Assembly (NCBI GenBank): GCA_938084055.1
Contig: CALKDK010000010.1
Span: forward strand, 144,097 to 208,096
Reading direction: 5' to 3'
DNA: 64,000 nt
DNA from: an uncultured Luminiphilus sp.
GTDB lineage: Bacteria; Pseudomonadota; Gammaproteobacteria; Pseudomonadales; Halieaceae
In this document: one piece after another, positions 1-64,000 of the stretch
How the letters are laid out: every line of letters starts with the position of its first letter
Position numbering within the stretch: the first letter of the stretch is position 1
The notes under the pieces: model-generated
The model's input: only the letters and a program-made list of their open reading frames with translations
What the model was told of the DNA's origin: nothing
The model's database searches: none
Position numbers and translations under genes: made by a program

Positions 1-332
1 TAAGGCCACAAACGATGCATTCCCAGCGTGCCATGCTCACTCCTGATCACTCAACTTGATGGCGGTGATTCTTGCCGCTTTCGCACTCACCGTCATGGGT
101 CTCATGGACTATGTTCCGTCCTAAACCTGCACGAATTGTTGACAAGCCAATTTTTGAAGAAAGACCCATCCCGCATTAAGGCGGTTGCCCGGGGCATTAG
201 CTGCTCACATTGGGCGGCGCGCCGTAAATTCGGCGTGCTGCAGCCGCAATATCGGAATGTCAGTCTATCCGAGCGGGCGAAATTATGCCCGATTGTCCGG
301 TCCGCGTCTGTGCTATTTTTGACGGTCGTGAT
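1..332. other. Gene-free stretch at window start
   Basis: No convincing gene in this stretch. The 126-codon ORF at 28-408 has no recognisable domain, no ribosome binding site and runs into the 3' end of the acyl-CoA dehydrogenase gene on the other strand. A 21-codon hydrophobic frame starts at 59 but has no Shine-Dalgarno sequence. The segment is downstream of the minus-strand ivd gene, and I see no clear terminator hairpin in it. Confidence 0.5.
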
Positions 333-1502
333 CTATTCGGTTTCCCGGAACAATTCCCTGCCAATCAGCATGCGCCGAATTTCAGAGGTCCCCGCACCTA
401 TCTCATAAAGCTTCGCATCCCGTAGCAGGCGACCGGTGGGATAGTCATTGATGTAGCCGTTTCCGCCCAGCAGTTGAATGGCGTCCAGCGTACATTTTGT
501 CGCCATTTCTGCCGTGTACAGAATAACGGCCGCAGCGTCTTTGCGGCTGTCCTCGCCGCGGTCAAGGGCGCGACAGACTGCGTAGAGGAAAGACCGGCTC
601 GCCGCCGTCAGGCTGTACATGTCAGCCAGCTTCCCCTGCACAAGCTGGAACTCGCCAATGGGCTGGTCGAATTGTTTGCGCTCGTGAACATAGGGCACGG
701 TGACGTCAAGACAGGCCTGCATGATGCCTACCGGTCCACCCGACAATACGGCCCGTTCATAATCCAGCCCGGACATGAGTACAGCCACGCCCTTGTTCAA
801 TTCGCCGAGGATGTTCGCGGCAGGGACTTCACAATCTTCAAACACCAATTCGCAGGTGTTCGAGCCGCGCATGCCCAGCTTGTCCAGTTTCTGCGCCCGG
901 GAAAAGCCCGGAAAATCCCGCTCCACGATAAAGGCCGTGATCCCGCGGCTTCCGGCATCGGGTTCGGTTTTGGCGTAAATCACGTAGACGTTCGCATCTG
1001 GACCATTGGTAATCCAGAATTTGTTGCCGTTAAGGATGAAGGTGTCACCGCGCCTTTCGGCTCGCAGGCGCATACTGACCACATCCGATCCCGCCCCGGG
1101 CTCTGACATGGCCAGCGCACCAATGTGCTCTCCCGAGCACAATTTGGGCAGATACCGCTCCCGCTGTGCAGGGGAGCCATTTTTTTGTATTTGGTTCAGG
1201 CAGAGATTGGAATGGGCGCCGTAGGACAGGCCTACCGAGGCGGAGGCCCGGGAGATTTCCTCCATGACGATCGCATGGCCGAGATAACCGACATCACTGC
1301 CACCGTATTCCTCCGCGACGGTCATTCCCAGGACGCCAAGATTCCCGAATTTTGCCCAGAGATCCATGGGGAATTCATTGCTGCTGTCGATCTCTGCAGC
1401 CCGGGGGGCGAGTTCCTTTTGGCAGAACTGGTGGACGGTATCCCGCAGCATATCCAGCTCTTCACCCAGTCCGTGGTTGAGGGTGGGGTAGGGAGTGTTC
1501 AT
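333..1502 (-). CDS. ivd: Isovaleryl-CoA dehydrogenase
   Basis: FAD-dependent acyl-CoA dehydrogenase of 389 residues, predicted to oxidise isovaleryl-CoA to 3-methylcrotonyl-CoA in leucine breakdown in the cytoplasm. Seen: the substrate/FAD loop [11 protein letters not shown] near residue 135, and [13 protein letters not shown] near residue 250. The Glu in the second motif matches the position of the catalytic base in isovaleryl-CoA dehydrogenases rather than the C-terminal Glu of short-chain enzymes. The C-terminus has the usual GNGY and EGTSEI-like (GAGTSEIRR) motifs. The start at 1502 is preferred over the ORF start at 1553 because AGGAG lies 8 nt upstream. It is the last gene of a minus-strand set with an enoyl-CoA hydratase and a CoA-binding protein. 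The other leucine-pathway genes (methylcrotonyl-CoA carboxylase) are not in the window. Confidence 0.9.
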
Positions 1503-1600
1503 GCAGGGGCTCCTGTGCCTGATGTATGTGCGGTGCGGGGGAAGCGCGCCCAATTGTAAATCATCCCTGACTCAATTGGGGCGTCCGGTCAGTGAGATGC

Positions 1601-2077
1601 TTACCCCGACGGCTCTTCCCGCGTATTCGGGTGGTCTGTGATGGACAGACCAGCGCGGTGGCGAAGCTCGTGCTCTATTTTGATGCAGCGATCCATGACC
1701 ACCCCCAGGCCGGCGCGGCGTGCCCGAACCGCCGCTTCGATATGAATGATATCCAGCTGCATCCATACCAGGCTCGCGCCGATGGCAATCGCGGCCTCGA
1801 CACTTTTGGGCACCCGTTCAACGCGCTGGAAGAGGTTCACAATATCGATCTGTCCGGGAATGTCATACAGCGATCCGTAGCACGGTCGTCCCATGATCGA
1901 TGGGTGGTTCGGGTTGACGGGAACGATGTCATAGCCCTGTTGTTGGAGGTATAGACTGGCGCGGTAGCTGTCACGGTCCGGTTTGTCGGATAAGCCAACG
2001 ACGGCTATCCGGCGGGGCTGGGCCAAGCTCCAGTCAATCCACCGTTGCTCGTCATCCTGGGAGTGTTGTTTGCGCAC
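1601..2077 (-). CDS. CoA-binding domain protein (YccU type)
   Basis: Small Rossmann-fold CoA-binding protein of 158 residues. Seen: RIAVVGLSDKPDRDSY near the N-terminus, then QGYDIVPVNPNHP, and a C-terminal part with GLGVVMDRCIKIEH, the layout of the YccU/CoA_binding family, which is usually about 140 residues. The biochemical role of this family is poorly known. The track ORF starts at 2236 with an atypical N-terminus. I prefer the GTG at 2077 because AGGAAG sits 7 nt upstream and the family fold begins shortly after it; this also frees the region holding an acyl-CoA synthetase relic. It lies between the enoyl-CoA hydratase and ivd on the same strand, so a link to acyl-CoA metabolism is plausible but inferred. 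Confidence 0.8.
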   Translation of the reverse strand: MRKQHSQDDEQRWIDWSLAQPRRIAVVGLSDKPDRDSYRASLYLQQQGYDIVPVNPNHPSIMGRPCYGSLYDIPGQIDIVNLFQRVERVPKSVEAAIAIGASLVWMQLDIIHIEAAVRARRAGLGVVMDRCIKIEHELRHRAGLSITDHPNTREEPSG

Positions 2078-2200
2078 AGTGTGGCTTCCTGCGGGTACTG
2101 CGGGGGATAATGCCACAGGTTCACCCCGGGATCTTTGCGGGGTGGGATCTGGCATGGGGCATTCCATGTCACATCGGGGGCTTTGCCAGGAATCCTGCAG

Positions 2201-2310
2201 GGCAAGGTGCCGACCTGGTGGGTTTCGTCGCTGCATTCCCCATGACTGTGACGGGCAAGATTCAGAAATTCAAAATGCGCGATGCCGTGGTCGAGTCCCT
2301 GAACGGGTAG
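2201..2310 (+). pseudogene. Relic of acyl-CoA synthetase C-terminus
   Basis: The plus-strand frame ending at 2310 reads FVAAFPMTVTGKIQKFKMRD and then VVESLNG and a stop. This is the characteristic C-terminal lysine loop of FadD-like AMP-forming acyl-CoA synthetases (the Lys of TGKIQK is catalytic for adenylation). No upstream ANL domain exists in the window in any plus frame. Just before it another frame reads KVPTWW, which may be the continuation across a frameshift. It lies between two minus-strand genes. I read it as the remnant of a deleted gene; the exact left border is uncertain. Confidence 0.65.
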
Positions 2311-2331
2311 CGGAATCCTGACCAGGAGGGG

Positions 2332-3123
2332 TCAGTTTGTGTTCTGGCCCCGGGCCCGTGAACGCAGAGCCTGCAATCGTTCCCCCATTTGACTGAAGTC
2401 TGCCTGCTCGAGGTAGGCAATACCCCGTTCGCCCTCGAGTTCAAGCGCATCGCCCAACGGCAACAGGTCACCGTCATTCATCAAGCTGCGCATTGCCGAA
2501 ACCGTCGCCGGGTTGGACTCGGCGATCTGGCTGGCAGCAGCTACAGCATCATCTACCAGGGTATCGGCAGGACAGATGCGGTTCACCAGCCCCCAGTCCA
2601 GAGCCTGCTCAGCGCTGATGAAATTGCCTGTCAGGCTCGCCTCCCGGGCCCGGTTGATGCCAATCAATCGTCCCAGTTTTTGTGACAGGCCCCAGCCGGG
2701 GAGCAGTCCGACCCGGGCGTGTGTGTCGGCAAAACGTGCCAGCGGTGACGCGTACAAGAAATCGCAAGCCAGGGCCAGTTCAAAACCTCCGGTGACCGCC
2801 GCACCGTTGACCGCGCCGATCACCGGTTTGCCGCAGTCGCGAATAGCTACCACGAGGGGGGAGCGGGTGCCCATGCCTCCATTCTGGAGCACGCCGGGAT
2901 TCTCACTGAGCTCCTTGAGGTCAACGCCGGCACAAAATGCCTTCCCGGCGCCGGTCAGGACGATGGCATGAACCTCGTCGCTGTCGCGCAAGGCCTCAAA
3001 AGACGCCACCAGTGCTGTGCTCAAAAGACGGTTGAGTGCATTGTTGGCCTTGGGCCGGGATAGTGTGACCAGCGCCACGTTATCTCGTGTCTGAACCGCG
3101 ATGGGTTGTTCATGATCTGTCAT
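2332..3123 (-). CDS. Enoyl-CoA hydratase/isomerase family protein
   Basis: Crotonase-fold protein of 263 residues. Seen: VALVTLSRPKANNALNRLL at the N-terminus, the oxyanion-hole motif AFCAGVDLKEL around residue 65, and AVNGAAVTGGFELALACDF around residue 110. The second conserved acidic position of true hydratases falls in TDTHARVGLLPGWG-like sequence (ADTHARVGLLPGWG), consistent with a crotonase that keeps one catalytic acid. The precise substrate cannot be told from sequence. The ORF could start at 3171, but the family homology begins after the Met at 3123, so I chose that; the ribosome binding site there (GGAAAAA) is weak. It is divergent from a TonB-dependent receptor gene and probably leads the minus-strand acyl-CoA cluster. 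Confidence 0.85.
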   Translation of the reverse strand: MTDHEQPIAVQTRDNVALVTLSRPKANNALNRLLSTALVASFEALRDSDEVHAIVLTGAGKAFCAGVDLKELSENPGVLQNGGMGTRSPLVVAIRDCGKPVIGAVNGAAVTGGFELALACDFLYASPLARFADTHARVGLLPGWGLSQKLGRLIGINRAREASLTGNFISAEQALDWGLVNRICPADTLVDDAVAAASQIAESNPATVSAMRSLMNDGDLLPLGDALELEGERGIAYLEQADFSQMGERLQALRSRARGQNTN

Positions 3124-3234
3124 TTTTAGCTTATTTTTCCGCTTGAGCGAGGAGGCGACTCTGTATAGCATTCCGGCAGTATAAAAGTAATAACTGATTT
3201 CCCAATCTACCCTAAAAACTCCAAGAGGTGCTTC

Positions 3235-5742
3235 ATGCTGTTTTCCAAAAAACGCTTACCACTCGTGGCCGCTATCACTGCAGTTGTCGCAACTGCGCCA
3301 GTCGCAGCCCAGCAACTGGAAGAGGTGATCGTGACCGCCCAGAAGCGGGCAGAAAACCTACAAGACGTACCTATTTCGGTGAGCACGGTGAGTGGAGAGA
3401 AGATTCAGGACAACACCATACTGAACTTTGCTGCTCTGGCCGACTTCGTCCCTAGCCTGCATATTGCCGATGCGCCCGTTAACACCAATATTTATATGCG
3501 CGGCATTGGTTCGGGTAACAACCGGGGCTTCGAGCAGTCGGTGGGTATGTACCTCGACGGCGTCTACCTGGGCCGGGGGCGCCAGTACCGCTCGGCGCTG
3601 ATGGATATCGAGCGCGTTGAGGTGCTGCGTGGACCCCAGGGCACCCTGTTCGGCAAGAATACGGTCGCCGGCGCCATCAATATCACCAGCGCTTCACCGG
3701 TACCCGGTGACGAGGCTCAAGGCGAAATCAATGCTTCCGTGGAAGAAAATGGTGGCCAGATTTATGAAGGTTACATTCAGGGCGGAACCGATACCTTTGC
3801 CGCCCGACTGGCTCTGCGCTACCGGGAAACCGATGGTTATGTGTACAACGCCTACCTCGAGCAGGACGAGGGTGCTTTGGATGAAACAGGCGGGCGCCTG
3901 ACGCTCGTATGGGAGCCCAGCGATACCTTCTCTGCCAACATGAAGTACACCAACATGCAACGCGACCGTGACGGTGCGGCGAGCGCTACCTGGCGCTACC
4001 TGAGCCCGGAGGAGCGCAACGCGCAGGTACCCAATCGCTCTGCTTTTGCAGATATTGCCTACAACTTGATGGACGTTTTTTTCCCAGACTTCCCAAGTAT
4101 TGCAGGGCAGGAGTTCACGACCTATAAAGACAATAACTGCGGGACTGACAAGTCGTGTTCGTCCGCAGGCATTGGTTACAAGCCCGAAAACAGTGATGAT
4201 GAAATCCAGAACTTCTCGCTGAATATGAACTGGGAAGTCGGCAACGGCACCCTGACCTCGGTCACAGGCTGGTCGGGCTACAAGTATTTTGATGACGTGG
4301 ATGTGGATTGGCTGCCACTGCAGTTTATCGACCGCTCGGACATTCACGATTTTGAGCAGTTCAGTCAGGAATTCCGCTGGGCTTCCGACATCGGTGATCG
4401 TTTCACCTATACCGTCGGCGCGTACTATGACGAAAACGAATTGGATATGCAGGGCCAGGTGGTAATTGACACCAACTTCGACGGCTTGTTTCCCCAGTTT
4501 GCCTCCATTGCTTTTGGGGCTCCTATTCCCAATTTGCTGCCCCTGCTGACGGGAGGCGCCTATTCCTCTAACCAGATTAGCCGCAACCACAACTTTAACC
4601 AGGAGACCGAGTCCTGGGCCCTGTTTGCCCAGGGTACATACGATCTTACAGACGCTTTGCGCCTGACGGTGGGCTTGCGCTACACCGAGGAGGAGAAGGA
4701 CGCGATCTCCAGCCAGCGCCTGGGTGACCTGAACTGCCCGGGTGCCGTGGATGGTGGCCTGGATGGCACCTGCGCCACCGGCTACAGCTACTTCCTCGAT
4801 ATTATTCAGGCGAGCAGCTTCAACACCTACAACAAAGAGTGGGTGGGGAACCGCAAGACCGACGACCTGTCCCCCTCGCTAAATTTGCAGTGGGATGTGG
4901 GCGACAGTTCTATGCTTTACATCAGCTGGTCCCAGGGCTTCAAGTCCGGTGGCTTCTCTGCCGCGGATGATGGCGAGCCCGGTGATTTCACGGTAGCGCA
5001 GTTGCCGCCCCCGGGTGGTTTTGTATCCACGGTCCCCAACCCAGACTTTGAGTTTGACGACGAGTCCGTAGACGCCATTGAGATTGGCGGTAAGCATGAA
5101 TTTCTGGATGGCGCCATGCGCCTGAACTGGGCGGCCTTCTACTCGGAGTACGACGACCTTCAGACCACCATCTTCAAGGGTGTCGGCTTCTCCGTAAAGA
5201 ATGCCGCATCATCTGAGGTGGCAGGCCTCGAGGTTGATTGGCTTATGCAGGTCACGGATTCGCTGCGTGTGGGTGTCAATGCCGCCTATCTCGATGCCAC
5301 CTACGGCGACTTTGCCGATGGCCCCTGTAATGCCATTCAGTTGGACGCGGACGCTCTTTGTGGAACACCTGCGGGTGCGACCAGCAATGACCTTACGGGC
5401 TACCGCACGCTTTACTCCTCAGAGTGGAGCGGTAATGCGTTCGTTGACTTCCGCACCCAACTGGGACGTATGGAGCTGTTTGCCGGTGTCGATGTTAACT
5501 ACCGCGATGAGTTCGATTCAGCCGGAGATGCTGATCCCTATGACGTAATCCCCTCTTATACCAAGGTGAATGCGCGCATTGGTCTCGGCGGTGAGTTCTG
5601 GGAAGTGATGGCTTACGGCCGTAACATCTTCGATGAGGCTGCATTGCAGCAGAGCTTCGACACACCCGTGCTGGCGGGCAGCCACACCTTCTACATGGAT
5701 GAAGGCGCAGTCTTCGGTGTGCGCGGTACCCTTCGCTTCTAA
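3235..5742 (+). CDS. TonB-dependent receptor
   Basis: Outer-membrane, energy-coupled uptake channel of 835 residues. Seen: a signal peptide ending near AAQ at about residue 25, a TonB-box-like segment EEVIVTAQKR, a plug domain with RGIGSGNNRGFEQSVGMYLD and VEVLRGPQGTLFGKNTVAGA, then a long beta-barrel region ending in a terminal Phe (GTLRF), as outer-membrane proteins do. AAGAGGTG 6 nt before the ATG fixes the start. It resembles the Caulobacter/OM60-type receptors for complex organics rather than classic siderophore receptors, but the substrate is unknown. It stands alone between acyl-CoA genes, so uptake of a lipid or terpenoid-like compound is possible; this is inference. It is followed by a strong terminator. 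Confidence 0.93.
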   Translation: MLFSKKRLPLVAAITAVVATAPVAAQQLEEVIVTAQKRAENLQDVPISVSTVSGEKIQDNTILNFAALADFVPSLHIADAPVNTNIYMRGIGSGNNRGFEQSVGMYLDGVYLGRGRQYRSALMDIERVEVLRGPQGTLFGKNTVAGAINITSASPVPGDEAQGEINASVEENGGQIYEGYIQGGTDTFAARLALRYRETDGYVYNAYLEQDEGALDETGGRLTLVWEPSDTFSANMKYTNMQRDRDGAASATWRYLSPEERNAQVPNRSAFADIAYNLMDVFFPDFPSIAGQEFTTYKDNNCGTDKSCSSAGIGYKPENSDDEIQNFSLNMNWEVGNGTLTSVTGWSGYKYFDDVDVDWLPLQFIDRSDIHDFEQFSQEFRWASDIGDRFTYTVGAYYDENELDMQGQVVIDTNFDGLFPQFASIAFGAPIPNLLPLLTGGAYSSNQISRNHNFNQETESWALFAQGTYDLTDALRLTVGLRYTEEEKDAISSQRLGDLNCPGAVDGGLDGTCATGYSYFLDIIQASSFNTYNKEWVGNRKTDDLSPSLNLQWDVGDSSMLYISWSQGFKSGGFSAADDGEPGDFTVAQLPPPGGFVSTVPNPDFEFDDESVDAIEIGGKHEFLDGAMRLNWAAFYSEYDDLQTTIFKGVGFSVKNAASSEVAGLEVDWLMQVTDSLRVGVNAAYLDATYGDFADGPCNAIQLDADALCGTPAGATSNDLTGYRTLYSSEWSGNAFVDFRTQLGRMELFAGVDVNYRDEFDSAGDADPYDVIPSYTKVNARIGLGGEFWEVMAYGRNIFDEAALQQSFDTPVLAGSHTFYMDEGAVFGVRGTLRF

Positions 5743-5760
5743 GAGCGAAGAAAAGCTAGC

Positions 5761-5788
5761 AGCCCGCCTTGCGGCGGGCTTTTTTTTA
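5761..5788 (+). terminator. Rho-independent terminator after TonB receptor
   Basis: AGCCCGCC, a TTGC loop and GGCGGGCT form a perfect 8-bp GC-rich stem followed directly by eight T. It begins 18 nt after the receptor stop codon. On the other strand it lies downstream of the convergent acyl-CoA ligase but lacks a T-run there. Confidence 0.93.
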
Positions 5789-5853
5789 CTTGCTAATTGC
5801 GCTTGGAGAACAGCGGATGCCGGGGTTTTCGGCTTAATCGGTTGCGCCGGCTT

Positions 5854-7329
5854 TCAGTGGCCTCGCTCCTCCCTGAGCAGGCTGCGCCGGATTTTTCCCG
5901 CCTCATTGCGGGGTAGGGCGGTGACTATTTCCAGGGATCGAGGCACCTTGTAGGGCAGCAGTTGCTCCCGGCAAAGCTGCAAAAGGGCGACGTTCAGTTC
6001 TGCTGTGGCCGGCCCGTTGGCCTCGACCACGGCGTGGACGCGGCGACCCAGGTCATCGTCTTGCAGGCCGACGACAGCGACGTCCCTGACCTCGGGATGT
6101 TGGCTGATTACCGCTTCAATTTCTGCTGGGAAAATATTCGCCCCACCAGAAATAATCAGGTCGGTGCGCCGATCGGCGAGGTAGAGATACCCCTCTTCGT
6201 CCAGCCAGCCCAGATCCCCCACACTGGTGAACCCTCCGTTCAGGTCTTCCAGGGGTGCCGAGCCCCGGTACTCGCAGGGCGGGGCGGCACCGGCGATGCG
6301 GGTAAAGATTTCGCCCACCTCACCGGTTGGCACAGGGTTGCGTTGTTCGTCGAGAATCAGGATCTCGGTACCCACACCTCTGCCGACACTGCCACGATGT
6401 TCAAGCCATTCGTTGCCGTCGATGATGGTCAAGCCGTTGGCCTCAGTGGCTGCCCAGAGCTCTAGAATGCGCCCACCGCCCAACTTGGCGATAAAACCCT
6501 CCTTGGCCCAGGCGGGGCAGGGTGCAGCGAGGTGCCAGACCACTCGAACGCTCTCGAGATTGGCGACCATCCAGCCGGGCTCTCGAAGCATTCGTTGCAT
6601 CATGGTCGGCACGAGATTGAGTACGGTGGGTTGGTAGGACTCGATGATCTCGAGGCTCTGGGTGGCATTGAAGCGTTCATTGAGCAACACGCGTCCCCCC
6701 CGGAGCAACATGTTAATAGAAAACCAAAAGGGGCCGTTGTGGTACAGGGGTCCGGGGGAGTATTTGAGATCGCCGGGCTCAAACCGCATCAGTTGTGGAA
6801 TCACCGGGTTGTCGGGATCGAACAGTGCGTCACCGGTGGTGACGATCAACTTCGGCCGCCCTGTTGAGCCTCCCGACGCGAGCGCTTTTATCGGGTTGCT
6901 GACCCTTTGGGGCAGTGGGCTGCCCAGGGGGTCGGTGGCCATGAAGTCGTCAGGGTCAAGCGAGGGCGCCTCAGGACGGCCCTTTGCAATGACTACCTTG
7001 GGAGCTGCGAGAGCCAACAAGCCGCTCAGCTCAACCTCGGGAAGCCGGTGGCTAACTGGCATGGGGGTACCCCCGGCCTTAAGGATGGCCACGGTGGCGG
7101 TGAGAAACTGATTGCCAGTAGGCAATTGGATGGGCACAAGATCCCCGGGACCCACGTCATGGTCCAGCAGGAGGGACTCGGCGAGTCGGTCGGACCGATG
7201 GCGCAGCTGGCTGCGGGTCGTAATCTCGGCCTCGCCTGACATCATGACCGTCGTCAATAAAACCTCGTCGGGCTGGTGCTCGGCGAGACGATCCAGCAGG
7301 GCGCCCAAGGTTACGAGGGATGGGGTCAT
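5854..7329 (-). CDS. AMP-dependent acyl-CoA ligase (ANL family)
   Basis: ANL-superfamily enzyme of 491 residues that activates a carboxylic acid to its CoA thioester through an acyl-adenylate. Seen: phosphate-binding loop ALASGGSTGRPK around residue 150, the core motif ELWAATEANG around residue 300, the hinge region YLADRRTDLIISGGANIFP around residue 390, and the C-terminal catalytic lysine in NEAGKIRRS. GGAGAT 4-5 nt before the ATG supports the start. The acid substrate cannot be assigned; the sequence looks closer to the bile-acid/steroid or aryl-acid CoA ligase type than to FadD. It is convergent with the TonB receptor gene, and the pair may act on one exogenous substrate (inference). Confidence 0.88.
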   Translation of the reverse strand: MTPSLVTLGALLDRLAEHQPDEVLLTTVMMSGEAEITTRSQLRHRSDRLAESLLLDHDVGPGDLVPIQLPTGNQFLTATVAILKAGGTPMPVSHRLPEVELSGLLALAAPKVVIAKGRPEAPSLDPDDFMATDPLGSPLPQRVSNPIKALASGGSTGRPKLIVTTGDALFDPDNPVIPQLMRFEPGDLKYSPGPLYHNGPFWFSINMLLRGGRVLLNERFNATQSLEIIESYQPTVLNLVPTMMQRMLREPGWMVANLESVRVVWHLAAPCPAWAKEGFIAKLGGGRILELWAATEANGLTIIDGNEWLEHRGSVGRGVGTEILILDEQRNPVPTGEVGEIFTRIAGAAPPCEYRGSAPLEDLNGGFTSVGDLGWLDEEGYLYLADRRTDLIISGGANIFPAEIEAVISQHPEVRDVAVVGLQDDDLGRRVHAVVEANGPATAELNVALLQLCREQLLPYKVPRSLEIVTALPRNEAGKIRRSLLREERGH

Positions 7330-7529
7330 AGGATCTCCGTGGGCCTGGCCCGTGTCACTTGCTTGTTGGTGTCGCAGCGCCCGCCGGCGGGCGCGTAGCG
7401 AAGGGACTGAAAGCCCGGGTGGTAGTAGGACTGCTCGGGACTATCCTCCGCCGCGCCAACATTGTATCGTCTCGCACGCCAATTGGGCTGCCCCGCCGTG
7501 CCCGCAAATTTTCCAAGGGAGTATTGATT

Positions 7530-8537
7530 TTGGATCCTCTGAGCCAGGCTGCCGTCGGTGCTGTTGTACCCCAGGCAATAATGAAGCGTCAGGAAATTAT
7601 TCGCCTCACCCTGGTGGGGGCCCTCTCGGGTATGGCTCCCGATCTTGACGTCTTCATCCGCTCTGATACCGATCCGCTTCTGTTCCTTGAGTATCATCGG
7701 CAGTTTACCCACGCGCTCATTTTTATTCCGGTGGGCTCCCTGCTCTGCGCCGCGGTGTTTACCCAAACGTTTGCCCGGGGGATTCCTTTCCTGACCGTGT
7801 GGCTGGCGGCTTGTCTGGGTTACGCCACCCATGGGCTCCTGGATGCCTGTACCACCTATGGCACTTTGCTACTCTGGCCGTTTTCGGATGCGCGCATTGC
7901 CTGGAACAGCATCGCTGTGATCGATCCGCTGTTCACTGTTCCACTCGTTGTCGGCATCATCTGGGGGCTGGTGCGGCGTAACGTCTGGGCGGCCCGCGTG
8001 GGATTGCTGTGGGCACTGTGTTACCTCGGCGTGGGTCTCATCCAGCACGATCGCGCCGCTGCAGTGGGTCAAGCCTTGGCCGCTGACCGCGGGCATAGTG
8101 GCGTGTCCGTATCAGCCAAACCCACCCTGGGCAATGTGCTGTTATGGAAAGTCATCTATCGTCACCAGGGACAATTTTGGGTTGATGCCGTGCGCGTGGG
8201 TTTTGGCACTCGAGTTTACCCGGGCGGTTCCATTCCCGAGTTTGATCCGGGTTTACACTTGCCCTGGCTGGACAATGCCTCCCAGCAGGGCCGGGACCTG
8301 GAGCGCTTTCGCTGGTTTTCCAGCGACTACCTGGCCATGGATACCGATAACCCACTGCTGGTTGTCGACATGCGCTACTCGTTGCTGCCCAATGAGATCA
8401 AGGGGCTCTGGGGCATTGAGTTCGATCCGGAGGCGAGCAGTCAGGCCCACGTGCGCTACCGCGCCCAGCGCAGCGCTGATGCCCAGCGCGCCGGGCTGCT
8501 GTGGGCCATGTTAAAGGGGGCCGAGGTCCCCGATTGA
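7530..8537 (+). CDS. YdjM-type membrane metal-dependent hydrolase
   Basis: Inner-membrane protein of 335 residues of the DUF457/YdjM group (annotated as membrane-bound metal-dependent hydrolase). Seen: MDPLSQAAVGAVV start, DLDVFIR and HRQFTHALIF motifs with conserved Asp and His residues likely to bind metal, HGLLDACTTYG, and several hydrophobic segments up to about residue 175, followed by a soluble C-terminal part. The track start at 7359 includes an unlikely leader. The TTG at 7530 is preceded by AAGGGAG 8 nt upstream and gives the family N-terminus. Family function is not established. Neighbours give no clue; it is convergent with sat. Confidence 0.82.
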   Translation: MDPLSQAAVGAVVPQAIMKRQEIIRLTLVGALSGMAPDLDVFIRSDTDPLLFLEYHRQFTHALIFIPVGSLLCAAVFTQTFARGIPFLTVWLAACLGYATHGLLDACTTYGTLLLWPFSDARIAWNSIAVIDPLFTVPLVVGIIWGLVRRNVWAARVGLLWALCYLGVGLIQHDRAAAVGQALAADRGHSGVSVSAKPTLGNVLLWKVIYRHQGQFWVDAVRVGFGTRVYPGGSIPEFDPGLHLPWLDNASQQGRDLERFRWFSSDYLAMDTDNPLLVVDMRYSLLPNEIKGLWGIEFDPEASSQAHVRYRAQRSADAQRAGLLWAMLKGAEVPD

Positions 8538-8569
8538 TGAGCCGGCGGCGCCAATAACCTGTGTCCGGG

Positions 8570-9757
8570 TCAGCTATTCTCGGACTGGTAGTACGCCATT
8601 AGAATGTCCGCCACCTCGGGACGGGAGAATTCCGGCGGCGGCGCGATACCCTCGCTCAAAAGTTCACGTACTTTCGTTCCGGACAGCAGCACGAAGTCGT
8701 CTTTCTCGTGATCGGCTGCCTCCCGCATCATGACCACCTTGCCCAACTTCTTCGACCAGGCTGTGTGGTCGGCACTGAAGATTTCAATCTCCAGTGCACC
8801 CTCGGGCACATTTTCACTGAAAATAGTCTGGGCTTCGAAGGGGCCGTAGAAGTCACCGACTCCGGCGTGATCGCGCCCGACGATCAGATGTGAGGCACCC
8901 ATATTCTGGCGGAAAACTGCGTGGAGTACCGCCTCGCGGGGGCCCGCGTACAACATGTCAAAGCCGTATCCACTGACCATCACCGAGTTGGCTGGAAAGT
9001 AGACGTCAACCATCTTGCGGATACAGGCATCCCGGACGTCAGCGGGTATGTCGCCCGCCTTCAATTTTCCTAACAGCATGTGCACGATACAGCCATCGGC
9101 TTCGAGGCGCTCCATGGCCATGCGACACAGCTCCTCGTGGGCGAGGTGCATCGGGTTGCGGGTCTGGAAGGCCACCACCTTGTTCCAGCCCCGCTGCTCA
9201 ATTTCAGAACGAATTTCCACAGCGGTTTGAAAGGTGCCCGCAAACTCCGCACTGAAATAGCTGTAGTTGAGCACTTGGATAGGGCCGGAGAGCAATGTGT
9301 TGCCAAGCTGGGTAAATGTCGCCACGCCTGGATGGCCGGCGTCGTTAGTCCCGAAAATCTGCCCGGCCATGGCGCTAATTTGCTCATCGCTGACGGATTC
9401 CACGGTCTCGATATCCATAACTGCCAGGACAGGGTTGCCGTCGACGTTGGGATCGCGAAGGGCGACCCGGGAACCCACCGTCGCACCGGTTTCCTTTGTC
9501 AGGTTGATAATGGGAACGGGCCAGAAAAGACCGTCGCTTGTCGTCATGTTGGCGGCTACCGACAGGGCATCGGCAAGGTTCATATAGCCCCGCAGTGGGT
9601 TGAAATAACCCGCGCCCAACATGACGGCGTTGGCAGCCGCAGCGGAGTTGAGTAGCAGACTGGGCAGGCTCTCTGCCTCCCGGACAAGCTGTGCGCGCGC
9701 CGCATCATCCGCAACGTAACGGGGCTGCAGCGTGTCGGATCCATGGGGTTTGATCAT
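8570..9757 (-). CDS. sat: Sulfate adenylyltransferase, homomeric type
   Basis: ATP sulfurylase of 395 residues that makes adenosine 5'-phosphosulfate (APS) from sulfate and ATP. It is the single-chain Sat type, not the CysDN heterodimer of enterics. Seen: FQTRNPMHLAHEEL around residue 200, the nucleotide-binding QTRNPxHxxHE motif, with Leu where most family members have Arg; and VGRDHAGVGDFYG around residue 293. Length is normal for the family without the APS-kinase-like C-terminal domain. It lies 12 nt downstream of cysC on the same strand, so the two probably form one operon that turns sulfate into PAPS. Confidence 0.94.
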   Translation of the reverse strand: MIKPHGSDTLQPRYVADDAARAQLVREAESLPSLLLNSAAAANAVMLGAGYFNPLRGYMNLADALSVAANMTTSDGLFWPVPIINLTKETGATVGSRVALRDPNVDGNPVLAVMDIETVESVSDEQISAMAGQIFGTNDAGHPGVATFTQLGNTLLSGPIQVLNYSYFSAEFAGTFQTAVEIRSEIEQRGWNKVVAFQTRNPMHLAHEELCRMAMERLEADGCIVHMLLGKLKAGDIPADVRDACIRKMVDVYFPANSVMVSGYGFDMLYAGPREAVLHAVFRQNMGASHLIVGRDHAGVGDFYGPFEAQTIFSENVPEGALEIEIFSADHTAWSKKLGKVVMMREAADHEKDDFVLLSGTKVRELLSEGIAPPPEFSRPEVADILMAYYQSENS

Positions 9758-9769
9758 TGGGTTACTCCT

Positions 9770-10387
9770 TCAGGCGGCAAGAATGCCGCGCTCTTGCAGA
9801 TAATTGACCAGCAGGTCGACCTCGTCTTCGAGGCTCATCTGGTCGGTGTGCAGGTGGATTTCCGCAGAGAGGGGTGCTTCGTAGGGGTCGTCAATGCCGG
9901 TGAAGTTTTTGATTTCGCCAGCACGCGCTTTTTTGTACAGTCCCTTGGGATCGCGTTTCTCGGCTTCTTCCAAAGCGCAATCAACGAATACCTCAATAAA
10001 GGCCATACCGGCCTCGTCATGGAGCGCCCGAACCTGGTCGCGATCGGCTCGGTAGGGACTGATGAAGCTGCTCAGTGCGATGACCCCTGAGTCGACAAAG
10101 AGCTTGGCAATTTCACCAATTCGTCGAATGTTTTCTGTCCGGTCTTCAGCAGAGAAACCCAGGTTTTTGTTAATACCAAAGCGGATATTGTCCCCATCGA
10201 GACGGTAGCTGAGGTGGCCCCGTTCGAATAACCGGGCTTCCAGTGCCACAGCAATGGTGCTTTTACCACTGCCTGATAAACCGGTGAACCACAGTGTGGC
10301 GCCACGTTGCTTCATCATGCGTTCGCGATCGTCGCGGGTTATTTCGCCATCGTGCCAGTGCACGTTAGTGGCTTTTTGTTCGGTCAT
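9770..10387 (-). CDS. cysC: Adenylyl-sulfate kinase
   Basis: APS kinase of 205 residues, phosphorylating APS to PAPS. Seen: Walker [10 protein letters not shown] at residues 35-43, [16 protein letters not shown], the substrate loop FISPYRADR around residue 108, and [20 protein letters not shown], all typical of CysC. The start at 10387 rather than 10417 is chosen because GGAGAT lies 7 nt upstream and the N-terminus then begins [11 protein letters not shown], as in relatives. First gene of the cysC-sat unit and divergent from a LysR regulator, which is likely to control it. Confidence 0.95.
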
Positions 10388-10439
10388 GCTGTGATCTCCA
10401 GGGTAGGGCGCGCGCATTGTAGGGTTTGCCTCGCTATTT

Positions 10440-10468
10440 GTTAAACTGTTTTATCAGATACATTTAAC
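10440..10468. promoter_or_regulatory. Candidate LysR operator between cysC and lysR
   Basis: GTTAAA and TTTAAC form a perfect 6-bp inverted repeat with a 17-nt spacer in the A/T-rich gap between the divergent cysC and LysR genes. LysR-type regulators usually bind interrupted dyads in such gaps. The assignment is by position and symmetry only. Confidence 0.4.
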
Positions 10469-10507
10469 CAATTTTATTGATATACAAAGCTGCTAGAGGT
10501 GAGCCAC

Positions 10508-11407
10508 ATGGCCAGCGAGTCATTGCGCCTGACGCTCAGGCAATTAGAAATTTTTCTTGCGGTTGCCCGGGAGGGCACCACAGCAGGGGCGGGAATTTCC
10601 CTCGCACTGTCCCAGTCGGCGGTCAGCGCGGCACTGAAATCTCTTGAGTCCAACCACAACACGACGCTGTTTGATCGGGTGGGCAAGAAGTTGTCGCTCA
10701 ACCACACCGGGCGACAACTCGAGTCTCGGGCGCGGCAACTGTTGGATGACGCCCGTCAACTGGAGTCGGAATTGCTGGCAGCATCGCCCTCGGGCGACCT
10801 CAACATCAGCGCCAGCTTCACCATCGCCAACCACCTTATGGTGGACTATCTGGCGGCTTGGCTGAACCGTTATCCCCAGGCCCGGGTTGATATCACACCC
10901 GGAAATACCCCCGATGTAGTCCAGCGTGTCCTGGATCGTGAGAGTGAGTTGGGCCTTATAGAACATGAAACAACCCTGCAGGGTGTCGAACTTATTCCGT
11001 GGGTGGCAGATGAACTGTTTGTCTTTTGTTCGTCCGATCACCCGCTGGCCAGCAAGGGTAGACTGACCGAGGCTGACATCCTAACGGCCAGCTGGATCCT
11101 TCGTGAGCCGGAATCTGGAGCACGCCTGCTGTTTGACCAGGTCTTCTCCTCGCAACTGCGGCAGCTGCGTGTGCGTCTGGAGCTGAGGCACAACGAACCG
11201 ATCTTGCGTGCGGTGGAGCAGCAACTCGGTATTGGCTGTCTGTCTGAAAAAGTTCTGGCACCCTATCTGGCTCAGGGCGGACTGGTGGCGCTGTCACTGC
11301 CCCGCAAATTCAGGCTTAGACGACGGTTTTATTTCTGCCTGCGCAAACAGCGTGCCCACCGCCCTGAGGTCGAAGAATTTCTCGCGCTCTGCACCGCGCC
11401 GCGATAA
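10508..11407 (+). CDS. LysR-family regulator, CysL/YeiE-like
   Basis: LysR-type transcription regulator of 299 residues. Seen: N-terminal winged helix-turn-helix with LTLRQLEIFLAVAREG and SQSAVSAALKSLE, LFDRVGKKLSLN, and a C-terminal effector domain (ELGLIEHETTLQGVEL, IGCLSEKVL). The overall pattern is closest in my reading to the CysL/YeiE group, linked to sulfite/sulfur genes, but the effector is unknown. The ATG at 10508 is chosen because AGAGGT lies 7 nt upstream; the track begins at a GTG three codons earlier. It is divergent from cysC-sat, so control of sulfate activation is the obvious inference. Confidence 0.88.
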   Translation: MASESLRLTLRQLEIFLAVAREGTTAGAGISLALSQSAVSAALKSLESNHNTTLFDRVGKKLSLNHTGRQLESRARQLLDDARQLESELLAASPSGDLNISASFTIANHLMVDYLAAWLNRYPQARVDITPGNTPDVVQRVLDRESELGLIEHETTLQGVELIPWVADELFVFCSSDHPLASKGRLTEADILTASWILREPESGARLLFDQVFSSQLRQLRVRLELRHNEPILRAVEQQLGIGCLSEKVLAPYLAQGGLVALSLPRKFRLRRRFYFCLRKQRAHRPEVEEFLALCTAPR

Positions 11408-11414
11408 TCGCGCG

Positions 11415-12278
11415 TCAGCGCAAAACGATCAGGGGCGCAAGGCTACTCTGGATCATACGAATCGTATTGCTGCCTAAGAACAGGTGCCTTACCTTGGAGT
11501 GTGAAAATGCGCCCATGATCAGCAGTCCGACCTCTTGCTCCCGCTGATAAGTGAGCAGTGCATCCGTTACATTGCCCTCGATGACTCGGGGTATGACCGT
11601 GTAGCCCTCCCGTTCAAGACGCTGGCTGGCACCTTCAAACTTCGCCGTCTGATTGGCGTCTTGCTTGCCCACCATAACGAGGTGGCAGGGCAGGCCACCC
11701 AGCAGCCCCCCCTTGACGATGCGATCAAGGGAGCGTTCCGCGGTATCCCTGCCATCGTAGGCCAGCATAAAGCTTGTCGGGGGCGTGAACTGTGCGCCAG
11801 TGATGAGGATGGAGGTGTGAACCTGGCGGATCAGGGATTCAATGTGGGAGCCGAGCGCGCTGAATTCACCCGCGTGGTCGGTCCCCACCTTACCCACCAC
11901 CATCAGCCTTGCCTTGTTCTCCAGTTCCACGAGGGCTTCAACAAAATCACCGTGCCGGAGTAAGGTACGGATCGGCTCGATACCCCGGTCACTGACACGT
12001 TTCTCGGCTTCGGCGAGCAGCGTTTTGCCGTATTGGAGCGCCAGTTTGCCGCGCTCCTCGTCCAGTTGTGCCATCCGCTCCAGGAGTTCAGTCTGGGCAC
12101 CCAGGCCGATGGTGCCACTCCAGTCGTCAGCGCCATGCTGCGGGCGGCGTTCCAACGTGTGTAAGAGCAGCAGGCTCCGCTCAAGCCGGGATGCTACCCA
12201 GGCAGCAGCGTCACAAACGGCCAGCGAACCCACGGACCCGTCGATACTGGCGATGATCTGTTCTCTTTCAGTGTTCAA
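11415..12278 (-). CDS. Universal stress protein, two Usp domains
   Basis: Tandem UspA-type protein of 287 residues. The first domain runs from IIASIDGSVGSLAVCDAAAWVA to about residue 150 (ending in SLIRQVHTSILITG); the second begins TSFMLAYDGRDTAERSLD and ends with GLLIMGAFSHSKVRHLFLGS, the ATP-binding-like Gly motif of Usp domains. It starts with TTG only 2 nt after the sulP stop, with GGGAG upstream, so it is translated together with the transporter. Usp proteins beside SulP carriers are thought to modulate the transporter; that role here is inference. The gene is convergent with the LysR regulator, 7 nt apart. Confidence 0.88.
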   Translation of the reverse strand: MNTEREQIIASIDGSVGSLAVCDAAAWVASRLERSLLLLHTLERRPQHGADDWSGTIGLGAQTELLERMAQLDEERGKLALQYGKTLLAEAEKRVSDRGIEPIRTLLRHGDFVEALVELENKARLMVVGKVGTDHAGEFSALGSHIESLIRQVHTSILITGAQFTPPTSFMLAYDGRDTAERSLDRIVKGGLLGGLPCHLVMVGKQDANQTAKFEGASQRLEREGYTVIPRVIEGNVTDALLTYQREQEVGLLIMGAFSHSKVRHLFLGSNTIRMIQSSLAPLIVLR

Positions 12279-12280
12279 GC

Positions 12281-13771
12281 TCAGTGACTCCCCATCAATT
12301 TTTCGACTTCACTGGGATCGTTGTGTATGCCGAATTTGTCGACCACGGTTTCTGTTGCCGCATTCATACCATGGATGGTGACCTCAGCACCCTCACGGCG
12401 AAACTTGATAACGACTTTATCCAGCGCCGCGACCGATGTGACATCCCAGAAGTGGGCGTATGAGAGATCGATGATGACCCTTTCAACCGCCTCTTTGAAG
12501 TCGAAGGCGCCGATAAACTGTTCACTGGATGCAAAAAATACCTGGCCAACCACCCGGTAGGTCCGGGCGCCCCGTTCCGGATCAAACTCGCTTTTGACCA
12601 CCATGAACCGGCCAATTTTATGGGCAAAAAACAGCGATGCCAGCAGGACGCCCACAAAGACACCGATGGCGAGGTTGTGGGTCGCCACCACCACGATAAC
12701 CGTGCTGATCATTACGATATTGCTGGATAGGGTGTTGCGCCGCAGGTCCCGGACCGAGACCCAGGAAAACGTTCCAATGGAGACCATGATCATGACAGCG
12801 ACCAGCGCCGCCATGGGAATTCGCTGCAGCCAGCTGTCAAGGAAGACCACCATGATGATCAGGACGGTACCCGCAGTCAGGGTCGACAGTCGGCATCGGC
12901 CCCCTGATTTTACATTGATGATGGATTGTCCAATCATGGCGCAACCTGCCATGCCACCAAAAAAACCCGCTGCCACATTGGCGATGCCCTGGCCTTTGCA
13001 TTCGCGATTACGGTCGCTTTGGGTATCCGTAAGATCATCGACGATGGTAGCTGTCATCAGTGATTCAAGAAGCCCGACCACTGCCAGAGCAACGGAGTAG
13101 GGTAGTATAATCAGCAGCGTCTCGAGGGTCAGCGGGATATTGGGGATCAGAAAAATCGGCAGGGTATTGGGCAAGTCACCCATGTCGCCCACAGTCCGGA
13201 CATCAACGCCAGCGAGTATACAGACAGCGGTCAGGCTGACGATGCAGACGAGGGGGGAGGGAATGCTCTTGCCGATGCCCGGCAGGCGGGGAAAGAGGTA
13301 AATGATCGCGAGACCGCTCGCGGTGAGCACGTAGACCTGCCATGTCACGTCGGTCAGCTCGGGTAATTGGGCCATAAAAATCAAAATGGCCAATGCGTTC
13401 ACGAATCCTGTGACGACAGATCTTGAGACAAAACGCATCAGTTCTCCCAGATGGAGATAGCCTGCCAAAATCTGTAGTAGCCCCGTCAGCACGGTGGCTG
13501 CCAGGAGATATTGCAGTCCATGATCCCTGACCAGGGTGACCATGACCAGGGCCATGGCACCCGTAGCCGCAGAGATCATGCCGGGGCGCCCCCCGACAAA
13601 GGCAATGACAACGGCGATGCAGAATGAGGCATACAGGCCAACACGTGGATCTACCCCCGCGATGATTGAAAACGCGATCGCCTCGGGAATCAGAGCGAGG
13701 GCGACGACGAGTCCGGCAAGCAGATCAGCGCGAATGTTGTCGAACCATTCGACTTGGAGGTTGGCGAGCAT
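12281..13771 (-). CDS. SulP-family anion transporter with STAS domain
   Basis: Inner-membrane transporter of 496 residues: about ten or more hydrophobic segments starting with [20 protein letters not shown], the SulP signature region, and a C-terminal STAS domain beginning around residue 390 ([38 protein letters not shown]). SulP carriers move sulfate or bicarbonate. The pairing with a universal stress protein and the sequence type are like BicA-type bicarbonate carriers in marine bacteria, but the nearby cysC-sat genes equally suggest sulfate. The substrate is therefore open. It forms a two-gene operon with the Usp gene. Confidence 0.9.
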
Positions 13772-14047
13772 GACAAAGTCCGAGTTGGATAGGGGCGAGC
13801 AATATTCGTTGCGGGACCCCTCTCTGGATCAGTGGCCTGCCGGCGGATTCAGGATGGTGAGGCTCTCGGCCCGGCCGAATCCCCGAAGGGGGAGTCGCAC
13901 ACCGGATGCCTCCGGTCCCCGCGGCGCCCACAAACCGGCACCCTGAGGTCACCTGTCGTCTGCGTGGGCAGGGCGCCTGGCCGTGTCGTGATCTCGGTGC
14001 TTTCCATGCATAATGTGTGCCTAATGCGCAGCGACAGGAGCCCATCA

Positions 14048-15172
14048 ATGGAAGACCCGTATCAGACGATGAAAACCAGGTTGTCCCATGACGTGATCCA
14101 GGTGCTGTTACGTCTGGTGTTCCTGCTCCTGATTCTCTGGGTCTGTGCGCGCATCTTCTCGCCCTTTGCAAGCATTATGCTCTGGGCCTTGATCCTTGCC
14201 GTCACGCTCTACCCACTTCACATCAAACTGCGCGACTCGCTGGGTTGGCGCGACGGTCGTGCGGCAGCCTTGATTGGCGTCACTGGGCTGCTTCTGCTGG
14301 GTGTGCCGACTGTGTTGCTGGGGATGTCACTGGTTGAGCATGTCACGGATCTCCTGGGCCAGTGGAAGGCGGGTGCACTGACGATCAGGGAGCCCAATGA
14401 ATCGATTCGGGACTGGCCTGTGATCGGCGAGCAGCTTTACGTGGCCTGGCTTGCCGCCTCTGAAAATCTGGAAGCCGTGTTGGCGAGTCACGGCGAGGAG
14501 GTTCGCGCGCTCATCAAGCGGGCGGTGGGCGGCACGACCGATGTGCTCGCGACCATCGGTCTTTTTTTGGGCGCCATCGTTATTGCCAGTATCATGATGG
14601 CCTACGGTCAGTCGGGTGAGGCGGCACTGGGTAGGATCGCCAATACGCTGGTCGGCGGGAGCCGTGGCGCCCAGTTGCAGCAACTGTCGGTGGCGACAAT
14701 GCGCTCGGTCGCTACAGGCGTTATTGGTGTCGCAGTGGTTCAGGCCCTGCTGCTCGGCGTGGGATTCCTCTGGGCGGATGTGCCCGCCGCGGGTGTGCTT
14801 GCGGTCGTAACCCTTTTCATTGGCATTATCCAACTACCGGCACTGCTCATCACATTGCCGGTGCTCGCCTGGTTGTGGACGTCCGGTGATGGGTCCACGG
14901 CGATGAACGGCGTAATTACCGTGTACCTGCTGATCGCTGGTCTCTCTGATGGCGTCCTGAAACCCATGCTGTTGGGTCGCGGTGTCGATGTGCCCATGCC
15001 CGTGGTGCTGATTGGCGCGCTGGGCGGTATGGTGGGCATGGGCATGATTGGTCTTTTCCTGGGGTCCGTTATTCTCGCCGTGGGGTACCAGCTGTTGTGG
15101 GCCTGGGTGGAGCGTGAGACATCGCTGGCCGAGGATGAAGCCACGCCGCCGGTCCCCGGGGAAGCTCCTTAG
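14048..15172 (+). CDS. AI-2E family (PerM-like) membrane permease
   Basis: Inner-membrane protein of 374 residues of the AI-2E exporter/PerM family: an N-terminal pair of membrane segments (LLRLVFLLLILWVC, IMLWALILAVTLYPLH), a long middle soluble stretch, and a C-terminal bundle with LFIGIIQLPALLITLP and SDGVLKPMLLGRGVDVP, the family's conserved PxLxG-type region. The start at 14048 has AGGAG 7 nt upstream; the longer ORF from 13832 has no support. It is the first gene of a plus-strand operon with an outer-membrane efflux protein and an HlyD-type adaptor, which fits a transport role; its substrate is unknown. Confidence 0.87.
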   Translation: MEDPYQTMKTRLSHDVIQVLLRLVFLLLILWVCARIFSPFASIMLWALILAVTLYPLHIKLRDSLGWRDGRAAALIGVTGLLLLGVPTVLLGMSLVEHVTDLLGQWKAGALTIREPNESIRDWPVIGEQLYVAWLAASENLEAVLASHGEEVRALIKRAVGGTTDVLATIGLFLGAIVIASIMMAYGQSGEAALGRIANTLVGGSRGAQLQQLSVATMRSVATGVIGVAVVQALLLGVGFLWADVPAAGVLAVVTLFIGIIQLPALLITLPVLAWLWTSGDGSTAMNGVITVYLLIAGLSDGVLKPMLLGRGVDVPMPVVLIGALGGMVGMGMIGLFLGSVILAVGYQLLWAWVERETSLAEDEATPPVPGEAP

Positions 15173-15187
15173 TTCAAAGCGCGCCAG

Positions 15188-16753
15188 ATGCCCCCGAGAC
15201 TGAGCGTGTCGAAAAGGTACCCCTGGCCGGTGGCTGCACTCGCTGTGCTGTTGAGCGCGTGTACGACAGTCGGTCCCGACTATACGCCGCCAGATGACGC
15301 CTGGCTCGACGCTTTGGAGTTATCGGTCTACGGCGAATCGGTGACGATGGCGCCTGACAGTGACCTCGAACTGGCGACCTGGTGGCAGCAATTCGATGAC
15401 CCCGTGCTCGACTTTCTCATTGATTCAGCCCGGCGGGAAAATCCTGGTCTTAGGCTCGCTGGCCTGCGGGTGCTTGAGGCGAGGGCATTGGCTGCGGCGG
15501 CTGGTGCTGCACTGTATCCACAGGCACAGACGATCAGCGCCGATGCCGCCTACGGCAAGCGCAGCAGCGGCCCCGGTGAGAGCGGCTTCTCTACCTGGGA
15601 TGCGGGATTCAATATTGGTTGGGAACTGGACTTTTGGGGGCGCTTTCAGCGCGGAATCGAATCCGCTGATAGCGCTTATTTTGCCTCGGTTGCGAACCAG
15701 AGGGACGCCCAGGTCCTGTTGGCGGCGACAATAGCTGACACCTACTGGCGCTTCCGCATCATAGAGGCCCGCATTGCCATCCTGAATAAGAACGCGCAGC
15801 AGCAGGGCCGGAGTTATGAAATTACCCGTCAGATGTTTGAGGCGGGACAGCAGTCTGAACTGGACCTGCAGCAGGCCAGGACGCAATACCTGGCGACGCT
15901 GTCGACTTTGCCAGGGCTCGAGGGCGCTGGGTCCCAGCTGGTCAATGCACTCTCGGCACTATTGGGCCGGGGCCCCGGCGAGCTGCGCGGAGCTCTGGAC
16001 TCTGATGCTCCCCTGCCCACCGACCATACCGTGGCGCTGGAGGAACTCCCGGCGGTCTTGATTCAACGCCGTCCTGACGTGCGCGCCAGCCTGTGGTCGG
16101 TGGCAGCACAGTCGGCCCAGATAGGGATCGCGGAAGCAGAGTATTACCCGTCGATCGCTATCGGTGGCAGCGTGGGTTGGACGGGAAACTCGCTCCCGGC
16201 TGTGGACAGCACGGGTCTTTTGGGCGCGGGTCCTGCGCTTCGTTGGACCGTGTTTGACTGGGGGCGTATTGCCAACAGTGTTCGCATCCAGGACGCCCGC
16301 CTCCAGCAAACTCTCGAAGCGTATCGCAACACCGTGCTTAATGCGGCGAGGGAGATCAACGACGCCTCGATCGCCCTTGATAAGTCATCCGAACAGCGCG
16401 CTTTGCTGGTTGAGACTGTCGATGCCTCAGAGCGGGCGCTTGAGATTGCTACGACACGCTACCGGGAAGGCTATGCGGATTTCCAGCGCGTGCTCGATGC
16501 GCAACGTGTCGTCTTCACCCAGGCGGATCGCAAACTACAGAACGACGGGCAGCACCTGCGGGCTATTGTTGCAATGTACACGGCATTGGGCGGAGGCTGG
16601 CGGCCTGACCAAATAGATGACATGTTGCCTCCGGAGCTTTTGCAGCAAATGCAGGAACGGTCCGACTGGGGTGATTTACCCACAATTCCTGTGCTCGACG
16701 CGACACAACCACCGGCGACAGAAAACGACACTATTACGGAGCCCTCACCATGA
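15188..16753 (+). CDS. Outer-membrane efflux lipoprotein (NodT/OprM type)
   Basis: TolC-like outer-membrane channel of 521 residues. Seen: lipoprotein signal with lipobox LLSAC (Cys about residue 26), followed by TTVGPDYTPPDD as in NodT/OprM proteins, and two repeats of the outer-membrane efflux domain, including the conserved RRPDVRASLWSVAAQSAQIG in the second half. The C-terminal tail of about 50 residues after LGGGW is longer than in OprM. Ends in an ATGA overlap with the adaptor gene. Forms a tripartite export system with the next two genes. Confidence 0.92.
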   Translation: MPPRLSVSKRYPWPVAALAVLLSACTTVGPDYTPPDDAWLDALELSVYGESVTMAPDSDLELATWWQQFDDPVLDFLIDSARRENPGLRLAGLRVLEARALAAAAGAALYPQAQTISADAAYGKRSSGPGESGFSTWDAGFNIGWELDFWGRFQRGIESADSAYFASVANQRDAQVLLAATIADTYWRFRIIEARIAILNKNAQQQGRSYEITRQMFEAGQQSELDLQQARTQYLATLSTLPGLEGAGSQLVNALSALLGRGPGELRGALDSDAPLPTDHTVALEELPAVLIQRRPDVRASLWSVAAQSAQIGIAEAEYYPSIAIGGSVGWTGNSLPAVDSTGLLGAGPALRWTVFDWGRIANSVRIQDARLQQTLEAYRNTVLNAAREINDASIALDKSSEQRALLVETVDASERALEIATTRYREGYADFQRVLDAQRVVFTQADRKLQNDGQHLRAIVAMYTALGGGWRPDQIDDMLPPELLQQMQERSDWGDLPTIPVLDATQPPATENDTITEPSP

Positions 16754-17853
16754 CGACTAATGAAGAGGCGGCAGGCGCCAAAACGGTCAATCGTGGCGCT
16801 GGATTGGTTTTTGCATTCCTGATCCTTATTCTGACTTGGTACGTTGCGGCGGATCGACTCACGCCCTATACCTCCCAGGCGCGCGTCGAAGGGTTCGTCG
16901 TCGGCGTTGCCCCCAAAGTGGCCGGATTGGTCAGTGAGGTGAATATTGCCAACAACCAGTCGGTCGCGGCGGGTGACACCCTTTTTGTGATCGATGATTC
17001 TGATTACCTGATTGCACTGGAGCGGGCAGAGTCAGAGTTGCAGAAGGCCCAGCAGCAATTGGCCGCGGGTGATGCGGGCGTTGAGGCGGCCAGGGCTGGC
17101 CTCGATGCGGCAGTGGCAAACCAGGAAAAAAGCACCAAGGATTTTGAGCGGCTGAGCCGATTGTACGAGCAGGATCCCGGCACCATCAGCCAGCGCAGGC
17201 TGGAAATGTCAAAGGCCTCACTGGAGGCTTCGACGGCGCAGGTGGCCGCTGCACGTGCGGATATCCAGCGGGCAATCGACGCCAAAGGTGGGGATGATGA
17301 CGCGAGCAATGCCTTTCTGAAGTCAGCGCGGAGTGCACTCGCCAAAGCGCAGTTGGATCTTGCCAATACGCGTGTCCGCGCAGCAAAAACAGGTGTCGTT
17401 ACCGATCTCCGTGCAGAGGTCGGTCAGTTTGCTGGCGTGGGTAAGCCGGTCGTTACCCTGGTCGCCACCGATGCGGTCTGGATCAATGCGGCGTTCACCG
17501 AGAATAATCTCAACGCGCTCAAACCGGGCACTGAAGTTGAAATTCTGTTTGATGTTGTTCCCGGCCGCGTTTACGAGGGCCGTGTGCGCTCGATTGGTCT
17601 CGGGGTCAGTGCATCCCAGCCGACCCAGCCCGGTACCCTACCCAACATCCAGAATGATCGTGACTGGCTGCGCCAGGCCCAGCGGTTTCCGGTACAGATT
17701 GACATCAGCGATCTCTCGGATCAGGAGCTCCGGGAGGCGCTGCGCATCGGCGGGCAGGCCTCTATCGTTGCCTACGGTGATGCTCCTTGGTTACTTGATG
17801 CGCTGGCCTGGACCAGTATTCGCGTGCGCAGCATCCTATCCTATGCCTATTGA
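16750..17853 (+). CDS. HlyD/EmrA-type membrane fusion protein
   Basis: Periplasmic adaptor of 367 residues anchored by one N-terminal membrane segment (LVFAFLILILTWYVAAD). Seen: lipoyl/barrel-sandwich half motifs VEGFVVGVAPKVAGLVSEV and RVRAAKTGVVTDLRAEVGQ flanking an alpha-helical hairpin of about 130 residues rich in Ala/Gln/Glu, then a beta-barrel domain with the typical DAVWINAAFTENNL. Overlaps the gene before it by 4 nt and the next gene by 11 nt, so the three are co-translated. It links the inner-membrane DUF2955 protein with the OprM-type channel (inference from order). Confidence 0.93.
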   Translation: MTTNEEAAGAKTVNRGAGLVFAFLILILTWYVAADRLTPYTSQARVEGFVVGVAPKVAGLVSEVNIANNQSVAAGDTLFVIDDSDYLIALERAESELQKAQQQLAAGDAGVEAARAGLDAAVANQEKSTKDFERLSRLYEQDPGTISQRRLEMSKASLEASTAQVAAARADIQRAIDAKGGDDDASNAFLKSARSALAKAQLDLANTRVRAAKTGVVTDLRAEVGQFAGVGKPVVTLVATDAVWINAAFTENNLNALKPGTEVEILFDVVPGRVYEGRVRSIGLGVSASQPTQPGTLPNIQNDRDWLRQAQRFPVQIDISDLSDQELREALRIGGQASIVAYGDAPWLLDALAWTSIRVRSILSYAY

Positions 17854-18868
17854 AGCGCGTCGGACGTTCCGACTGGCCCTGACGGTCTCCCTGGCGCTGC
17901 TACTGTCCTATGGTAGTGGCATGTCCCTCCCTTACTTTGCACCCCTCCTGGCGCTGATCCTGACGGTTCGGCCTGCCCCGCCCATGCCGGCAGCCAAGCT
18001 CCTGGTTCTCGCTGTGGCATTGACGGTTATTCTCGGCGTGGGTCTGGTGGTTGCACCCCTCGTTGAGCAGTACCCACCCATTGGACTGACGTTGGTTGGC
18101 TTGGGTTTGTTTCTCAGTAGCCGTATGAGCCTCGCCGGGGAAAATGCTGCTGTAGGAACGCTGCTTGCCATGGGGCTTACCCTGATATCAGCGCTTGGTG
18201 TTTTGAGCCTGGCGCTGGCACAAACACTGGTGCTGATGCTGGTAGCTGCTGTGGTCATTGCCGTTTTCAGTCAGTGGGTGGTCTACCCATTTTTTCCGGA
18301 ACCCTCGCACATTGACGAACCCGCAGCAGGTGCCGCCGAGGGTTCAGCTGGGGCGCCGCTGCGGGCAGTGAGGGCCGTTGTCGTAATCATGCCTGCTTAC
18401 CTGTTCCTGTTGATCAATCCAACAGGACACACGCCAGTGATGATGAAATCCATACTACTCGCACAGTCTGCCGATGTTAGGCAGGCGAAGAAGTCCGGGT
18501 TGGAGTTGCTCGGGGCAACACTGTTGGGAGGGCTTCTCGCGGCCCTGCTTTGGTTTGGTTTGAAGCTCTCGCCCAACCTTGAGCTGTTTGCAGTCTGGAT
18601 TTTGCTGGCGTTTATTCTGCTGGGGCGCAAACTCTACGTATCCGGGACAACCGGCAGGACCGAGCAGTTTTGGTTGGATACCGCTGTAACAATGTTGATT
18701 CTGCTTGGCCCGGCAGTTGCCGACAGTGCAGCGGGGAGAGACCCTTATCAGGCTTTTGCCTTTCGCTTTGGCATGTTTTTGTTGGTTGCACTATATGCCT
18801 GGGCCAGTATGGCACTGCTCAACAGGTTGGGCTGGCTTGATGCAGGGGAGAGGGGGGTGACGACGTGA
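17843..18868 (+). CDS. DUF2955/FUSC-like inner-membrane exporter subunit
   Basis: Polytopic membrane protein of 341 residues, in two repeats of four to six hydrophobic segments separated by an acidic loop (HIDEPAAGAAEG) near residue 155. It looks like the DUF2955 family, related to the aromatic-acid exporter/FUSC group that pairs with HlyD-type adaptors (AaeA/AaeB style). The track start at 17333 lies deep inside the adaptor gene and is wrong; the ATG at 17843 gives MPIEARRTFRLALTVSLALL, a natural start just before the first membrane segment. Its role as the pump of the tripartite system is inferred from order. The substrate is unknown. Confidence 0.8.
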   Translation: MPIEARRTFRLALTVSLALLLSYGSGMSLPYFAPLLALILTVRPAPPMPAAKLLVLAVALTVILGVGLVVAPLVEQYPPIGLTLVGLGLFLSSRMSLAGENAAVGTLLAMGLTLISALGVLSLALAQTLVLMLVAAVVIAVFSQWVVYPFFPEPSHIDEPAAGAAEGSAGAPLRAVRAVVVIMPAYLFLLINPTGHTPVMMKSILLAQSADVRQAKKSGLELLGATLLGGLLAALLWFGLKLSPNLELFAVWILLAFILLGRKLYVSGTTGRTEQFWLDTAVTMLILLGPAVADSAAGRDPYQAFAFRFGMFLLVALYAWASMALLNRLGWLDAGERGVTT

Positions 18869-19317
18869 TCATGAGCTTAACGGTGGGATTCGCCGCGATG
18901 ATCGTCTGTCTCTTCGTACAGGGGATACTGCTTTACGTTGCAACCCGTTATTACATCGGTCACCTGGGCTGGATCAAAACGTCATCACGGGCCATGGCGC
19001 TGGTGCTGATTGCCCAGGTTATGCTTATGCTGGTCCTGGGTAACCTGTGCCAGGGCGGTATCTGGGCACTGTTGTTTATGTTTCTTGGGGAGTTCCAGGA
19101 TTTCCAGACGGCCTACTATCACTCGCTGGTTAATTTTTCGACGCTCGGATACGGCGATATTGTGATGTCGGAGCGCTGGCGAATCCTGGGGCCAATTCAA
19201 GCTATTAACGGGGTTTTGATGATCGGTGTCAGCACCGCCTCCATCACCTCCGTGGTCCAGGATACGTTCGAGCGATCCCGTCTGCTGCAGGGACCGAAAC
19301 CAGGGGCTGACACTTGA
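18865..19317 (+). CDS. Small two-helix ion channel protein
   Basis: Membrane protein of 150 residues with hydrophobic segments near residues 5-25 and 45-70, then a pore-loop motif NFSTLGYGDIVMS, which matches the TxGYGD selectivity filter of K+ channels, and a final helix (VLMIGVSTASITSVV). Length and layout fit the two-transmembrane Ion_trans_2 group with an extra N-terminal helix. The GTG at 18865 overlaps the stop of the DUF2955 gene (GTGA); an ATG 6 nt further on is an alternative start. A K+ channel as the last gene of an efflux operon is unusual. Confidence 0.78.
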   Translation: MIMSLTVGFAAMIVCLFVQGILLYVATRYYIGHLGWIKTSSRAMALVLIAQVMLMLVLGNLCQGGIWALLFMFLGEFQDFQTAYYHSLVNFSTLGYGDIVMSERWRILGPIQAINGVLMIGVSTASITSVVQDTFERSRLLQGPKPGADT

Positions 19318-19335
19318 GGGACCCCTGCGAGCAAA

Positions 19336-19350
19336 CCCGGTATTACCGGG
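19336..19350. promoter_or_regulatory. Perfect CCCGGTA/TACCGGG dyad
   Basis: CCCGGTA-T-TACCGGG is a 7-bp perfect inverted repeat with a single central base, 66-80 nt before the carboxylesterase start and 19 nt after the channel gene. It is followed by AAAA rather than a T-run, so an operator is more likely than a terminator on the plus strand. Its regulator is unknown. Confidence 0.35.
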
Positions 19351-19415
19351 AAAACTTCTGAACTAGGCAGGGTGAGCCAGCGTAACAGATGCTGAAGTCT
19401 GTCTTGGGGTTATCC

Positions 19416-21203
19416 ATGGTTAGATCATCGAGAGCCGTATTGTTCTCCGCATTGCTGTGCAGTGGCCTCGTGGCTTGCTCGCAGCCCGTCATGAAACCTG
19501 TTCCGGGCTCAGAGGTCGCCACTGAGTCGGGTGCCGTCATGGGTATGGCCGCCAGTCAACGGGTCATTCACTGGCGGGACATCCCTTTTGCCCAGGCACC
19601 GATTGGTAAGTTGCGGTGGCGTGCACCGCAGCCCTACGAGAACCGAGAAGCGGTTATCACGCCTAAAACAGAAAGCCTGTGTGTGCAGACGGCTGGCGAG
19701 ATCACCGGCACCGATGGCACTGGACCCGTGGGCTCCGAGGACTGCCTGTACCTCGATGTGGTCGCACCGGAAAATTACCAGGGTCAAAGTCTGCCAGTGA
19801 TGTTTTGGATTCACGGCGGGGGGAATACATCGGGCAGCAAAGATGCCTACGATTTTTCTGCTCTGGCGCAGCAGCAGGGCGTGGTTGTCGTGACAATAAA
19901 TTACCGACTCGGTCCTTTCGGCTGGTTCACCCATCCGGCTGTTCAGGACGATGCCCGTGGTTTGGATCGAACGTCGAATTTCGGCCAGCTGGATATTATC
20001 GCTGCCCTCGGATGGACACAGCGTAATATAGCGGCGTTTGGCGGCGATCCGGATAACGTCACGGTATTTGGTGAGAGCGCGGGGGGGCACAATGTCTATG
20101 CCCTGTTGGTCTCCCCGTTGGCGGACGGGTTGTTTCACAGGGCGATTGCCCAGTCGGGGTATACCACCACCGTCACCCTCCGCGAGGCATTTAACCGGCA
20201 GCGTGAATTCCCACAAATCGATCGTGGTGGCTGGGAACTGACCGCGGCGCTGGCACTGGAACCGGACGGTGTAACCGGGGCAGAGCTGCGCGGCGTGTCA
20301 GCCTATGATCTGCTCGACGCCTACTACAGTCTCGAGAAGGACCACCTCTCACCGCTCACGACCGCGGATGGCGTTGTGGTCCCGCTCAAGGGCATTGATG
20401 CGGCACTGGCGGATCCACAGTTCGCCAAATCGGTACCGGTGCTAGCCGGGTCCAACCGCGATGAGGTGACCCTGTGGCTGGGTCTGAACCGGTATTTCGT
20501 TGACGGTGATCCGGTGTTGTTCGGTTTATTACCCCCCCGCATGAGCCTCAAGGACGCTGAGATGTACCGATACTGGGTGGATCTGCGTTCGCGCGGCTGG
20601 AAAGCCCGGGGAGTTGATCAGCCCATGCTTAGTCTGGGCGCGGCTGGCTACACCGACCTGTATGTCTATCGCTTCGACTGGGATGAGCAGTCAGAGAATT
20701 GGTTCCTGTCCTTCCCTGAACTGTTGGGGGCTTCCCATGCCTCGGAAATTGCCTTCATTATGGGCGCCCCGATGTTCGGTTCCGTGGGGAAGTACATGTA
20801 CCCCGATACTGAATCGGCCCAGCAAATGACGGCGATCATGATGACCGCATGGGCTGAGTTTGCCCGCTACGGCCTCCCCGGGCCGATAGCTGGCAACCCG
20901 TGGCCGCCTTTTATGGCACAGGCCCCCCACACAATGGTCCTCGATGGCACCGAGGGCAGTGGGGTTGTCATGAACAGCCCAACCCTTGAGGGTCTACTTC
21001 AGGAGATCGAGGCGCCGTCCAGGCTCAATGATGCCGAGCGATGCATACTGGTGTGGGAGATGGTAACCAATATTGGCCAACCCGAATACGGTGACTACGA
21101 GCGCTGGAATGCCGGTGAATGTGCTGACTTTAACGCGCGGGCCAGCAAACGGGCGATTACTGAGGCCCTGGTTGAGGAGTATGGCTCAGCATACCTGCCC
21201 TGA
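19416..21203 (+). CDS. Type-B carboxylesterase lipoprotein
   Basis: Alpha/beta-hydrolase of about 595 residues, predicted lipoprotein: the signal VLFSALLCSGLVAC ends in a lipobox, so it would sit in the outer membrane or periplasm. Seen: oxyanion-hole motif WIHGGGN, nucleophile elbow FGESAGG around residue 220, and GASHASEIAFIMG with the probable catalytic His. EDCLYLDV is the family's second signature. The start at 19416 gives a 21-residue signal peptide and has GGGG 7 nt upstream; the track start 27 nt earlier is possible. The ester substrate is unknown. It stands alone downstream of the efflux operon. Confidence 0.88.
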   Translation: MVRSSRAVLFSALLCSGLVACSQPVMKPVPGSEVATESGAVMGMAASQRVIHWRDIPFAQAPIGKLRWRAPQPYENREAVITPKTESLCVQTAGEITGTDGTGPVGSEDCLYLDVVAPENYQGQSLPVMFWIHGGGNTSGSKDAYDFSALAQQQGVVVVTINYRLGPFGWFTHPAVQDDARGLDRTSNFGQLDIIAALGWTQRNIAAFGGDPDNVTVFGESAGGHNVYALLVSPLADGLFHRAIAQSGYTTTVTLREAFNRQREFPQIDRGGWELTAALALEPDGVTGAELRGVSAYDLLDAYYSLEKDHLSPLTTADGVVVPLKGIDAALADPQFAKSVPVLAGSNRDEVTLWLGLNRYFVDGDPVLFGLLPPRMSLKDAEMYRYWVDLRSRGWKARGVDQPMLSLGAAGYTDLYVYRFDWDEQSENWFLSFPELLGASHASEIAFIMGAPMFGSVGKYMYPDTESAQQMTAIMMTAWAEFARYGLPGPIAGNPWPPFMAQAPHTMVLDGTEGSGVVMNSPTLEGLLQEIEAPSRLNDAERCILVWEMVTNIGQPEYGDYERWNAGECADFNARASKRAITEALVEEYGSAYLP

Positions 21204-21296
21204 CGACAGGGCCGCCGGCTGGCGCGGCGCGGTGGTCGCCCCTGTGCCGCCTCGTGTCACGCTGTCCCGGCAGTCCTGCCCTGGGGGAGGTACGGC

Positions 21297-21923
21297 ATGA
21301 CCCTGACGACGCGAATTCTGGCCATTACAGGCGCATCTGGCTCGGGCAAAAGCACGGTGGCCCGTGCCCTCGTAGGGGACTGCAATCGGGATAGCGCTGA
21401 TACATCGGCCTGTTTGCTGAGTCTGGATGCCTACTATCGGGACCTCAGTGACCTTTCGATAACTGAGAGGGAGCAGGTGGATTTCGATAACCCAGATGCG
21501 GTCGAATTCGCTCTATTTCAACAGCATTTGGAGTCGCTGCGCTGTGGTATGGGCGTGCCCGCACCGCGCTATGATTTCTCCAGCCACACCCGCGTCAAGG
21601 GTGCCAGTGACACAATTGGACCCGCCAGGCTGGTCGTTGCTGATGGTTTGCTGCTGGGTGCCTGGCGCGATCTGGCGGCTGTCGTGGATCACATTGTGTT
21701 TGTGGAAACGCCGCTCGACCTCTGTCTGCAACGGCGAATGGAGCGCGATTGCGGTGAGCGTGGACGTACGCCTGAATCAGTCCATGACTTCTGGGAAACG
21801 CGGGCTCTGCCTGCATTTTTGGCTTGGAGCGAAGCCGCGCGCGCGGGCGCCCACCTGGTGGTGAGTGGCGAATCAGCCGTGCCCGATGTGGTACATGCAA
21901 TTCGCCGCGCCTTTGGTATCTAA
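21297..21923 (+). CDS. Uridine kinase-like P-loop kinase
   Basis: P-loop kinase of 208 residues of the uridine kinase/phosphoribulokinase family. Seen: Walker A GASGSGKST at residues 11-19, LSLDAYYRDLSDL (Asp of the family's DxFY motif), PRYDFSSHTR, and ADGLLLGAWRDLAAVVDHIVFVETP. These match the family and suggest a nucleoside or sugar-phosphate substrate, but the sequence diverges from true Udk. GGGGGAGGT 6 nt before the ATG gives a strong start. Its stop codon overlaps the stop codon of the convergent HNH-like gene. Confidence 0.78.
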   Translation: MTLTTRILAITGASGSGKSTVARALVGDCNRDSADTSACLLSLDAYYRDLSDLSITEREQVDFDNPDAVEFALFQQHLESLRCGMGVPAPRYDFSSHTRVKGASDTIGPARLVVADGLLLGAWRDLAAVVDHIVFVETPLDLCLQRRMERDCGERGRTPESVHDFWETRALPAFLAWSEAARAGAHLVVSGESAVPDVVHAIRRAFGI

Positions 21924-22252
21924 ACCGTTTCCCGCTGTCGGGCAACCCACTCAAAGTGACGCACCAACTCTGTGTCTGCCAGGAGCAGAGCCAGGGTATT
22001 GAACTGCCGCGCGAGGGTCATTTCGTCATACCGTTTGTGGATGCCCCGATGGCAACGCCGGCACACCATGATCCCGGCATGGAGGGTTTCGTTGTCATAG
22101 CGTCTTTGAAAGTGCGGCCTACGATGGACCTTCCTGGGTATCAGGTGATGAAACGTAAGGGGCACCCGCCTGCCGCAGCATACGCAGGGGGCTATCAGCC
22201 CCCGCTGACGTTTTTCGGTGCGCCCGCTATGGGGCAGATGCCAGTGCCGCAT
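21920..22252 (-). CDS. HNH-like small zinc protein coupled to gpx
   Basis: Protein of about 110 residues. Seen: two Cys pairs, CVCC near residue 22 and CRRC near residue 57, and between them LTFHHLIPRKVHRR, which has the HH of an HNH nuclease; RRCHRGIHKRY gives the final His. This is the layout of small HNH/YisB-type proteins, so it may be a nuclease or only a zinc-binding relative. The ATG at 22252 lies 26 nt inside the 3' end of the glutathione peroxidase gene and has no clear ribosome binding site, so translation is probably coupled. The track start at 22417 would overlap gpx much further and is unlikely. Confidence 0.65.
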   Translation of the reverse strand: MRHWHLPHSGRTEKRQRGLIAPCVCCGRRVPLTFHHLIPRKVHRRPHFQRRYDNETLHAGIMVCRRCHRGIHKRYDEMTLARQFNTLALLLADTELVRHFEWVARQRETV

Positions 22253-22772
22253 CAATGGTGCCACGTAACTTTTGGCTCTCGGGTCCCACATTACTGCCAA
22301 AATGCTCGACGACATTACCCTGGGTATCAACGATGTATTTGTTGAAATTCCAGGTGGGATAGCCCTTGGCTTCACCCAGGCCTCTAAATACCGGGTTGGC
22401 ATCTTTGCCGCGAACACCGCTGGTGGCCATCATTGGGAAACTTACGTCATATTTTTCATAGCAGACAGCGGCGACATCCCCTTCATCATTCTCTTCCTGG
22501 AAGAAGTCGTCGCTGGAAAAGCCAATGACGACAAGTCCCTTGTCCTGGTATTCACGATGCAAAGCCTCAAGGCCGTCAAATTGAGGCGTATAGCCACAGT
22601 TACTGGCGGTATTGACGATCAACATGGCTTTGCCTGCGTACGCTTCACAGAAGTTGATGGTTTCTTTTGAGCTTAAACGGCGCATATCATGGTCAAGGTA
22701 ATCAGGACAGGCCAAGAGGGCTGGACTGATCAGCATGGTCAGGAAAGTAGACACTTTGGAAACGGTATTCAT
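22227..22772 (-). CDS. Exported glutathione peroxidase (Cys type)
   Basis: Thiol peroxidase of 181 residues with an N-terminal export signal (VSTFLTMLISPALLA). Seen: NTASNCGYTPQFDGLEALH, where Cys59 sits in the place of the selenocysteine/Cys nucleophile, VIGFSSDDFFQEEN (the family's Gln region), and WNFNKYIVD near the C-terminus (the WNF motif). It would reduce peroxides in the periplasm, probably with thioredoxin-like donors as for most bacterial Cys-GPx. TAGGAG 8 nt before the ATG at 22772 fixes the start. Confidence 0.9.
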   Translation of the reverse strand: MNTVSKVSTFLTMLISPALLACPDYLDHDMRRLSSKETINFCEAYAGKAMLIVNTASNCGYTPQFDGLEALHREYQDKGLVVIGFSSDDFFQEENDEGDVAAVCYEKYDVSFPMMATSGVRGKDANPVFRGLGEAKGYPTWNFNKYIVDTQGNVVEHFGSNVGPESQKLRGTIDAALASAP

Positions 22773-22977
22773 GACAAAACTCCTACGCCGGTTGTGGCTG
22801 TGGTTTTGAGGGTTGATGCCTATCATACGAAGGTTCGGATGGGGTGGATGTCCATGACAAGGCATCCAGCCCGATTTCTGATGCGGAGCGGTCTCTCATT
22901 TCCCCCGCCTGCAATGTCCAGCCTGCGCGGGGTATACGGGCGGGATTGACCCCCTTTTGTTTTTTGGGTTTCTTCGC

Positions 22978-23943
22978 CTACGGTGCCACCGCCGCAGGGA
23001 CGGGTGGCAAGACCACTCGATCAAGGAATTCAGCCAGTTCCTCAACAGCCCAACGCCTGTGGCATTTGAACAGGCTGACATGGGTGCCCCACCGTCCTTT
23101 ACCAAGCAGGCAGGGGTCGCCGGTAGTGACGCGGGGGGCGACGGACAGTTCAACCCGGGGGTTGTGGGCGGCGAGTTCCTGGGCAAAAGGAAGGCGTGTT
23201 ATGGGATCTTCTGGATCCTGCATGATAAGGAGCGGGAGGGGGAGAGACTGTGCCAGTGTTCCCGCATCTCCCTGACTGTCAGGCAAATCACCCATCTCAG
23301 TGGCTGCCCATGCCATAGGGGCAAACACCGCGGGGGGAAGCCCGTAGGCTATCCAACCGCCCTGTTTCAATGCATCCCGGGTGTTGAGCAGCGGATCAAC
23401 GAGTACGGCCGCATCAAGCCGGAGCCCGTTCGAGAGGGCGTAAATCAGTGTCGCTCCCCCCATGGAGAGGCCGACGCCTATGCGGGGCAGGGTGCTCTGG
23501 TCAGTGGCGTCGACCCAGTTGGACAGAGCGAGCATATCGGGCCACTCAGTACTACCCATGCCCAACTTACCGTCTGTCTGGGGCGAGTTGCCATGATTTC
23601 GTAAATCAATCGTCGCGACTGAAATGCCGAGTTCGGTCGCCGTCCTGTAAAACTCGAGTGAAGGTAAAAACCAGGATGTGCGGTTCGAGCCCGCACCATG
23701 GGCAAAAAGCATGACGGCCCGGGGTGCTGGAGCGGGGATCCACCAGCCTGTGAGTGCCAGGCCATCACTCTCGACCAGGATGTCCTCGTAGGCAACGCCC
23801 ACTTTTGCGGGTGTTTCGACAACCGGATTGCTGCCCAAAGAGCGCGCGAGATCCGGCGCCCAGAAAACCGAGGCGAGCAGCCAGACCATGACGGCGACTG
23901 TGGCGACGCTGAGCACTGCGCGTAGGCGCCCTCGATGGATCAT
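22978..23943 (-). CDS. Membrane-anchored alpha/beta hydrolase
   Basis: Alpha/beta-fold hydrolase of about 321 residues with one N-terminal hydrophobic anchor (AVLSVATVAVMVWLLASVF). Seen: LFAHGAGSNRTSW (oxyanion region), DLRNHGNSPQ, and the nucleophile elbow GLSMGGATL around residue 150; a late Asp in MQDPEDPITRLP and a His in GRWGTHVSLF could complete the triad. Similar proteins are annotated as serine aminopeptidase S33/lysophospholipase. The start is uncertain: the Met at 23943 lies 11 nt after the acyltransferase stop, whereas the track Met at 23985 would overlap it. Probably co-transcribed with the acyltransferase upstream. Confidence 0.82.
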   Translation of the reverse strand: MIHRGRLRAVLSVATVAVMVWLLASVFWAPDLARSLGSNPVVETPAKVGVAYEDILVESDGLALTGWWIPAPAPRAVMLFAHGAGSNRTSWFLPSLEFYRTATELGISVATIDLRNHGNSPQTDGKLGMGSTEWPDMLALSNWVDATDQSTLPRIGVGLSMGGATLIYALSNGLRLDAAVLVDPLLNTRDALKQGGWIAYGLPPAVFAPMAWAATEMGDLPDSQGDAGTLAQSLPLPLLIMQDPEDPITRLPFAQELAAHNPRVELSVAPRVTTGDPCLLGKGRWGTHVSLFKCHRRWAVEELAEFLDRVVLPPVPAAVAP

Positions 23944-23953
23944 CTGGCGCTTG

Positions 23954-24817
23954 TCACAGATTGAGCAACCTTCTGAGCAGGCCATCCCTATGGCGATTCT
24001 GCTCGCGTCGCAGCAGTAAATTCTTGATTTCCAGGTTTATAGCGTCTTCTACCTGCGCCCGAATTTTGACCTGCTGTTTACTTGTAATATCGCGACCCCG
24101 GTAGCCGCTGAGGTCAATAGGAGGGCAAAATCCATAAAATGTGGCTTTGGGTTTTGGCATGGGCGTGCCCCAAACGCCGGCGGGTAAGGGGGGCACCAAA
24201 TCGGGACGGAGATCCTGGGGCAGCAAGCCCAGTTGTATCAGGAGTTGGGTTAACTGAGCCTGCTGCACTTCAGGACCGGTGAGGTGTTGATCGAAATATT
24301 CATCGGGACCCACGGCGGCGAAGGGCACGATGGTGTAGCCCATTTTTGCCGCGATGCGGATGAAGCCGTAGCGATTTTTCCACATCAACTCATAACGCTG
24401 CTCCGGTTGCTTCACCGCTTCATAGGTGCCGCCGGGATACAGCAATAAATCCTTCTGTTCCGCCATCAGTGCCGTGACCACTGCGCTGTGGCCCAGGGCT
24501 GCGCCAAGATGGATTACCGCGTCGGCGTACTGTTTGTTGGCGAACAGCGTTTTGTCCCCCAGCGGGCGCAGGAAGCGGGCGTAATCATAGTGCATCAGTA
24601 GGTGAAAAATGGTGGCGTCAACGGCCAGCAGGGCATGATTGCCGACGAAAAGTGCCGGCTTGCCGGGCAGCCTCTCAAGGCCAGAAAAACTGGGCTTGAA
24701 CCACCGTCGGAGTAGGGCCGCAGATAGACTGACGCCGGGTCCCGTGGGCATGGAGACACCGAGCACCCGCTTGATATGCGCTGCCAGCTCCGGGCTTAAC
24801 TGGGGTTCGTCAGCCAA
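23954..24817 (-). CDS. PlsC-like lysophospholipid acyltransferase
   Basis: Membrane-associated acyltransferase of 287 residues. Seen: FVGNHALLAVDATIF around residue 75, the NHxxxxD active-site motif with Asp, and LLYPGGTYEAVKQPE around residue 125, the EGTR-like second block of the family, here PGGTYE as in the diacylglycerol/monoacylglycerol acyltransferase-like branch. The tail is rich in Arg. It would transfer an acyl chain to a glycerolipid-type acceptor, which is not known. It forms a minus-strand pair with the hydrolase, so both may act on the same lipid class (inference). Confidence 0.85.
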   Translation of the reverse strand: MADEPQLSPELAAHIKRVLGVSMPTGPGVSLSAALLRRWFKPSFSGLERLPGKPALFVGNHALLAVDATIFHLLMHYDYARFLRPLGDKTLFANKQYADAVIHLGAALGHSAVVTALMAEQKDLLLYPGGTYEAVKQPEQRYELMWKNRYGFIRIAAKMGYTIVPFAAVGPDEYFDQHLTGPEVQQAQLTQLLIQLGLLPQDLRPDLVPPLPAGVWGTPMPKPKATFYGFCPPIDLSGYRGRDITSKQQVKIRAQVEDAINLEIKNLLLRREQNRHRDGLLRRLLNL

Positions 24818-24922
24818 AAGGGAAATTCTCAGGAGGAAACAGGGGGAGCAAGATTAGCAGATTGCGGTCTGGAATAATGCGAACTTCGTACAACCAATGC
24901 CAATTTGCAGAGCGCTGAATTC

Positions 24923-25837
24923 ATGGTATCGCCAACACCCCGTCATTGGGCTCTACTTCTGTACCTGGTGGTTTTCTGGGGTTTTGCCTTTGGCCTGATT
25001 GCCGTGGCATTGGAGTACTTCCATCCTGTGGCACTGGTCTGGGGACGACTGACGCTGGGTGCCGTTGTCATGTGGTGCGTTCTTGGGCTTCGCAAGCAGG
25101 CGCTGCCCACGGATGTCACCTCGCTTATGCGGATGCTGATTCTTGCCGTTACCGGTAATGTCCTGCCGTTTGTCCTTATTGCCTGGTCTGAGCAGTATGT
25201 TGCCAGCGGTGAGGTGGGGCTTTTGATGGCGCTCATGCCCATAACCACGCTGGTTATGGGTCATTATTTACTCACCCACGAAAAATTTACCCGGACACGA
25301 CTGCTTGGGGTGGTATTGGGACTGATTGGTGTGTTCCTGCTCATGGGCGAAGAGTGGTGGCTGTCAGACAGTGAGATGAAGTTGTGGGGCCAGCTGGCGG
25401 CGCTACTGGCCACGGTTTGTTATGCCGCCAACGGAGTGTACGCCAAGCGTATCCCCTCGGTAGATCCGGTCACGATCTCAGCGGGCTCTCTGACACTGGG
25501 ATCCCTGATCTTGCTGGGTCCGATGCTCTGGTTTCAGCAGTGGCGCGATCCCGGCTCGGCCCCGGAGGCCTGGTTGGCACTTTTAGTCCTGGGAACGCTG
25601 GCGACAGGCGTTGCCACGTGGGTTTATTTTATTGTGGTTGATGAGGTAGGCCCGGGATTTTTATCGACCATCAACTATCTCATCCCCGCCGTAGCCTTTG
25701 TCGTTGGTATCGGCGTACTTTCGGAGCCCGCCACCTGGCCGCAGTTTGTGGCACTGTTTTTGATTTTGGGTGGCGTTTGGCTGATCCAGCCCCGACCTTC
25801 CGCCGTGCGCAAGCATGGAATGCTAACCAGTGAGTAG
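24923..25837 (+). CDS. EamA/DMT-family transporter
   Basis: Drug/metabolite transporter of 304 residues with about ten hydrophobic segments arranged as two EamA halves. Seen: LVVFWGFAFGLIAVALEYFHPVALVWGRL at the start of the first half and TVCYAANGVYAKRIPSVDP at the start of the second. Members export amino acids, metabolites or drugs; the substrate cannot be told. The ATG at 24923 is chosen because it precedes the first membrane segment; the track begins at a TTG. It ends 8 nt from the convergent HAD gene. Confidence 0.88.
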   Translation: MVSPTPRHWALLLYLVVFWGFAFGLIAVALEYFHPVALVWGRLTLGAVVMWCVLGLRKQALPTDVTSLMRMLILAVTGNVLPFVLIAWSEQYVASGEVGLLMALMPITTLVMGHYLLTHEKFTRTRLLGVVLGLIGVFLLMGEEWWLSDSEMKLWGQLAALLATVCYAANGVYAKRIPSVDPVTISAGSLTLGSLILLGPMLWFQQWRDPGSAPEAWLALLVLGTLATGVATWVYFIVVDEVGPGFLSTINYLIPAVAFVVGIGVLSEPATWPQFVALFLILGGVWLIQPRPSAVRKHGMLTSE

Positions 25838-25845
25838 GGTGGTTT

Positions 25846-26667
25846 TTACAGCCCGAAGCGCTCCCATAAAAAATGCGCCACACCGTCTTCGTTATGGTGC
25901 CCAATAACAGCAGTCGCCTCCGCCTTGACTTCATCGTCAGCGTTGGCTGTGGCATAGGCCTCATCGGCTACGGCAAACATACTCAGGTCATTGTCCCCAT
26001 CGCCAAAGACCACAACCCTGTCGTAGCCGTGCTCCCGGCGCAGGGTATTGATGCCATTACCCTTGCTGCCGGAGCTGTGGTGTATGTCCATCCAGGACAG
26101 TCCCTCAGACTGGATCGCCGTACCCGTGTAGGCAACGAGACGCGCCTCGTCTGCAATGGAATCAATGACGGTCTCAATGTGTGCCCGGGGACCCATGCCA
26201 CTGACATTGATCACATGCGCGGTATCGGGCATCGCACTGATGGCTTCAAGGGGCAGGTGACGCTCGTCCTCAAACAGTTGGGCAAGGCGATTTTCTGCCT
26301 CGTTTTTTAAGGGTCCATGGTAGACCGCGTGGTGGCTGCCGCCTTCGAGGGTAAAGACGAATGGCGTGATTTCCTGCAAAGTCATCGCCGCCAGCACGTG
26401 GTAGACCTCGTGTTGTGTGAGCAGGTGGCTGTGACTGTAATTCTGCTGGTTGGGACACCAGATCATTGCGCCATTTTTTAAGATGTGGGGCAGCTCAAAG
26501 TGAAATGATTTCAGGGGGCCCAGTGCTGCCTGCAGCGTTCGGCCCGTTGCTACCGTGTAGGCGATCCCCGCAGAGCGCAGGCGCGCAAGTGTCTCTGCAG
26601 TAAAGGGCGTCACCTCGGAGCTTGCGTTGAGCAGCGTTCCATCCATATCGAACACAACCAGCGTCAC
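25846..26667 (-). CDS. HAD-type phosphatase, Cof family
   Basis: Haloacid dehalogenase-like phosphatase of 273 residues, Cof/type IIB group. Seen: VVFDMDGTLLN with the nucleophilic Asp within the first ten residues, TVATGRTLQAALGPL (motif II), and VVFGDGDNDLSMF (motif IV) near residue 215; a cap domain lies between. Such enzymes dephosphorylate small sugar phosphates or nucleotide cofactors. The track starts 11 codons earlier, but AGGGGGA lies 7 nt before the GTG at 26667, so I used that. Confidence 0.86.
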   Translation of the reverse strand: MTLVVFDMDGTLLNASSEVTPFTAETLARLRSAGIAYTVATGRTLQAALGPLKSFHFELPHILKNGAMIWCPNQQNYSHSHLLTQHEVYHVLAAMTLQEITPFVFTLEGGSHHAVYHGPLKNEAENRLAQLFEDERHLPLEAISAMPDTAHVINVSGMGPRAHIETVIDSIADEARLVAYTGTAIQSEGLSWMDIHHSSGSKGNGINTLRREHGYDRVVVFGDGDNDLSMFAVADEAYATANADDEVKAEATAVIGHHNEDGVAHFLWERFGL

Positions 26668-26760
26668 ACTGATGTCCCCCTGCTCGGCGCAGACAGCCAC
26701 AGGGGGTGGTGGCGGCCCCGTACCGCTCTGCCGGTTGAATGATGAGTCATTGGCTTCCTA

Positions 26761-27357
26761 TCAATGGGTATCGGGTGCCAGGTCATTGCTCAGCGAGTCC
26801 CTGATGACCGGGTCGACCACAAATTTGTCGATGGGGTAGGCATCGTGGCTGATTCCGGCGTAGAGCACGCCGCCATCTTTGAGGGCATTGATCTGCTCCT
26901 TGGAGAGCTCAAACCGCAGAAAATGGACCGACGAGGTTTTTTCTTCATTCTCCCGTTCCATGTCTTCGTCACAAATAGGCGTGATGGGTGGCAAACCCTC
27001 GACCTGAAGCCATACGGCCTCTTCAATGCCCTTCATCTCTCGCAGGCGCTGGGCGCGCTCCACTGGGTCGCCAAATTCAATCATGAAAGTTGCTTTCCAG
27101 TTTTGTCCGTCGGGTATGAGGGGGTTGTAGGCGTTGAGTTCCTCTTCTATCCCCGCTGCCTCAAATGTTTTTTCAATGCGCAGCATTTCCTGAATCTGGT
27201 AGCGGATCGTTGTGCTGTCCTCAAAATACAGGCGCGCATGTCGTCCCAGAGCCAATTGACGGGTCTTTTTGTGGGCCATGACCTCGGCTCGATACGCGCT
27301 GCGTCGCACAGCATATTCTTCCAGCGACCATAGGTCTTCACGACGAAGATGTGGCAT
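26761..27357 (-). CDS. DUF3501 family protein
   Basis: Soluble protein of 198 residues matching the DUF3501 pattern: LRREDLWSLEEYAVRRSAYR at the N-terminus, a middle part rich in charged residues with TIRYQIQEMLRIEKTFE and AYNPLIPDGQNWKATFMIEF, and HFLRFELSKEQI near the C-terminus. No catalytic motif or metal site is evident and the function of the family is unknown. It starts 23 nt after the Fe-S oxidoreductase gene with GAGGAG 9 nt upstream of the ATG. Such proteins are found next to rubrerythrin and CCG-domain Fe-S genes in several proteobacteria, so it is likely a partner in that redox unit. Confidence 0.8.
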   Translation of the reverse strand: MPHLRREDLWSLEEYAVRRSAYRAEVMAHKKTRQLALGRHARLYFEDSTTIRYQIQEMLRIEKTFEAAGIEEELNAYNPLIPDGQNWKATFMIEFGDPVERAQRLREMKGIEEAVWLQVEGLPPITPICDEDMERENEEKTSSVHFLRFELSKEQINALKDGGVLYAGISHDAYPIDKFVVDPVIRDSLSNDLAPDTH

Positions 27358-27380
27358 TTCTTGTGCTCCTCGTAGACGAA

Positions 27381-28703
27381 CTAAAGTCCGTAGGCCATCC
27401 GCAGCAGCGTCATGGGATGTAGCGCGGCGTCGACCGTTTCGGACAGGTTTGCAATCTGGGCTCCGGCCATTGGGCAGTCGCTTATGAAGTGATCCGGGTT
27501 CTGGGCGTCGACCTTCTTGACCGTTGGCCGTGCGATTTTAACGGACTTTGCCCGGGTCTCTGATTTTACCGCGTAGGTGCCGTCATGGCCCGAGCAACGC
27601 TCGTGGGCGATTACCTCACTGTCAGCAACCAGGGCAAGTACATCGCGGGTTTTCAGTCCTATATTCTGAACGCGCTGGTGGCAGGCCACCTGATAGGCGA
27701 CGTTGCCAATGCCGGCTGCAAAATCGGTGTTCAAGGCGCCCCCTTTGTGGCGCAGCCAAAGGTATTCGAACGGGTCATAAAAGGCCTGTTTAACCTTGAG
27801 GACGTCCGGATCGTCGGGGTACATGAGGGGCAATTCCTGTTTGTACATCAAGACACAGGAAGGTATGGGGGCTACCAGGTCATAGCCCCGATCAACCAGT
27901 TGCGCGAGCGCGGGAATATTAGCCTGCTTCAATGCATCAACAGCATCCAGGTCTCCCAACTCGAGCTTTGGCATTCCACAGCACTTCTCCCTGGGCACCA
28001 CATCGATGTGAATGCCGTTGTGCTGAAAGACACGTACAAAATCCTCCCCAACTTCAGGACTGTTGTAGTTGCCGTAGCAGGTGGCATAAAGCGCAACCTT
28101 GCCGGTTGTCTCTCCAATGGGACTGGCTTCCAGGGATTTCACAAGGGGTGCGACCCGCTTACGAAGTGTCTTTGCGTGCATGCGGGGCAGCGGTGCCTCA
28201 TGGTGAATATTCAGCGTCTTTTCCACCACTTTTCTGAAGCCGTTATTTTGGTTCAGGGCGTTGACCGTAATATCGACCAGTGGAATCGACATCATGCCGA
28301 GCATGGTATCCGTGCTGGTAAGGGATTTGTCCCGCAGGCTTCCCCCTTCCTCACGGAATTTTATGGCCTTGGCCCGGAGCATCAGGTGGGGGAAATCGAC
28401 ATTGAACTCATGGGGAGGGACGTAGGGACACTTCGTCATGAAGCACAGGTCGCAGAGGTAGCACTGGTCGACGACTTTGGTGTAATCACTGCGGTCAACG
28501 CCGTCGACTTCGAAGGTCTCTGATTCGTCAATCAGGTCAAAGAGGGTGGGAAACGAGTCACACAGGCTGACGCAGCGACGGCAGCCGTGGCAGATGTCGT
28601 AGACCCGCTCCAGCTCGTCATTGAGCGCGTCCTTGTCCCAGAAAGCGTCATTCTTCCAGTCAATAGGATGCCTTGTGGGTGCTTCGAGACTGCCTTCTCG
28701 CAT
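27381..28703 (-). CDS. CCG-domain Fe-S oxidoreductase (HdrD/GlpC-like)
   Basis: Iron-sulfur protein of 440 residues. Seen: two [4Fe-4S] motifs, CHGCRRCVSLC near residue 38 and CYLCDLCFMTKCPYVPP near residue 82, then two CCG-type cysteine domains (YATCYGNYN...EKCCGMPKLELGD and the divergent VACHQRV...ERCSGHDGTY). The layout is that of the HdrD/GlpC superfamily, whose CCG domains bind Fe-S clusters or thiols. The second CCG repeat has Ser in place of one Cys. The track ORF reaches back to 29126 in a frame antiphase with rubrerythrin; the Met at 28703 is the true start, with GGAA upstream. It likely feeds electrons to rubrerythrin (inference). Confidence 0.88.
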   Translation of the reverse strand: MREGSLEAPTRHPIDWKNDAFWDKDALNDELERVYDICHGCRRCVSLCDSFPTLFDLIDESETFEVDGVDRSDYTKVVDQCYLCDLCFMTKCPYVPPHEFNVDFPHLMLRAKAIKFREEGGSLRDKSLTSTDTMLGMMSIPLVDITVNALNQNNGFRKVVEKTLNIHHEAPLPRMHAKTLRKRVAPLVKSLEASPIGETTGKVALYATCYGNYNSPEVGEDFVRVFQHNGIHIDVVPREKCCGMPKLELGDLDAVDALKQANIPALAQLVDRGYDLVAPIPSCVLMYKQELPLMYPDDPDVLKVKQAFYDPFEYLWLRHKGGALNTDFAAGIGNVAYQVACHQRVQNIGLKTRDVLALVADSEVIAHERCSGHDGTYAVKSETRAKSVKIARPTVKKVDAQNPDHFISDCPMAGAQIANLSETVDAALHPMTLLRMAYGL

Positions 28704-28734
28704 CTTGGATTCCGTTTTAATGCTGGTTTGATTT

Positions 28735-28772
28735 AAACAAAAAGTAAGGGGGAACGCTGTGCGCTCCCCCCG
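28735..28772 (-). terminator. Hairpin between rubrerythrin and Fe-S gene
   Basis: On the minus strand GGGGGAGCGC-ACA-GCGTTCCCCC forms a GC-rich stem followed by TTACTTTTTG. It lies 20 nt after the rubrerythrin stop and before the Fe-S gene. It may terminate part of the transcripts and give more rubrerythrin than Fe-S protein. Confidence 0.65.
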
Positions 28773-28791
28773 ACCGGTCTTGGGTTTAGGT

Positions 28792-29211
28792 TCAGTCGTC
28801 CATCGTGTCGAGGGTCTTCTGAAATTTGTTTGCATGGCTGCGCTCGGCCTTGGCCAGGGTTTCGAACCAGTCAGCAATCTCGTCAAAACCCTCTTCACGG
28901 GCTGAACTGGCCATGCCCGGGTACATATCGGTGTACTCGTGTGTCTCGCCCGCGATGGATGCTTCAAGGTTTTTACGGGTATCGCCCATCGGCAGGCCCG
29001 TGGCCGGATCCCCGACGGCCTCGAGGTACTCGAGGTGGCCGTGGGCGTGACCTGTTTCGCCCTCTGCTGTTGAACGGAATACTGCGGCCACGTCGTTGTA
29101 GCCCTCGACGTCAGCCTTGGCGGCAAAGTACAGGTAGCGACGGTTGGCCTGGGACTCGCCAGAAAAGGCGTCCTTCAGGTTTTGTTCGGTCTTGGTGCCT
29201 TTTAGTTCCAT
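28792..29211 (-). CDS. Rubrerythrin, rubredoxin-less
   Basis: Diiron peroxidase of 139 residues. Seen: the four-helix ferritin-like fold with [31 protein letters not shown] (the ExxH of the first site) and [15 protein letters not shown], then [16 protein letters not shown] (second ExxH). The C-terminal rubredoxin domain of classical rubrerythrin is absent, so it needs an external electron donor. GGGAGA 7 nt before the ATG supports the start. First gene of a minus-strand unit with an Fe-S oxidoreductase and DUF3501 protein, and divergent from oxyR. Role: reduction of hydrogen peroxide to water in the cytoplasm. Confidence 0.92.
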
Positions 29212-29276
29212 GGTTGTTCTCCCGGAATCTGTCTACTGTGACGTCTCATTCCCCGCGTCACGGATGGGGACACAGC

Positions 29277-29343
29277 AATATACCGAAGTGGGGTCAATTT
29301 GGCTTACATGGTTTTTTTAAAAAATATAATCGATAATATCGAT
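29277..29343 (-). promoter_or_regulatory. Candidate OxyR-controlled promoter of rubrerythrin
   Basis: On the minus strand TATATT at 29282-29277 can serve as -10; the base stretch 17 nt upstream is a poor -35 (AAGCCA), as is common for activator-dependent promoters. Just upstream an A/T-rich block holds two ATCGAT palindromes 9 nt apart (29329-29334, 29338-29343), the type of position OxyR occupies. The match to the OxyR consensus is loose, so the site is a proposal. Confidence 0.4.
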
Positions 29344-29376
29344 CAATGAGCCAGGCACTCTGGCAGGGAATATAAC

Positions 29377-30279
29377 GTGGCGCGCCAACCCACACTAAAG
29401 CAGTTGAAATACCTCTGTGCGATAGCGGAGCACCAGCACTTTGGTCGTGCCGCAGAGGCCAGCCATGTCAGCCAGAGCACGCTCAGCGCGGGTATTCAAG
29501 AGTTGGAAGAAACCCTGTCTGCGTCACTGGTGGAGCGCAACAACCGCAACGTGCTGCTCACGGGTCTTGGGCATGAGATCGTAAGGAGGGCCCATGAGGT
29601 GCTCGTTGAGATCGATGACCTGGTTTCACTTTGCGCCGCCGCTCGCGAGCCCTTCAGCGGGAAGATGCGTTTGGGTGTGATTCCAACGATTGCGCCTTTT
29701 CTCTTGCCTTACCTGCTGGGTCCCCTGCGAGATGAACACCCCGACTTTAAACTGTATATCCGGGAGGACTTGAGTCACCATCTGGTGAATGCGTTGCACG
29801 CCGGAGAGCTCGATGTGCTGCTCCTTGCCTTGCCTTTTCCCGCAGAAGGCACGGAAGTTATGTCGCTGCTTACCGACGCCTTCCTACTGGCGAGCCCTGA
29901 AGCGCATCCCCTCGCCAACAGCAAGCGGCTGGCGACCACGGATTTGAAGGGGGAAGAGCTGTTATTGCTCGAGGACGGCCACTGCCTGCGGGACCACGCC
30001 CTCGAGGCCTGTGACCTGAGGGGCTCTCAGGTTTCCATTCCCTATCAGGCCACCAGTCTCGCCACCATCGTACAGATGGTTGCCAACGGCATAGGGATCA
30101 CGTTGTTGCCCCAGATGTCTGTGGCGGCGGGGATAACCGCTGGCACCAACATTGTGGTAACGCCCTTCAGGGGGCCCCAGGTGGCTCGGGAGATCGGCCT
30201 TATGTGGCGGAAGAAAACCCCGAGAAGAGCCGAATTCCGACTGCTTGGGGAGAAGGTCATAGCCAGCGCGGTACGCTGA
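29377..30279 (+). CDS. oxyR: Hydrogen peroxide-sensing regulator OxyR
   Basis: LysR-family regulator of 300 residues. Seen: N-terminal helix-turn-helix (LKQLKYLCAIAEHQHFGRAAEA, SQSTLSAGIQELE) and, in the effector domain, LEDGHCLRDHALEAC. Cys203 and Cys212 of this motif are nine residues apart, exactly as Cys199 and Cys208 of E. coli OxyR, which form the peroxide-triggered disulfide. The C-terminus has GIGITLLPQMSV, also as in OxyR. It starts with GTG. It lies divergent from the rubrerythrin operon, its probable target. Convergent with the TonB receptor gene downstream. Confidence 0.93.
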   Translation: MARQPTLKQLKYLCAIAEHQHFGRAAEASHVSQSTLSAGIQELEETLSASLVERNNRNVLLTGLGHEIVRRAHEVLVEIDDLVSLCAAAREPFSGKMRLGVIPTIAPFLLPYLLGPLRDEHPDFKLYIREDLSHHLVNALHAGELDVLLLALPFPAEGTEVMSLLTDAFLLASPEAHPLANSKRLATTDLKGEELLLLEDGHCLRDHALEACDLRGSQVSIPYQATSLATIVQMVANGIGITLLPQMSVAAGITAGTNIVVTPFRGPQVAREIGLMWRKKTPRRAEFRLLGEKVIASAVR

Positions 30280-30344
30280 GGCGATCGGTCAGCCATACGG
30301 TTGCGGGTGGAAACAGAACCCAAAGGCCAGCCAGTGGCCAGAGA

Positions 30345-30375
30345 CGAGACCGCTCCGCTCGGCGGAAGCGGTCTC
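30345..30375. terminator. Long GC-rich hairpin between convergent oxyR and TonB receptor
   Basis: GAGACCGCTCCGC and GCGGAAGCGGTCTC pair around a TCG loop, giving a stem of about 13 bp with a single bulged A. It lies between the 3' ends of oxyR and the receptor gene, so it could end transcripts from both sides, although no long T-run follows on either strand. Confidence 0.55.
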
Positions 30376-30402
30376 TAGGTGTGGCCAGGTCAGCCCGCCC
30401 GC

Positions 30403-32829
30403 TTACTCGAAGGTATATTTGACCGTCAGACCGTAGGTCCTGGGTTGGCTGGGGTAGCCGCTGATGCTTCCTGCCTGGGCAACTGAGGGGAATGCAGATA
30501 ACAGGTACTCATCACCCGTCAGGTTGCGTCCCCACAGATTCAGCTGTATGCCGTTGGCAAAGGTGAGGCCCGCGCTCGCATTGACCATGTTGATCCGACG
30601 AGAGGCGATCGAGGACGGTATGTTGTCCACCACCTGTACTTCGCTTTCATAGACATTTTCAAGCCGGACGTAGCCCATGGTGTTTCCGGTCATGAAATTG
30701 TAGGTGGCATTGGTATTGGCTGAAAATTCGGGAATGCCGGAAGGCTGGCGTCCGGAAAAGTCCTCTGGCCCGTCAATGCCCAATGCGCCTCTGAAATCAT
30801 CGTAGAGTGGATCCAGCCAAGTGGCCGCAAAGCCAAACCGTAAACCGTCGGTGGGGGCCCAGTTGAGGTCCACTTCAACACCTTCGGTGGATTGCTTGCC
30901 CGCGTTGGCCAGTACAAAGCCTGTGCCAGTAAAGACGTTGGATTGAAACCCTTCGATTTCCTGATCGAATATAGCCAGGTTAAGCGAAACCGTGTCCCAC
31001 TCGCCCTTCAAACCGATCTCCAAGACCTCAGACTCCTCCGGGCCCGCAAGACGGGTCGCAGGGCCAATGGCCCCGGGGTAGTTGGCGAAGCCCGGGGGCA
31101 GGCCAAACGCTGTGAGGGCCGGCAGCGCAGGATCCCCTGCTGCGAGCAGTGCGTCCAAGTCTGCCTGAACAGGGCCAGTGTCCTGGGATAGGTTCCAGGA
31201 CGTGGCTTTAAAGCCGGTGCTCACGCCGCCGTAAATGCTCACGTTGGGTGTAAGCGCGTAGGCCAGGCGCAGCGTATAGGTGGTGTCGCTGTCGTCACTG
31301 CGACCATCCTCCACCGAGTTTGGATAGGCGACGAAGGGGGGTAGGAATTGCGCTGGTAACAGGGCCTCCAGACCAAAGGCCGCTAATGGGATGGTACCGA
31401 AGAAATTATCATTGACTACGGCGGCTGAGGCTTCTTTCTCAGACTGTGTGTAGTTAATTCCGGCCGTCAGCGTCAGCGCGTCGGTCAAATCGTAGTCTGC
31501 CTGGGCAAACAGCGAGAGGGTCTCATCGTCCAGCGTGTAGGTTTCAGACTGGTTACCTGTGCCGTCCGCGTAAATAAAACCACCGGGAAGACCCAAAACC
31601 TGCTCGATTTGCCCCAGGGCGCCCGGCGCGCCAAGACTCGCAAGCAGAACATCGACATAGGGTCGAAAATCAGGTCCCAGGCCAAAGTTTTCGTCGTTGG
31701 TCACTTCCTCGTTGAAATAAAATGCCCCGACCATCCACTGCAGGGAGCCATCGCTGGTTGATGTCAATCGGATTTCCTGGGTGAAGGTGTCGATTTCAGT
31801 GTCTCTGGCGTCGGCCATCTCAGCACTCACGAGCCGGGCACTGGTGAAATCCACGTCCCCCGACTGGAATTGGTCCAGCGTCCTGAAGGCGCTTATCGAG
31901 GTCAGTGAGAAGCTGTCGAAGTCATACTCGATGTGCAACGAGGCGCCCCGCGTCTCAATCTCATTTTTGGGGTCGAAGTCCTGATAGTTACTGTAGGCAA
32001 AGGGTGCATCACCCACAACGTCACCACCCAGCGCCCGGACGATCCCGCCGGTAGGCCCGTCGACCAGGTTGGCAACACCGCAGCAAACCTCATCGATCTC
32101 CTCGGCATCGACAATCAGGCGCACCTCACCACGATCTGAGGGTGCCCATAACAGTTGACCGCGGAAGTTCCAGCGGTTCAGTTCGTTGAAGTCAGTGCCC
32201 GTCGTAAGGTTCTCGAAATAGCCGTCTCGCTCATTCATGCTGCCAAAGAGACTGAATGCAAAATTGTCGGAGAGGGGACCGGTGACATCGCCACGGATGA
32301 TGGTCTGGTTGTAATTTCCTACGGTCGCACCGACGGAGCCGCTGTAGCCAACCAGGTCCGGTTTCGCCGTGACCACGTTAATCACGCCTGCTGATGCGTT
32401 CTTTCCAAAGAGGGTGCTTTGTGGGCCCCGCAGCACCTCAATTCGCTCAACTTTGGGGAGGTCCGCCAGGGCGCTGCCCACACGGGACCGGTAAACGCCA
32501 TCAACGAAGACCCCAACCGAAGGCTCGATACCAGGGTTATTGGCGCCGTTGCCGAAGCCCCGGATGATGAAATTGGTCTGGGCGCTGCCCTGCAACTGGG
32601 TCACGCGCAAGCTGGGGACCAACGTCTGCAAATCCTTGATATCCAGAACCTGGGATTGCTCAATCGCCTCGGCCGTTACGACAGAAACCGCAATGGGGAT
32701 CTCCTGTAGGGTTTGCTGACGTTTGGTCGCGGTGACCATCACCTCCTCCAGAACGGCATGCGCCTCCAGTTGGACCGCCATGGCAATGGCGGCGGCGGCA
32801 AAGGGTAAGCGGCGATTCTTGATTGACAT
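30403..32829 (-). CDS. TonB-dependent receptor
   Basis: Outer-membrane receptor of 808 residues. Seen: a signal peptide (LPFAAAAIAMAVQLEAHA), EEVMVTATKRQQTLQEIP as TonB-box-like segment, plug domain with IIRGFGNGANNPGIEPSVGV and IEVLRGPQSTLFGKNASAG, then a beta-barrel ending GLTVKYTFE. The start at 32829 is preferred since AAAGGAG lies upstream and the signal peptide follows; the track starts 14 codons earlier. It is of the same broad type as the receptor at 3235 but not a close copy. No partner transport gene is adjacent, so the substrate is unknown. Confidence 0.92.
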   Translation of the reverse strand: MSIKNRRLPFAAAAIAMAVQLEAHAVLEEVMVTATKRQQTLQEIPIAVSVVTAEAIEQSQVLDIKDLQTLVPSLRVTQLQGSAQTNFIIRGFGNGANNPGIEPSVGVFVDGVYRSRVGSALADLPKVERIEVLRGPQSTLFGKNASAGVINVVTAKPDLVGYSGSVGATVGNYNQTIIRGDVTGPLSDNFAFSLFGSMNERDGYFENLTTGTDFNELNRWNFRGQLLWAPSDRGEVRLIVDAEEIDEVCCGVANLVDGPTGGIVRALGGDVVGDAPFAYSNYQDFDPKNEIETRGASLHIEYDFDSFSLTSISAFRTLDQFQSGDVDFTSARLVSAEMADARDTEIDTFTQEIRLTSTSDGSLQWMVGAFYFNEEVTNDENFGLGPDFRPYVDVLLASLGAPGALGQIEQVLGLPGGFIYADGTGNQSETYTLDDETLSLFAQADYDLTDALTLTAGINYTQSEKEASAAVVNDNFFGTIPLAAFGLEALLPAQFLPPFVAYPNSVEDGRSDDSDTTYTLRLAYALTPNVSIYGGVSTGFKATSWNLSQDTGPVQADLDALLAAGDPALPALTAFGLPPGFANYPGAIGPATRLAGPEESEVLEIGLKGEWDTVSLNLAIFDQEIEGFQSNVFTGTGFVLANAGKQSTEGVEVDLNWAPTDGLRFGFAATWLDPLYDDFRGALGIDGPEDFSGRQPSGIPEFSANTNATYNFMTGNTMGYVRLENVYESEVQVVDNIPSSIASRRINMVNASAGLTFANGIQLNLWGRNLTGDEYLLSAFPSVAQAGSISGYPSQPRTYGLTVKYTFE

Positions 32830-33181
32830 GGGCACAGGGCTCCTTTCGGCGCTAGCGGTGACGCAGCGCAATGGATGTAAGGTTTGGATGCGCTGGGGAA
32901 GTCAACGCGATTAGGCCGAGCAGGATAGCGGTTGCTGACAGCTGAAGAAAGTGGCAAAAATGCCGCTGTGCCGGTGGTTTCATTTGCCGGTTATCTGGGC
33001 AACTCGTTCCCCTCAGCTTCGGGGGTATGGCAGTGTCAGAGTGGCCTTGGTGGTTTTTGACCTCGGTTGTTAGCACCGGGGGTGCGTCGCAATAGCCTTG
33101 ATGGGTTGCAGGGGAGGGCAGAGGACAGACCGAAGTTTAGTGGAGAGGCCGGGTAGCCCTTTATTCTGGTGTTGGCGGGGG
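32830..33181. other. 352-nt intergenic region upstream of TonB receptor
   Basis: Lies between the ytfJ-like gene and the TonB receptor start. No ORF with a domain is present. On the minus strand TTGACT (32905-32900) and TTACAT (32880-32875) could form a weak promoter with an over-long 19-nt spacer. A CCCC/GGGG stem near 33012 has no T-run. I see no riboswitch motif. Confidence 0.4.
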
Positions 33182-33805
33182 CTATTCAGAGCGGGTTAGG
33201 TTGCGCAGCACGCTGAAACTGCGTTCGAGATCGGTCTCTGATGGCCTGCCTTGGATCACATCAACCACCACGCCGTGCTCGTCTAGAATCACGAACGCAG
33301 CTTCCTGGGACAGATTCCAGGTAGCCTGTCCAAGGCCTCGCTCGTCGAGGACCAGGGTCGCTCGGGTGAACGTTCGTTGCTCGTCAACGACGGCACTTCG
33401 GACGAAGGGCTTGATAAACCCCGAGGTCACCTCAAGGTTCACGATCGCAGTAATATCGTAGCGGTCGATATCGAGTTCACGCTGCATACGCTCGGTCAAT
33501 GGATCGTAGAGATCGCCCCCCTCGCGGGTGCCAGGCACGTACTGAAGTACCTGTACCCTGTTCGGGCTTTGGGGTCCGGACCAGGGCGTTGTCGAATAGT
33601 CATCCCCGTCAAGAACAACCTGTCCTCCCTCAGTGATGGTGACTACAGGTAGCGGTTGCCCGATGACTATCGCGAAGCCCGCTGATGCGCAGAGGCTGCA
33701 AACAATCAGGGATATTGCCGCCAGCAGCTTACAGCAGGATGTACCGTCAGTGCGGTGGTTACTGGCGCTGGCGAGGTGGCACGAGCTGGATCCTGGCACG
33801 GTCAC
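33182..33805 (-). CDS. YtfJ-family exported protein
   Basis: Protein of 207 residues of the YtfJ family. Seen: a hydrophobic segment [20 protein letters not shown] after a 23-residue polar stretch, so an export signal with a long n-region, then [45 protein letters not shown] and [17 protein letters not shown], all in the order seen in E. coli YtfJ. The family has a thioredoxin-like fold but lacks a CxxC pair here; the function is unknown. The GTG start overlaps the ygiQ stop (GTGA), with GAGG upstream. Last gene of the tesA-channel-ygiQ-ytfJ chain. Confidence 0.82.
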
Positions 33806-35952
33806 TTTTTTTGCCTCGGGGGTAGCCCTGTATGTTGTGTGGTGAATGCATTGCCCCTGCTACTGACTCGTCGGTGTCGTTTTGGTGGGTCCCGGGGCGG
33901 CACAAGATGCAGCTTGCCATTGCCGATCAGGTCACGACGGCCCATTCGCTTGAGCTCATCTCTCAACAGGGGCCAATTGTCCGGGTCGTGGTAACGCAAA
34001 AACGCCTTATGCAGTCGGCGTTGCTTGAGTTTATTGACCACGGGTAACGTGTCGTTGCCGCGGCGTATTCGTTTCAGCGGGTTGTGGCGACTGTGGTACA
34101 TCGCGGTGGCGGTGGCCATGGGTGAAGGATAAAAGGTCTGGACCTGGTCCGCCCGGAACTTATTGCGTTTGAGCCAGAGTGCCAGATTCACCATGTCTTC
34201 ATCCCGGGTGCCTGGGTGGGCAGCGATGAAATAGGGGATGAGGTACTGCTTTTTGCCCGCCTGTTTGGAGTAGGTATCGAACAGGGCCTTGAAGCGGTCG
34301 TAGGTGCCAATGCCCGGTTTCATCATGTGAGCCAGTGGGCCGTCTTCGGTGTGTTCCGGCGCTATTTTGAGGTAACCACCGACATGGTGCGTCACCAGTT
34401 CCTTGACATACTCGGGTGTCTCTACTGCCAGGTCGTAACGCAGGCCTGAAGCGATCAGGACCTTTTTCACTCCGGGAACGTTTCTCGCGCGGCGATACAG
34501 GGACACCAAAGGGGTTTGGTCAGTATTCAGGTTTTTACAGATTCCCGGGAACACGCAGGACAGCTTGCGGCACTTCGCCTCGATGTCTTTGCTCTTACAG
34601 GCAAGTCGCCACATGTTCGCGGTAGGGCCACCAAGATCCGATATCACGCCGGTGAAAGCGGGGCTGGTGTCCCGAATTTTCTCCACCTCCCGAATGATCG
34701 AGTCCTCGGAGCGGTTCTGGATAATACGCCCCTCATGTTCGGTGATAGAACAAAACGTGCAGCCTCCGAAGCAGCCGCGCATGATATTTACCGAGTGCTG
34801 AATCATTTCGAAAGCGGGGATTTTCGCATCGCCATAGCTCGGGTGGGCGCGACGCGCGTAGGGTAATTCGAAAACCCAGTCCAACTCCTCGGTTTCCAGG
34901 GGGATGGGGGGTGGGTTGATCCACACATCCCGATCACCATGGGCCTGTATCAGGGGCAGCGCATTGTAGGGGTTTGTTTCCTTGTGCAGGACGCGAGAGG
35001 CATGGGCGTAGAGTGCCGGATCGTCACGAACCTGTTCGTAGCCAGGAATCCGAATGACCGCGGGGAGGTTGTCGGTGGTCGGGGTAATCCGAATGGTTTG
35101 GATATCGGTGTTTTCTGCCGCGGCTTCCTCGCTGTCACACTGACTCGGTGCCATGCCCTCGTAGGGGTTGGGATGGCTGTCTACCGGGCCGGGATTGTCG
35201 ATATCAGTTGATCGCACTTCACTAAAACCAGGCTCTGGACCCCGGGTGATGAAGGCTGTGCCACGGATGCCGCGGCAGGCGCCGATGGTCTCCCCCGCGG
35301 CGAGCCGATGAGTCAGCTCTACAATCGCCCGCTCGGCATTACCAAATAGCAGGATGTCAGCCCGAGAATCGAGAAGAACGGATCGACGGACTTTCTCGCT
35401 CCAATAGTCATAGTGGGCGATACGGCGCAGGCTGGCCTCAATGCCTCCGATCACAATGGGAACGTCGGCGAACGCTTCCCGCACCCGCTGGCTGTAAACC
35501 GTTACCGCCCGATCCGGTCGTTTCCCAGCGGCATCCCCGGGCGTGTAGGCGTCGTCGTTACGCCGTTTTCGATCCGCCGTGTAATGGTTGATCATGGAGT
35601 CCATATTGCCTGCGGCAATACCCATGTACAGATTGGGCCGACCCAGGACCTTGAAGGGCTCTGCGCTATGCCAATCGGGCTGGGCGATGATGCCCACCCG
35701 GAACCCCTGACCCTCAAGTACACGACCGATCACCGCCATGCCAAAACTGGGGTGGTCAACATAGGCGTCACCCGTCACCACAATGACATCGCAACTATCC
35801 CAGCCCAGTAGCTCCATTTCAGCCCGGGTGGTGGGCAGGAAGGGTGCAGGCCCAAGGCACTCTGCCCAGAATTTTCGATAGTTGAAAATGGACGGTGGTG
35901 ACCGGGAATCCTGGCGGTTGGGCGTTAGGCAGTCTGACAGACCCGGCGTCAT
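33802..35952 (-). CDS. ygiQ: YgiQ-family radical SAM protein
   Basis: Radical SAM protein of 716 residues. Seen: N-terminal YgiQ domain ([39 protein letters not shown]), then the Fe-S ligand motif [19 protein letters not shown] (CxxxCxxC) around residue 375, followed by the SAM-barrel part ([24 protein letters not shown]) and a basic C-terminal tail. The reaction of YgiQ is not known. AGGAG 6 nt before the ATG at 35952, which overlaps the channel stop as ATGA, fixes the start against the track start at 36024. Confidence 0.92.
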
Positions 35953-36818
35953 GTGTTCTCCTGTTCCAGGGCGGCTTTTCGCACGCTCCCGGGCATATCC
36001 AATTTGCCACCACAGTGTTTGCAAAACGCGGCATCGGGTGTGTGTTCGCCGCCCGAACAGACCGGGCAGTTCCAGTTCGCGTACGACGCCCGTCGCCGGC
36101 TAAGTCGCTCCCACAATTTGGTGGTGATGATGGCGGTTGGTACGGCCAGGATCGAGTACCCGACCAGCATGCCAAAGGCGGCGATGGACTTGCCCAGGCC
36201 GGTCTGTGGAGTGAGATCCCCGTAGCCGACCGTGGTAATGGTGACTACGGCCCAATAGACGCTCATCGGAATGCTGGTGAAGCCGCGTTCCGGACCCTCC
36301 ACAACGTACAGCAGGCAGGCGAAAACGACGACCACGATCATGACCAGCACAAAGAAAACGAGGATGGTGCGAGCGGTGTTCTGCAGGACTTTCAGGATTT
36401 CTGTCAGTTCGGCAAATAACTCCAGAAGTCGCAATACCCGGAAGATGCGCATGACCCGGATCAGTCGGATGATCAGCAGTGGCGCTGCCTCGGGTATCAG
36501 CAGAGCCACATAGGTGGGTAACACGGCGAGTAGGTCCACGATGCCCCAGAAACTGGTGATGTAGGCGGGACGATTGTGTACCGACCAAATCCTGATCAGG
36601 TATTCCACGGTAAAGGCCAGGGTGAACGCCAGCTCCAGACGCGCAAACAGAACGCCATGGCGGGTGTTGAAGGGAACCACCGAGTCCAGCATAACCACCA
36701 CGACGCTTGCGACAATGAGCCCCAGTAAAATCAGGTCAAAAGCCTTGCCGGCTGGCGTGCCGGTGCCGAATATAATGACCTCAAATCGCTCTTGTAACGC
36801 GGTTTGTTCCCGTTTCAC
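35949..36818 (-). CDS. Voltage-gated-type K+ channel with zinc ribbon
   Basis: Six-segment ion channel of 289 residues. Seen: S1-S4 region including [17 protein letters not shown], a basic voltage-sensor-like S4, the pore helix and filter [13 protein letters not shown] around residue 195, and a final S6 helix. After it comes a C-terminal zinc-ribbon-like motif CPVC-x11-CKHC. The ion is very likely K+. The GTG start overlaps the tesA stop (GTGA). Cytoplasmic zinc ribbons on small channels are uncommon in my knowledge of the family, so this part is of interest. Confidence 0.88.
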
Positions 36819-37495
36819 GGCTGCACTCCATGGTCGCGCAGCAGGGGTGTCAGGTGCGGGAGGATGTTGGCGAGCAGGCGCGGCTGGGCATCCTCGGTGG
36901 GATGAATTCCGTCGGGCTGCATGAGATCTGCATTCAGGGCGATACCGTCGAGTATGAAGGGGGCGACCGCCGTGCCAGTGGTCTGTGCCACTTCACTGTA
37001 GCTGTCCCTGAACAAGGTGGCGTAGCGTCGACCGAAATTGGGCGGGATTTCCATGGACAGAAGAAGAACGTTGCTGTCCTTTGCTGTGGCGATCTCAATC
37101 ATCTTAGTTAAGTTCTCCCTGACCGTCATGATGGGAAAGCCACGCAAGCCATCGTTGCCACCGAGTTCAATGATAACAATGTCGGGGGTGTGGCGCTCGA
37201 GGAGGGCCGGGAGTCGCTGCAGGCCCCCGCCGGTCGTATCACCCGATATACTCGCATTGACAACCGTCCAACCGGGGGCGCTTGAATTGAGATGCCCCTG
37301 CAACAGCGCTACCCAGCCCCGCTCGAGGTCCATGCCGTAGGCCGCACTGATACTGTCGCCGAGGACCAGGGCAGTGCCGCCCGAACTGTGGGCGGGTGGT
37401 GTGACAGTCATAATACCAATCAGCAGAAGGGCGAATCCATGACTCGTGCCCAGCCGTACAAGTCGCCGGAGGCGTTTATCTATGATCAAAGCCAT
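36815..37495 (-). CDS. tesA: TesA-type SGNH esterase/thioesterase
   Basis: Periplasmic SGNH-hydrolase of about 226 residues. Seen: signal-like hydrophobic stretch (GFALLLIGIMTVTPPAHS), block I ALVLGDSISAAYGM with the catalytic Ser, ISGDTTGGG (block II), VIIELGGNDGLRG (block III, Asn) and DGIHPTEDAQP (block V, Asp and His). These match E. coli TesA/arylesterase. The ORF track begins at 37648, inside antisense sequence. The ATG at 37495 has GGAG 4 nt upstream; a TTG at 37489 is possible. The 5' end overlaps the divergent ybbA-like gene by 14 nt. Confidence 0.9.
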   Translation of the reverse strand: MALIIDKRLRRLVRLGTSHGFALLLIGIMTVTPPAHSSGGTALVLGDSISAAYGMDLERGWVALLQGHLNSSAPGWTVVNASISGDTTGGGLQRLPALLERHTPDIVIIELGGNDGLRGFPIMTVRENLTKMIEIATAKDSNVLLLSMEIPPNFGRRYATLFRDSYSEVAQTTGTAVAPFILDGIALNADLMQPDGIHPTEDAQPRLLANILPHLTPLLRDHGVQP

Positions 37496-38147
37496 TAATC
37501 TCCAGAAGTCCGTACCGGTGGCGGACGGAACACTGGAAATCCTGCGGGGCATTAGCTTCGAAATCAAGCAGGGCGATACGGCGGCCATCGTTGGTGTCTC
37601 CGGCTCGGGAAAATCCACCCTGCTGGGCTTGCTGGCAGGCCTGGACACGGCCTCAGATGGTGATGTGGTTATTGATGGTCAGTCCTTGGGTCATTTGGAT
37701 GAGGATGCGCGGGCGGCGCTGCGTGCTGCCAAGGTTGGTTTCGTCTTCCAGAGTTTTCAACTGTTACCCGCCCTGACCGCACTTGAGAACGTGATGTTGC
37801 CAATGGAATTGGCCGGGCACACCGGTGCGCTGGAGCGGGCCCGCAGTTACCTGGAGCGGGTCGGGCTGGAGCAGCGCCTCGCCCACTACCCGTCCATGCT
37901 GTCCGGAGGCGAACAACAGCGCGTGGCAATTGCCCGAGCCTTCGCATCCAATCCGCAGATCCTGTTTGCAGATGAACCTACGGGCAACCTGGACACCAAG
38001 ACAGGAGAAAAAGTCATAGAGCTGTTGTTCCAGCTTAACCGGTCGGAGGGAACGACACTCATTCTGGTAACCCACGATGAACGGCTGGCTGCTCGCTGCC
38101 AGCGGCGTTTCCTCATGGAGAGTGGTGACCTGGTGGAGTCAACGTAA
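37482..38147 (+). CDS. ybbA: ABC transporter ATPase, YbbA type
   Basis: ATP-binding subunit of 221 residues in the LolD/MacB group. Seen: Walker A GVSGSGKST, Q-loop VGFVFQSFQLLPALTALENV, signature LSGGEQQRVAIARAF, Walker B ILFADEPTGNLD and H-loop LILVTHDERLA. GGAGG 10 nt before the ATG at 37482 supports the start. It is followed directly by the large FtsX-like permease gene (TAATG overlap). The divergent tesA next to ybbA-ybbP is the arrangement known from E. coli and pseudomonads. The transported substrate is unknown; lipid or lipoprotein export is a guess from the relatives. Confidence 0.92.
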   Translation: MIKAINLQKSVPVADGTLEILRGISFEIKQGDTAAIVGVSGSGKSTLLGLLAGLDTASDGDVVIDGQSLGHLDEDARAALRAAKVGFVFQSFQLLPALTALENVMLPMELAGHTGALERARSYLERVGLEQRLAHYPSMLSGGEQQRVAIARAFASNPQILFADEPTGNLDTKTGEKVIELLFQLNRSEGTTLILVTHDERLAARCQRRFLMESGDLVEST

Positions 38148-40633
38148 TGGCTTCAGGCAGTGCTATGAATCCCCTCATATTGCTGCTCAGGGACTGGCGG
38201 GGTGGCGAACTGGGTGTGCTGCTTGCCGCCTTGCTCCTGGCGGTGTCCGTGGTTGTCGGAATCAGTGCTTTCGTTAGTAGCCTGCAGTCGGCGCTGCTCA
38301 GTGAGAGTAAGCAATTCCTGGCGGCGGACAGCGTAGTTCGCAGCAGCCGCGCCCTGCCCAAAGACTGGCGCCAGACCGCGGAATCGACGGGACTTGCCAC
38401 GGCCGAGACCCTTGGGTTTCCTTCTATGGCCGTCACCGACGCGGATGCGCTTTACCTGGCCTCTATCAAGGCGGTTAGCCCGGGCTACCCCCTGCGCGGC
38501 AAGCTCCGTGTCAGCAAACAGCCCTACGGGCCGATAGAGGATGCGGTGGGAATTCCCGGGCCGGGGGAGGCCTGGTTGGCGCCCCGACTCTTTGCCCTGT
38601 TAAACGTCGAGCTTGGGGACAGTGTCTGGGTTGGCGACAAGGCCCTGGAAATCAGCGGTGCCGTGCGCAGTGAACCCGACGGTGCAGGCGCCAGTTTCGG
38701 TTATGGTCCGAGGTTGTTGATGAATCTGGCAGACATACCCGCGACAGGAGTTATCCAGCCTGGGAGCCGGGTCACCTGGCGCCTGCTCCTGCGGGGCGAT
38801 GATTTGCTCCTCGAGCAGTTTACGGAATGGCTCAGACCCCAGTTGACGCAGGGTCAGAGGCTGCAGGGGGTTGAGGATGGCCAGCCAACGATCGGTCGAA
38901 CACTCGACCGGGCACAGGGGTTTTTGCTCCTGGCCGGCAGCCTGGGGGTTGTGCTGGCCGCCGCCGCAATTGCGTTGGCGGCGCGGCGGTTCTCGGTCCG
39001 GCATACGGATCACGTTGCAATCATGAAAAGCCTGGGCTCAAGCCAGGCCCGCATAGCGCGGCTGTACGGCGGCAGCCTGTTGCTGCTGGGATCGGTGGCG
39101 ACGGTTTTTGGCTGGCTGCTCGGCTGGCTCATTCAGGCGGTGTTCTTCAGACTTTTTGCCGAACAGCTGGGTGTTGAGCCCGGTGATATTGGCTATGAAC
39201 CCTTTGTCATCGGGGGTGCAACAGCGCTTGTTTGTCTGGGGTTCTTCGCCTGGCCACCACTGGAGCGGCTTGCACGGGTGCCGCCAATGCGGGTTTTGCG
39301 ACGGGATGTAGATGCGGGGCAGGCCCAGCGTAGCAGCGACTACGTCCTCGGTGCACTGGCTGTATTTGGGCTTATGTGGTGGTATTCGGGCGATATCAGG
39401 CTAACCGGAAGCGTGATTGCCGGTCTGGTACTGACCGTGGGTCTTGGGCTGATTTTGGCGCATCTGCTGCTGGGTAGCGGGCGCGTTCTGGGCAGTGCTG
39501 CAGGGAGCGTGTGGCGGCTGGGTTTGGCGAACCTGCGTCGGCGCAGCTCCGGTAACGCGCTGCAAATGGTGATCTTTGCCATCGCGATTATGTTGATGTT
39601 GGTACTCTTGATCATCCGCACGGCGCTGATAGAGCAGTGGCAGGCGCAGTTACCCGAGGGCACACCCAACCACTTTATGCTGAATATCGCACCGGCAGAG
39701 CGCGGGGATTTGTCTGGGTTCCTTGCTGAGCAGGGCATTGATCCCCAACCCCAGTTCCCCATGACTCGGGGTAGGATAATGGCCGTTAACGGGACGATGC
39801 TTGCGGATGACGAGGGCTTGGAGAACGAACGTAGGCAGCGGGAGGCCAATTTCACGCATTCAACGGTATTGCCCGCAGCCAATAAAATACTGCGCGGGCA
39901 ATGGTGGCCCGCCGACACTCGGGAACACCTGGTATCCCTCGAGCAGGAATTTGCCCAGCGGGTGGGGGCAGACATGGATGATGTGTTGACGGTGCGCATT
40001 GGTGCGGAGGAGTTCGAGGCCCGCGTCGCTAGTATTCGTGAGTCTGACTGGCAGAGCATGAGACCTAACTTCTTTGTCATTTTTCCACCCAACCTGTTGG
40101 AAGGTTTTCCAAAAACCTATCTCACCAGCTTCTTTTTGCCGGAGGCGGAGAAGTCTGTCCTGAACGCACTGCTGCGGCGTTTTCCAACCGTGACAGTGAT
40201 CGAGCTTGACATAGTGATTGGGGAAATCCGCAGCATTATAGAACGTGTAGGGCAGGCTATTGAGTTGGTGCTGGGTGTTATTTTGTTGGCCGGCGCATTG
40301 GTTCTGGTTGCCGGAGTCCAAGCGAGTGTTGACATCAGATTGCGAGAGAGTGCCCTGTTGCGGGCGCTGGGAGCGGGCAAGCGATTGCTGCTGGGATCGC
40401 TGGTCATTGAGTTTGCAGTTCTGGGTGGCTTTGCAGGCCTGCTGGCTGCACTGGGGGCGGAGGTCGCGGCTTGGGCGTTGCAAACCCTGGCGCTGGATCT
40501 GGTATACCAAGCCACTCCGGCCGTCTGGCCCCTGGGCGTGCTTGCCGGCGTCCTGTTCATCGGGACCCTGGGCTTGATCAGTTGCCGCAGAGCGGTGGTC
40601 GTGCCACCGCTTGTGGTGTTGCGCGAGGTCTGA
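38147..40633 (+). CDS. ybbP: FtsX-like ABC permease, YbbP type
   Basis: Large permease of 828 residues. Seen: an N-terminal membrane segment (LGVLLAALLLAVSVVVGIS), a long extracytoplasmic domain to about residue 245, a cluster of membrane segments with the FtsX-type ALAARRFSVRHTDHVAIMKSLGSS, a second soluble domain (about 500-700) and a final FtsX domain with RESALLRALGAGKRLLL. This duplicated FtsX layout is that of YbbP. Start overlaps the stop of ybbA by 1 nt; an internal Met at 38165 is an alternative. Convergent with mdh, 7 nt apart. Confidence 0.92.
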   Translation: MASGSAMNPLILLLRDWRGGELGVLLAALLLAVSVVVGISAFVSSLQSALLSESKQFLAADSVVRSSRALPKDWRQTAESTGLATAETLGFPSMAVTDADALYLASIKAVSPGYPLRGKLRVSKQPYGPIEDAVGIPGPGEAWLAPRLFALLNVELGDSVWVGDKALEISGAVRSEPDGAGASFGYGPRLLMNLADIPATGVIQPGSRVTWRLLLRGDDLLLEQFTEWLRPQLTQGQRLQGVEDGQPTIGRTLDRAQGFLLLAGSLGVVLAAAAIALAARRFSVRHTDHVAIMKSLGSSQARIARLYGGSLLLLGSVATVFGWLLGWLIQAVFFRLFAEQLGVEPGDIGYEPFVIGGATALVCLGFFAWPPLERLARVPPMRVLRRDVDAGQAQRSSDYVLGALAVFGLMWWYSGDIRLTGSVIAGLVLTVGLGLILAHLLLGSGRVLGSAAGSVWRLGLANLRRRSSGNALQMVIFAIAIMLMLVLLIIRTALIEQWQAQLPEGTPNHFMLNIAPAERGDLSGFLAEQGIDPQPQFPMTRGRIMAVNGTMLADDEGLENERRQREANFTHSTVLPAANKILRGQWWPADTREHLVSLEQEFAQRVGADMDDVLTVRIGAEEFEARVASIRESDWQSMRPNFFVIFPPNLLEGFPKTYLTSFFLPEAEKSVLNALLRRFPTVTVIELDIVIGEIRSIIERVGQAIELVLGVILLAGALVLVAGVQASVDIRLRESALLRALGAGKRLLLGSLVIEFAVLGGFAGLLAALGAEVAAWALQTLALDLVYQATPAVWPLGVLAGVLFIGTLGLISCRRAVVVPPLVVLREV

Positions 40634-40640
40634 GCGTCAA

Positions 40641-41621
40641 TTAACCCAGCAGGTGGGCGACAGCGTCACGTTCCTCACACAGTTCCCCGGCTGTGGCATC
40701 CATTTTCTGGCGACTGAATTCCCCCACCCTAACGCCCTCGACAATTGACCAGTCGCCGTCTTTGCAGCGGCAGGGGAAGGAGTAGATCAAGCCTTCGGGA
40801 ATGCCGTAAGAGCCATCGGAATAAACCCCCATGGACACCCAATCATCCCCGTCGGTACCGAGGGCCCAGCTGCGCATATGGTCGATAGCAGCATTGGCGG
40901 CGGAGGCCGCGGAGGATGCACCGCGCGCCTCGATGATGGCTGCCCCGCGCTGCTGGACGGTGGGGATGAAAGATTCCTCGTACCACGCCTGCTCGATGGC
41001 GTCGATGGCGGCCCGGCCTTGCACCTCTGTGTTGAACAGGTCGGGATATTGGGTAGCAGAATGATTCCCCCAAATGGTCATACGCTTTACGTCGTTGACG
41101 GTGGCGCCGAGCCTTTGGGCAATCTGGGTCTTGGCTCGGTTGTGATCAAGCCGGGTCATCGCGGTGAAATTCCGTGGGTCCATGTCCGGCGCATTGCGTT
41201 GGGTAATCAATGCATTGGTGTTGGCTGGGTTGCCAACCACGAGGATTTTCGCCGCGCGTGAGGCATGGTCGTTAATCGCCTTGCCCTGAACGGAGAAAAT
41301 CGCGGCATTGGCCTCCAGCAAATCCTTGCGTTCCATCCCGGGGCCGCGGGGACGGGCGCCGACCAGCAGCGCGTAGTCCGTATCCTTGAAGCCCACCTCC
41401 GGATCATCGGTGCAAACGACGCCGGCGAGGAGGGGGAAAGCGCAGTCGTCCAGCTCCATGCGTACGCCCTCAAGGGCGGTCATGGCAGGTGTGATGTCAA
41501 GTAATTGGAGTATGACGGGCTGATCGTCCCCCAGCATGGCGCCCGAGGCGATACGAAACAGAAGTGCGTAGCCAATCTGGCCGGCGGCGCCGGTTACTGT
41601 GACGCGAACGGGTGCTTTCAT
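40641..41621 (-). CDS. mdh: Malate dehydrogenase
   Basis: NAD-dependent malate dehydrogenase of 326 residues, converting malate and oxaloacetate in the citrate cycle. Seen: nucleotide loop [38 protein letters not shown] (substrate Arg loop), [11 protein letters not shown] and [12 protein letters not shown] with the catalytic His. This is the cytosolic-type/long MDH of 325-330 residues (as in Pseudomonas-related marine bacteria and Thermus) rather than the 312-residue enteric enzyme. GGGGA lies 7 nt before the ATG at 41621; the track start at 41648 is not needed. Confidence 0.95.
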
Positions 41622-41764
41622 AATGGATTCCCCAAATAGTGTGTTCAAGGTGCCTGGGTTATGCGGGCGACACTGCGTTCATCGCACATGCGGGCGGGAT
41701 TTTCCGGTGCTGGCGGCAAAAACTCAAGTGAACTGCCCCGGCTGCGAAGCTTTTATCAGGATTT

Positions 41765-41792
41765 TTGGACCCAAAAGCACCGTTTCTATATC
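41765..41792 (+). promoter_or_regulatory. Candidate promoter of ttcA
   Basis: TTGGAC and TATATC with a 16-nt spacer lie 31-58 nt before the ttcA start in the 201-nt gap between the divergent mdh and ttcA genes. The match to the sigma-70 consensus is moderate. Confidence 0.35.
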
Positions 41793-41822
41793 ATCGACCC
41801 TCGTTTCTTCAGGTAGCGGGAC

Positions 41823-42728
41823 ATGCCATCACCCACCGGGAACAAGTTGACAGCGATCGAGGTACCGGGCCCAGACACGCCGACCCGACCCGTTGACAGC
41901 CGCAAACGCGATTACGCCTTTAACAAGTTGCGCAAGCGGCTGCGGAGAAACGTTGGCAGTGCGATCGCGGATTTTTCAATGATTGAGTCGGGCGATCGGG
42001 TGATGGTTTGCCTGTCGGGAGGCAAGGATTCCTACGCCATGCTGGATATCCTGATGCACCTGCGCGCCAGTGCACCTGTTGAATTCGAACTGATCGCCGT
42101 AAATCTTGACCAGAAACAGCCCGGATTTCCCGAGGGTATCCTCCCGGATTACCTGGAGAAGCTGGGCGTTCCCTTTTACATACTGGAGCGTGATACCTAC
42201 AGCGTTGTGAAATCCGTGATTCCGGAGGGCAAAACAACCTGTGGCCTGTGCTCGCGCCTGCGGCGTGGCACACTGTACGGATTTGCAGAGCGGATTGGTG
42301 CCACTAAAATCGCGCTGGGGCATCACCGTGATGATATTGTCGAAACGCTGTTCCTGAACCTGTTTTTCGCCGGCAAACTCAAGGCAATGCCGCCGAAGCT
42401 TCTGAGCGATGATCGCCGCAATGTGGTGATTCGGCCTATGGCCTATTGCAAGGAGGAGGACTTGGCCCGCTATGCCGAGGCCCGGGAGTTTCCCATTATT
42501 CCCTGTAATCTCTGCGGGTCCCAGGACAATTTGCAGCGCCAGGAGATAAAGCAAATGCTAAGGCAGTGGGAGGGACAGTACCCGGGTCGAATGGAAACCA
42601 TTTTTAAGGCACTGAGCAGCGTGTCACCCTCTCAGTTATGTGACAGGAATATGTTTAATTTCAATGATTTACGAATTGAAATTGATCAAGAAATTCATCT
42701 TCCAGAGCTGCGGGTTGTGCAGCTCTGA
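41823..42728 (+). CDS. ttcA: tRNA 2-thiocytidine synthetase
   Basis: TtcA of 301 residues, which thiolates C32 of certain tRNAs using an Fe-S cluster. Seen: PP-loop [13 protein letters not shown] around residue 63, [19 protein letters not shown], and two Cys pairs CGLC and CNLC that with the family's fold bind the [4Fe-4S] cluster. The first 20 residues are a variable extension. A partial ribosome binding site (AGGTAGCGGG) precedes the ATG. It lies directly upstream of ccmA with no gap. Confidence 0.94.
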
Positions 42729-43340
42729 ATGGTCACGCGGCGGCCGATGAAACACCTGTTGACGCTGGAAAACGTCGCCCTGGAGCGGGGTGTGCGGCAG
42801 CTGTTGAGCGGTGTACAGCTCAAGGTTGCCCGGGGCGAACTATGGCAAATAGTGGGTGGCAACGGCAGCGGCAAGACCAGCCTGCTGCGCGCAATTTCGG
42901 GACTCGCCCGACTCGGGCTGCAGGGTTCGGTCAACTGCTCATCGAGCCTACTGTTCCAGGGCCATCTTGCCGGCCTCAAAGCAGGTCTCACCTGCCGGGA
43001 GAACCTTCGCTGGCACGGTAGCGGACGGGTAGGCTCCGCCAAGAACCACATCGATAGCGCGCTGCAAGCGGTGGGATTGGCGGGTTGTGAGGATACGGTG
43101 CTCAGCCACCTGTCCGCTGGGCAGCAGCGGCGCGTTGGTCTGGCGCGGCTGTGGTTGTCCGATGCTGACCTTTGGCTCCTCGACGAGCCGTTCACGGCGA
43201 TCGACGTGCAGGGTACGTCACTACTGGAGACGCAGCTGCAGACGCACTGCCGGGCGGGGGGGGCGGTGGTATTTACCAGCCACCAGCCTACTGCCATCGA
43301 AGGGCTGAGGGTGCTCGACCTCAACCAATATGCCGCCTAA
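42729..43340 (+). CDS. ccmA: Cytochrome c maturation ATPase CcmA
   Basis: ABC ATPase of 203 residues of the heme-handling CcmABCD complex. Seen: Walker A GGNGSGKTS, signature LSAGQQRRVGLARL, Walker B LWLLDEPFTAID, and a short total length, as for CcmA. CcmA drives release of holo-CcmE from CcmC. The start is uncertain: the ATG at 42729 follows the ttcA stop directly, and another at 42747 (MKHLLTLENV) fits family N-termini too; neither has a strong ribosome binding site. Overlaps ccmB by 11 nt. Confidence 0.9.
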   Translation: MVTRRPMKHLLTLENVALERGVRQLLSGVQLKVARGELWQIVGGNGSGKTSLLRAISGLARLGLQGSVNCSSSLLFQGHLAGLKAGLTCRENLRWHGSGRVGSAKNHIDSALQAVGLAGCEDTVLSHLSAGQQRRVGLARLWLSDADLWLLDEPFTAIDVQGTSLLETQLQTHCRAGGAVVFTSHQPTAIEGLRVLDLNQYAA

Positions 43341-44013
43341 CCTGACCACTTTCCTGCGCTTTCAGGCCCAGCGGCATTTGCGCAGCGCCCTCAGACGTCC
43401 CGGCGATATCCTGAATCCACTGGTCTTTTTCCTGATGGTGGTCACTCTTTTTCCGCTTGGGCTGGGCCCGGATCCGGATGTGCTCGCGGGTCTCGCTCCC
43501 GGCATTGTCTGGGTTGTAGCCCTGTTGTCCAGCCTGATTGTCAGTGGCCGCTTGTTCCAAACGGATTATGAGGACGGCACGCTGGAACAACTGGTGCTGG
43601 CGCCTCACCCGCTGGCACTGTCCGCGCTGGCGGAAATAATCAGTCACTGGCTGCTCAGTGGCGTGGTTTTGGCGGCGGCCTCACCCATTTTTGCGGCCAT
43701 GCTCAATATGCCGGTCCAGGCGGTCCCCGTATTGGTGATCAGCCTGCTTCTGGGCACGCTCTGCCTGTCGCTGGTTGGAGCGGTGGGCGCGGCACTTACG
43801 GTGGGATTACGCCGTGGCGGCGTGCTGCTTTCCCTGCTAACCATCCCGCTGACCGTCCCCATCCTTATTTTCGGGACCAGCGCTGTGCGCGAGGCGGTGT
43901 TGGGGTATGACCCCTCGAGTTGGTTGGCGCTCATGGGTGCCCTGGCTGCGATTGGGTTAATCCTCGCCCCTTTGGCTGCCGCGGCAGGCCTGCGAATTTC
44001 ATTGGAGGCTTGA
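43330..44013 (+). CDS. ccmB: Cytochrome c maturation membrane protein CcmB
   Basis: Six-segment inner-membrane protein of 227 residues, membrane partner of CcmA. Seen: FLRFQAQRHLRSALRRPGDI at the N-terminus, FFLMVVTLFPLGLGPDP, and YEDGTLEQLVLAPHPL, all CcmB features. Starts inside the ccmA 3' end. Length is normal for the family. Confidence 0.93.
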   Translation: MPPNLTTFLRFQAQRHLRSALRRPGDILNPLVFFLMVVTLFPLGLGPDPDVLAGLAPGIVWVVALLSSLIVSGRLFQTDYEDGTLEQLVLAPHPLALSALAEIISHWLLSGVVLAAASPIFAAMLNMPVQAVPVLVISLLLGTLCLSLVGAVGAALTVGLRRGGVLLSLLTIPLTVPILIFGTSAVREAVLGYDPSSWLALMGALAAIGLILAPLAAAAGLRISLEA

Positions 44014-44040
44014 GCACAATGTTTTTGGTACCGAACGGGA

Positions 44041-44046
44041 TATAAT
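44041..44046 (+). promoter_or_regulatory. TATAAT element between ccmB and ccmC
   Basis: A perfect TATAAT lies 7 nt before the ccmC start in the 39-nt gap after ccmB, the only sizeable gap in the ccm cluster. No good -35 is found at 16-18 nt. If it acts as -10, the transcript would begin at or near the ccmC ATG. Confidence 0.3.
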
Positions 44047-44052
44047 TACAGG

Positions 44053-44784
44053 ATGTGGGCGTTCATACACAAAATGGGGTCACCCCCCTGGTTCTTCCGA
44101 TTTGCCACAGCCGTGATTCGCTGGTTGCTGCCAATAGTGCTGCTGGCGCTGCTGGCCGGCAGCCTATGGGGCTTGCTGTATGCGCCCCCCGATTTTCGGC
44201 AGGGCAACAGTTACCGCATTATTTTTATTCACGTGCCCTCAGCCGTGGTGGCGCTGGCCGGTTACTACGTCATGGCCAGCGCGGGTCTTGTCAGTCTGGT
44301 TTGGAAAATCAAAATGGCAGATACCGCCATGCGTGCCGTGGCGCCGATCGGGGCCGCCCTGACCTTTGTCGCACTCGTTACCGGTGCGATCTGGGGCAAA
44401 CCCACCTGGGGCGCCTGGTGGGTCTGGGACGCTCGGATTACCTCCATGCTCATACTCTTTTTTCTCTATCTGGGTGTCATGGCGCTGTTTGAGGCTTATG
44501 ACAATAAAGCCGCCGCAGCAAAAGCCTGTGCCGTGCTGTCCCTCGTGGGCACCGTCAATATCCCAATCATCTACAAATCAGTGGATTGGTGGTACAGCCT
44601 GCACCAGCCCGCATCGATCAAGTTCAGCGGCGAAACGGCCATAGATGCCTCCATGCTCTATCCCCTGTTGCTGATGATCGCCGCATTTTATGGCCTATTT
44701 GCCCTGTTGGTTTTGTTGAATATGCGTTCCGAGCTCCTCGCCACGCACCGGCAGTCGGCTTGGCTCAGGACGGAGTTGGGTTAA
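44053..44784 (+). CDS. ccmC: Heme-handling protein CcmC
   Basis: Inner-membrane protein of 243 residues that presents heme to CcmE. Seen: N-terminus MWAFIHKMGSPPWFFRF as in the family, the first periplasmic His (HVPSAVVAL), the Trp-rich WWD motif TWGAWWVWDARITS around residue 115, and the second His in WWYSLHQPASIKF. Six membrane segments. TAATG overlap with ccmD. Confidence 0.95.
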   Translation: MWAFIHKMGSPPWFFRFATAVIRWLLPIVLLALLAGSLWGLLYAPPDFRQGNSYRIIFIHVPSAVVALAGYYVMASAGLVSLVWKIKMADTAMRAVAPIGAALTFVALVTGAIWGKPTWGAWWVWDARITSMLILFFLYLGVMALFEAYDNKAAAAKACAVLSLVGTVNIPIIYKSVDWWYSLHQPASIKFSGETAIDASMLYPLLLMIAAFYGLFALLVLLNMRSELLATHRQSAWLRTELG

Positions 44785-44996
44785 TGTATTTTGAGAATAT
44801 GGCGGCTGTTTGGCATATGGAGGGTCATGGGGTTTTCGTGTGGTCCGCCTACGGCATAACGTTTATGGTTATAGGGCTGATGCTGGCGCTGCCGCTGTTG
44901 CGCGGGCGGCGGCTGGCGCGTGCCATTCATGCGGACGAGCGGCGACGGGCTGCTGCAGTCACCCCTGGAGGTGCGAGCAATGCATCCGATACGTAA
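44784..44996 (+). CDS. ccmD: Small heme exporter subunit CcmD
   Basis: Protein of 70 residues with one membrane segment (VWSAYGITFMVIGLMLALPLL) followed by a basic stretch LRGRRLARAIHADERRR, the CcmD pattern. The track shows it only as the tail of a longer frame at 44586; the ATG overlapping the ccmC stop by 1 nt is the true start. It holds CcmABC and CcmE together. Confidence 0.9.
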   Translation: MYFENMAAVWHMEGHGVFVWSAYGITFMVIGLMLALPLLRGRRLARAIHADERRRAAAVTPGGASNASDT

Positions 44997-45441
44997 ACAA
45001 AGGCTGACCATCGCACTGCTGGTGGTCCTGCTCTCCAGTGCTGCGGTGGGCTTGGTCGGTTATGCCCTCAGGGGCAATATCAATCTGTTCTACCCTCCGG
45101 CTGACATTGTCGCAGGCAAAGCGCCTATGGATCGACCTATCCGGGTGGGCGGTATGGTGGTGGAGGGGAGTATTGTTCGATCAGGGCAGGACTTAACCAC
45201 GCATTTCGACGTCACCGATTACGACGGTACTGTCAGGGTGAGCTACACGGGGATCCTGCCTGACTTGTTCGCCGAGGGTGAAGGCGTGGTGGCGTCGGGC
45301 AGGTTGTCCGCAGATGGAAGCTTCAGTGCAACTGAGGTGTTGGCCAAGCACGATGAGAACTACATGCCGCCCGAAGTCGCCGAAGCGCTGGAGGGCAAAG
45401 GTCCTGACAACAGACCCTACGGCAAGGGGGGGAAGAGTTGA
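44980..45441 (+). CDS. ccmE: Heme chaperone CcmE
   Basis: Periplasmic heme carrier of 153 residues, anchored by one N-terminal helix (LTIALLVVLLSSAAVGLVGYAL). Seen: LFYPPADIVAGKAP, RVGGMVVEGSI, and VLAKHDENYMPPEV with His124 as the covalent heme site and Tyr128 as ligand. The track start at 44920 lies inside ccmD; GGAGGT 7 nt before the ATG at 44980 fixes the start. Confidence 0.95.
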   Translation: MHPIRKQRLTIALLVVLLSSAAVGLVGYALRGNINLFYPPADIVAGKAPMDRPIRVGGMVVEGSIVRSGQDLTTHFDVTDYDGTVRVSYTGILPDLFAEGEGVVASGRLSADGSFSATEVLAKHDENYMPPEVAEALEGKGPDNRPYGKGGKS

Positions 45442-47426
45442 TGCTGGCTGAGCTGGGTCATTTCGCGCTGATAGTGGCGTTCGTGCTGGCCTGCCTGCAG
45501 GGCGTTGCGCCGCTGTGGGGGGCCTGGCGCGGAAATACTGCCATGATGCTAATGGCGCCGGCGCTGGCTGTCGGGGTTTTCGTGTTTGTTTTGATTGCCT
45601 TCGGTGTGCTGACCGCGACGTTTCTACAGGATGATTTTTCGGTCAAGGTGGTGGCTTCAAATTCCAACTCGCTAATGCCACCCATTTATAAATTTTCAGC
45701 CGTGTGGGGCAATCACGAAGGATCCCTGTTGTTATGGGTTCTTATCCTCTCGGGGTGGATGCTTGCCGTAGCCCAGTTCAGCCGCGGATTGCCACTCACT
45801 GTCCTGGCCCGTGTCCTCGGTGTCATGGGACTGGTTGCCGTTGGCTTTATCGCTTTTTCCCTGTTGACTTCCAATCCCTTCGAGCGCCTCCTGCCCGGGG
45901 TGCCGGCCGATGGCCAGGACCTTAATCCGCTGCTCCAGGACCCCGGCCTGATTATCCACCCACCACTCCTCTACATGGGCTATGTCGGATTTTCCGTCCC
46001 GTTTGCCTTTGCCATTGCAGCACTGCTCGCGGGTCGTCTGGATGCGGCCTGGGCGCGTTGGTCCCGCCCCTGGACCAATGTTGCCTGGGGTTTTCTGTCT
46101 CTGGGTATCATGCTGGGCAGTTGGTGGGCGTACTACGAGCTGGGCTGGGGCGGCTGGTGGTTCTGGGATCCTGTTGAAAACGCATCCTTCATGCCGTGGC
46201 TGGTGGGAACCGCACTGGTCCACTCACTGGCGGTCACGGAGAAGCGCGGGTTGTTCCGGTCCTGGACGGTGCTGCTGGCCATAGCAGCCTTCTCCCTCTC
46301 GCTACTGGGGACCTTTCTCGTGCGCTCTGGTGTCCTCACGTCCGTGCATGCCTTTGCTGCTGATCCGGATCGGGGGCTCTTCATTCTCATTTTTCTGGCG
46401 GCCGTCATCGGCGGATCGCTGTTCCTGTACGCACTTCGTGCTCCAACGGTTGCGAGTCGGGTGCATTACGGAGCGTTCTCTCGGGAGGCGCTGCTGCTGG
46501 CCAACAACTTTATCTTCGTTATTTCCGCAGCTACCGTGCTGCTGGGCACGCTGTTTCCTCTCATCATGGATGCACTGGGACAGGGGAAGTATTCGGTGGG
46601 CCCGCCGTACTTTAACGCCGTTTTTGTGCCGTTAATGGCGCTTCTGGTGCCCTTTATGGGGATTGGGCCAATTTCCCGCTGGAAGCAGGACCAGCCGGCA
46701 CGCTGGCGCCATGAATTACTGCAGCCCGCACTGGTTGTGCTTTTGATGGCGGCGGTACTGCCCCTGGTGACGCATGGATTTAATATTTGGGTAGCCCTTG
46801 CGGTGCTGCTGGCGGGCTGGTTGCTGATTGGTTTGCTTCGGGATCTGCTGGAGCGGACTCGCTCAGCCCGAGGTCTGGCGGCTAAAGCGCGTCGCCTGAC
46901 GCCCAGCTATCTGGGTATGTGGCTGGCTCACCTTGGGTTCGCCGCCATGGTGCTCGGCGTGACGGTTGTCAGCCAGCACAGCATCGAACGTGATCTACGG
47001 ATGGAGCCCGGTGACGTGCAGGAGATAGCAGGCTACCGCTTTGAGTTTCTCAGGGTGACCCAGGTGCAGGGACCCAACTACGACGCTGACCAGGCAGACT
47101 TCCGTATTCTTCGCGGCGAACAGGTGGTTGCGGTGCTGTCACCCCAGAAACGGCGGTACCGGGCCAGTGGCCAGGTGATGACCGAAGCGGCGATCGATCC
47201 GGGGGTGTCTCGTGATTTGTTTATTGCTATGGGTGAGCCCGTCGGAGACTCGGCCTGGGCCATCCGCCTACAATACAAGCCAATGATCCGCTGGATCTGG
47301 TTTGGTGCCCTGCTGGTCGGTTTTGGTGCGATCACAACCACACTCGACAAGCGCTATCGGCTGACGCAGCGTCGGTCAGCACCGGCTGACAGTCATCCGG
47401 CGCTGGACGGTCATGCCAAGGCTTAA
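45441..47426 (+). CDS. ccmF: Cytochrome c synthetase subunit CcmF
   Basis: Large inner-membrane protein of 661 residues that attaches heme to apocytochrome c. Seen: NHEGSLLLWVLILSGW, the WWD domain GWGGWWFWDPVENASFMPWL around residue 235, NNFIFVISAATVLLGTLFPL, and a periplasmic part near the C-terminus before a last membrane helix. About 15 membrane segments. The ATG at 45441 overlaps the ccmE stop (TGATG); the track begins at the TTG one codon earlier. Confidence 0.95.
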   Translation: MLAELGHFALIVAFVLACLQGVAPLWGAWRGNTAMMLMAPALAVGVFVFVLIAFGVLTATFLQDDFSVKVVASNSNSLMPPIYKFSAVWGNHEGSLLLWVLILSGWMLAVAQFSRGLPLTVLARVLGVMGLVAVGFIAFSLLTSNPFERLLPGVPADGQDLNPLLQDPGLIIHPPLLYMGYVGFSVPFAFAIAALLAGRLDAAWARWSRPWTNVAWGFLSLGIMLGSWWAYYELGWGGWWFWDPVENASFMPWLVGTALVHSLAVTEKRGLFRSWTVLLAIAAFSLSLLGTFLVRSGVLTSVHAFAADPDRGLFILIFLAAVIGGSLFLYALRAPTVASRVHYGAFSREALLLANNFIFVISAATVLLGTLFPLIMDALGQGKYSVGPPYFNAVFVPLMALLVPFMGIGPISRWKQDQPARWRHELLQPALVVLLMAAVLPLVTHGFNIWVALAVLLAGWLLIGLLRDLLERTRSARGLAAKARRLTPSYLGMWLAHLGFAAMVLGVTVVSQHSIERDLRMEPGDVQEIAGYRFEFLRVTQVQGPNYDADQADFRILRGEQVVAVLSPQKRRYRASGQVMTEAAIDPGVSRDLFIAMGEPVGDSAWAIRLQYKPMIRWIWFGALLVGFGAITTTLDKRYRLTQRRSAPADSHPALDGHAKA

Positions 47427-47949
47427 GTTATTTTTGCCGCTGGGTGCCTTTTTCCTCCTTGGGCTTTTGCTTTTCCGGGGCCTGTCACTGGACCCCACGG
47501 CCCTGCCGTCGGCATTGGTCGGCAAGCGCTTTCCTGAGTTTGAGCTCATGGGGTTGCGGTCCGGGGAGCCGGTCACCCGGGCAGCACTCGTTGGCGATCC
47601 CATGCTGGTGAATGTTTGGGCGACCTGGTGTTACTCCTGCCGGGTTGAGCATCCCTTCTTGCTTGACCTTGCTGAGCGGGGCATAAAAATAGTGGGGTTG
47701 AATTATAAAGATGACAGTGCCAAGGCCGTGGCCTGGCTCGATGAACTGGGTGACCCCTATGCTATTTCCGTCGCCGATACAGACGGTACCCTGGGGCTCG
47801 ATATGGGTGTCTACGGAGCGCCTGAGACCTATGTGGTAGACGCCCGGGGAGTGGTACAGTACCGACACGTTGGGGTGCTGGACGCTGGGGTTTGGCAGTC
47901 TGAACTGTCGGCGTGGTTCGGTGCGGCAGCGGTGGGAGAAGCTCGGTGA
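47413..47949 (+). CDS. ccmG: Thiol:disulfide oxidoreductase CcmG/DsbE
   Basis: Membrane-tethered thioredoxin-like protein of 178 residues. Seen: N-terminal helix (LFLPLGAFFLLGLLLF), VNVWATWCYSCRVEHPFLL with the active Cys73/Cys76, and GVYGAPETYVVD with the cis-Pro. It keeps the heme-binding cysteines of apocytochrome c reduced. Overlaps the ccmF 3' end by 14 nt. Confidence 0.94.
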   Translation: MPRLKLFLPLGAFFLLGLLLFRGLSLDPTALPSALVGKRFPEFELMGLRSGEPVTRAALVGDPMLVNVWATWCYSCRVEHPFLLDLAERGIKIVGLNYKDDSAKAVAWLDELGDPYAISVADTDGTLGLDMGVYGAPETYVVDARGVVQYRHVGVLDAGVWQSELSAWFGAAAVGEAR

Positions 47950-48446
47950 AGGTCATCACGATCCTGCCTTACAGGCGCGTATTGGCCTTGACTATGCTGT
48001 TCTGGACCTGCGTCGCCGCGGCAGTCATCGAAACCTACGAGTTCTCCGATCCCAGCCTGGAGCTCCGCTATCATGCGTTGAGCGACGAATTGAGGTGCCC
48101 GAAATGCCAAAACCAGACGATCGCTGACTCCAACGCCCCAATCGCCAAAGACTTGCGATTCCTGCTACACCAGCAATTGGAGGAGGGGGCGAGCGATGCG
48201 GAGATCCTGGATTTTATGGTGGCCCGCTACGGGGAGTTTGTTCGCTATCGGCCCGGGCTTGACGGCCGGACAATGGTGCTCTGGTATGGCCCTTTGCTGG
48301 TGACGATACTGGGGCTTCTTGGCCTGGCTATGCATCTTCGCGGCAGGACCCAAACGGCCCCGTTGACGGCGCCCAGCGAAGGAGAGCGTGCCGCGCTACG
48401 AGCGAAAATCAGTGACAGGCTCCAGGGAGGGGGCGAGCCCCGGTGA
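47946..48446 (+). CDS. ccmH: Apocytochrome c thioreductase CcmH
   Basis: Protein of 166 residues. Seen: a signal or anchor helix (VLALTMLFWTCVAAAVI), ELRCPKCQNQTIADSNAPIA with the redox pair Cys51/Cys54 (LRCxxC motif), and a C-terminal helix (MVLWYGPLLVTILGLLGL). The track start at 47913 is replaced by the GTG at 47946, which overlaps the ccmG stop (GTGA) and has GGGAG 8 nt upstream. Confidence 0.93.
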   Translation: MKVITILPYRRVLALTMLFWTCVAAAVIETYEFSDPSLELRYHALSDELRCPKCQNQTIADSNAPIAKDLRFLLHQQLEEGASDAEILDFMVARYGEFVRYRPGLDGRTMVLWYGPLLVTILGLLGLAMHLRGRTQTAPLTAPSEGERAALRAKISDRLQGGGEPR

Positions 48447-49621
48447 CCTGGTTCTATGCTGCGGGTGTGGCGCTAACTGTTCTCTCGATCACGCTCCTTG
48501 TGGTGCCCCGGTGGCATCTGCGACGCTGGCGGGGCGAATCCAATCTCGATTGGCTCGTACTCAGACAGCAGGAGTTGGCCTCTGAATCGGCTGCGGACGC
48601 TGATGCGCTCAATCTCGATGCCGAGTTGCGGGTGCTCGACGAGTCAGATACCGAGAAGTCAGTCCAGAACGATCCACCGCTAGCCTCAAGCCGCGATTGG
48701 CGGCTGGTTGGGCCGGTACTCCTTGCACTGGTAATCCTGCCGCCGCTGCTCTACCTGCGGCTTGGCGCCATGGAAGATGTTCGCATAGCCGAGGCGCTGG
48801 CCAACCTTGAGGAGGCTTCTGCGACGGAAGTGGACGCGCTGCTTGGCGCTATTGAAACGCGATCGGCGGCCAGACCAGGTAACGTTGATTACCTGTCCCT
48901 GCTGGGTGAGTACTACACGACTCAAAATAACCATACACGCGCTCTCGCCAGCTACGAGGAACTATTGGAATTGTTTCCCGAAAGCCCCGAAATACTGGCC
49001 CGGGCGGCGCAGGCGGAATACCTGTCAGGGGAGCGCATGCTCACACCGAGGGCGAAACGCCGGGCTGAAGCGGCATTGGCGATCAATCCGGGACAGCGGA
49101 GTGCGCTGGGCACCCTCGGTATGGCGGCCTTTGAGACAGGCGACTACGCGGAGGCCATTGGCTACTGGGAGCGATTGATGGTGACTGAGGTGCCCGGGAC
49201 GGCGGGACATCAGATGTTAAGCACGATCATTGCGGAGGCGCGTAACCGCGGTGGTGTTGCAGCGAGCGAAACCGGCCCGGCGTCTGCTATTGGGGTCGTG
49301 GTGCTGGTGAATCTCCCTGAGGGCGCCAGTGCAGTGGGCACCGTCTTCATTCTAGCGCGGCCCAGCGGCGGGCAGCAGCGGATGCCCACAGCAGTGGTGC
49401 GAAGGTCCGCTTCAGAACTGCCCCTGCAGGTGCGGCTTGATGACGCCGCATCCATGGCCGGGCAGACACTGTCCGCCCTTCCCCTGGTGGATATTGAGGT
49501 TCAGGTTTCCCCCGGGGGACAGCCCGGTCGTGCCAACGCCAGCTGGCTGGCCACAGCAGAGTCCGTGAAGCCCTCGACCTCGGCCGAAGTGCGCTTGCAG
49601 TTGCAGCCAACGACGCCCTGA
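48443..49621 (+). CDS. ccmI: Cytochrome c maturation chaperone CcmI
   Basis: Apocytochrome c chaperone of 392 residues. Seen: two N-terminal membrane helices (FYAAGVALTVLSITLLVVP and LVGPVLLALVILPPLLYLRLG) flanking a cytoplasmic loop, then TPR-like helices about residues 145-260 (NHTRALASYEELLELFPESP, NPGQRSALGTLGMAAFETGD) and a C-terminal periplasmic domain of beta type. GTG start overlapping ccmH (GTGA). In enterics this part is fused to CcmH; here it is separate as in pseudomonads. Confidence 0.9.
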   Translation: MTWFYAAGVALTVLSITLLVVPRWHLRRWRGESNLDWLVLRQQELASESAADADALNLDAELRVLDESDTEKSVQNDPPLASSRDWRLVGPVLLALVILPPLLYLRLGAMEDVRIAEALANLEEASATEVDALLGAIETRSAARPGNVDYLSLLGEYYTTQNNHTRALASYEELLELFPESPEILARAAQAEYLSGERMLTPRAKRRAEAALAINPGQRSALGTLGMAAFETGDYAEAIGYWERLMVTEVPGTAGHQMLSTIIAEARNRGGVAASETGPASAIGVVVLVNLPEGASAVGTVFILARPSGGQQRMPTAVVRRSASELPLQVRLDDAASMAGQTLSALPLVDIEVQVSPGGQPGRANASWLATAESVKPSTSAEVRLQLQPTTP

Positions 49622-49652
49622 TTGCCAAATCGTGATCGGGTACCTATGCCAG

Positions 49653-49688
49653 ATATAGTGTTATGGCCCGGCAGGGTATACACTATAT
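49653..49688. promoter_or_regulatory. Inverted repeat upstream of smc
   Basis: ATATAGTGT and ACACTATAT are perfect 9-bp inverted repeats separated by 18 nt, ending 46 nt before the smc ATG. No T-run follows. It could be an operator or a bidirectional promoter element in the only gap between ccmI and smc. Confidence 0.45.
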
Positions 49689-49734
49689 GTTGTGTCCAAA
49701 GGGTGCCGGCCGGCGCCCACCAGCAGGTAGGTGC

Positions 49735-52700
49735 ATGCGTCTCAAATCCATAAAGCTCGCCGGATTCAAATCGTTCGTTGATCCTACGACGGTCAATTTT
49801 CCAAGCAATATGTGTACTGTGGTTGGGCCCAACGGATGTGGTAAATCGAACATTATCGATGCTGTTCGTTGGGTGATGGGCGAGAGTTCTGCGAAAAATT
49901 TGCGTGGCGAGGCGATGACGGATGTCATCTTCAACGGTACGACTCAACGTCAACCGGTAGGGCAGGCTTCCATTGAGCTCATATTTGACAACAGCGCGGG
50001 CAAGCTGGTGGGTGAGTATGCATCCTATGCTGAGATATCGGTGCGCAGGGTCGTGGGGCGCGAAGGCACATCGGAATACTGGCTCAACGGCAGTAAGTGT
50101 CGGCGTCGTGACATAACAGATCTCTTTCTCGGCACCGGTCTGGGGCCCCGCAGCTATGCCATCATTGAGCAGGGCATGATTTCAAGGCTGATTGAATCCA
50201 AGCCCGAGGAGCTGCGCGTTTTTATCGAAGAGGCGGCAGGCATCTCAAAGTACAAGGAACGTCGGCGTGAGACTGAGAGCCGGATGCGCCGAACGGTCGA
50301 CAACCTTGAGCGTCTGGCCGATCTGCGTGAGGAGCTGGAGCGCAATCTGCAACATTTGCTCAGGCAGTCCCAGGCCGCTGAGAAGTATGCAGAGCTCCGC
50401 AGTGAGGAGCGTGAGGTCAAGGCCCAGCTGCTGACCCTCCAATGGCGGGAATTCCAGGATTCCAGCCTACAAAGTCGCCAATTGCAGACTGAGCTAGACG
50501 TCCGGCAGGAAGCTGAGCGTGCTGATCTGGAGCGGGTGGGCGCCGCTATTGAAAGCACCCGAGTGACTCTGGCAGATGCCACGGACAGGTTTAATGGGGT
50601 TCAGGCCGATTACTACTCGGTAGGGGGTGAAGTCACACGGGTCGAACAGGCGCTGAGGTACGAGCAGGAGCGCCGCGCTACCATTGAACAGGACCTGAGC
50701 CAGACGCGAGCGGGACTTCAGGAGGCCCGGGGACACCTGAATGCCGATACAGACCGCCTCGCCCAGTGGCGTGAGGAGTTGGAGGTCCTGACTCCCCAGT
50801 TGGGGGAGCAGCGTGACGCTGCAGAAGTCGCAGCCCGTGCCTCAGCTGATGCTGAAGCCACGATGAATGACTGGCAGACCCGCTGGGATGACTTCAATCA
50901 GCGATCTGCGGGACCAAAACAGGCATCTGAGGTACAGCAGAGCCGCATTGTTTACCTAGAGCAGGTCCTGCAGCGTCTTTCGCAGCGCAGTGGCAAGCTG
51001 CGGGAGGAGCTGGAGCTTATATCGGATGACCACGGCGATGGTGAGTTGCCGCTGCTCGAGCAGCGTATCAGTGCGAGTGACGCAGCGGTAAAACAGCAGG
51101 AAGATGGCCTGCTGGCACTGGACGAGCAGATCGCCCAGCACAGGGGTGCTATTGTGGCGCTGCGTGATGAGCAGGACGAGGCTCGAGCAAAGCTGCAGCA
51201 GCTCCGCGGTCAGGAAGCGTCTCTGCTGGCCCTTCAACAGGCGGCTGTTGAGCAGGATGATGTCGCCGCGATGGGTGACTGGCTGGCAGCTCTGGGGCTG
51301 GACAACGGTGGCAGCGTCTACGAGGAGCTGGCGGTTGATGCCCATTGGACACTGGCGGTAGAGACGGTATTTTCTGCAGGTTTGACGGGGGTGTGTACCC
51401 GTGATTTTGCGGCGGTTCAGGCGGCCCTGCCCCAGTCTCCCGGGGGAATCAATATTCTGGCTGCTGCTGGAGATCATGTACCCGCTGCAGGTACTCTGGC
51501 GGAAAGGGTCAGAGGGCCTGCCGCGGTTCTCAAGGCTCTGTCGGCCGTGTACACGGCAGATAACATCGATGCGGCGGGTTTGTTGCTCGATGGCTTGCCC
51601 GAGCACGCGTCTGTCATAACGCCCTCTGGAGACTGGCTGCGTCATGGTTGGATCACCCGGCCGTCAGAGAAAGATGCCAGTGACAGTGTGATTTTGCGAA
51701 AAGCGGCCCTGGACGCGGTGCGCGCTGACGTCATTGGACTGGAGGCCTCGCTTGGTGATATCGACGCGAGGCTCAATGGCGCCAGGGAAGGTCGGCAGCT
51801 GGCAGAGGATCAGCGGCGCTCGGGGGAGGCAGCCCTCAAGGAGTCGTTGCAACTTCAGGCCGAGGTGGTGGCCGAGCGCAGCGCAAGGGTGGCCGCGGTG
51901 GAGCAGGCGCGACAGCGCACCCAACAACTTGAGAATGACCTCGCTGAATCCCGGACCCAGTTTGAGGCCGAGCAGCGCACACTGTCGGAAGCCCGTTCTG
52001 AGCTCCAAACTGCAATAGACCAAATGGCGCTCGACGGTCAGCAGAGGGAGGTGTTGAACGGTGAACGCACAGCGCTGGTCACCGAGCTTCAGGGAGCACG
52101 GGAAGCGGCCCGTGAAACGCGCGATACGGCACATCGAACCGAAGTCCGTGTCCAGAGTTTAGGCAGTCAGGCGGAGACAGTGGCGAGTTCCATTACGCGC
52201 CTCGAGCAGCAGGTTGAGCAATTACAGGTTCGGGTTGATGACCTCGCGGAGCAATTGCCAGTGGGAGATAACCCGGATGCAAAGCTTCAGGCAGAACTTG
52301 AAACACTGCTGGCCCAGCGCGTTGATGCGGAGGCGGCCCTGACGGCTGCGCGCCAGCTGGTAGCGGACAACGAACACAGCCTTAGGGAGCGGGAAAAAGA
52401 GAAGGTTGCGGCGGAACACCGGCTACAGAGTATCCACGCGGAAATTGAGTCAGGTCGACTGCAGCAGGCTGAGCGCAACGTACGAATAGAAAATCTGGTA
52501 ACCCAGCTTGGTGAGCTTGGCGCCACCCCAGAGGAGGTGGCGGAGCGGCTGCCGGAGGGGGCGTCTGAGCCTGAGTGGCTGGTCAAGGTTGAGCGCATTG
52601 CCGCGCGGATTACGCGCTTGGGACCTATCAATCTTGCGGCCATTGATGAGTATGCCAAAGCGTCAGAAAGAAAGGTCTACCTCGATTCACAGGACGCTGA

Positions 52701-53232
52701 CCTGCAGGAGGCACTGCAGACGCTGGAGGGTGCCATCCGTAAAATCGACAAGGAGACACGCAGTCGTTTCAAGGACACCTTTGACCAGATCAATGCGGGT
52801 TTTGCAGAGCTGTTCCCACGCGTGTTTGGCGGCGGTACCGCCAGCCTCGAGATGACAGGTGACGATCTGTTGGATACCGGCGTTGCCATCATGGCGCGTC
52901 CGCCAGGGAAGAAAAACAGTACGATCCACCTGTTGTCAGGCGGAGAGAAGGCCATGACAGCCATCGCACTGGTGTTCTCTATTTTCCAGCTGAATCCTGC
53001 TCCCTTCTGTATGTTGGATGAGGTGGATGCGCCCCTTGATGATGCCAATGTTGGGCGGTATGCCCGCATGGTCAAGGAGATGGCAGAGCGTGTTCAGTTT
53101 ATCTTCATCACGCACAACAAGATTACGATGGAAATGGCTGACCATCTTATGGGAGTCACCATGCACGAACCCGGGGTTTCCCGGTTGGTCACTGTTGATA
53201 TAGAAGAAGCGGCACAACTCGCAGCCAGTTGA
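49735..53232 (+). CDS. smc: Chromosome partition protein SMC
   Basis: Structural maintenance of chromosomes ATPase of 1165 residues. Seen: N-terminal MRLKSIKLAGFKSFVDPTT and Walker A GPNGCGKSN near residue 33, a long coiled coil, a hinge about residues 500-645, a second coiled coil, and the C-terminal head with signature LLSGGEKAMTAIAL and Walker B FCMLDEVDAPLDDAN. The start at 49735 gives the standard N-terminus; the track adds 24 codons with no family match. A Smc-ScpAB-type condensin is thus expected here in place of MukB. Followed by zipA, as in pseudomonads. Confidence 0.96.
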   Translation: MRLKSIKLAGFKSFVDPTTVNFPSNMCTVVGPNGCGKSNIIDAVRWVMGESSAKNLRGEAMTDVIFNGTTQRQPVGQASIELIFDNSAGKLVGEYASYAEISVRRVVGREGTSEYWLNGSKCRRRDITDLFLGTGLGPRSYAIIEQGMISRLIESKPEELRVFIEEAAGISKYKERRRETESRMRRTVDNLERLADLREELERNLQHLLRQSQAAEKYAELRSEEREVKAQLLTLQWREFQDSSLQSRQLQTELDVRQEAERADLERVGAAIESTRVTLADATDRFNGVQADYYSVGGEVTRVEQALRYEQERRATIEQDLSQTRAGLQEARGHLNADTDRLAQWREELEVLTPQLGEQRDAAEVAARASADAEATMNDWQTRWDDFNQRSAGPKQASEVQQSRIVYLEQVLQRLSQRSGKLREELELISDDHGDGELPLLEQRISASDAAVKQQEDGLLALDEQIAQHRGAIVALRDEQDEARAKLQQLRGQEASLLALQQAAVEQDDVAAMGDWLAALGLDNGGSVYEELAVDAHWTLAVETVFSAGLTGVCTRDFAAVQAALPQSPGGINILAAAGDHVPAAGTLAERVRGPAAVLKALSAVYTADNIDAAGLLLDGLPEHASVITPSGDWLRHGWITRPSEKDASDSVILRKAALDAVRADVIGLEASLGDIDARLNGAREGRQLAEDQRRSGEAALKESLQLQAEVVAERSARVAAVEQARQRTQQLENDLAESRTQFEAEQRTLSEARSELQTAIDQMALDGQQREVLNGERTALVTELQGAREAARETRDTAHRTEVRVQSLGSQAETVASSITRLEQQVEQLQVRVDDLAEQLPVGDNPDAKLQAELETLLAQRVDAEAALTAARQLVADNEHSLREREKEKVAAEHRLQSIHAEIESGRLQQAERNVRIENLVTQLGELGATPEEVAERLPEGASEPEWLVKVERIAARITRLGPINLAAIDEYAKASERKVYLDSQDADLQEALQTLEGAIRKIDKETRSRFKDTFDQINAGFAELFPRVFGGGTASLEMTGDDLLDTGVAIMARPPGKKNSTIHLLSGGEKAMTAIALVFSIFQLNPAPFCMLDEVDAPLDDANVGRYARMVKEMAERVQFIFITHNKITMEMADHLMGVTMHEPGVSRLVTVDIEEAAQLAAS

Positions 53233-53255
53233 AGCCGGCAGGGGGAGGGTAGTTG

Positions 53256-54230
53256 ATGGATCTCACGGTTCGCGACTGGATGATTGTTATCGGGGCGGGA
53301 CTGATCCTGTTGGTGCTCGTGGACGCCGTGCGGCGGGTGTACCAGGATCGACGCAGTGAGGTACGGCTGAACGCCAAGATAGCGCGGCGGGACGAGGAAG
53401 CAGCGGATGCGAATGACGACGCCTTCAACCTGCTGAACGAGCTTCCCAATGGTGGTGCCCGCATAGTCCAGCGCAGTGATCTGCAGGCGGCGGATGTCCC
53501 TGAAGAGGACCCGGACGCAATAGCGGCGGTAGAGCCAGGGGTCCCCGCCGGTCCAGCGCCGGGTGACGCGCAGCTTGCCGATGCTCCAGACCTGGATTTG
53601 CCGTCTTTTTCAGCCACTGATGTGACGCTGCCTGACACGGGTGATGGCACTCCCATGGTCGAGCAACCACACCATGATGAGCAGGGGCACGAAGAAACCG
53701 GAGGTGATGAAGCCACTGAAACGATGGATTGGCTGGAGTCGTTGGAAGTACCTGAACCAGAACCTGAGCCAGAGGTCCGTTTACCCCGAGCCATTGACTC
53801 CCATGTATTCGTCCTGAATGTGGCGGCGCGCTCGGAAGCAGGATTTTCAGGGTCAGATATTCTCGGTGTCTTGCTGGCCTGCGATCTGCGTTTCGGGGAT
53901 ATGGATTTTTTCCACCGACACGAACAGAGCGCCGGTCGGGGACCGATCCAGTTTAGTGTTTGTAATATGATGAGGCCGGGGGTTTTCAACATAGACGCCA
54001 TGGATGAGTTGCGTACCAAAGGCCTGATGTTTTTTGTCACGCTGCCCGGCCCCGAGGATATGCTCAAAGCCTTTGATTACATGCATGAGAGTGCCAAGGC
54101 GGTGGCAAAAAATCTTGATGGTGATGTGCTGGATGAGACCCGCAGTGCAATTACGCGCCAGAGTCTTGAGCATATGCGGCAGCAGATCAGGGAGCTGGAG
54201 CGGCGCATTGCGATGCAGAAGCGCCTTTGA
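53256..54230 (+). CDS. zipA: Cell division protein ZipA
   Basis: Inner-membrane division protein of 324 residues that tethers FtsZ. Seen: N-terminal anchor WMIVIGAGLILLVLVDAVRRVYQ, a basic stretch, an acidic Pro/Glu-rich linker (about residues 50-175, including PEPEPEPE), and a C-terminal FtsZ-binding domain from about residue 180 (SHVFVLNVAARSEAGFSG, MFFVTLPGPEDMLKAFDYM). GGAGGGT precedes the ATG at 53256. It lies 23 nt after smc and 12 nt before ligA. Confidence 0.94.
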   Translation: MDLTVRDWMIVIGAGLILLVLVDAVRRVYQDRRSEVRLNAKIARRDEEAADANDDAFNLLNELPNGGARIVQRSDLQAADVPEEDPDAIAAVEPGVPAGPAPGDAQLADAPDLDLPSFSATDVTLPDTGDGTPMVEQPHHDEQGHEETGGDEATETMDWLESLEVPEPEPEPEVRLPRAIDSHVFVLNVAARSEAGFSGSDILGVLLACDLRFGDMDFFHRHEQSAGRGPIQFSVCNMMRPGVFNIDAMDELRTKGLMFFVTLPGPEDMLKAFDYMHESAKAVAKNLDGDVLDETRSAITRQSLEHMRQQIRELERRIAMQKRL

Positions 54231-56866
<2,636 letters not shown>

Positions 56867-56887
56867 AGGCGCATCGGACAGCTATCG

Positions 56888-56905
56888 CTGTCATGCTGCT
56901 GTAAT
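56888..56905 (+). promoter_or_regulatory. Pho box upstream of phoB
   Basis: CTGTCAT-GCTG-CTGTAAT is two 7-bp direct repeats with a 4-bp spacer, the exact form of a PhoB binding site. A TATGTA lies 8 nt downstream and may serve as -10. It is 46 nt before the phoB start, so PhoB very likely controls its own operon. Confidence 0.85.
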
Positions 56906-56950
56906 AATTTCGTTATGTAATAGGGTATTTCCCGGGTAACAAGGCCTTTG

Positions 56951-57649
56951 ATGAGCAAGTACAGGGTTCTAGTTGTTGACGATGAGTCGGCCATCCGGGA
57001 CATGCTGCGCATGATGTTGGAAATCGGTGAGTATGAGTGCGTGGAGGCGTCGAATATCTTCGACGCCCATCGGCTTATGCTGGATTGCAGGCCCGACATT
57101 GTGCTTCTCGACTGGATGCTGCCCGGGGGCAATGGTTTAGAACTGCTGCGACGACTTAAAAGTTCTGAGGTAACACGGGACACGCCAGTCATCATGCTCA
57201 CCGCTAAAACCACCCAGGACAATATTATTCAAGGTCTTGAAGTTGGTGCCGATGACTACATCACCAAGCCTTTTGCGCCCCGTGAGTTGGTAGCGCGGAT
57301 CAAGGCACTGCTGCGCAGGGCGCAGCCCCGGGAAGATGGATCCGTTTTCGAGGTCGGCGGACTCCGGCTTGACGTTGCTGCGCGTCGTGCATTCATTGAT
57401 CAAAAGCCCATTGATCTAGGCCCCACGGAATTCAAGCTGTTGCATTTTTTCATGTCTCATCCCGAGCGCGCCTACACACGCAGCCAGATCCTCGACCATG
57501 TGTGGGGTACCAATGTCTACGTGGAAGAGCGCACGGTTGATGTCCACATTCGTCGCCTGAGAAAAATTATGCAGGTGCCCGACAGTGATCACAGCCGTCT
57601 TATCCAGACGGTGCGCGGTACAGGTTACCGCTTTTCCGTAACTGGATAG
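56951..57649 (+). CDS. phoB: Phosphate response regulator PhoB
   Basis: OmpR-type response regulator of 232 residues. Seen: receiver domain with VLVVDDES, phosphorylation site Asp54 in IVLLDWMLPG, MLTAK and the Lys of ADDYITKPF, then a winged-helix DNA-binding domain (LGPTEFKLLHFFMSHPERAYTR, VDVHIRRLRKIM, VRGTGYRFS). Its neighbours phoR and pst genes confirm the role in phosphate starvation. The ATG at 56951 is used; the track begins at a TTG one codon earlier. Confidence 0.96.
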   Translation: MSKYRVLVVDDESAIRDMLRMMLEIGEYECVEASNIFDAHRLMLDCRPDIVLLDWMLPGGNGLELLRRLKSSEVTRDTPVIMLTAKTTQDNIIQGLEVGADDYITKPFAPRELVARIKALLRRAQPREDGSVFEVGGLRLDVAARRAFIDQKPIDLGPTEFKLLHFFMSHPERAYTRSQILDHVWGTNVYVEERTVDVHIRRLRKIMQVPDSDHSRLIQTVRGTGYRFSVTG

Positions 57650-57657
57650 GGTGCTGC

Positions 57658-58947
57658 GTGGCGAGGGATAATATTTGGCGTCGGGAAATGCGGCTGATCC
57701 TGTTGCTGATTGCGTCAGGGTTCGTCATGGGAGCGCTCTTCGGTAGGCCGGTTTGGGGCGTTTGTGCGGCACTGATTTTCATCCTGGCGCGCTGGTCTTA
57801 TCAACTACGGGCCGTGCATCGGTGGATGGCTGAACCCTCGGCAGAACCCCCGGAAACCGGCGGGGTTTGGGGGCTTATTCTCGACAATATCTACCAGCTC
57901 CAGCGGCGTAACCGGGAGGCTCAGCAGCGTCTCGAGACAGCCCTGGACTATTTGCAGGATTCCCTGGCAGCGATGCGGGATGCCGCGCTCATTGTCGATG
58001 CTCAGGAGAACATCGCCTGGGCCAATGACTCGGCGGAGTTCCTGCTGGGGATAAAGTTTCCGGATGATCAGGGGAGACCGCTGGTTAATCTAATCAGGTC
58101 GCCCATTTTCCAGAGTTATTTTGAGGTTGGCGACTTTTCAAACCCCTTGCGGTTGCTGCCCATCAGTGAAGGAGACCGGTGCCTGCATTTTGAGATTGCA
58201 CGATTTGGTGCCGGGGATCGGTTGATATTTGCGAGGGATGTGACCGAGAACTATCGCCTCGAGCAGATGCGTCGTGATTTTGTAGGTAATGTTTCCCATG
58301 AGTTGCGTACCCCACTAACGGTTATAAAGGGCTACGTGGATACCCTACAGGCGATGGATGAATTTCAGAATGCGCGCCTGCAGCGCCCGCTTGAGCAGAT
58401 GAGCCAGCAAACTTCGCGGATGGAAAACCTGATCAGGGACCTGCTCTGGCTCTCGCGCATCGAAACGGTTGAGACTTTGCGCAAAACTGAGTTACTGGAT
58501 GTATCCATCTTAATCGAGGAGATTGTGGTGCAGCTGGGGTCGGCCTATCCCGATCGGGAGATCAGGATCAGTCTGGAAAATGACGTACAGGTGCGGGGTG
58601 ATCGCTCTGAGTTGCACAGCGCACTCAGCAACCTGATCGTCAATGCCTTGAAATACAGTGATTCTGAAGTGGTTGTAACCTGCTGCAGGCACGAGGACCG
58701 CGCCGTATTCTCTGTTTCCGACACAGGTATTGGTATTGCCCAGCAGCATATCGCCCGATTGACGGAGCGGTTTTACCGCGTCGATAAAAGTCGGAGTAAT
58801 GAACGCGGTGGTACCGGTTTGGGGTTGGCGATTGTCAAACATGTAGCGGCCTCCCACCAGGCGGATTTTCAGATTGAATCGGAGCTGGGCATTGGCAGCT
58901 GTTTCCGCCTGTCACTGCCGGCCGCGCCAGTGTCCGACGCTTCGTGA
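57658..58947 (+). CDS. phoR: Phosphate sensor kinase PhoR
   Basis: Membrane histidine kinase of 429 residues. Seen: two N-terminal hydrophobic segments (about residues 10-45), a PAS domain around residues 100-190 (LIVDAQENIAWANDSAEFLLG), HisKA with the phosphorylated His in VGNVSHELRTPLTVIKGY, and an ATPase domain (ALSNLIVNALKYS, DTGIGIAQQ, GGTGLGLAIVKHV). Typical PhoR layout without a large periplasmic sensor. Starts with GTG 9 nt after phoB. Confidence 0.95.
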   Translation: MARDNIWRREMRLILLLIASGFVMGALFGRPVWGVCAALIFILARWSYQLRAVHRWMAEPSAEPPETGGVWGLILDNIYQLQRRNREAQQRLETALDYLQDSLAAMRDAALIVDAQENIAWANDSAEFLLGIKFPDDQGRPLVNLIRSPIFQSYFEVGDFSNPLRLLPISEGDRCLHFEIARFGAGDRLIFARDVTENYRLEQMRRDFVGNVSHELRTPLTVIKGYVDTLQAMDEFQNARLQRPLEQMSQQTSRMENLIRDLLWLSRIETVETLRKTELLDVSILIEEIVVQLGSAYPDREIRISLENDVQVRGDRSELHSALSNLIVNALKYSDSEVVVTCCRHEDRAVFSVSDTGIGIAQQHIARLTERFYRVDKSRSNERGGTGLGLAIVKHVAASHQADFQIESELGIGSCFRLSLPAAPVSDAS

Positions 58948-59867
58948 CGATGCGACGCGCTGTCTGCATTCTGTGTTTACTGCCTCTTGGGATGTCGGTT
59001 ATTGCGCAGAGCCCCAAACTTAGCATCGTGGGCAGCGACACCATGGCAGTGCTTCTGACCGACTGGTCCAGGGAATTCCAGCGCGCCAATCCAGACGTAT
59101 TATTCGAAATTCAGGGCACGGGTTCTGCTGCCGCGCCACCGGCTCTCGCTGAGGGCACGGTTAATTTCGGGGCCATGAGTCGGGCGATGAGTGCCAAAGA
59201 AATCTCTGATTTTCAGCGACGCACCGGTTTTCCGCCCCGGGGTATACAGGTGGGCAGTGATGATATTGCCATCATCGTCCACCCGAGAAACCCGCTGCGG
59301 AAAGTATCCCGTGAGACTCTGGACGGCATTTTTTCAGCATCACAACGGTGTGGTGGGGTCCGCTATGGGCTGCAGTGGTCGGGGGTCCTGGGGGCGGCCC
59401 AGGGTTCACCGATGGGCGGGGTAGAATCCTTGACGATTCAGCGTTACAGCCGTACTGCGGTCAGTGGCAGTTACGGTTACTTCAAAAACGAGGTGCTGTG
59501 TGGTGGGGACTTCATGCCGCAGGTAATGGAGTTGCCGGGATTTGCAGCGATTGTGGACGCCGTCGCGAGATCCCCGGGAGCCATTGCGTATGTGGGTGCT
59601 GGTTTTGTAGACCACCGGGTTCGGGTGGTGCAAATTCTCGATGACGGAGCGCCCCTGCCCGGAGCCTACCCCGGGGAGCCTGATTATCCATTTTCACGCC
59701 CCCTGTTTCTCTACCTGGCCATAGCTCCTGAGCAGGCGTTGAACGCGATGGAATGCGCCTTTCTTCACCACGTAACAGGCTCGTCGGGTAGGGCTACCTT
59801 GAAGCACCACGGCTTTCAAACCGTTGGTCTTGAAGTGGCGGAAGAGGTGGCCCGTGTTTGCCCGTGA
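58944..59867 (+). CDS. pstS: Phosphate-binding protein PstS
   Basis: Periplasmic phosphate-binding protein of 307 residues. Seen: signal peptide (RAVCILCLLPLGMSVIAQ), LSIVGSDTMAVLLTDWSREF as in PstS, QGTGSAAAPPALAEG (phosphate loop), and FGAMSRAM. The GTG at 58944 overlaps the phoR stop (GTGA); an ATG at 58950 is an alternative start. Supplies phosphate to PstCAB. Confidence 0.92.
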   Translation: MTMRRAVCILCLLPLGMSVIAQSPKLSIVGSDTMAVLLTDWSREFQRANPDVLFEIQGTGSAAAPPALAEGTVNFGAMSRAMSAKEISDFQRRTGFPPRGIQVGSDDIAIIVHPRNPLRKVSRETLDGIFSASQRCGGVRYGLQWSGVLGAAQGSPMGGVESLTIQRYSRTAVSGSYGYFKNEVLCGGDFMPQVMELPGFAAIVDAVARSPGAIAYVGAGFVDHRVRVVQILDDGAPLPGAYPGEPDYPFSRPLFLYLAIAPEQALNAMECAFLHHVTGSSGRATLKHHGFQTVGLEVAEEVARVCP

Positions 59868-61758
59868 CCGGCGATACCTGACAGATTCTCTCTTCGGTTT
59901 GCTCATCAGGTCGACCAGTCTGGTGGTTGGCCTGCTTATCCTTGGAATGTTTACCCAAATGCTGCTTGTTGTTTGGCCCATGTTTGCCGCACCGTCGGTG
60001 AGTGAGCAGGTATTTGTCGCGGGTATGGAGCCCGGAACAGCCGCAGTCCCAGAAAGTGGCGGCGGCGAAAACCCGGGGGAGTTCGCGGACCGTCCGGTTA
60101 CAATTGACCTGCCAAGGAAGGCGGTACAGCTTGTTCTGGTGCCGGGCGACAGCGTGATCGCGGTGGAAACCCGGCCGCAGTTGCCAGCCACCACGCCTGT
60201 GCGCCGGCAGAGGCTGTCTGTGCTCGAGGGAGCCGGAGCACTGTCTTTTGCCGCGATTGACGTGGCCGAGCGCTATCTGCTCCTGACTTTCAAGTCCGGG
60301 ATTTTTCGGCTTATGTCCATCCGAGATGACGGGCACCTCGAGTCAGCCTACGCCGGAACGCTGCCGGCACACCGCTCGGTTCGCCCAGTCCCCGGAGGTC
60401 AGAGCTGGGTGCTGGTGACCGAGGATGCTCTGGTCCAGGTGCACCTGGTTTTTCTCGCTGCAGAGGCGTCTGTCGCGACCCTGAGGAGCATGCCCGTATC
60501 GGATGGCATCGCCCATGCCAGCACGGTATCACCTGACAGACGAGTCCTCGTCGCCACAAGGTCTGGGGAAATTCGACTGTGGCAATTGGACATGCGGAAG
60601 CTGACGGCCCTGGACGGTTTGAGGGGCGGCGCCCGTTCCGTTGATTGGTTGTCCCCCGTACTGTTTGAGGTGATTTATTCGGATGGGTCCACGCGCTACT
60701 TTGAGTTGGCCAGCCGTCTTGCCGAAATGTCAGTAAACCGGTTGTTTTTTCCGGTGCAGTTTGAGGGTTATTCAGAGCCCGGATACTACTGGCAGCCAAG
60801 CGCCACTTCCGATGGTTTCGAGCCCAAAACAAGCCTGATACCGCTACTGCTGGGTACGTTAAAGGCTGCCCTGGTCGGATTGGTGCTCGCGGTGCCTGTT
60901 GCGCTGGGCGCTGCTATTTTTGTTGGTTACTACCTGTCCAGTCGACGGCGTGAGCAGGTCAAACCTTTTATCGAAGTGATTGCTTCTTTTCCAACGGTGG
61001 TGATTGCCGGGCTGGCGGCGCTCTGGCTTGCGCCCCGCCTGATTGAAAGCCTTCCAGAAATCGTGGGTGGCGCCCTGGCACTCCCCATTCTGGGGGGGGT
61101 GGCCCTGCTGATGGCCAAGCACCTGCCGACGTCAGTGACGCGAAGGGGGGAAGTCAAAGTTCTGCCGCTGCATTTCCTGCCCGGATTGGTAATTGTCATC
61201 CTGGTCGGTGCGGCGCTGGGTCACTGGGTTGAACAATGGCTGTTCGAAGGTTCGCTTGTGACCTGGCTGCCGGAGCAGGGCATCGCAGTGCAGCAGCTGA
61301 ATAGTTTGCTGGTCGGTTTTATTCTCGGATTTGCTATCTTGCCGACGGTTTTTTCTTTGGCAGAGGAGGCAATATACGAAGTTCCCCGGGTCGGGGCCGC
61401 TGGCAGTATTGCCTTGGGCGCAACTCCCTGGCGAAGCTTTCAGGACGTCGTGCTACCCATCGCGGCGCCGGGAATCATATCGGCGGTTATGCTGGGTTTC
61501 GGGAGGGGGATCGGTGAGACCATGATTTTTTTACTGCTCTCTGGCAACGCGCCTGGCACCGACGGCAGCCTGTTCAGTGGCATCCGAAGTTTATCAGCGA
61601 CACTCGCCATCGAGCTGCCTGAGGCAGCGGTGGGTGGGACCCATTTCCGTACATTGTTCTTGGGTGCCCTTATTCTTTTTGCCCTGACCTTTGTGATAAA
61701 CACCCTTGGCCACCTGATTCGAAACAGAATCCTCACGAAACACCGGGTGAGCCGATGA
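59854..61758 (+). CDS. pstC: Phosphate ABC permease PstC, long form
   Basis: Permease of 634 residues. Seen: one N-terminal membrane segment (STSLVVGLLILGMFTQMLLVVW), a non-membrane domain of about 270 residues (40-310), then the PstC permease domain with LLGTLKAALVGLVLAVPVALGAAIFVGYYLS and the conserved coupling loop RVGAAGSIALGATPWRSFQDVVLPIAAPG. Most PstC proteins are about 300 residues; the long N-terminal domain is known from a subgroup in proteobacteria. The GTG at 59854 (GAGG 8 nt upstream) overlaps pstS and replaces the track start. Confidence 0.92.
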   Translation: MFARDRRYLTDSLFGLLIRSTSLVVGLLILGMFTQMLLVVWPMFAAPSVSEQVFVAGMEPGTAAVPESGGGENPGEFADRPVTIDLPRKAVQLVLVPGDSVIAVETRPQLPATTPVRRQRLSVLEGAGALSFAAIDVAERYLLLTFKSGIFRLMSIRDDGHLESAYAGTLPAHRSVRPVPGGQSWVLVTEDALVQVHLVFLAAEASVATLRSMPVSDGIAHASTVSPDRRVLVATRSGEIRLWQLDMRKLTALDGLRGGARSVDWLSPVLFEVIYSDGSTRYFELASRLAEMSVNRLFFPVQFEGYSEPGYYWQPSATSDGFEPKTSLIPLLLGTLKAALVGLVLAVPVALGAAIFVGYYLSSRRREQVKPFIEVIASFPTVVIAGLAALWLAPRLIESLPEIVGGALALPILGGVALLMAKHLPTSVTRRGEVKVLPLHFLPGLVIVILVGAALGHWVEQWLFEGSLVTWLPEQGIAVQQLNSLLVGFILGFAILPTVFSLAEEAIYEVPRVGAAGSIALGATPWRSFQDVVLPIAAPGIISAVMLGFGRGIGETMIFLLLSGNAPGTDGSLFSGIRSLSATLAIELPEAAVGGTHFRTLFLGALILFALTFVINTLGHLIRNRILTKHRVSR

Positions 61759-62786
61759 GTGGTGACCTACAGCGGATGCGTTACAGCATTGAATCAGTCC
61801 GTGCCCGCGAAGAAAAGTTGGGCGCCGTTATGTCTGCGATGACGGCTGTGGCCACACTGCTCGCGCTGCTGTCGGTAGTCATGTTTCTGGGATTTTTGAT
61901 TTTTCTCGGCGGTGACTGGCTTGCAAACGCCCAGTCCGCAACCAGTGGTGTGGATCAACCGGTTAAATCCAACTTCGAAGTCCTGCTGTGGGGAGGTGCA
62001 GAACTCGCTGTGAGCGGCGGCGTGTTTCCCGCCATTGTGGGTACCATTGTCCTGACGTTGGTTATGACAGTCATTGTCTCGCCATTGGGCATTGTGGTGG
62101 CGCTCTACCTGACTGAATACGCGGGTACCGGCTGGCATACCCGCTTGCTACGTATAGGCATCCAAAATATGGCGGCGATACCCTCCATTATTTACGGGGT
62201 TTTTGGATTGGCGTTTTTTGTGTACGTCATAGGAGGCCGCCTTGATAACTTATTTTTTGCCGGTAACCTGCCCAATCCGACCTTTGGCGCCCCCGGACTA
62301 CTGTGGGCATCCTTGACGCTGGCTATCCTGACGCTGCCAACGGTGATTGTAGCCACAGAGGAGGGGCTCCTGCGTCTCCCGCTGGCATTACGCGAGGGTA
62401 GCCGGGCTTTGGGAGCAACCCGCAGCGAGACTATCTTCCGAGTCGTTCTGCCCGCAGCCACCCCCTCCATAATGACCGGCATCATTCTTGCCGTGGCAAG
62501 GGCGGCGGGTGAGGTGGCACCACTCATGCTTGTCGGGGTTGTCAGATATGCTCCAACGCTGCCGGTTAGCGTGGAGGCCCCCTTTATTCACCTGGAGCAG
62601 AAATTCATGCACCTCGGATTTTTCGTATACGATTTGACAATGCATGCCCCGGGAAGTGAAGGGCGGGTGGGCATTGTTGCTGCCTCGGGACTTCTGCTGG
62701 TGTTGGTCATTGCCACTCTCAATTTGGCGGCACTGTTATTGCGGTTGCGACTCCGTCGAACCTTCCTCCGCACCGGATTTGAGTGA
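61755..62786 (+). CDS. pstA: Phosphate ABC permease PstA
   Basis: Permease of 343 residues. Seen: an N-terminal extension of about 30 charged residues, a first membrane segment ([17 protein letters not shown]), the transport domain [22 protein letters not shown] and the EAA-type loop [25 protein letters not shown]. With PstC it forms the membrane channel. Overlaps pstC by 4 nt (ATGA). Confidence 0.94.
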
Positions 62787-62796
62787 CCGATACGCC

Positions 62797-63612
62797 ATGG
62801 ACCACAGGGAAGCGCTCATCGCCGCATCGACCAACCGCTCCAACCCGAGTGAGGCGGCGCCGGGCATTGAGGTAAAAGGGTTGTCGTTGACCTATCCGGA
62901 GGAACCTAACGCACTGACGGATATTAATCTATCCATACCAGGAGGCGAGGTAACCGCCGTCATAGGGCCTAGTGGCTGCGGCAAATCGACCCTGCTGCGA
63001 TGTTTTAATCGCATGAATGACATGCTGGAGGGTTGCAGTTACTCGGGATCGATTATTCTCAATGGTCTTGATGTTCTCGATCCCGCCACGGACGTGACCG
63101 CTTTGCGCCGCCGGGTGGGTATGGTCTTTCAGCAACCCAACCCCTTTCCTATGAGCATTTATGAAAATGTAGCCTATGGCCCTCGAATCGGTGGCGTTCG
63201 TCGACGCCGGGAACTCGATGAGGTCGTGGAGAGCGCGCTGCGGCTGGCTGCCCTCTGGGACGAGGTGAAGGATCAGATGAACAGGAATGCCATCGTTTTA
63301 TCGCTGGGGCAGCAGCAGAGGCTGGTTATCGCTCGGGCTATCGCGGTAAGACCCGAAGTTCTTTTGATGGACGAGCCCGCCTCGTCGCTGGATCCGATTT
63401 CCACTTTGCGCATAGAGGAACTGATCTACGAGTTGAAGCAGTCGTATACCATCGTGATCGTCACTCACAATATGCAGCAGGCGGCGCGGGTGTCGGACAG
63501 AACGGCATTTTTAAACCAAGGGCGAGTCGTTGAGTACGACAGTACTGACAAGATATTCACAAACCCCGCAGAGCGGGCAACCGAGGACTATATTACGGGA
63601 CGATATGGTTAA
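62797..63612 (+). CDS. pstB: Phosphate ABC ATPase PstB
   Basis: ATP-binding subunit of 271 residues. Seen: Walker [10 protein letters not shown] at residues 57-65, Q-loop [22 protein letters not shown], Walker [15 protein letters not shown]-loop [14 protein letters not shown]. The signature reads [16 protein letters not shown], that is Leu170 in the place of the second Gly of LSGGQ. The start at 62797 is the first Met after the pstA stop; the track start at 62644 lies inside pstA. Ends in a TAATG overlap with phoU. Confidence 0.94.
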
Positions 63613-64000
63613 TGGTAGACGGACGATTTGACGTGCCCGGGGAGTCTTTCGGTGCTGGTCAGCACATTTCGGCCAGGTTCAGTGCCGAGCTTGAGGCGAT
63701 CAAAAACGCCTTACTTGAGATGGGCGGCATGACGGAAAGCCAGATCAACCTCGCGACTCAGGCTCTGCTGTCTGGCGCGGGTGATGTGGCGGAAAAAGCG
63801 GTGCAAATGGATAAGGATATCAATCGGATGGAGGTTGATATCGACGATCAGTGCGCCCGGATAATTGCGCGCAGGCAACCCGCAGCATTTGATCTCAGGC
63901 TTATCATTTCCATCGCCAAGGTCACTACAGACCTTGAGCGTATCGGTGATGAGGCTGCAAAAGTTGCGCGCATGGCATTGAAGTCGAGTATAAGAGCGCC
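63612..64000 (+). CDS. phoU: Phosphate signalling protein PhoU (5' part)
   Basis: The first 129 codons of PhoU; the gene runs off the window end. Seen: QHISARFSAELEAIKNALLEMGG as the first helix of the family, VQMDKDINRMEVDIDDQCARIIARRQPAAFDLR and IISIAKVTTDLERIGDEAAKVAR, containing the E/DxxxD metal-binding repeat of PhoU helices. The ATG overlaps the pstB stop. It would link transporter state to PhoR. Not in the supplied ORF track because it has no stop within the window. Confidence 0.93.
   Translation, partial: MVDGRFDVPGESFGAGQHISARFSAELEAIKNALLEMGGMTESQINLATQALLSGAGDVAEKAVQMDKDINRMEVDIDDQCARIIARRQPAAFDLRLIISIAKVTTDLERIGDEAAKVARMALKSSIRA

What the first reader, a model, noticed from the sequence alone, without database searches (positions are those of the whole stretch)
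26761..30279. OxyR-linked peroxide module: rubrerythrin + CCG Fe-S protein + DUF3501
A rubrerythrin without its rubredoxin domain, an HdrD/GlpC-like Fe-S oxidoreductase with CCG domains and a DUF3501 protein of unknown function lie in one direction, divergent from an OxyR with both redox cysteines (Cys203/Cys212). Seen: gene order, motifs, and an A/T-rich dyad in the divergent gap. Known: rubredoxin-less rubrerythrins need an outside donor, and OxyR controls peroxide defence. Inference: the Fe-S protein is that donor, perhaps taking electrons from a thiol or quinone pool, and DUF3501 is an adaptor or maturation factor. An aerobic rubrerythrin system of this make-up has no settled electron path that I know of.
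Basis: partly seen in the sequence, partly recalled or inferred. Interest (0 to 1): 0.7.

Follow-up and report, generated by a model that had tools for sequence, protein, structure and literature searches.

The report
Known OxyR-linked aerobic rubrerythrin peroxide operon
This marine bacterium carries a three-gene peroxide-defence operon, published in 2016 as the "aerobic-type rubrerythrin" system, next to a peroxide-sensing switch (OxyR) with a conserved DNA site; the set is real and widespread, but how its parts pass electrons is still unproven.

Summary
DUF3501 (26761-27357), a GlpC/Hdr-like Fe-S protein (27381-28703) and a rubredoxin-less rubrerythrin (28792-29211) lie head to tail, divergent from an OxyR (29377-30279) whose Cys203/Cys212 align with E. 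coli Cys199/Cys208. The combination is not new: Cardenas et al. 2016 (PMC5114695) named exactly this trio the "aerobic-type" RBR-RFO-DUF3501 system; OxyR linkage (PMC7852563) and a mitochondrial version (PMC7050145) are published, and a one-domain relative, ferriperoxin, is a proven NADPH/FNR-driven peroxidase (PMC3317640). What I add: (1) the divergent-gap dyad is a 4-7-4 OxyR-type box, ATCG-N7-CGAT at 29329-29343, intact in 25/25 gaps; OxyR-type boxes precede rubrerythrin in 29/31 OxyR-linked and 22/83 unlinked loci (shuffles 0.5 and 1.3). (2) RFO's second CCG site lacks two of five cluster cysteines in all 48 sequences, favouring a plain electron relay over Hdr-type thiol chemistry. (3) RFO-DUF3501 fusions recur in Nitrosomonas relatives. 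(4) A divergent DUF3501 paralogue sits head to head with a 2-Cys peroxiredoxin in six Luminiphilus genomes. Electron source and DUF3501's role stay unproven. Low-to-moderate interest: a known system with sharpened, testable details.

The parts
26761..27357 (-). DUF3501 protein, 198 aa (third gene of the operon)
   Evidence: PF12007 E=6e-66; AF2 model pLDDT 92, same fold as PDB 3fjv and no other PDB relative
27381..28703 (-). RFO: GlpC-like Fe-S oxidoreductase, 440 aa; two cubane [4Fe-4S] motifs (C38/41/44/48, C81/84/87/92), CCG1 (C209, C241, C242, C283), degenerate CCG2 (C341, C370-Ser371, C410)
   Evidence: Pfam/NCBIfam; Cys invariant in 48 sequences; start; fold resembles LutA, EtfD, HdrB
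28792..29211 (-). Aerobic-type rubrerythrin, 139 aa, no rubredoxin domain; diiron ligands E19, E52, H55, E89, E92, E123, H126
   Evidence: PF02915; ligands invariant in 48 sequences; best PDB matches are one-domain rubrerythrins 9onm/4di0/8fuh and sulerythrin
29278..29283 (-). Putative -10 element (TATATT) of the rubrerythrin operon; no good -35 box
   Evidence: TATAC block conserved in alignment of 25 gaps; sequence read; inference, no start site mapped
29329..29343 (.). OxyR-type inverted repeat ATCG-N7-CGAT, centred about 65 bp upstream of the inferred rubrerythrin start site
   Evidence: half-sites unchanged in 25/25 gaps; same 4-7-4 layout as ATAG-N7-CTAT of known OxyR (PMC8787470, PMC5002191)
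29377..30279 (+). OxyR-type LysR regulator, 300 aa, Cys203/Cys212
   Evidence: 40% identical to E. coli OxyR with both Cys aligned; the only close OxyR in the genome, the second LysR hit being 30% identical

Best explanation
This is a member of the published aerobic-type rubrerythrin system (RBR-RFO-DUF3501) in a Luminiphilus genome, switched on by the divergent OxyR. Proposed working: peroxide oxidises the OxyR Cys203-Cys212 pair; OxyR sitting on the ATCG-N7-CGAT box contacts RNA polymerase at a promoter with a -10 but no good -35, and the operon is transcribed. Rubrerythrin reduces H2O2 (and probably organic peroxides) at its diiron site. Lacking rubredoxin, it is re-reduced by RFO, a soluble GlpC-like Fe-S relay that draws electrons from a general pool (quinol or a flavoprotein such as FNR). 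DUF3501, which has no conserved cysteine, is a non-redox partner that docks RFO to rubrerythrin or tunes it. Shown: genes, motifs, co-occurrence, conserved box, fusions. Inferred: peroxide induction, RFO as donor, source of its electrons, DUF3501 role.
For: Identity; published definition PMC5114695. Co-occurrence: in 42 genomes rubrerythrin and RFO are present or absent together in all (25 with both), DUF3501 is in 24 of those 25 (in the 25th RFO is cut short in a 218-aa frame), and only one genome, G045, has DUF3501 alone. Order RBR>RFO>DUF3501 is fixed in about 45 relatives and 65 of 80 genome-collection loci; 11 of the other 15 are cut by contig ends; where one gene is missing locally it is elsewhere in the genome for L171, L174 and L181. 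RFO-DUF3501 single frames of 665-676 aa in at least 13 of 28 DUF3501-bearing Nitrosomonas-like genomes. OxyR box; redox Cys. Peroxidase chemistry and need for aerobic growth shown for the one-domain relative ferriperoxin (PMC3317640).
Against: Ferriperoxin works with NADPH/FNR and no RFO in vitro, so RFO need not be the donor. AF2 of a natural RFO-DUF3501 fusion folds both domains but pTM is only 0.67, no confident interface. No flavoprotein or other electron source recurs near the module. The box here is ATCG rather than canonical ATAG. No expression data.
Confidence: 0.6

Rival explanations
1. Rubrerythrin is reduced directly by NADPH through FNR or ferredoxin, as ferriperoxin is; RFO does something else, such as electron supply to another partner or protection of Fe-S enzymes.
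For: Ferriperoxin assay with NADPH and FNR (PMC3317640); some archaea and others have RBR-DUF3501 without RFO (PMC5114695).
Against: RFO is kept with rubrerythrin in every genome tested here (25 of 25) and in fixed position between the two other genes; the FNR test had no RFO present for comparison.
Confidence: 0.2
2. RFO takes electrons from low-molecular thiols by Hdr-like chemistry at its CCG clusters and hands them to rubrerythrin.
For: CCG1 keeps C-CCG-C, with C283 aligned to HdrB's bridging Cys; fold match to HdrB.
Against: CCG2 has Cys-Ser in place of Cys-Cys and lacks the last Cys of CXXC, i.e. the bridging catalytic cysteine, in all 48 sequences; Hdr chemistry uses two complete noncubane clusters and EtfD, which changed such ligands, is a plain electron wire (PMC13083937).
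Confidence: 0.07
3. The proteins chiefly manage iron: rubrerythrin as a ferroxidase or store, DUF3501 as iron chaperone or maturation factor, RFO releasing iron by reduction, with OxyR limiting free iron under peroxide.
For: Ferritin-like fold; OxyR in other bacteria also controls iron sequestration (general knowledge); DUF3501 has conserved Glu/His but no conserved Cys; a Dps neighbour is reported in one published operon (PMC7852563).
Against: The relative ferriperoxin is a true peroxidase essential for aerobic growth (PMC3317640); no iron-uptake or storage genes recur beside the module.
Confidence: 0.1

Closest known systems
Aerobic-type rubrerythrin system RBR-RFO-DUF3501 (Cardenas et al. 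2016, PMC5114695)
   Same: Same three families, same co-localisation, rubrerythrin without rubredoxin, alpha/beta/gamma-proteobacterial distribution, RFO-DUF3501 fusion in Nitrosomonas.
   Different: Nothing essential; here the divergent OxyR and its conserved box are described, which the parts of that paper I read do not discuss.
OxyR-linked DUF3501-COG0247-RBR operon of Sideroxydans lithotrophicus (PMC7852563)
   Same: OxyR clustered with the trio.
   Different: In Luminiphilus OxyR is divergent with the box between; no Dps next to it.
Ferriperoxin of Hydrogenobacter thermophilus (PMC3317640) and sulerythrin
   Same: One-domain rubrerythrin of the same lineage; ferriperoxin reduces H2O2 and organic peroxides.
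   Different: In H. thermophilus the RFO gene is separate (PMC5114695) and the donor tested was NADPH/FNR.
GlpC, subunit of anaerobic glycerol-3-phosphate dehydrogenase
   Same: Two cubane [4Fe-4S] motifs plus two CCG domains; same four Cys in CCG1; best NCBIfam match.
   Different: 26% identity to E. coli GlpC; CCG2 of GlpC is complete (CCG, CETC) whereas RFO has CSG and a single C; no glpA/glpB beside it.

Membership tests
Aerobic-type RBR-RFO-DUF3501 system | Rubrerythrin with intact diiron ligands and no rubredoxin domain | tested here: met
   PF02915 without rubredoxin, seven ligands invariant, closest PDB relatives are one-domain rubrerythrins
Aerobic-type RBR-RFO-DUF3501 system | Adjacent DUF3501 (PF12007) gene | tested here: met
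   E=6e-66; position fixed in relatives
Aerobic-type RBR-RFO-DUF3501 system | Adjacent COG0247-type Fe-S oxidoreductase with CCG domain | tested here: met
Aerobic-type RBR-RFO-DUF3501 system | Co-occurrence across genomes | tested here: met
Aerobic-type RBR-RFO-DUF3501 system | Peroxidase activity | not testable with these tools
   shown only for ferriperoxin (PMC3317640)
OxyR | LysR fold with the redox cysteine pair (E. coli Cys199/Cys208) | tested here: met
OxyR | Score over NCBIfam OxyR equivalog cut-off (PRK11151, 329 bits) | tested here: not met
   239 bits, though the best of 50 matching families; this is an annotation threshold, not a functional feature, so I call it OxyR-type
OxyR | ATAG-N7-CTAT boxes at the target promoter | tested here: inconclusive
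   same 4-7-4 layout but ATCG-N7-CGAT, intact in 25/25; canonical ATAG boxes in other lineages' modules; second box not recognisable
OxyR | Response to peroxide | not testable with these tools
   needs expression data
GlpC | Score over GlpC cut-off and full second CCG motif | tested here: not met
   218 of 278 bits and 143 of 280 bits; CCG2 lacks two Cys
Heterodisulfide reductase HdrB/HdrD | Two complete five-cysteine CCG motifs | tested here: not met
   four and three Cys

The most novel reading that the evidence does not exclude
RFO and DUF3501 form a dedicated electron-delivery unit that links the respiratory quinol or flavoprotein pool to a soluble diiron peroxidase, so that cells burn peroxide with respiratory electrons; DUF3501 is a general peroxidase-docking protein, as hinted by a divergent paralogue paired with a 2-Cys peroxiredoxin in Luminiphilus.
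Probability: 0.2. Interest if true: 0.6.

Novelty: already known. Interest (0 to 1): 0.3.

Why it matters
The system is widespread: DUF3501-like hits occur in about 40% of a class-wide sample of 369 genomes (weak matches included), and the trio is inferred for the ancestral mitochondrion (PMC7050145). Yet its electron path and the role of DUF3501 have no direct test that I found. The conserved OxyR box, the loss of Hdr-type cysteines in RFO and the natural fusions turn a vague idea into specific experiments.

Tried and rejected
(a) New system: rejected, published 2016. (b) Long TTG start of the Fe-S ORF at 29126: rejected, it overlaps rubrerythrin in another frame; ATG 28703 is the conserved start. 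(c) Fold relatives of DUF3501: only PDB 3fjv, itself a DUF3501 of unknown function; all other matches have E > 0.02. (d) RFO-DUF3501 interface: first alignment misplaced the DUF3501-only rows; repeated with natural neighbours read through the stop between them; pTM 0.67, inconclusive. (e) A recurring electron-donor gene near the module: none found; recurring neighbours are parE/parC-, proB- and ispB-like housekeeping genes and OxyR (named by eye from sequence). (f) OxyR box upstream of katG in Luminiphilus: in 3 of 8 genomes against 0.16 expected, but not in the window's own genome; start codons uncertain, so only suggestive. (h) phmmer of RFO alone against PDB found nothing; the profile found HdrB weakly (E=0.004).
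Full report
WHAT IS THERE. The finding's coordinates and order hold. On the minus strand, rubrerythrin (28792-29211), an Fe-S oxidoreductase (27381-28703) and DUF3501 (26761-27357) lie in one direction, 23 to 88 bp apart; on the plus strand a LysR-type regulator starts at 29377. Families: PF02915, PF02754 and PF12007, and LysR with OxyR as best NCBIfam match. The regulator has Cys203 and Cys212, aligned with Cys199 and Cys208 of E. coli OxyR. The genome is most likely a Luminiphilus: a record of that genus is the closest relative, 84% identical over DUF3501.

IS IT MORE THAN CHANCE. In 42 related genomes rubrerythrin and RFO are always present or absent together (25 with both), and DUF3501 is found in 24 of those 25; in the remaining one, G013, RFO is cut short in a 218-aa frame. 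One genome, G045, has a divergent DUF3501 alone. The order RBR>RFO>DUF3501 is the same in about 45 relatives across genus, order and phylum and in 65 of 80 loci from the genome collection; 11 of the other 15 are cut by contig ends. Three of the last four keep the missing gene elsewhere: L174 and L181 have RFO on another contig, L171 has rubrerythrin on another contig; L107 was not resolved.

REGULATION. Aligning 25 gaps between rubrerythrin and divergent OxyR, the half-sites ATCG and CGAT, seven bases apart, are unchanged in every sequence, while most other columns vary. In the window this is 29329-29343. Known OxyR boxes are ATAG-N7-CTAT pairs, the first centred near -66 (PMC8787470, PMC5002191). 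Here a conserved TATA block at 29278-29283 would put the rubrerythrin start near 29271 and the box centre about 65 bp upstream (inference). Scanning 250 bp upstream of rubrerythrin, a perfect ATnG-N7-CnAT repeat occurs in 29 of 31 OxyR-linked loci (mean 0.48 in shuffles) and in 22 of 83 loci without a nearby OxyR (mean 1.27, maximum 6), mostly the canonical ATAG form. The shuffles were single-base and many linked loci are one genus, so the unlinked, more diverse set is the better evidence. In eight genomes of the genus the next-best LysR is only 30-34% identical; in two of them it was read and lies beside a transporter gene and lacks the cysteine pair.

THE FE-S PROTEIN. All 48 RFO sequences keep eight cysteines for two cubane clusters, C209/C241/C242/C283 in CCG1, and only C341/C370/C410 in CCG2, where Cys-Cys-Gly has become Cys-Ser-Gly and the last Cys is lost. 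E. coli GlpC has the same CCG1 but a full CCG2. Against HdrB, C283 aligns with the second Cys of CXXC in CCG1 while the equivalent in CCG2 is missing (weak but motif-anchored). In Hdr those two are the bridging catalytic cysteines, and in EtfD, which changed such ligands, the clusters only carry electrons (PMC13083937). The fold search on the model gives LutA, EtfD and HdrB. I therefore favour a relay over a thiol-active enzyme.

DUF3501. No cysteine is conserved; a run of charged residues including D132, R135 and K140 is invariant in the alignments and lies in a loop that the otherwise confident model (pLDDT 92) leaves uncertain. The only fold relative is PDB 3fjv, a DUF3501 itself. RFO and DUF3501 are one chain in at least 13 of 28 DUF3501-bearing Nitrosomonas-like genomes, which supports physical partnership; AF2 of that fusion folds both parts but with pTM 0.67 and a disordered linker, so no interface is shown.

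HOW IT MOST LIKELY WORKS. See best explanation. Identity as this known system: about 0.95. OxyR control: about 0.85. RFO as electron donor: about 0.6. Electron source and DUF3501 role: open.

COMPARISON WITH WHAT IS KNOWN. Cardenas et al. 2016 defined this lineage, named RFO, counted 185 genomes with all three genes and noted the Nitrosomonas fusion. The OxyR link was noted for Sideroxydans in 2020. The trio was traced to mitochondria in 2020. Ferriperoxin was shown to be an NADPH/FNR-dependent peroxidase needed for aerobic growth. The finding is therefore a known system; the additions here are the conserved box, its spread beyond OxyR-linked loci, the cysteine analysis and the paralogue beside peroxiredoxin.

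SIDE OBSERVATION. Six Luminiphilus genomes carry a second, divergent DUF3501 head to head with a typical 2-Cys peroxiredoxin; it lacks the charged loop, is broken in two genomes, and no close orthologue was found among 369 genomes of the class sample (best match 33% identity). It may hint that DUF3501-type proteins serve peroxidases in general, or be a decaying local copy.

Noticed in passing
L079:5685-6458 (-) with 6595-7221 (+); likewise L080, L081, L082, L083, L084: Divergent DUF3501 paralogue (about 257 aa, without the conserved charged loop) head to head with a 2-Cys peroxiredoxin in six Luminiphilus genomes; broken by stops in L083 and L084; genome G020 (L081) has it without rubrerythrin-type RFO being found.
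   Followed up: partly
L078:5560-6168 (-): Orphan DUF3501 in genome G045 with no rubrerythrin or RFO found in the genome, next to aldehyde dehydrogenase and arginase-family genes.
   Followed up: partly
L171:5793-8576 (+): In Thiorhodococcus mannitoliphagus a glutathione-peroxidase-family gene (PF00255) occupies the rubrerythrin position before RFO and DUF3501; rubrerythrin is on another contig.
   Followed up: partly
window 22227-22865 (-): Glutathione-peroxidase-like protein about 4 kb from the operon; a homologue lies at a similar distance in most Luminiphilus loci.
   Followed up: partly
window 25846-26700 (-): Cof-type HAD hydrolase directly after DUF3501, kept next to the operon in most Luminiphilus but 1.3-2 kb away in one subgroup (L071-L075).
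   Followed up: partly
L179:6603-8591 (+): Natural RFO-DUF3501 fusion protein of 662 aa in Nitrosomonas, a handy single chain for structure work.
   Followed up: yes
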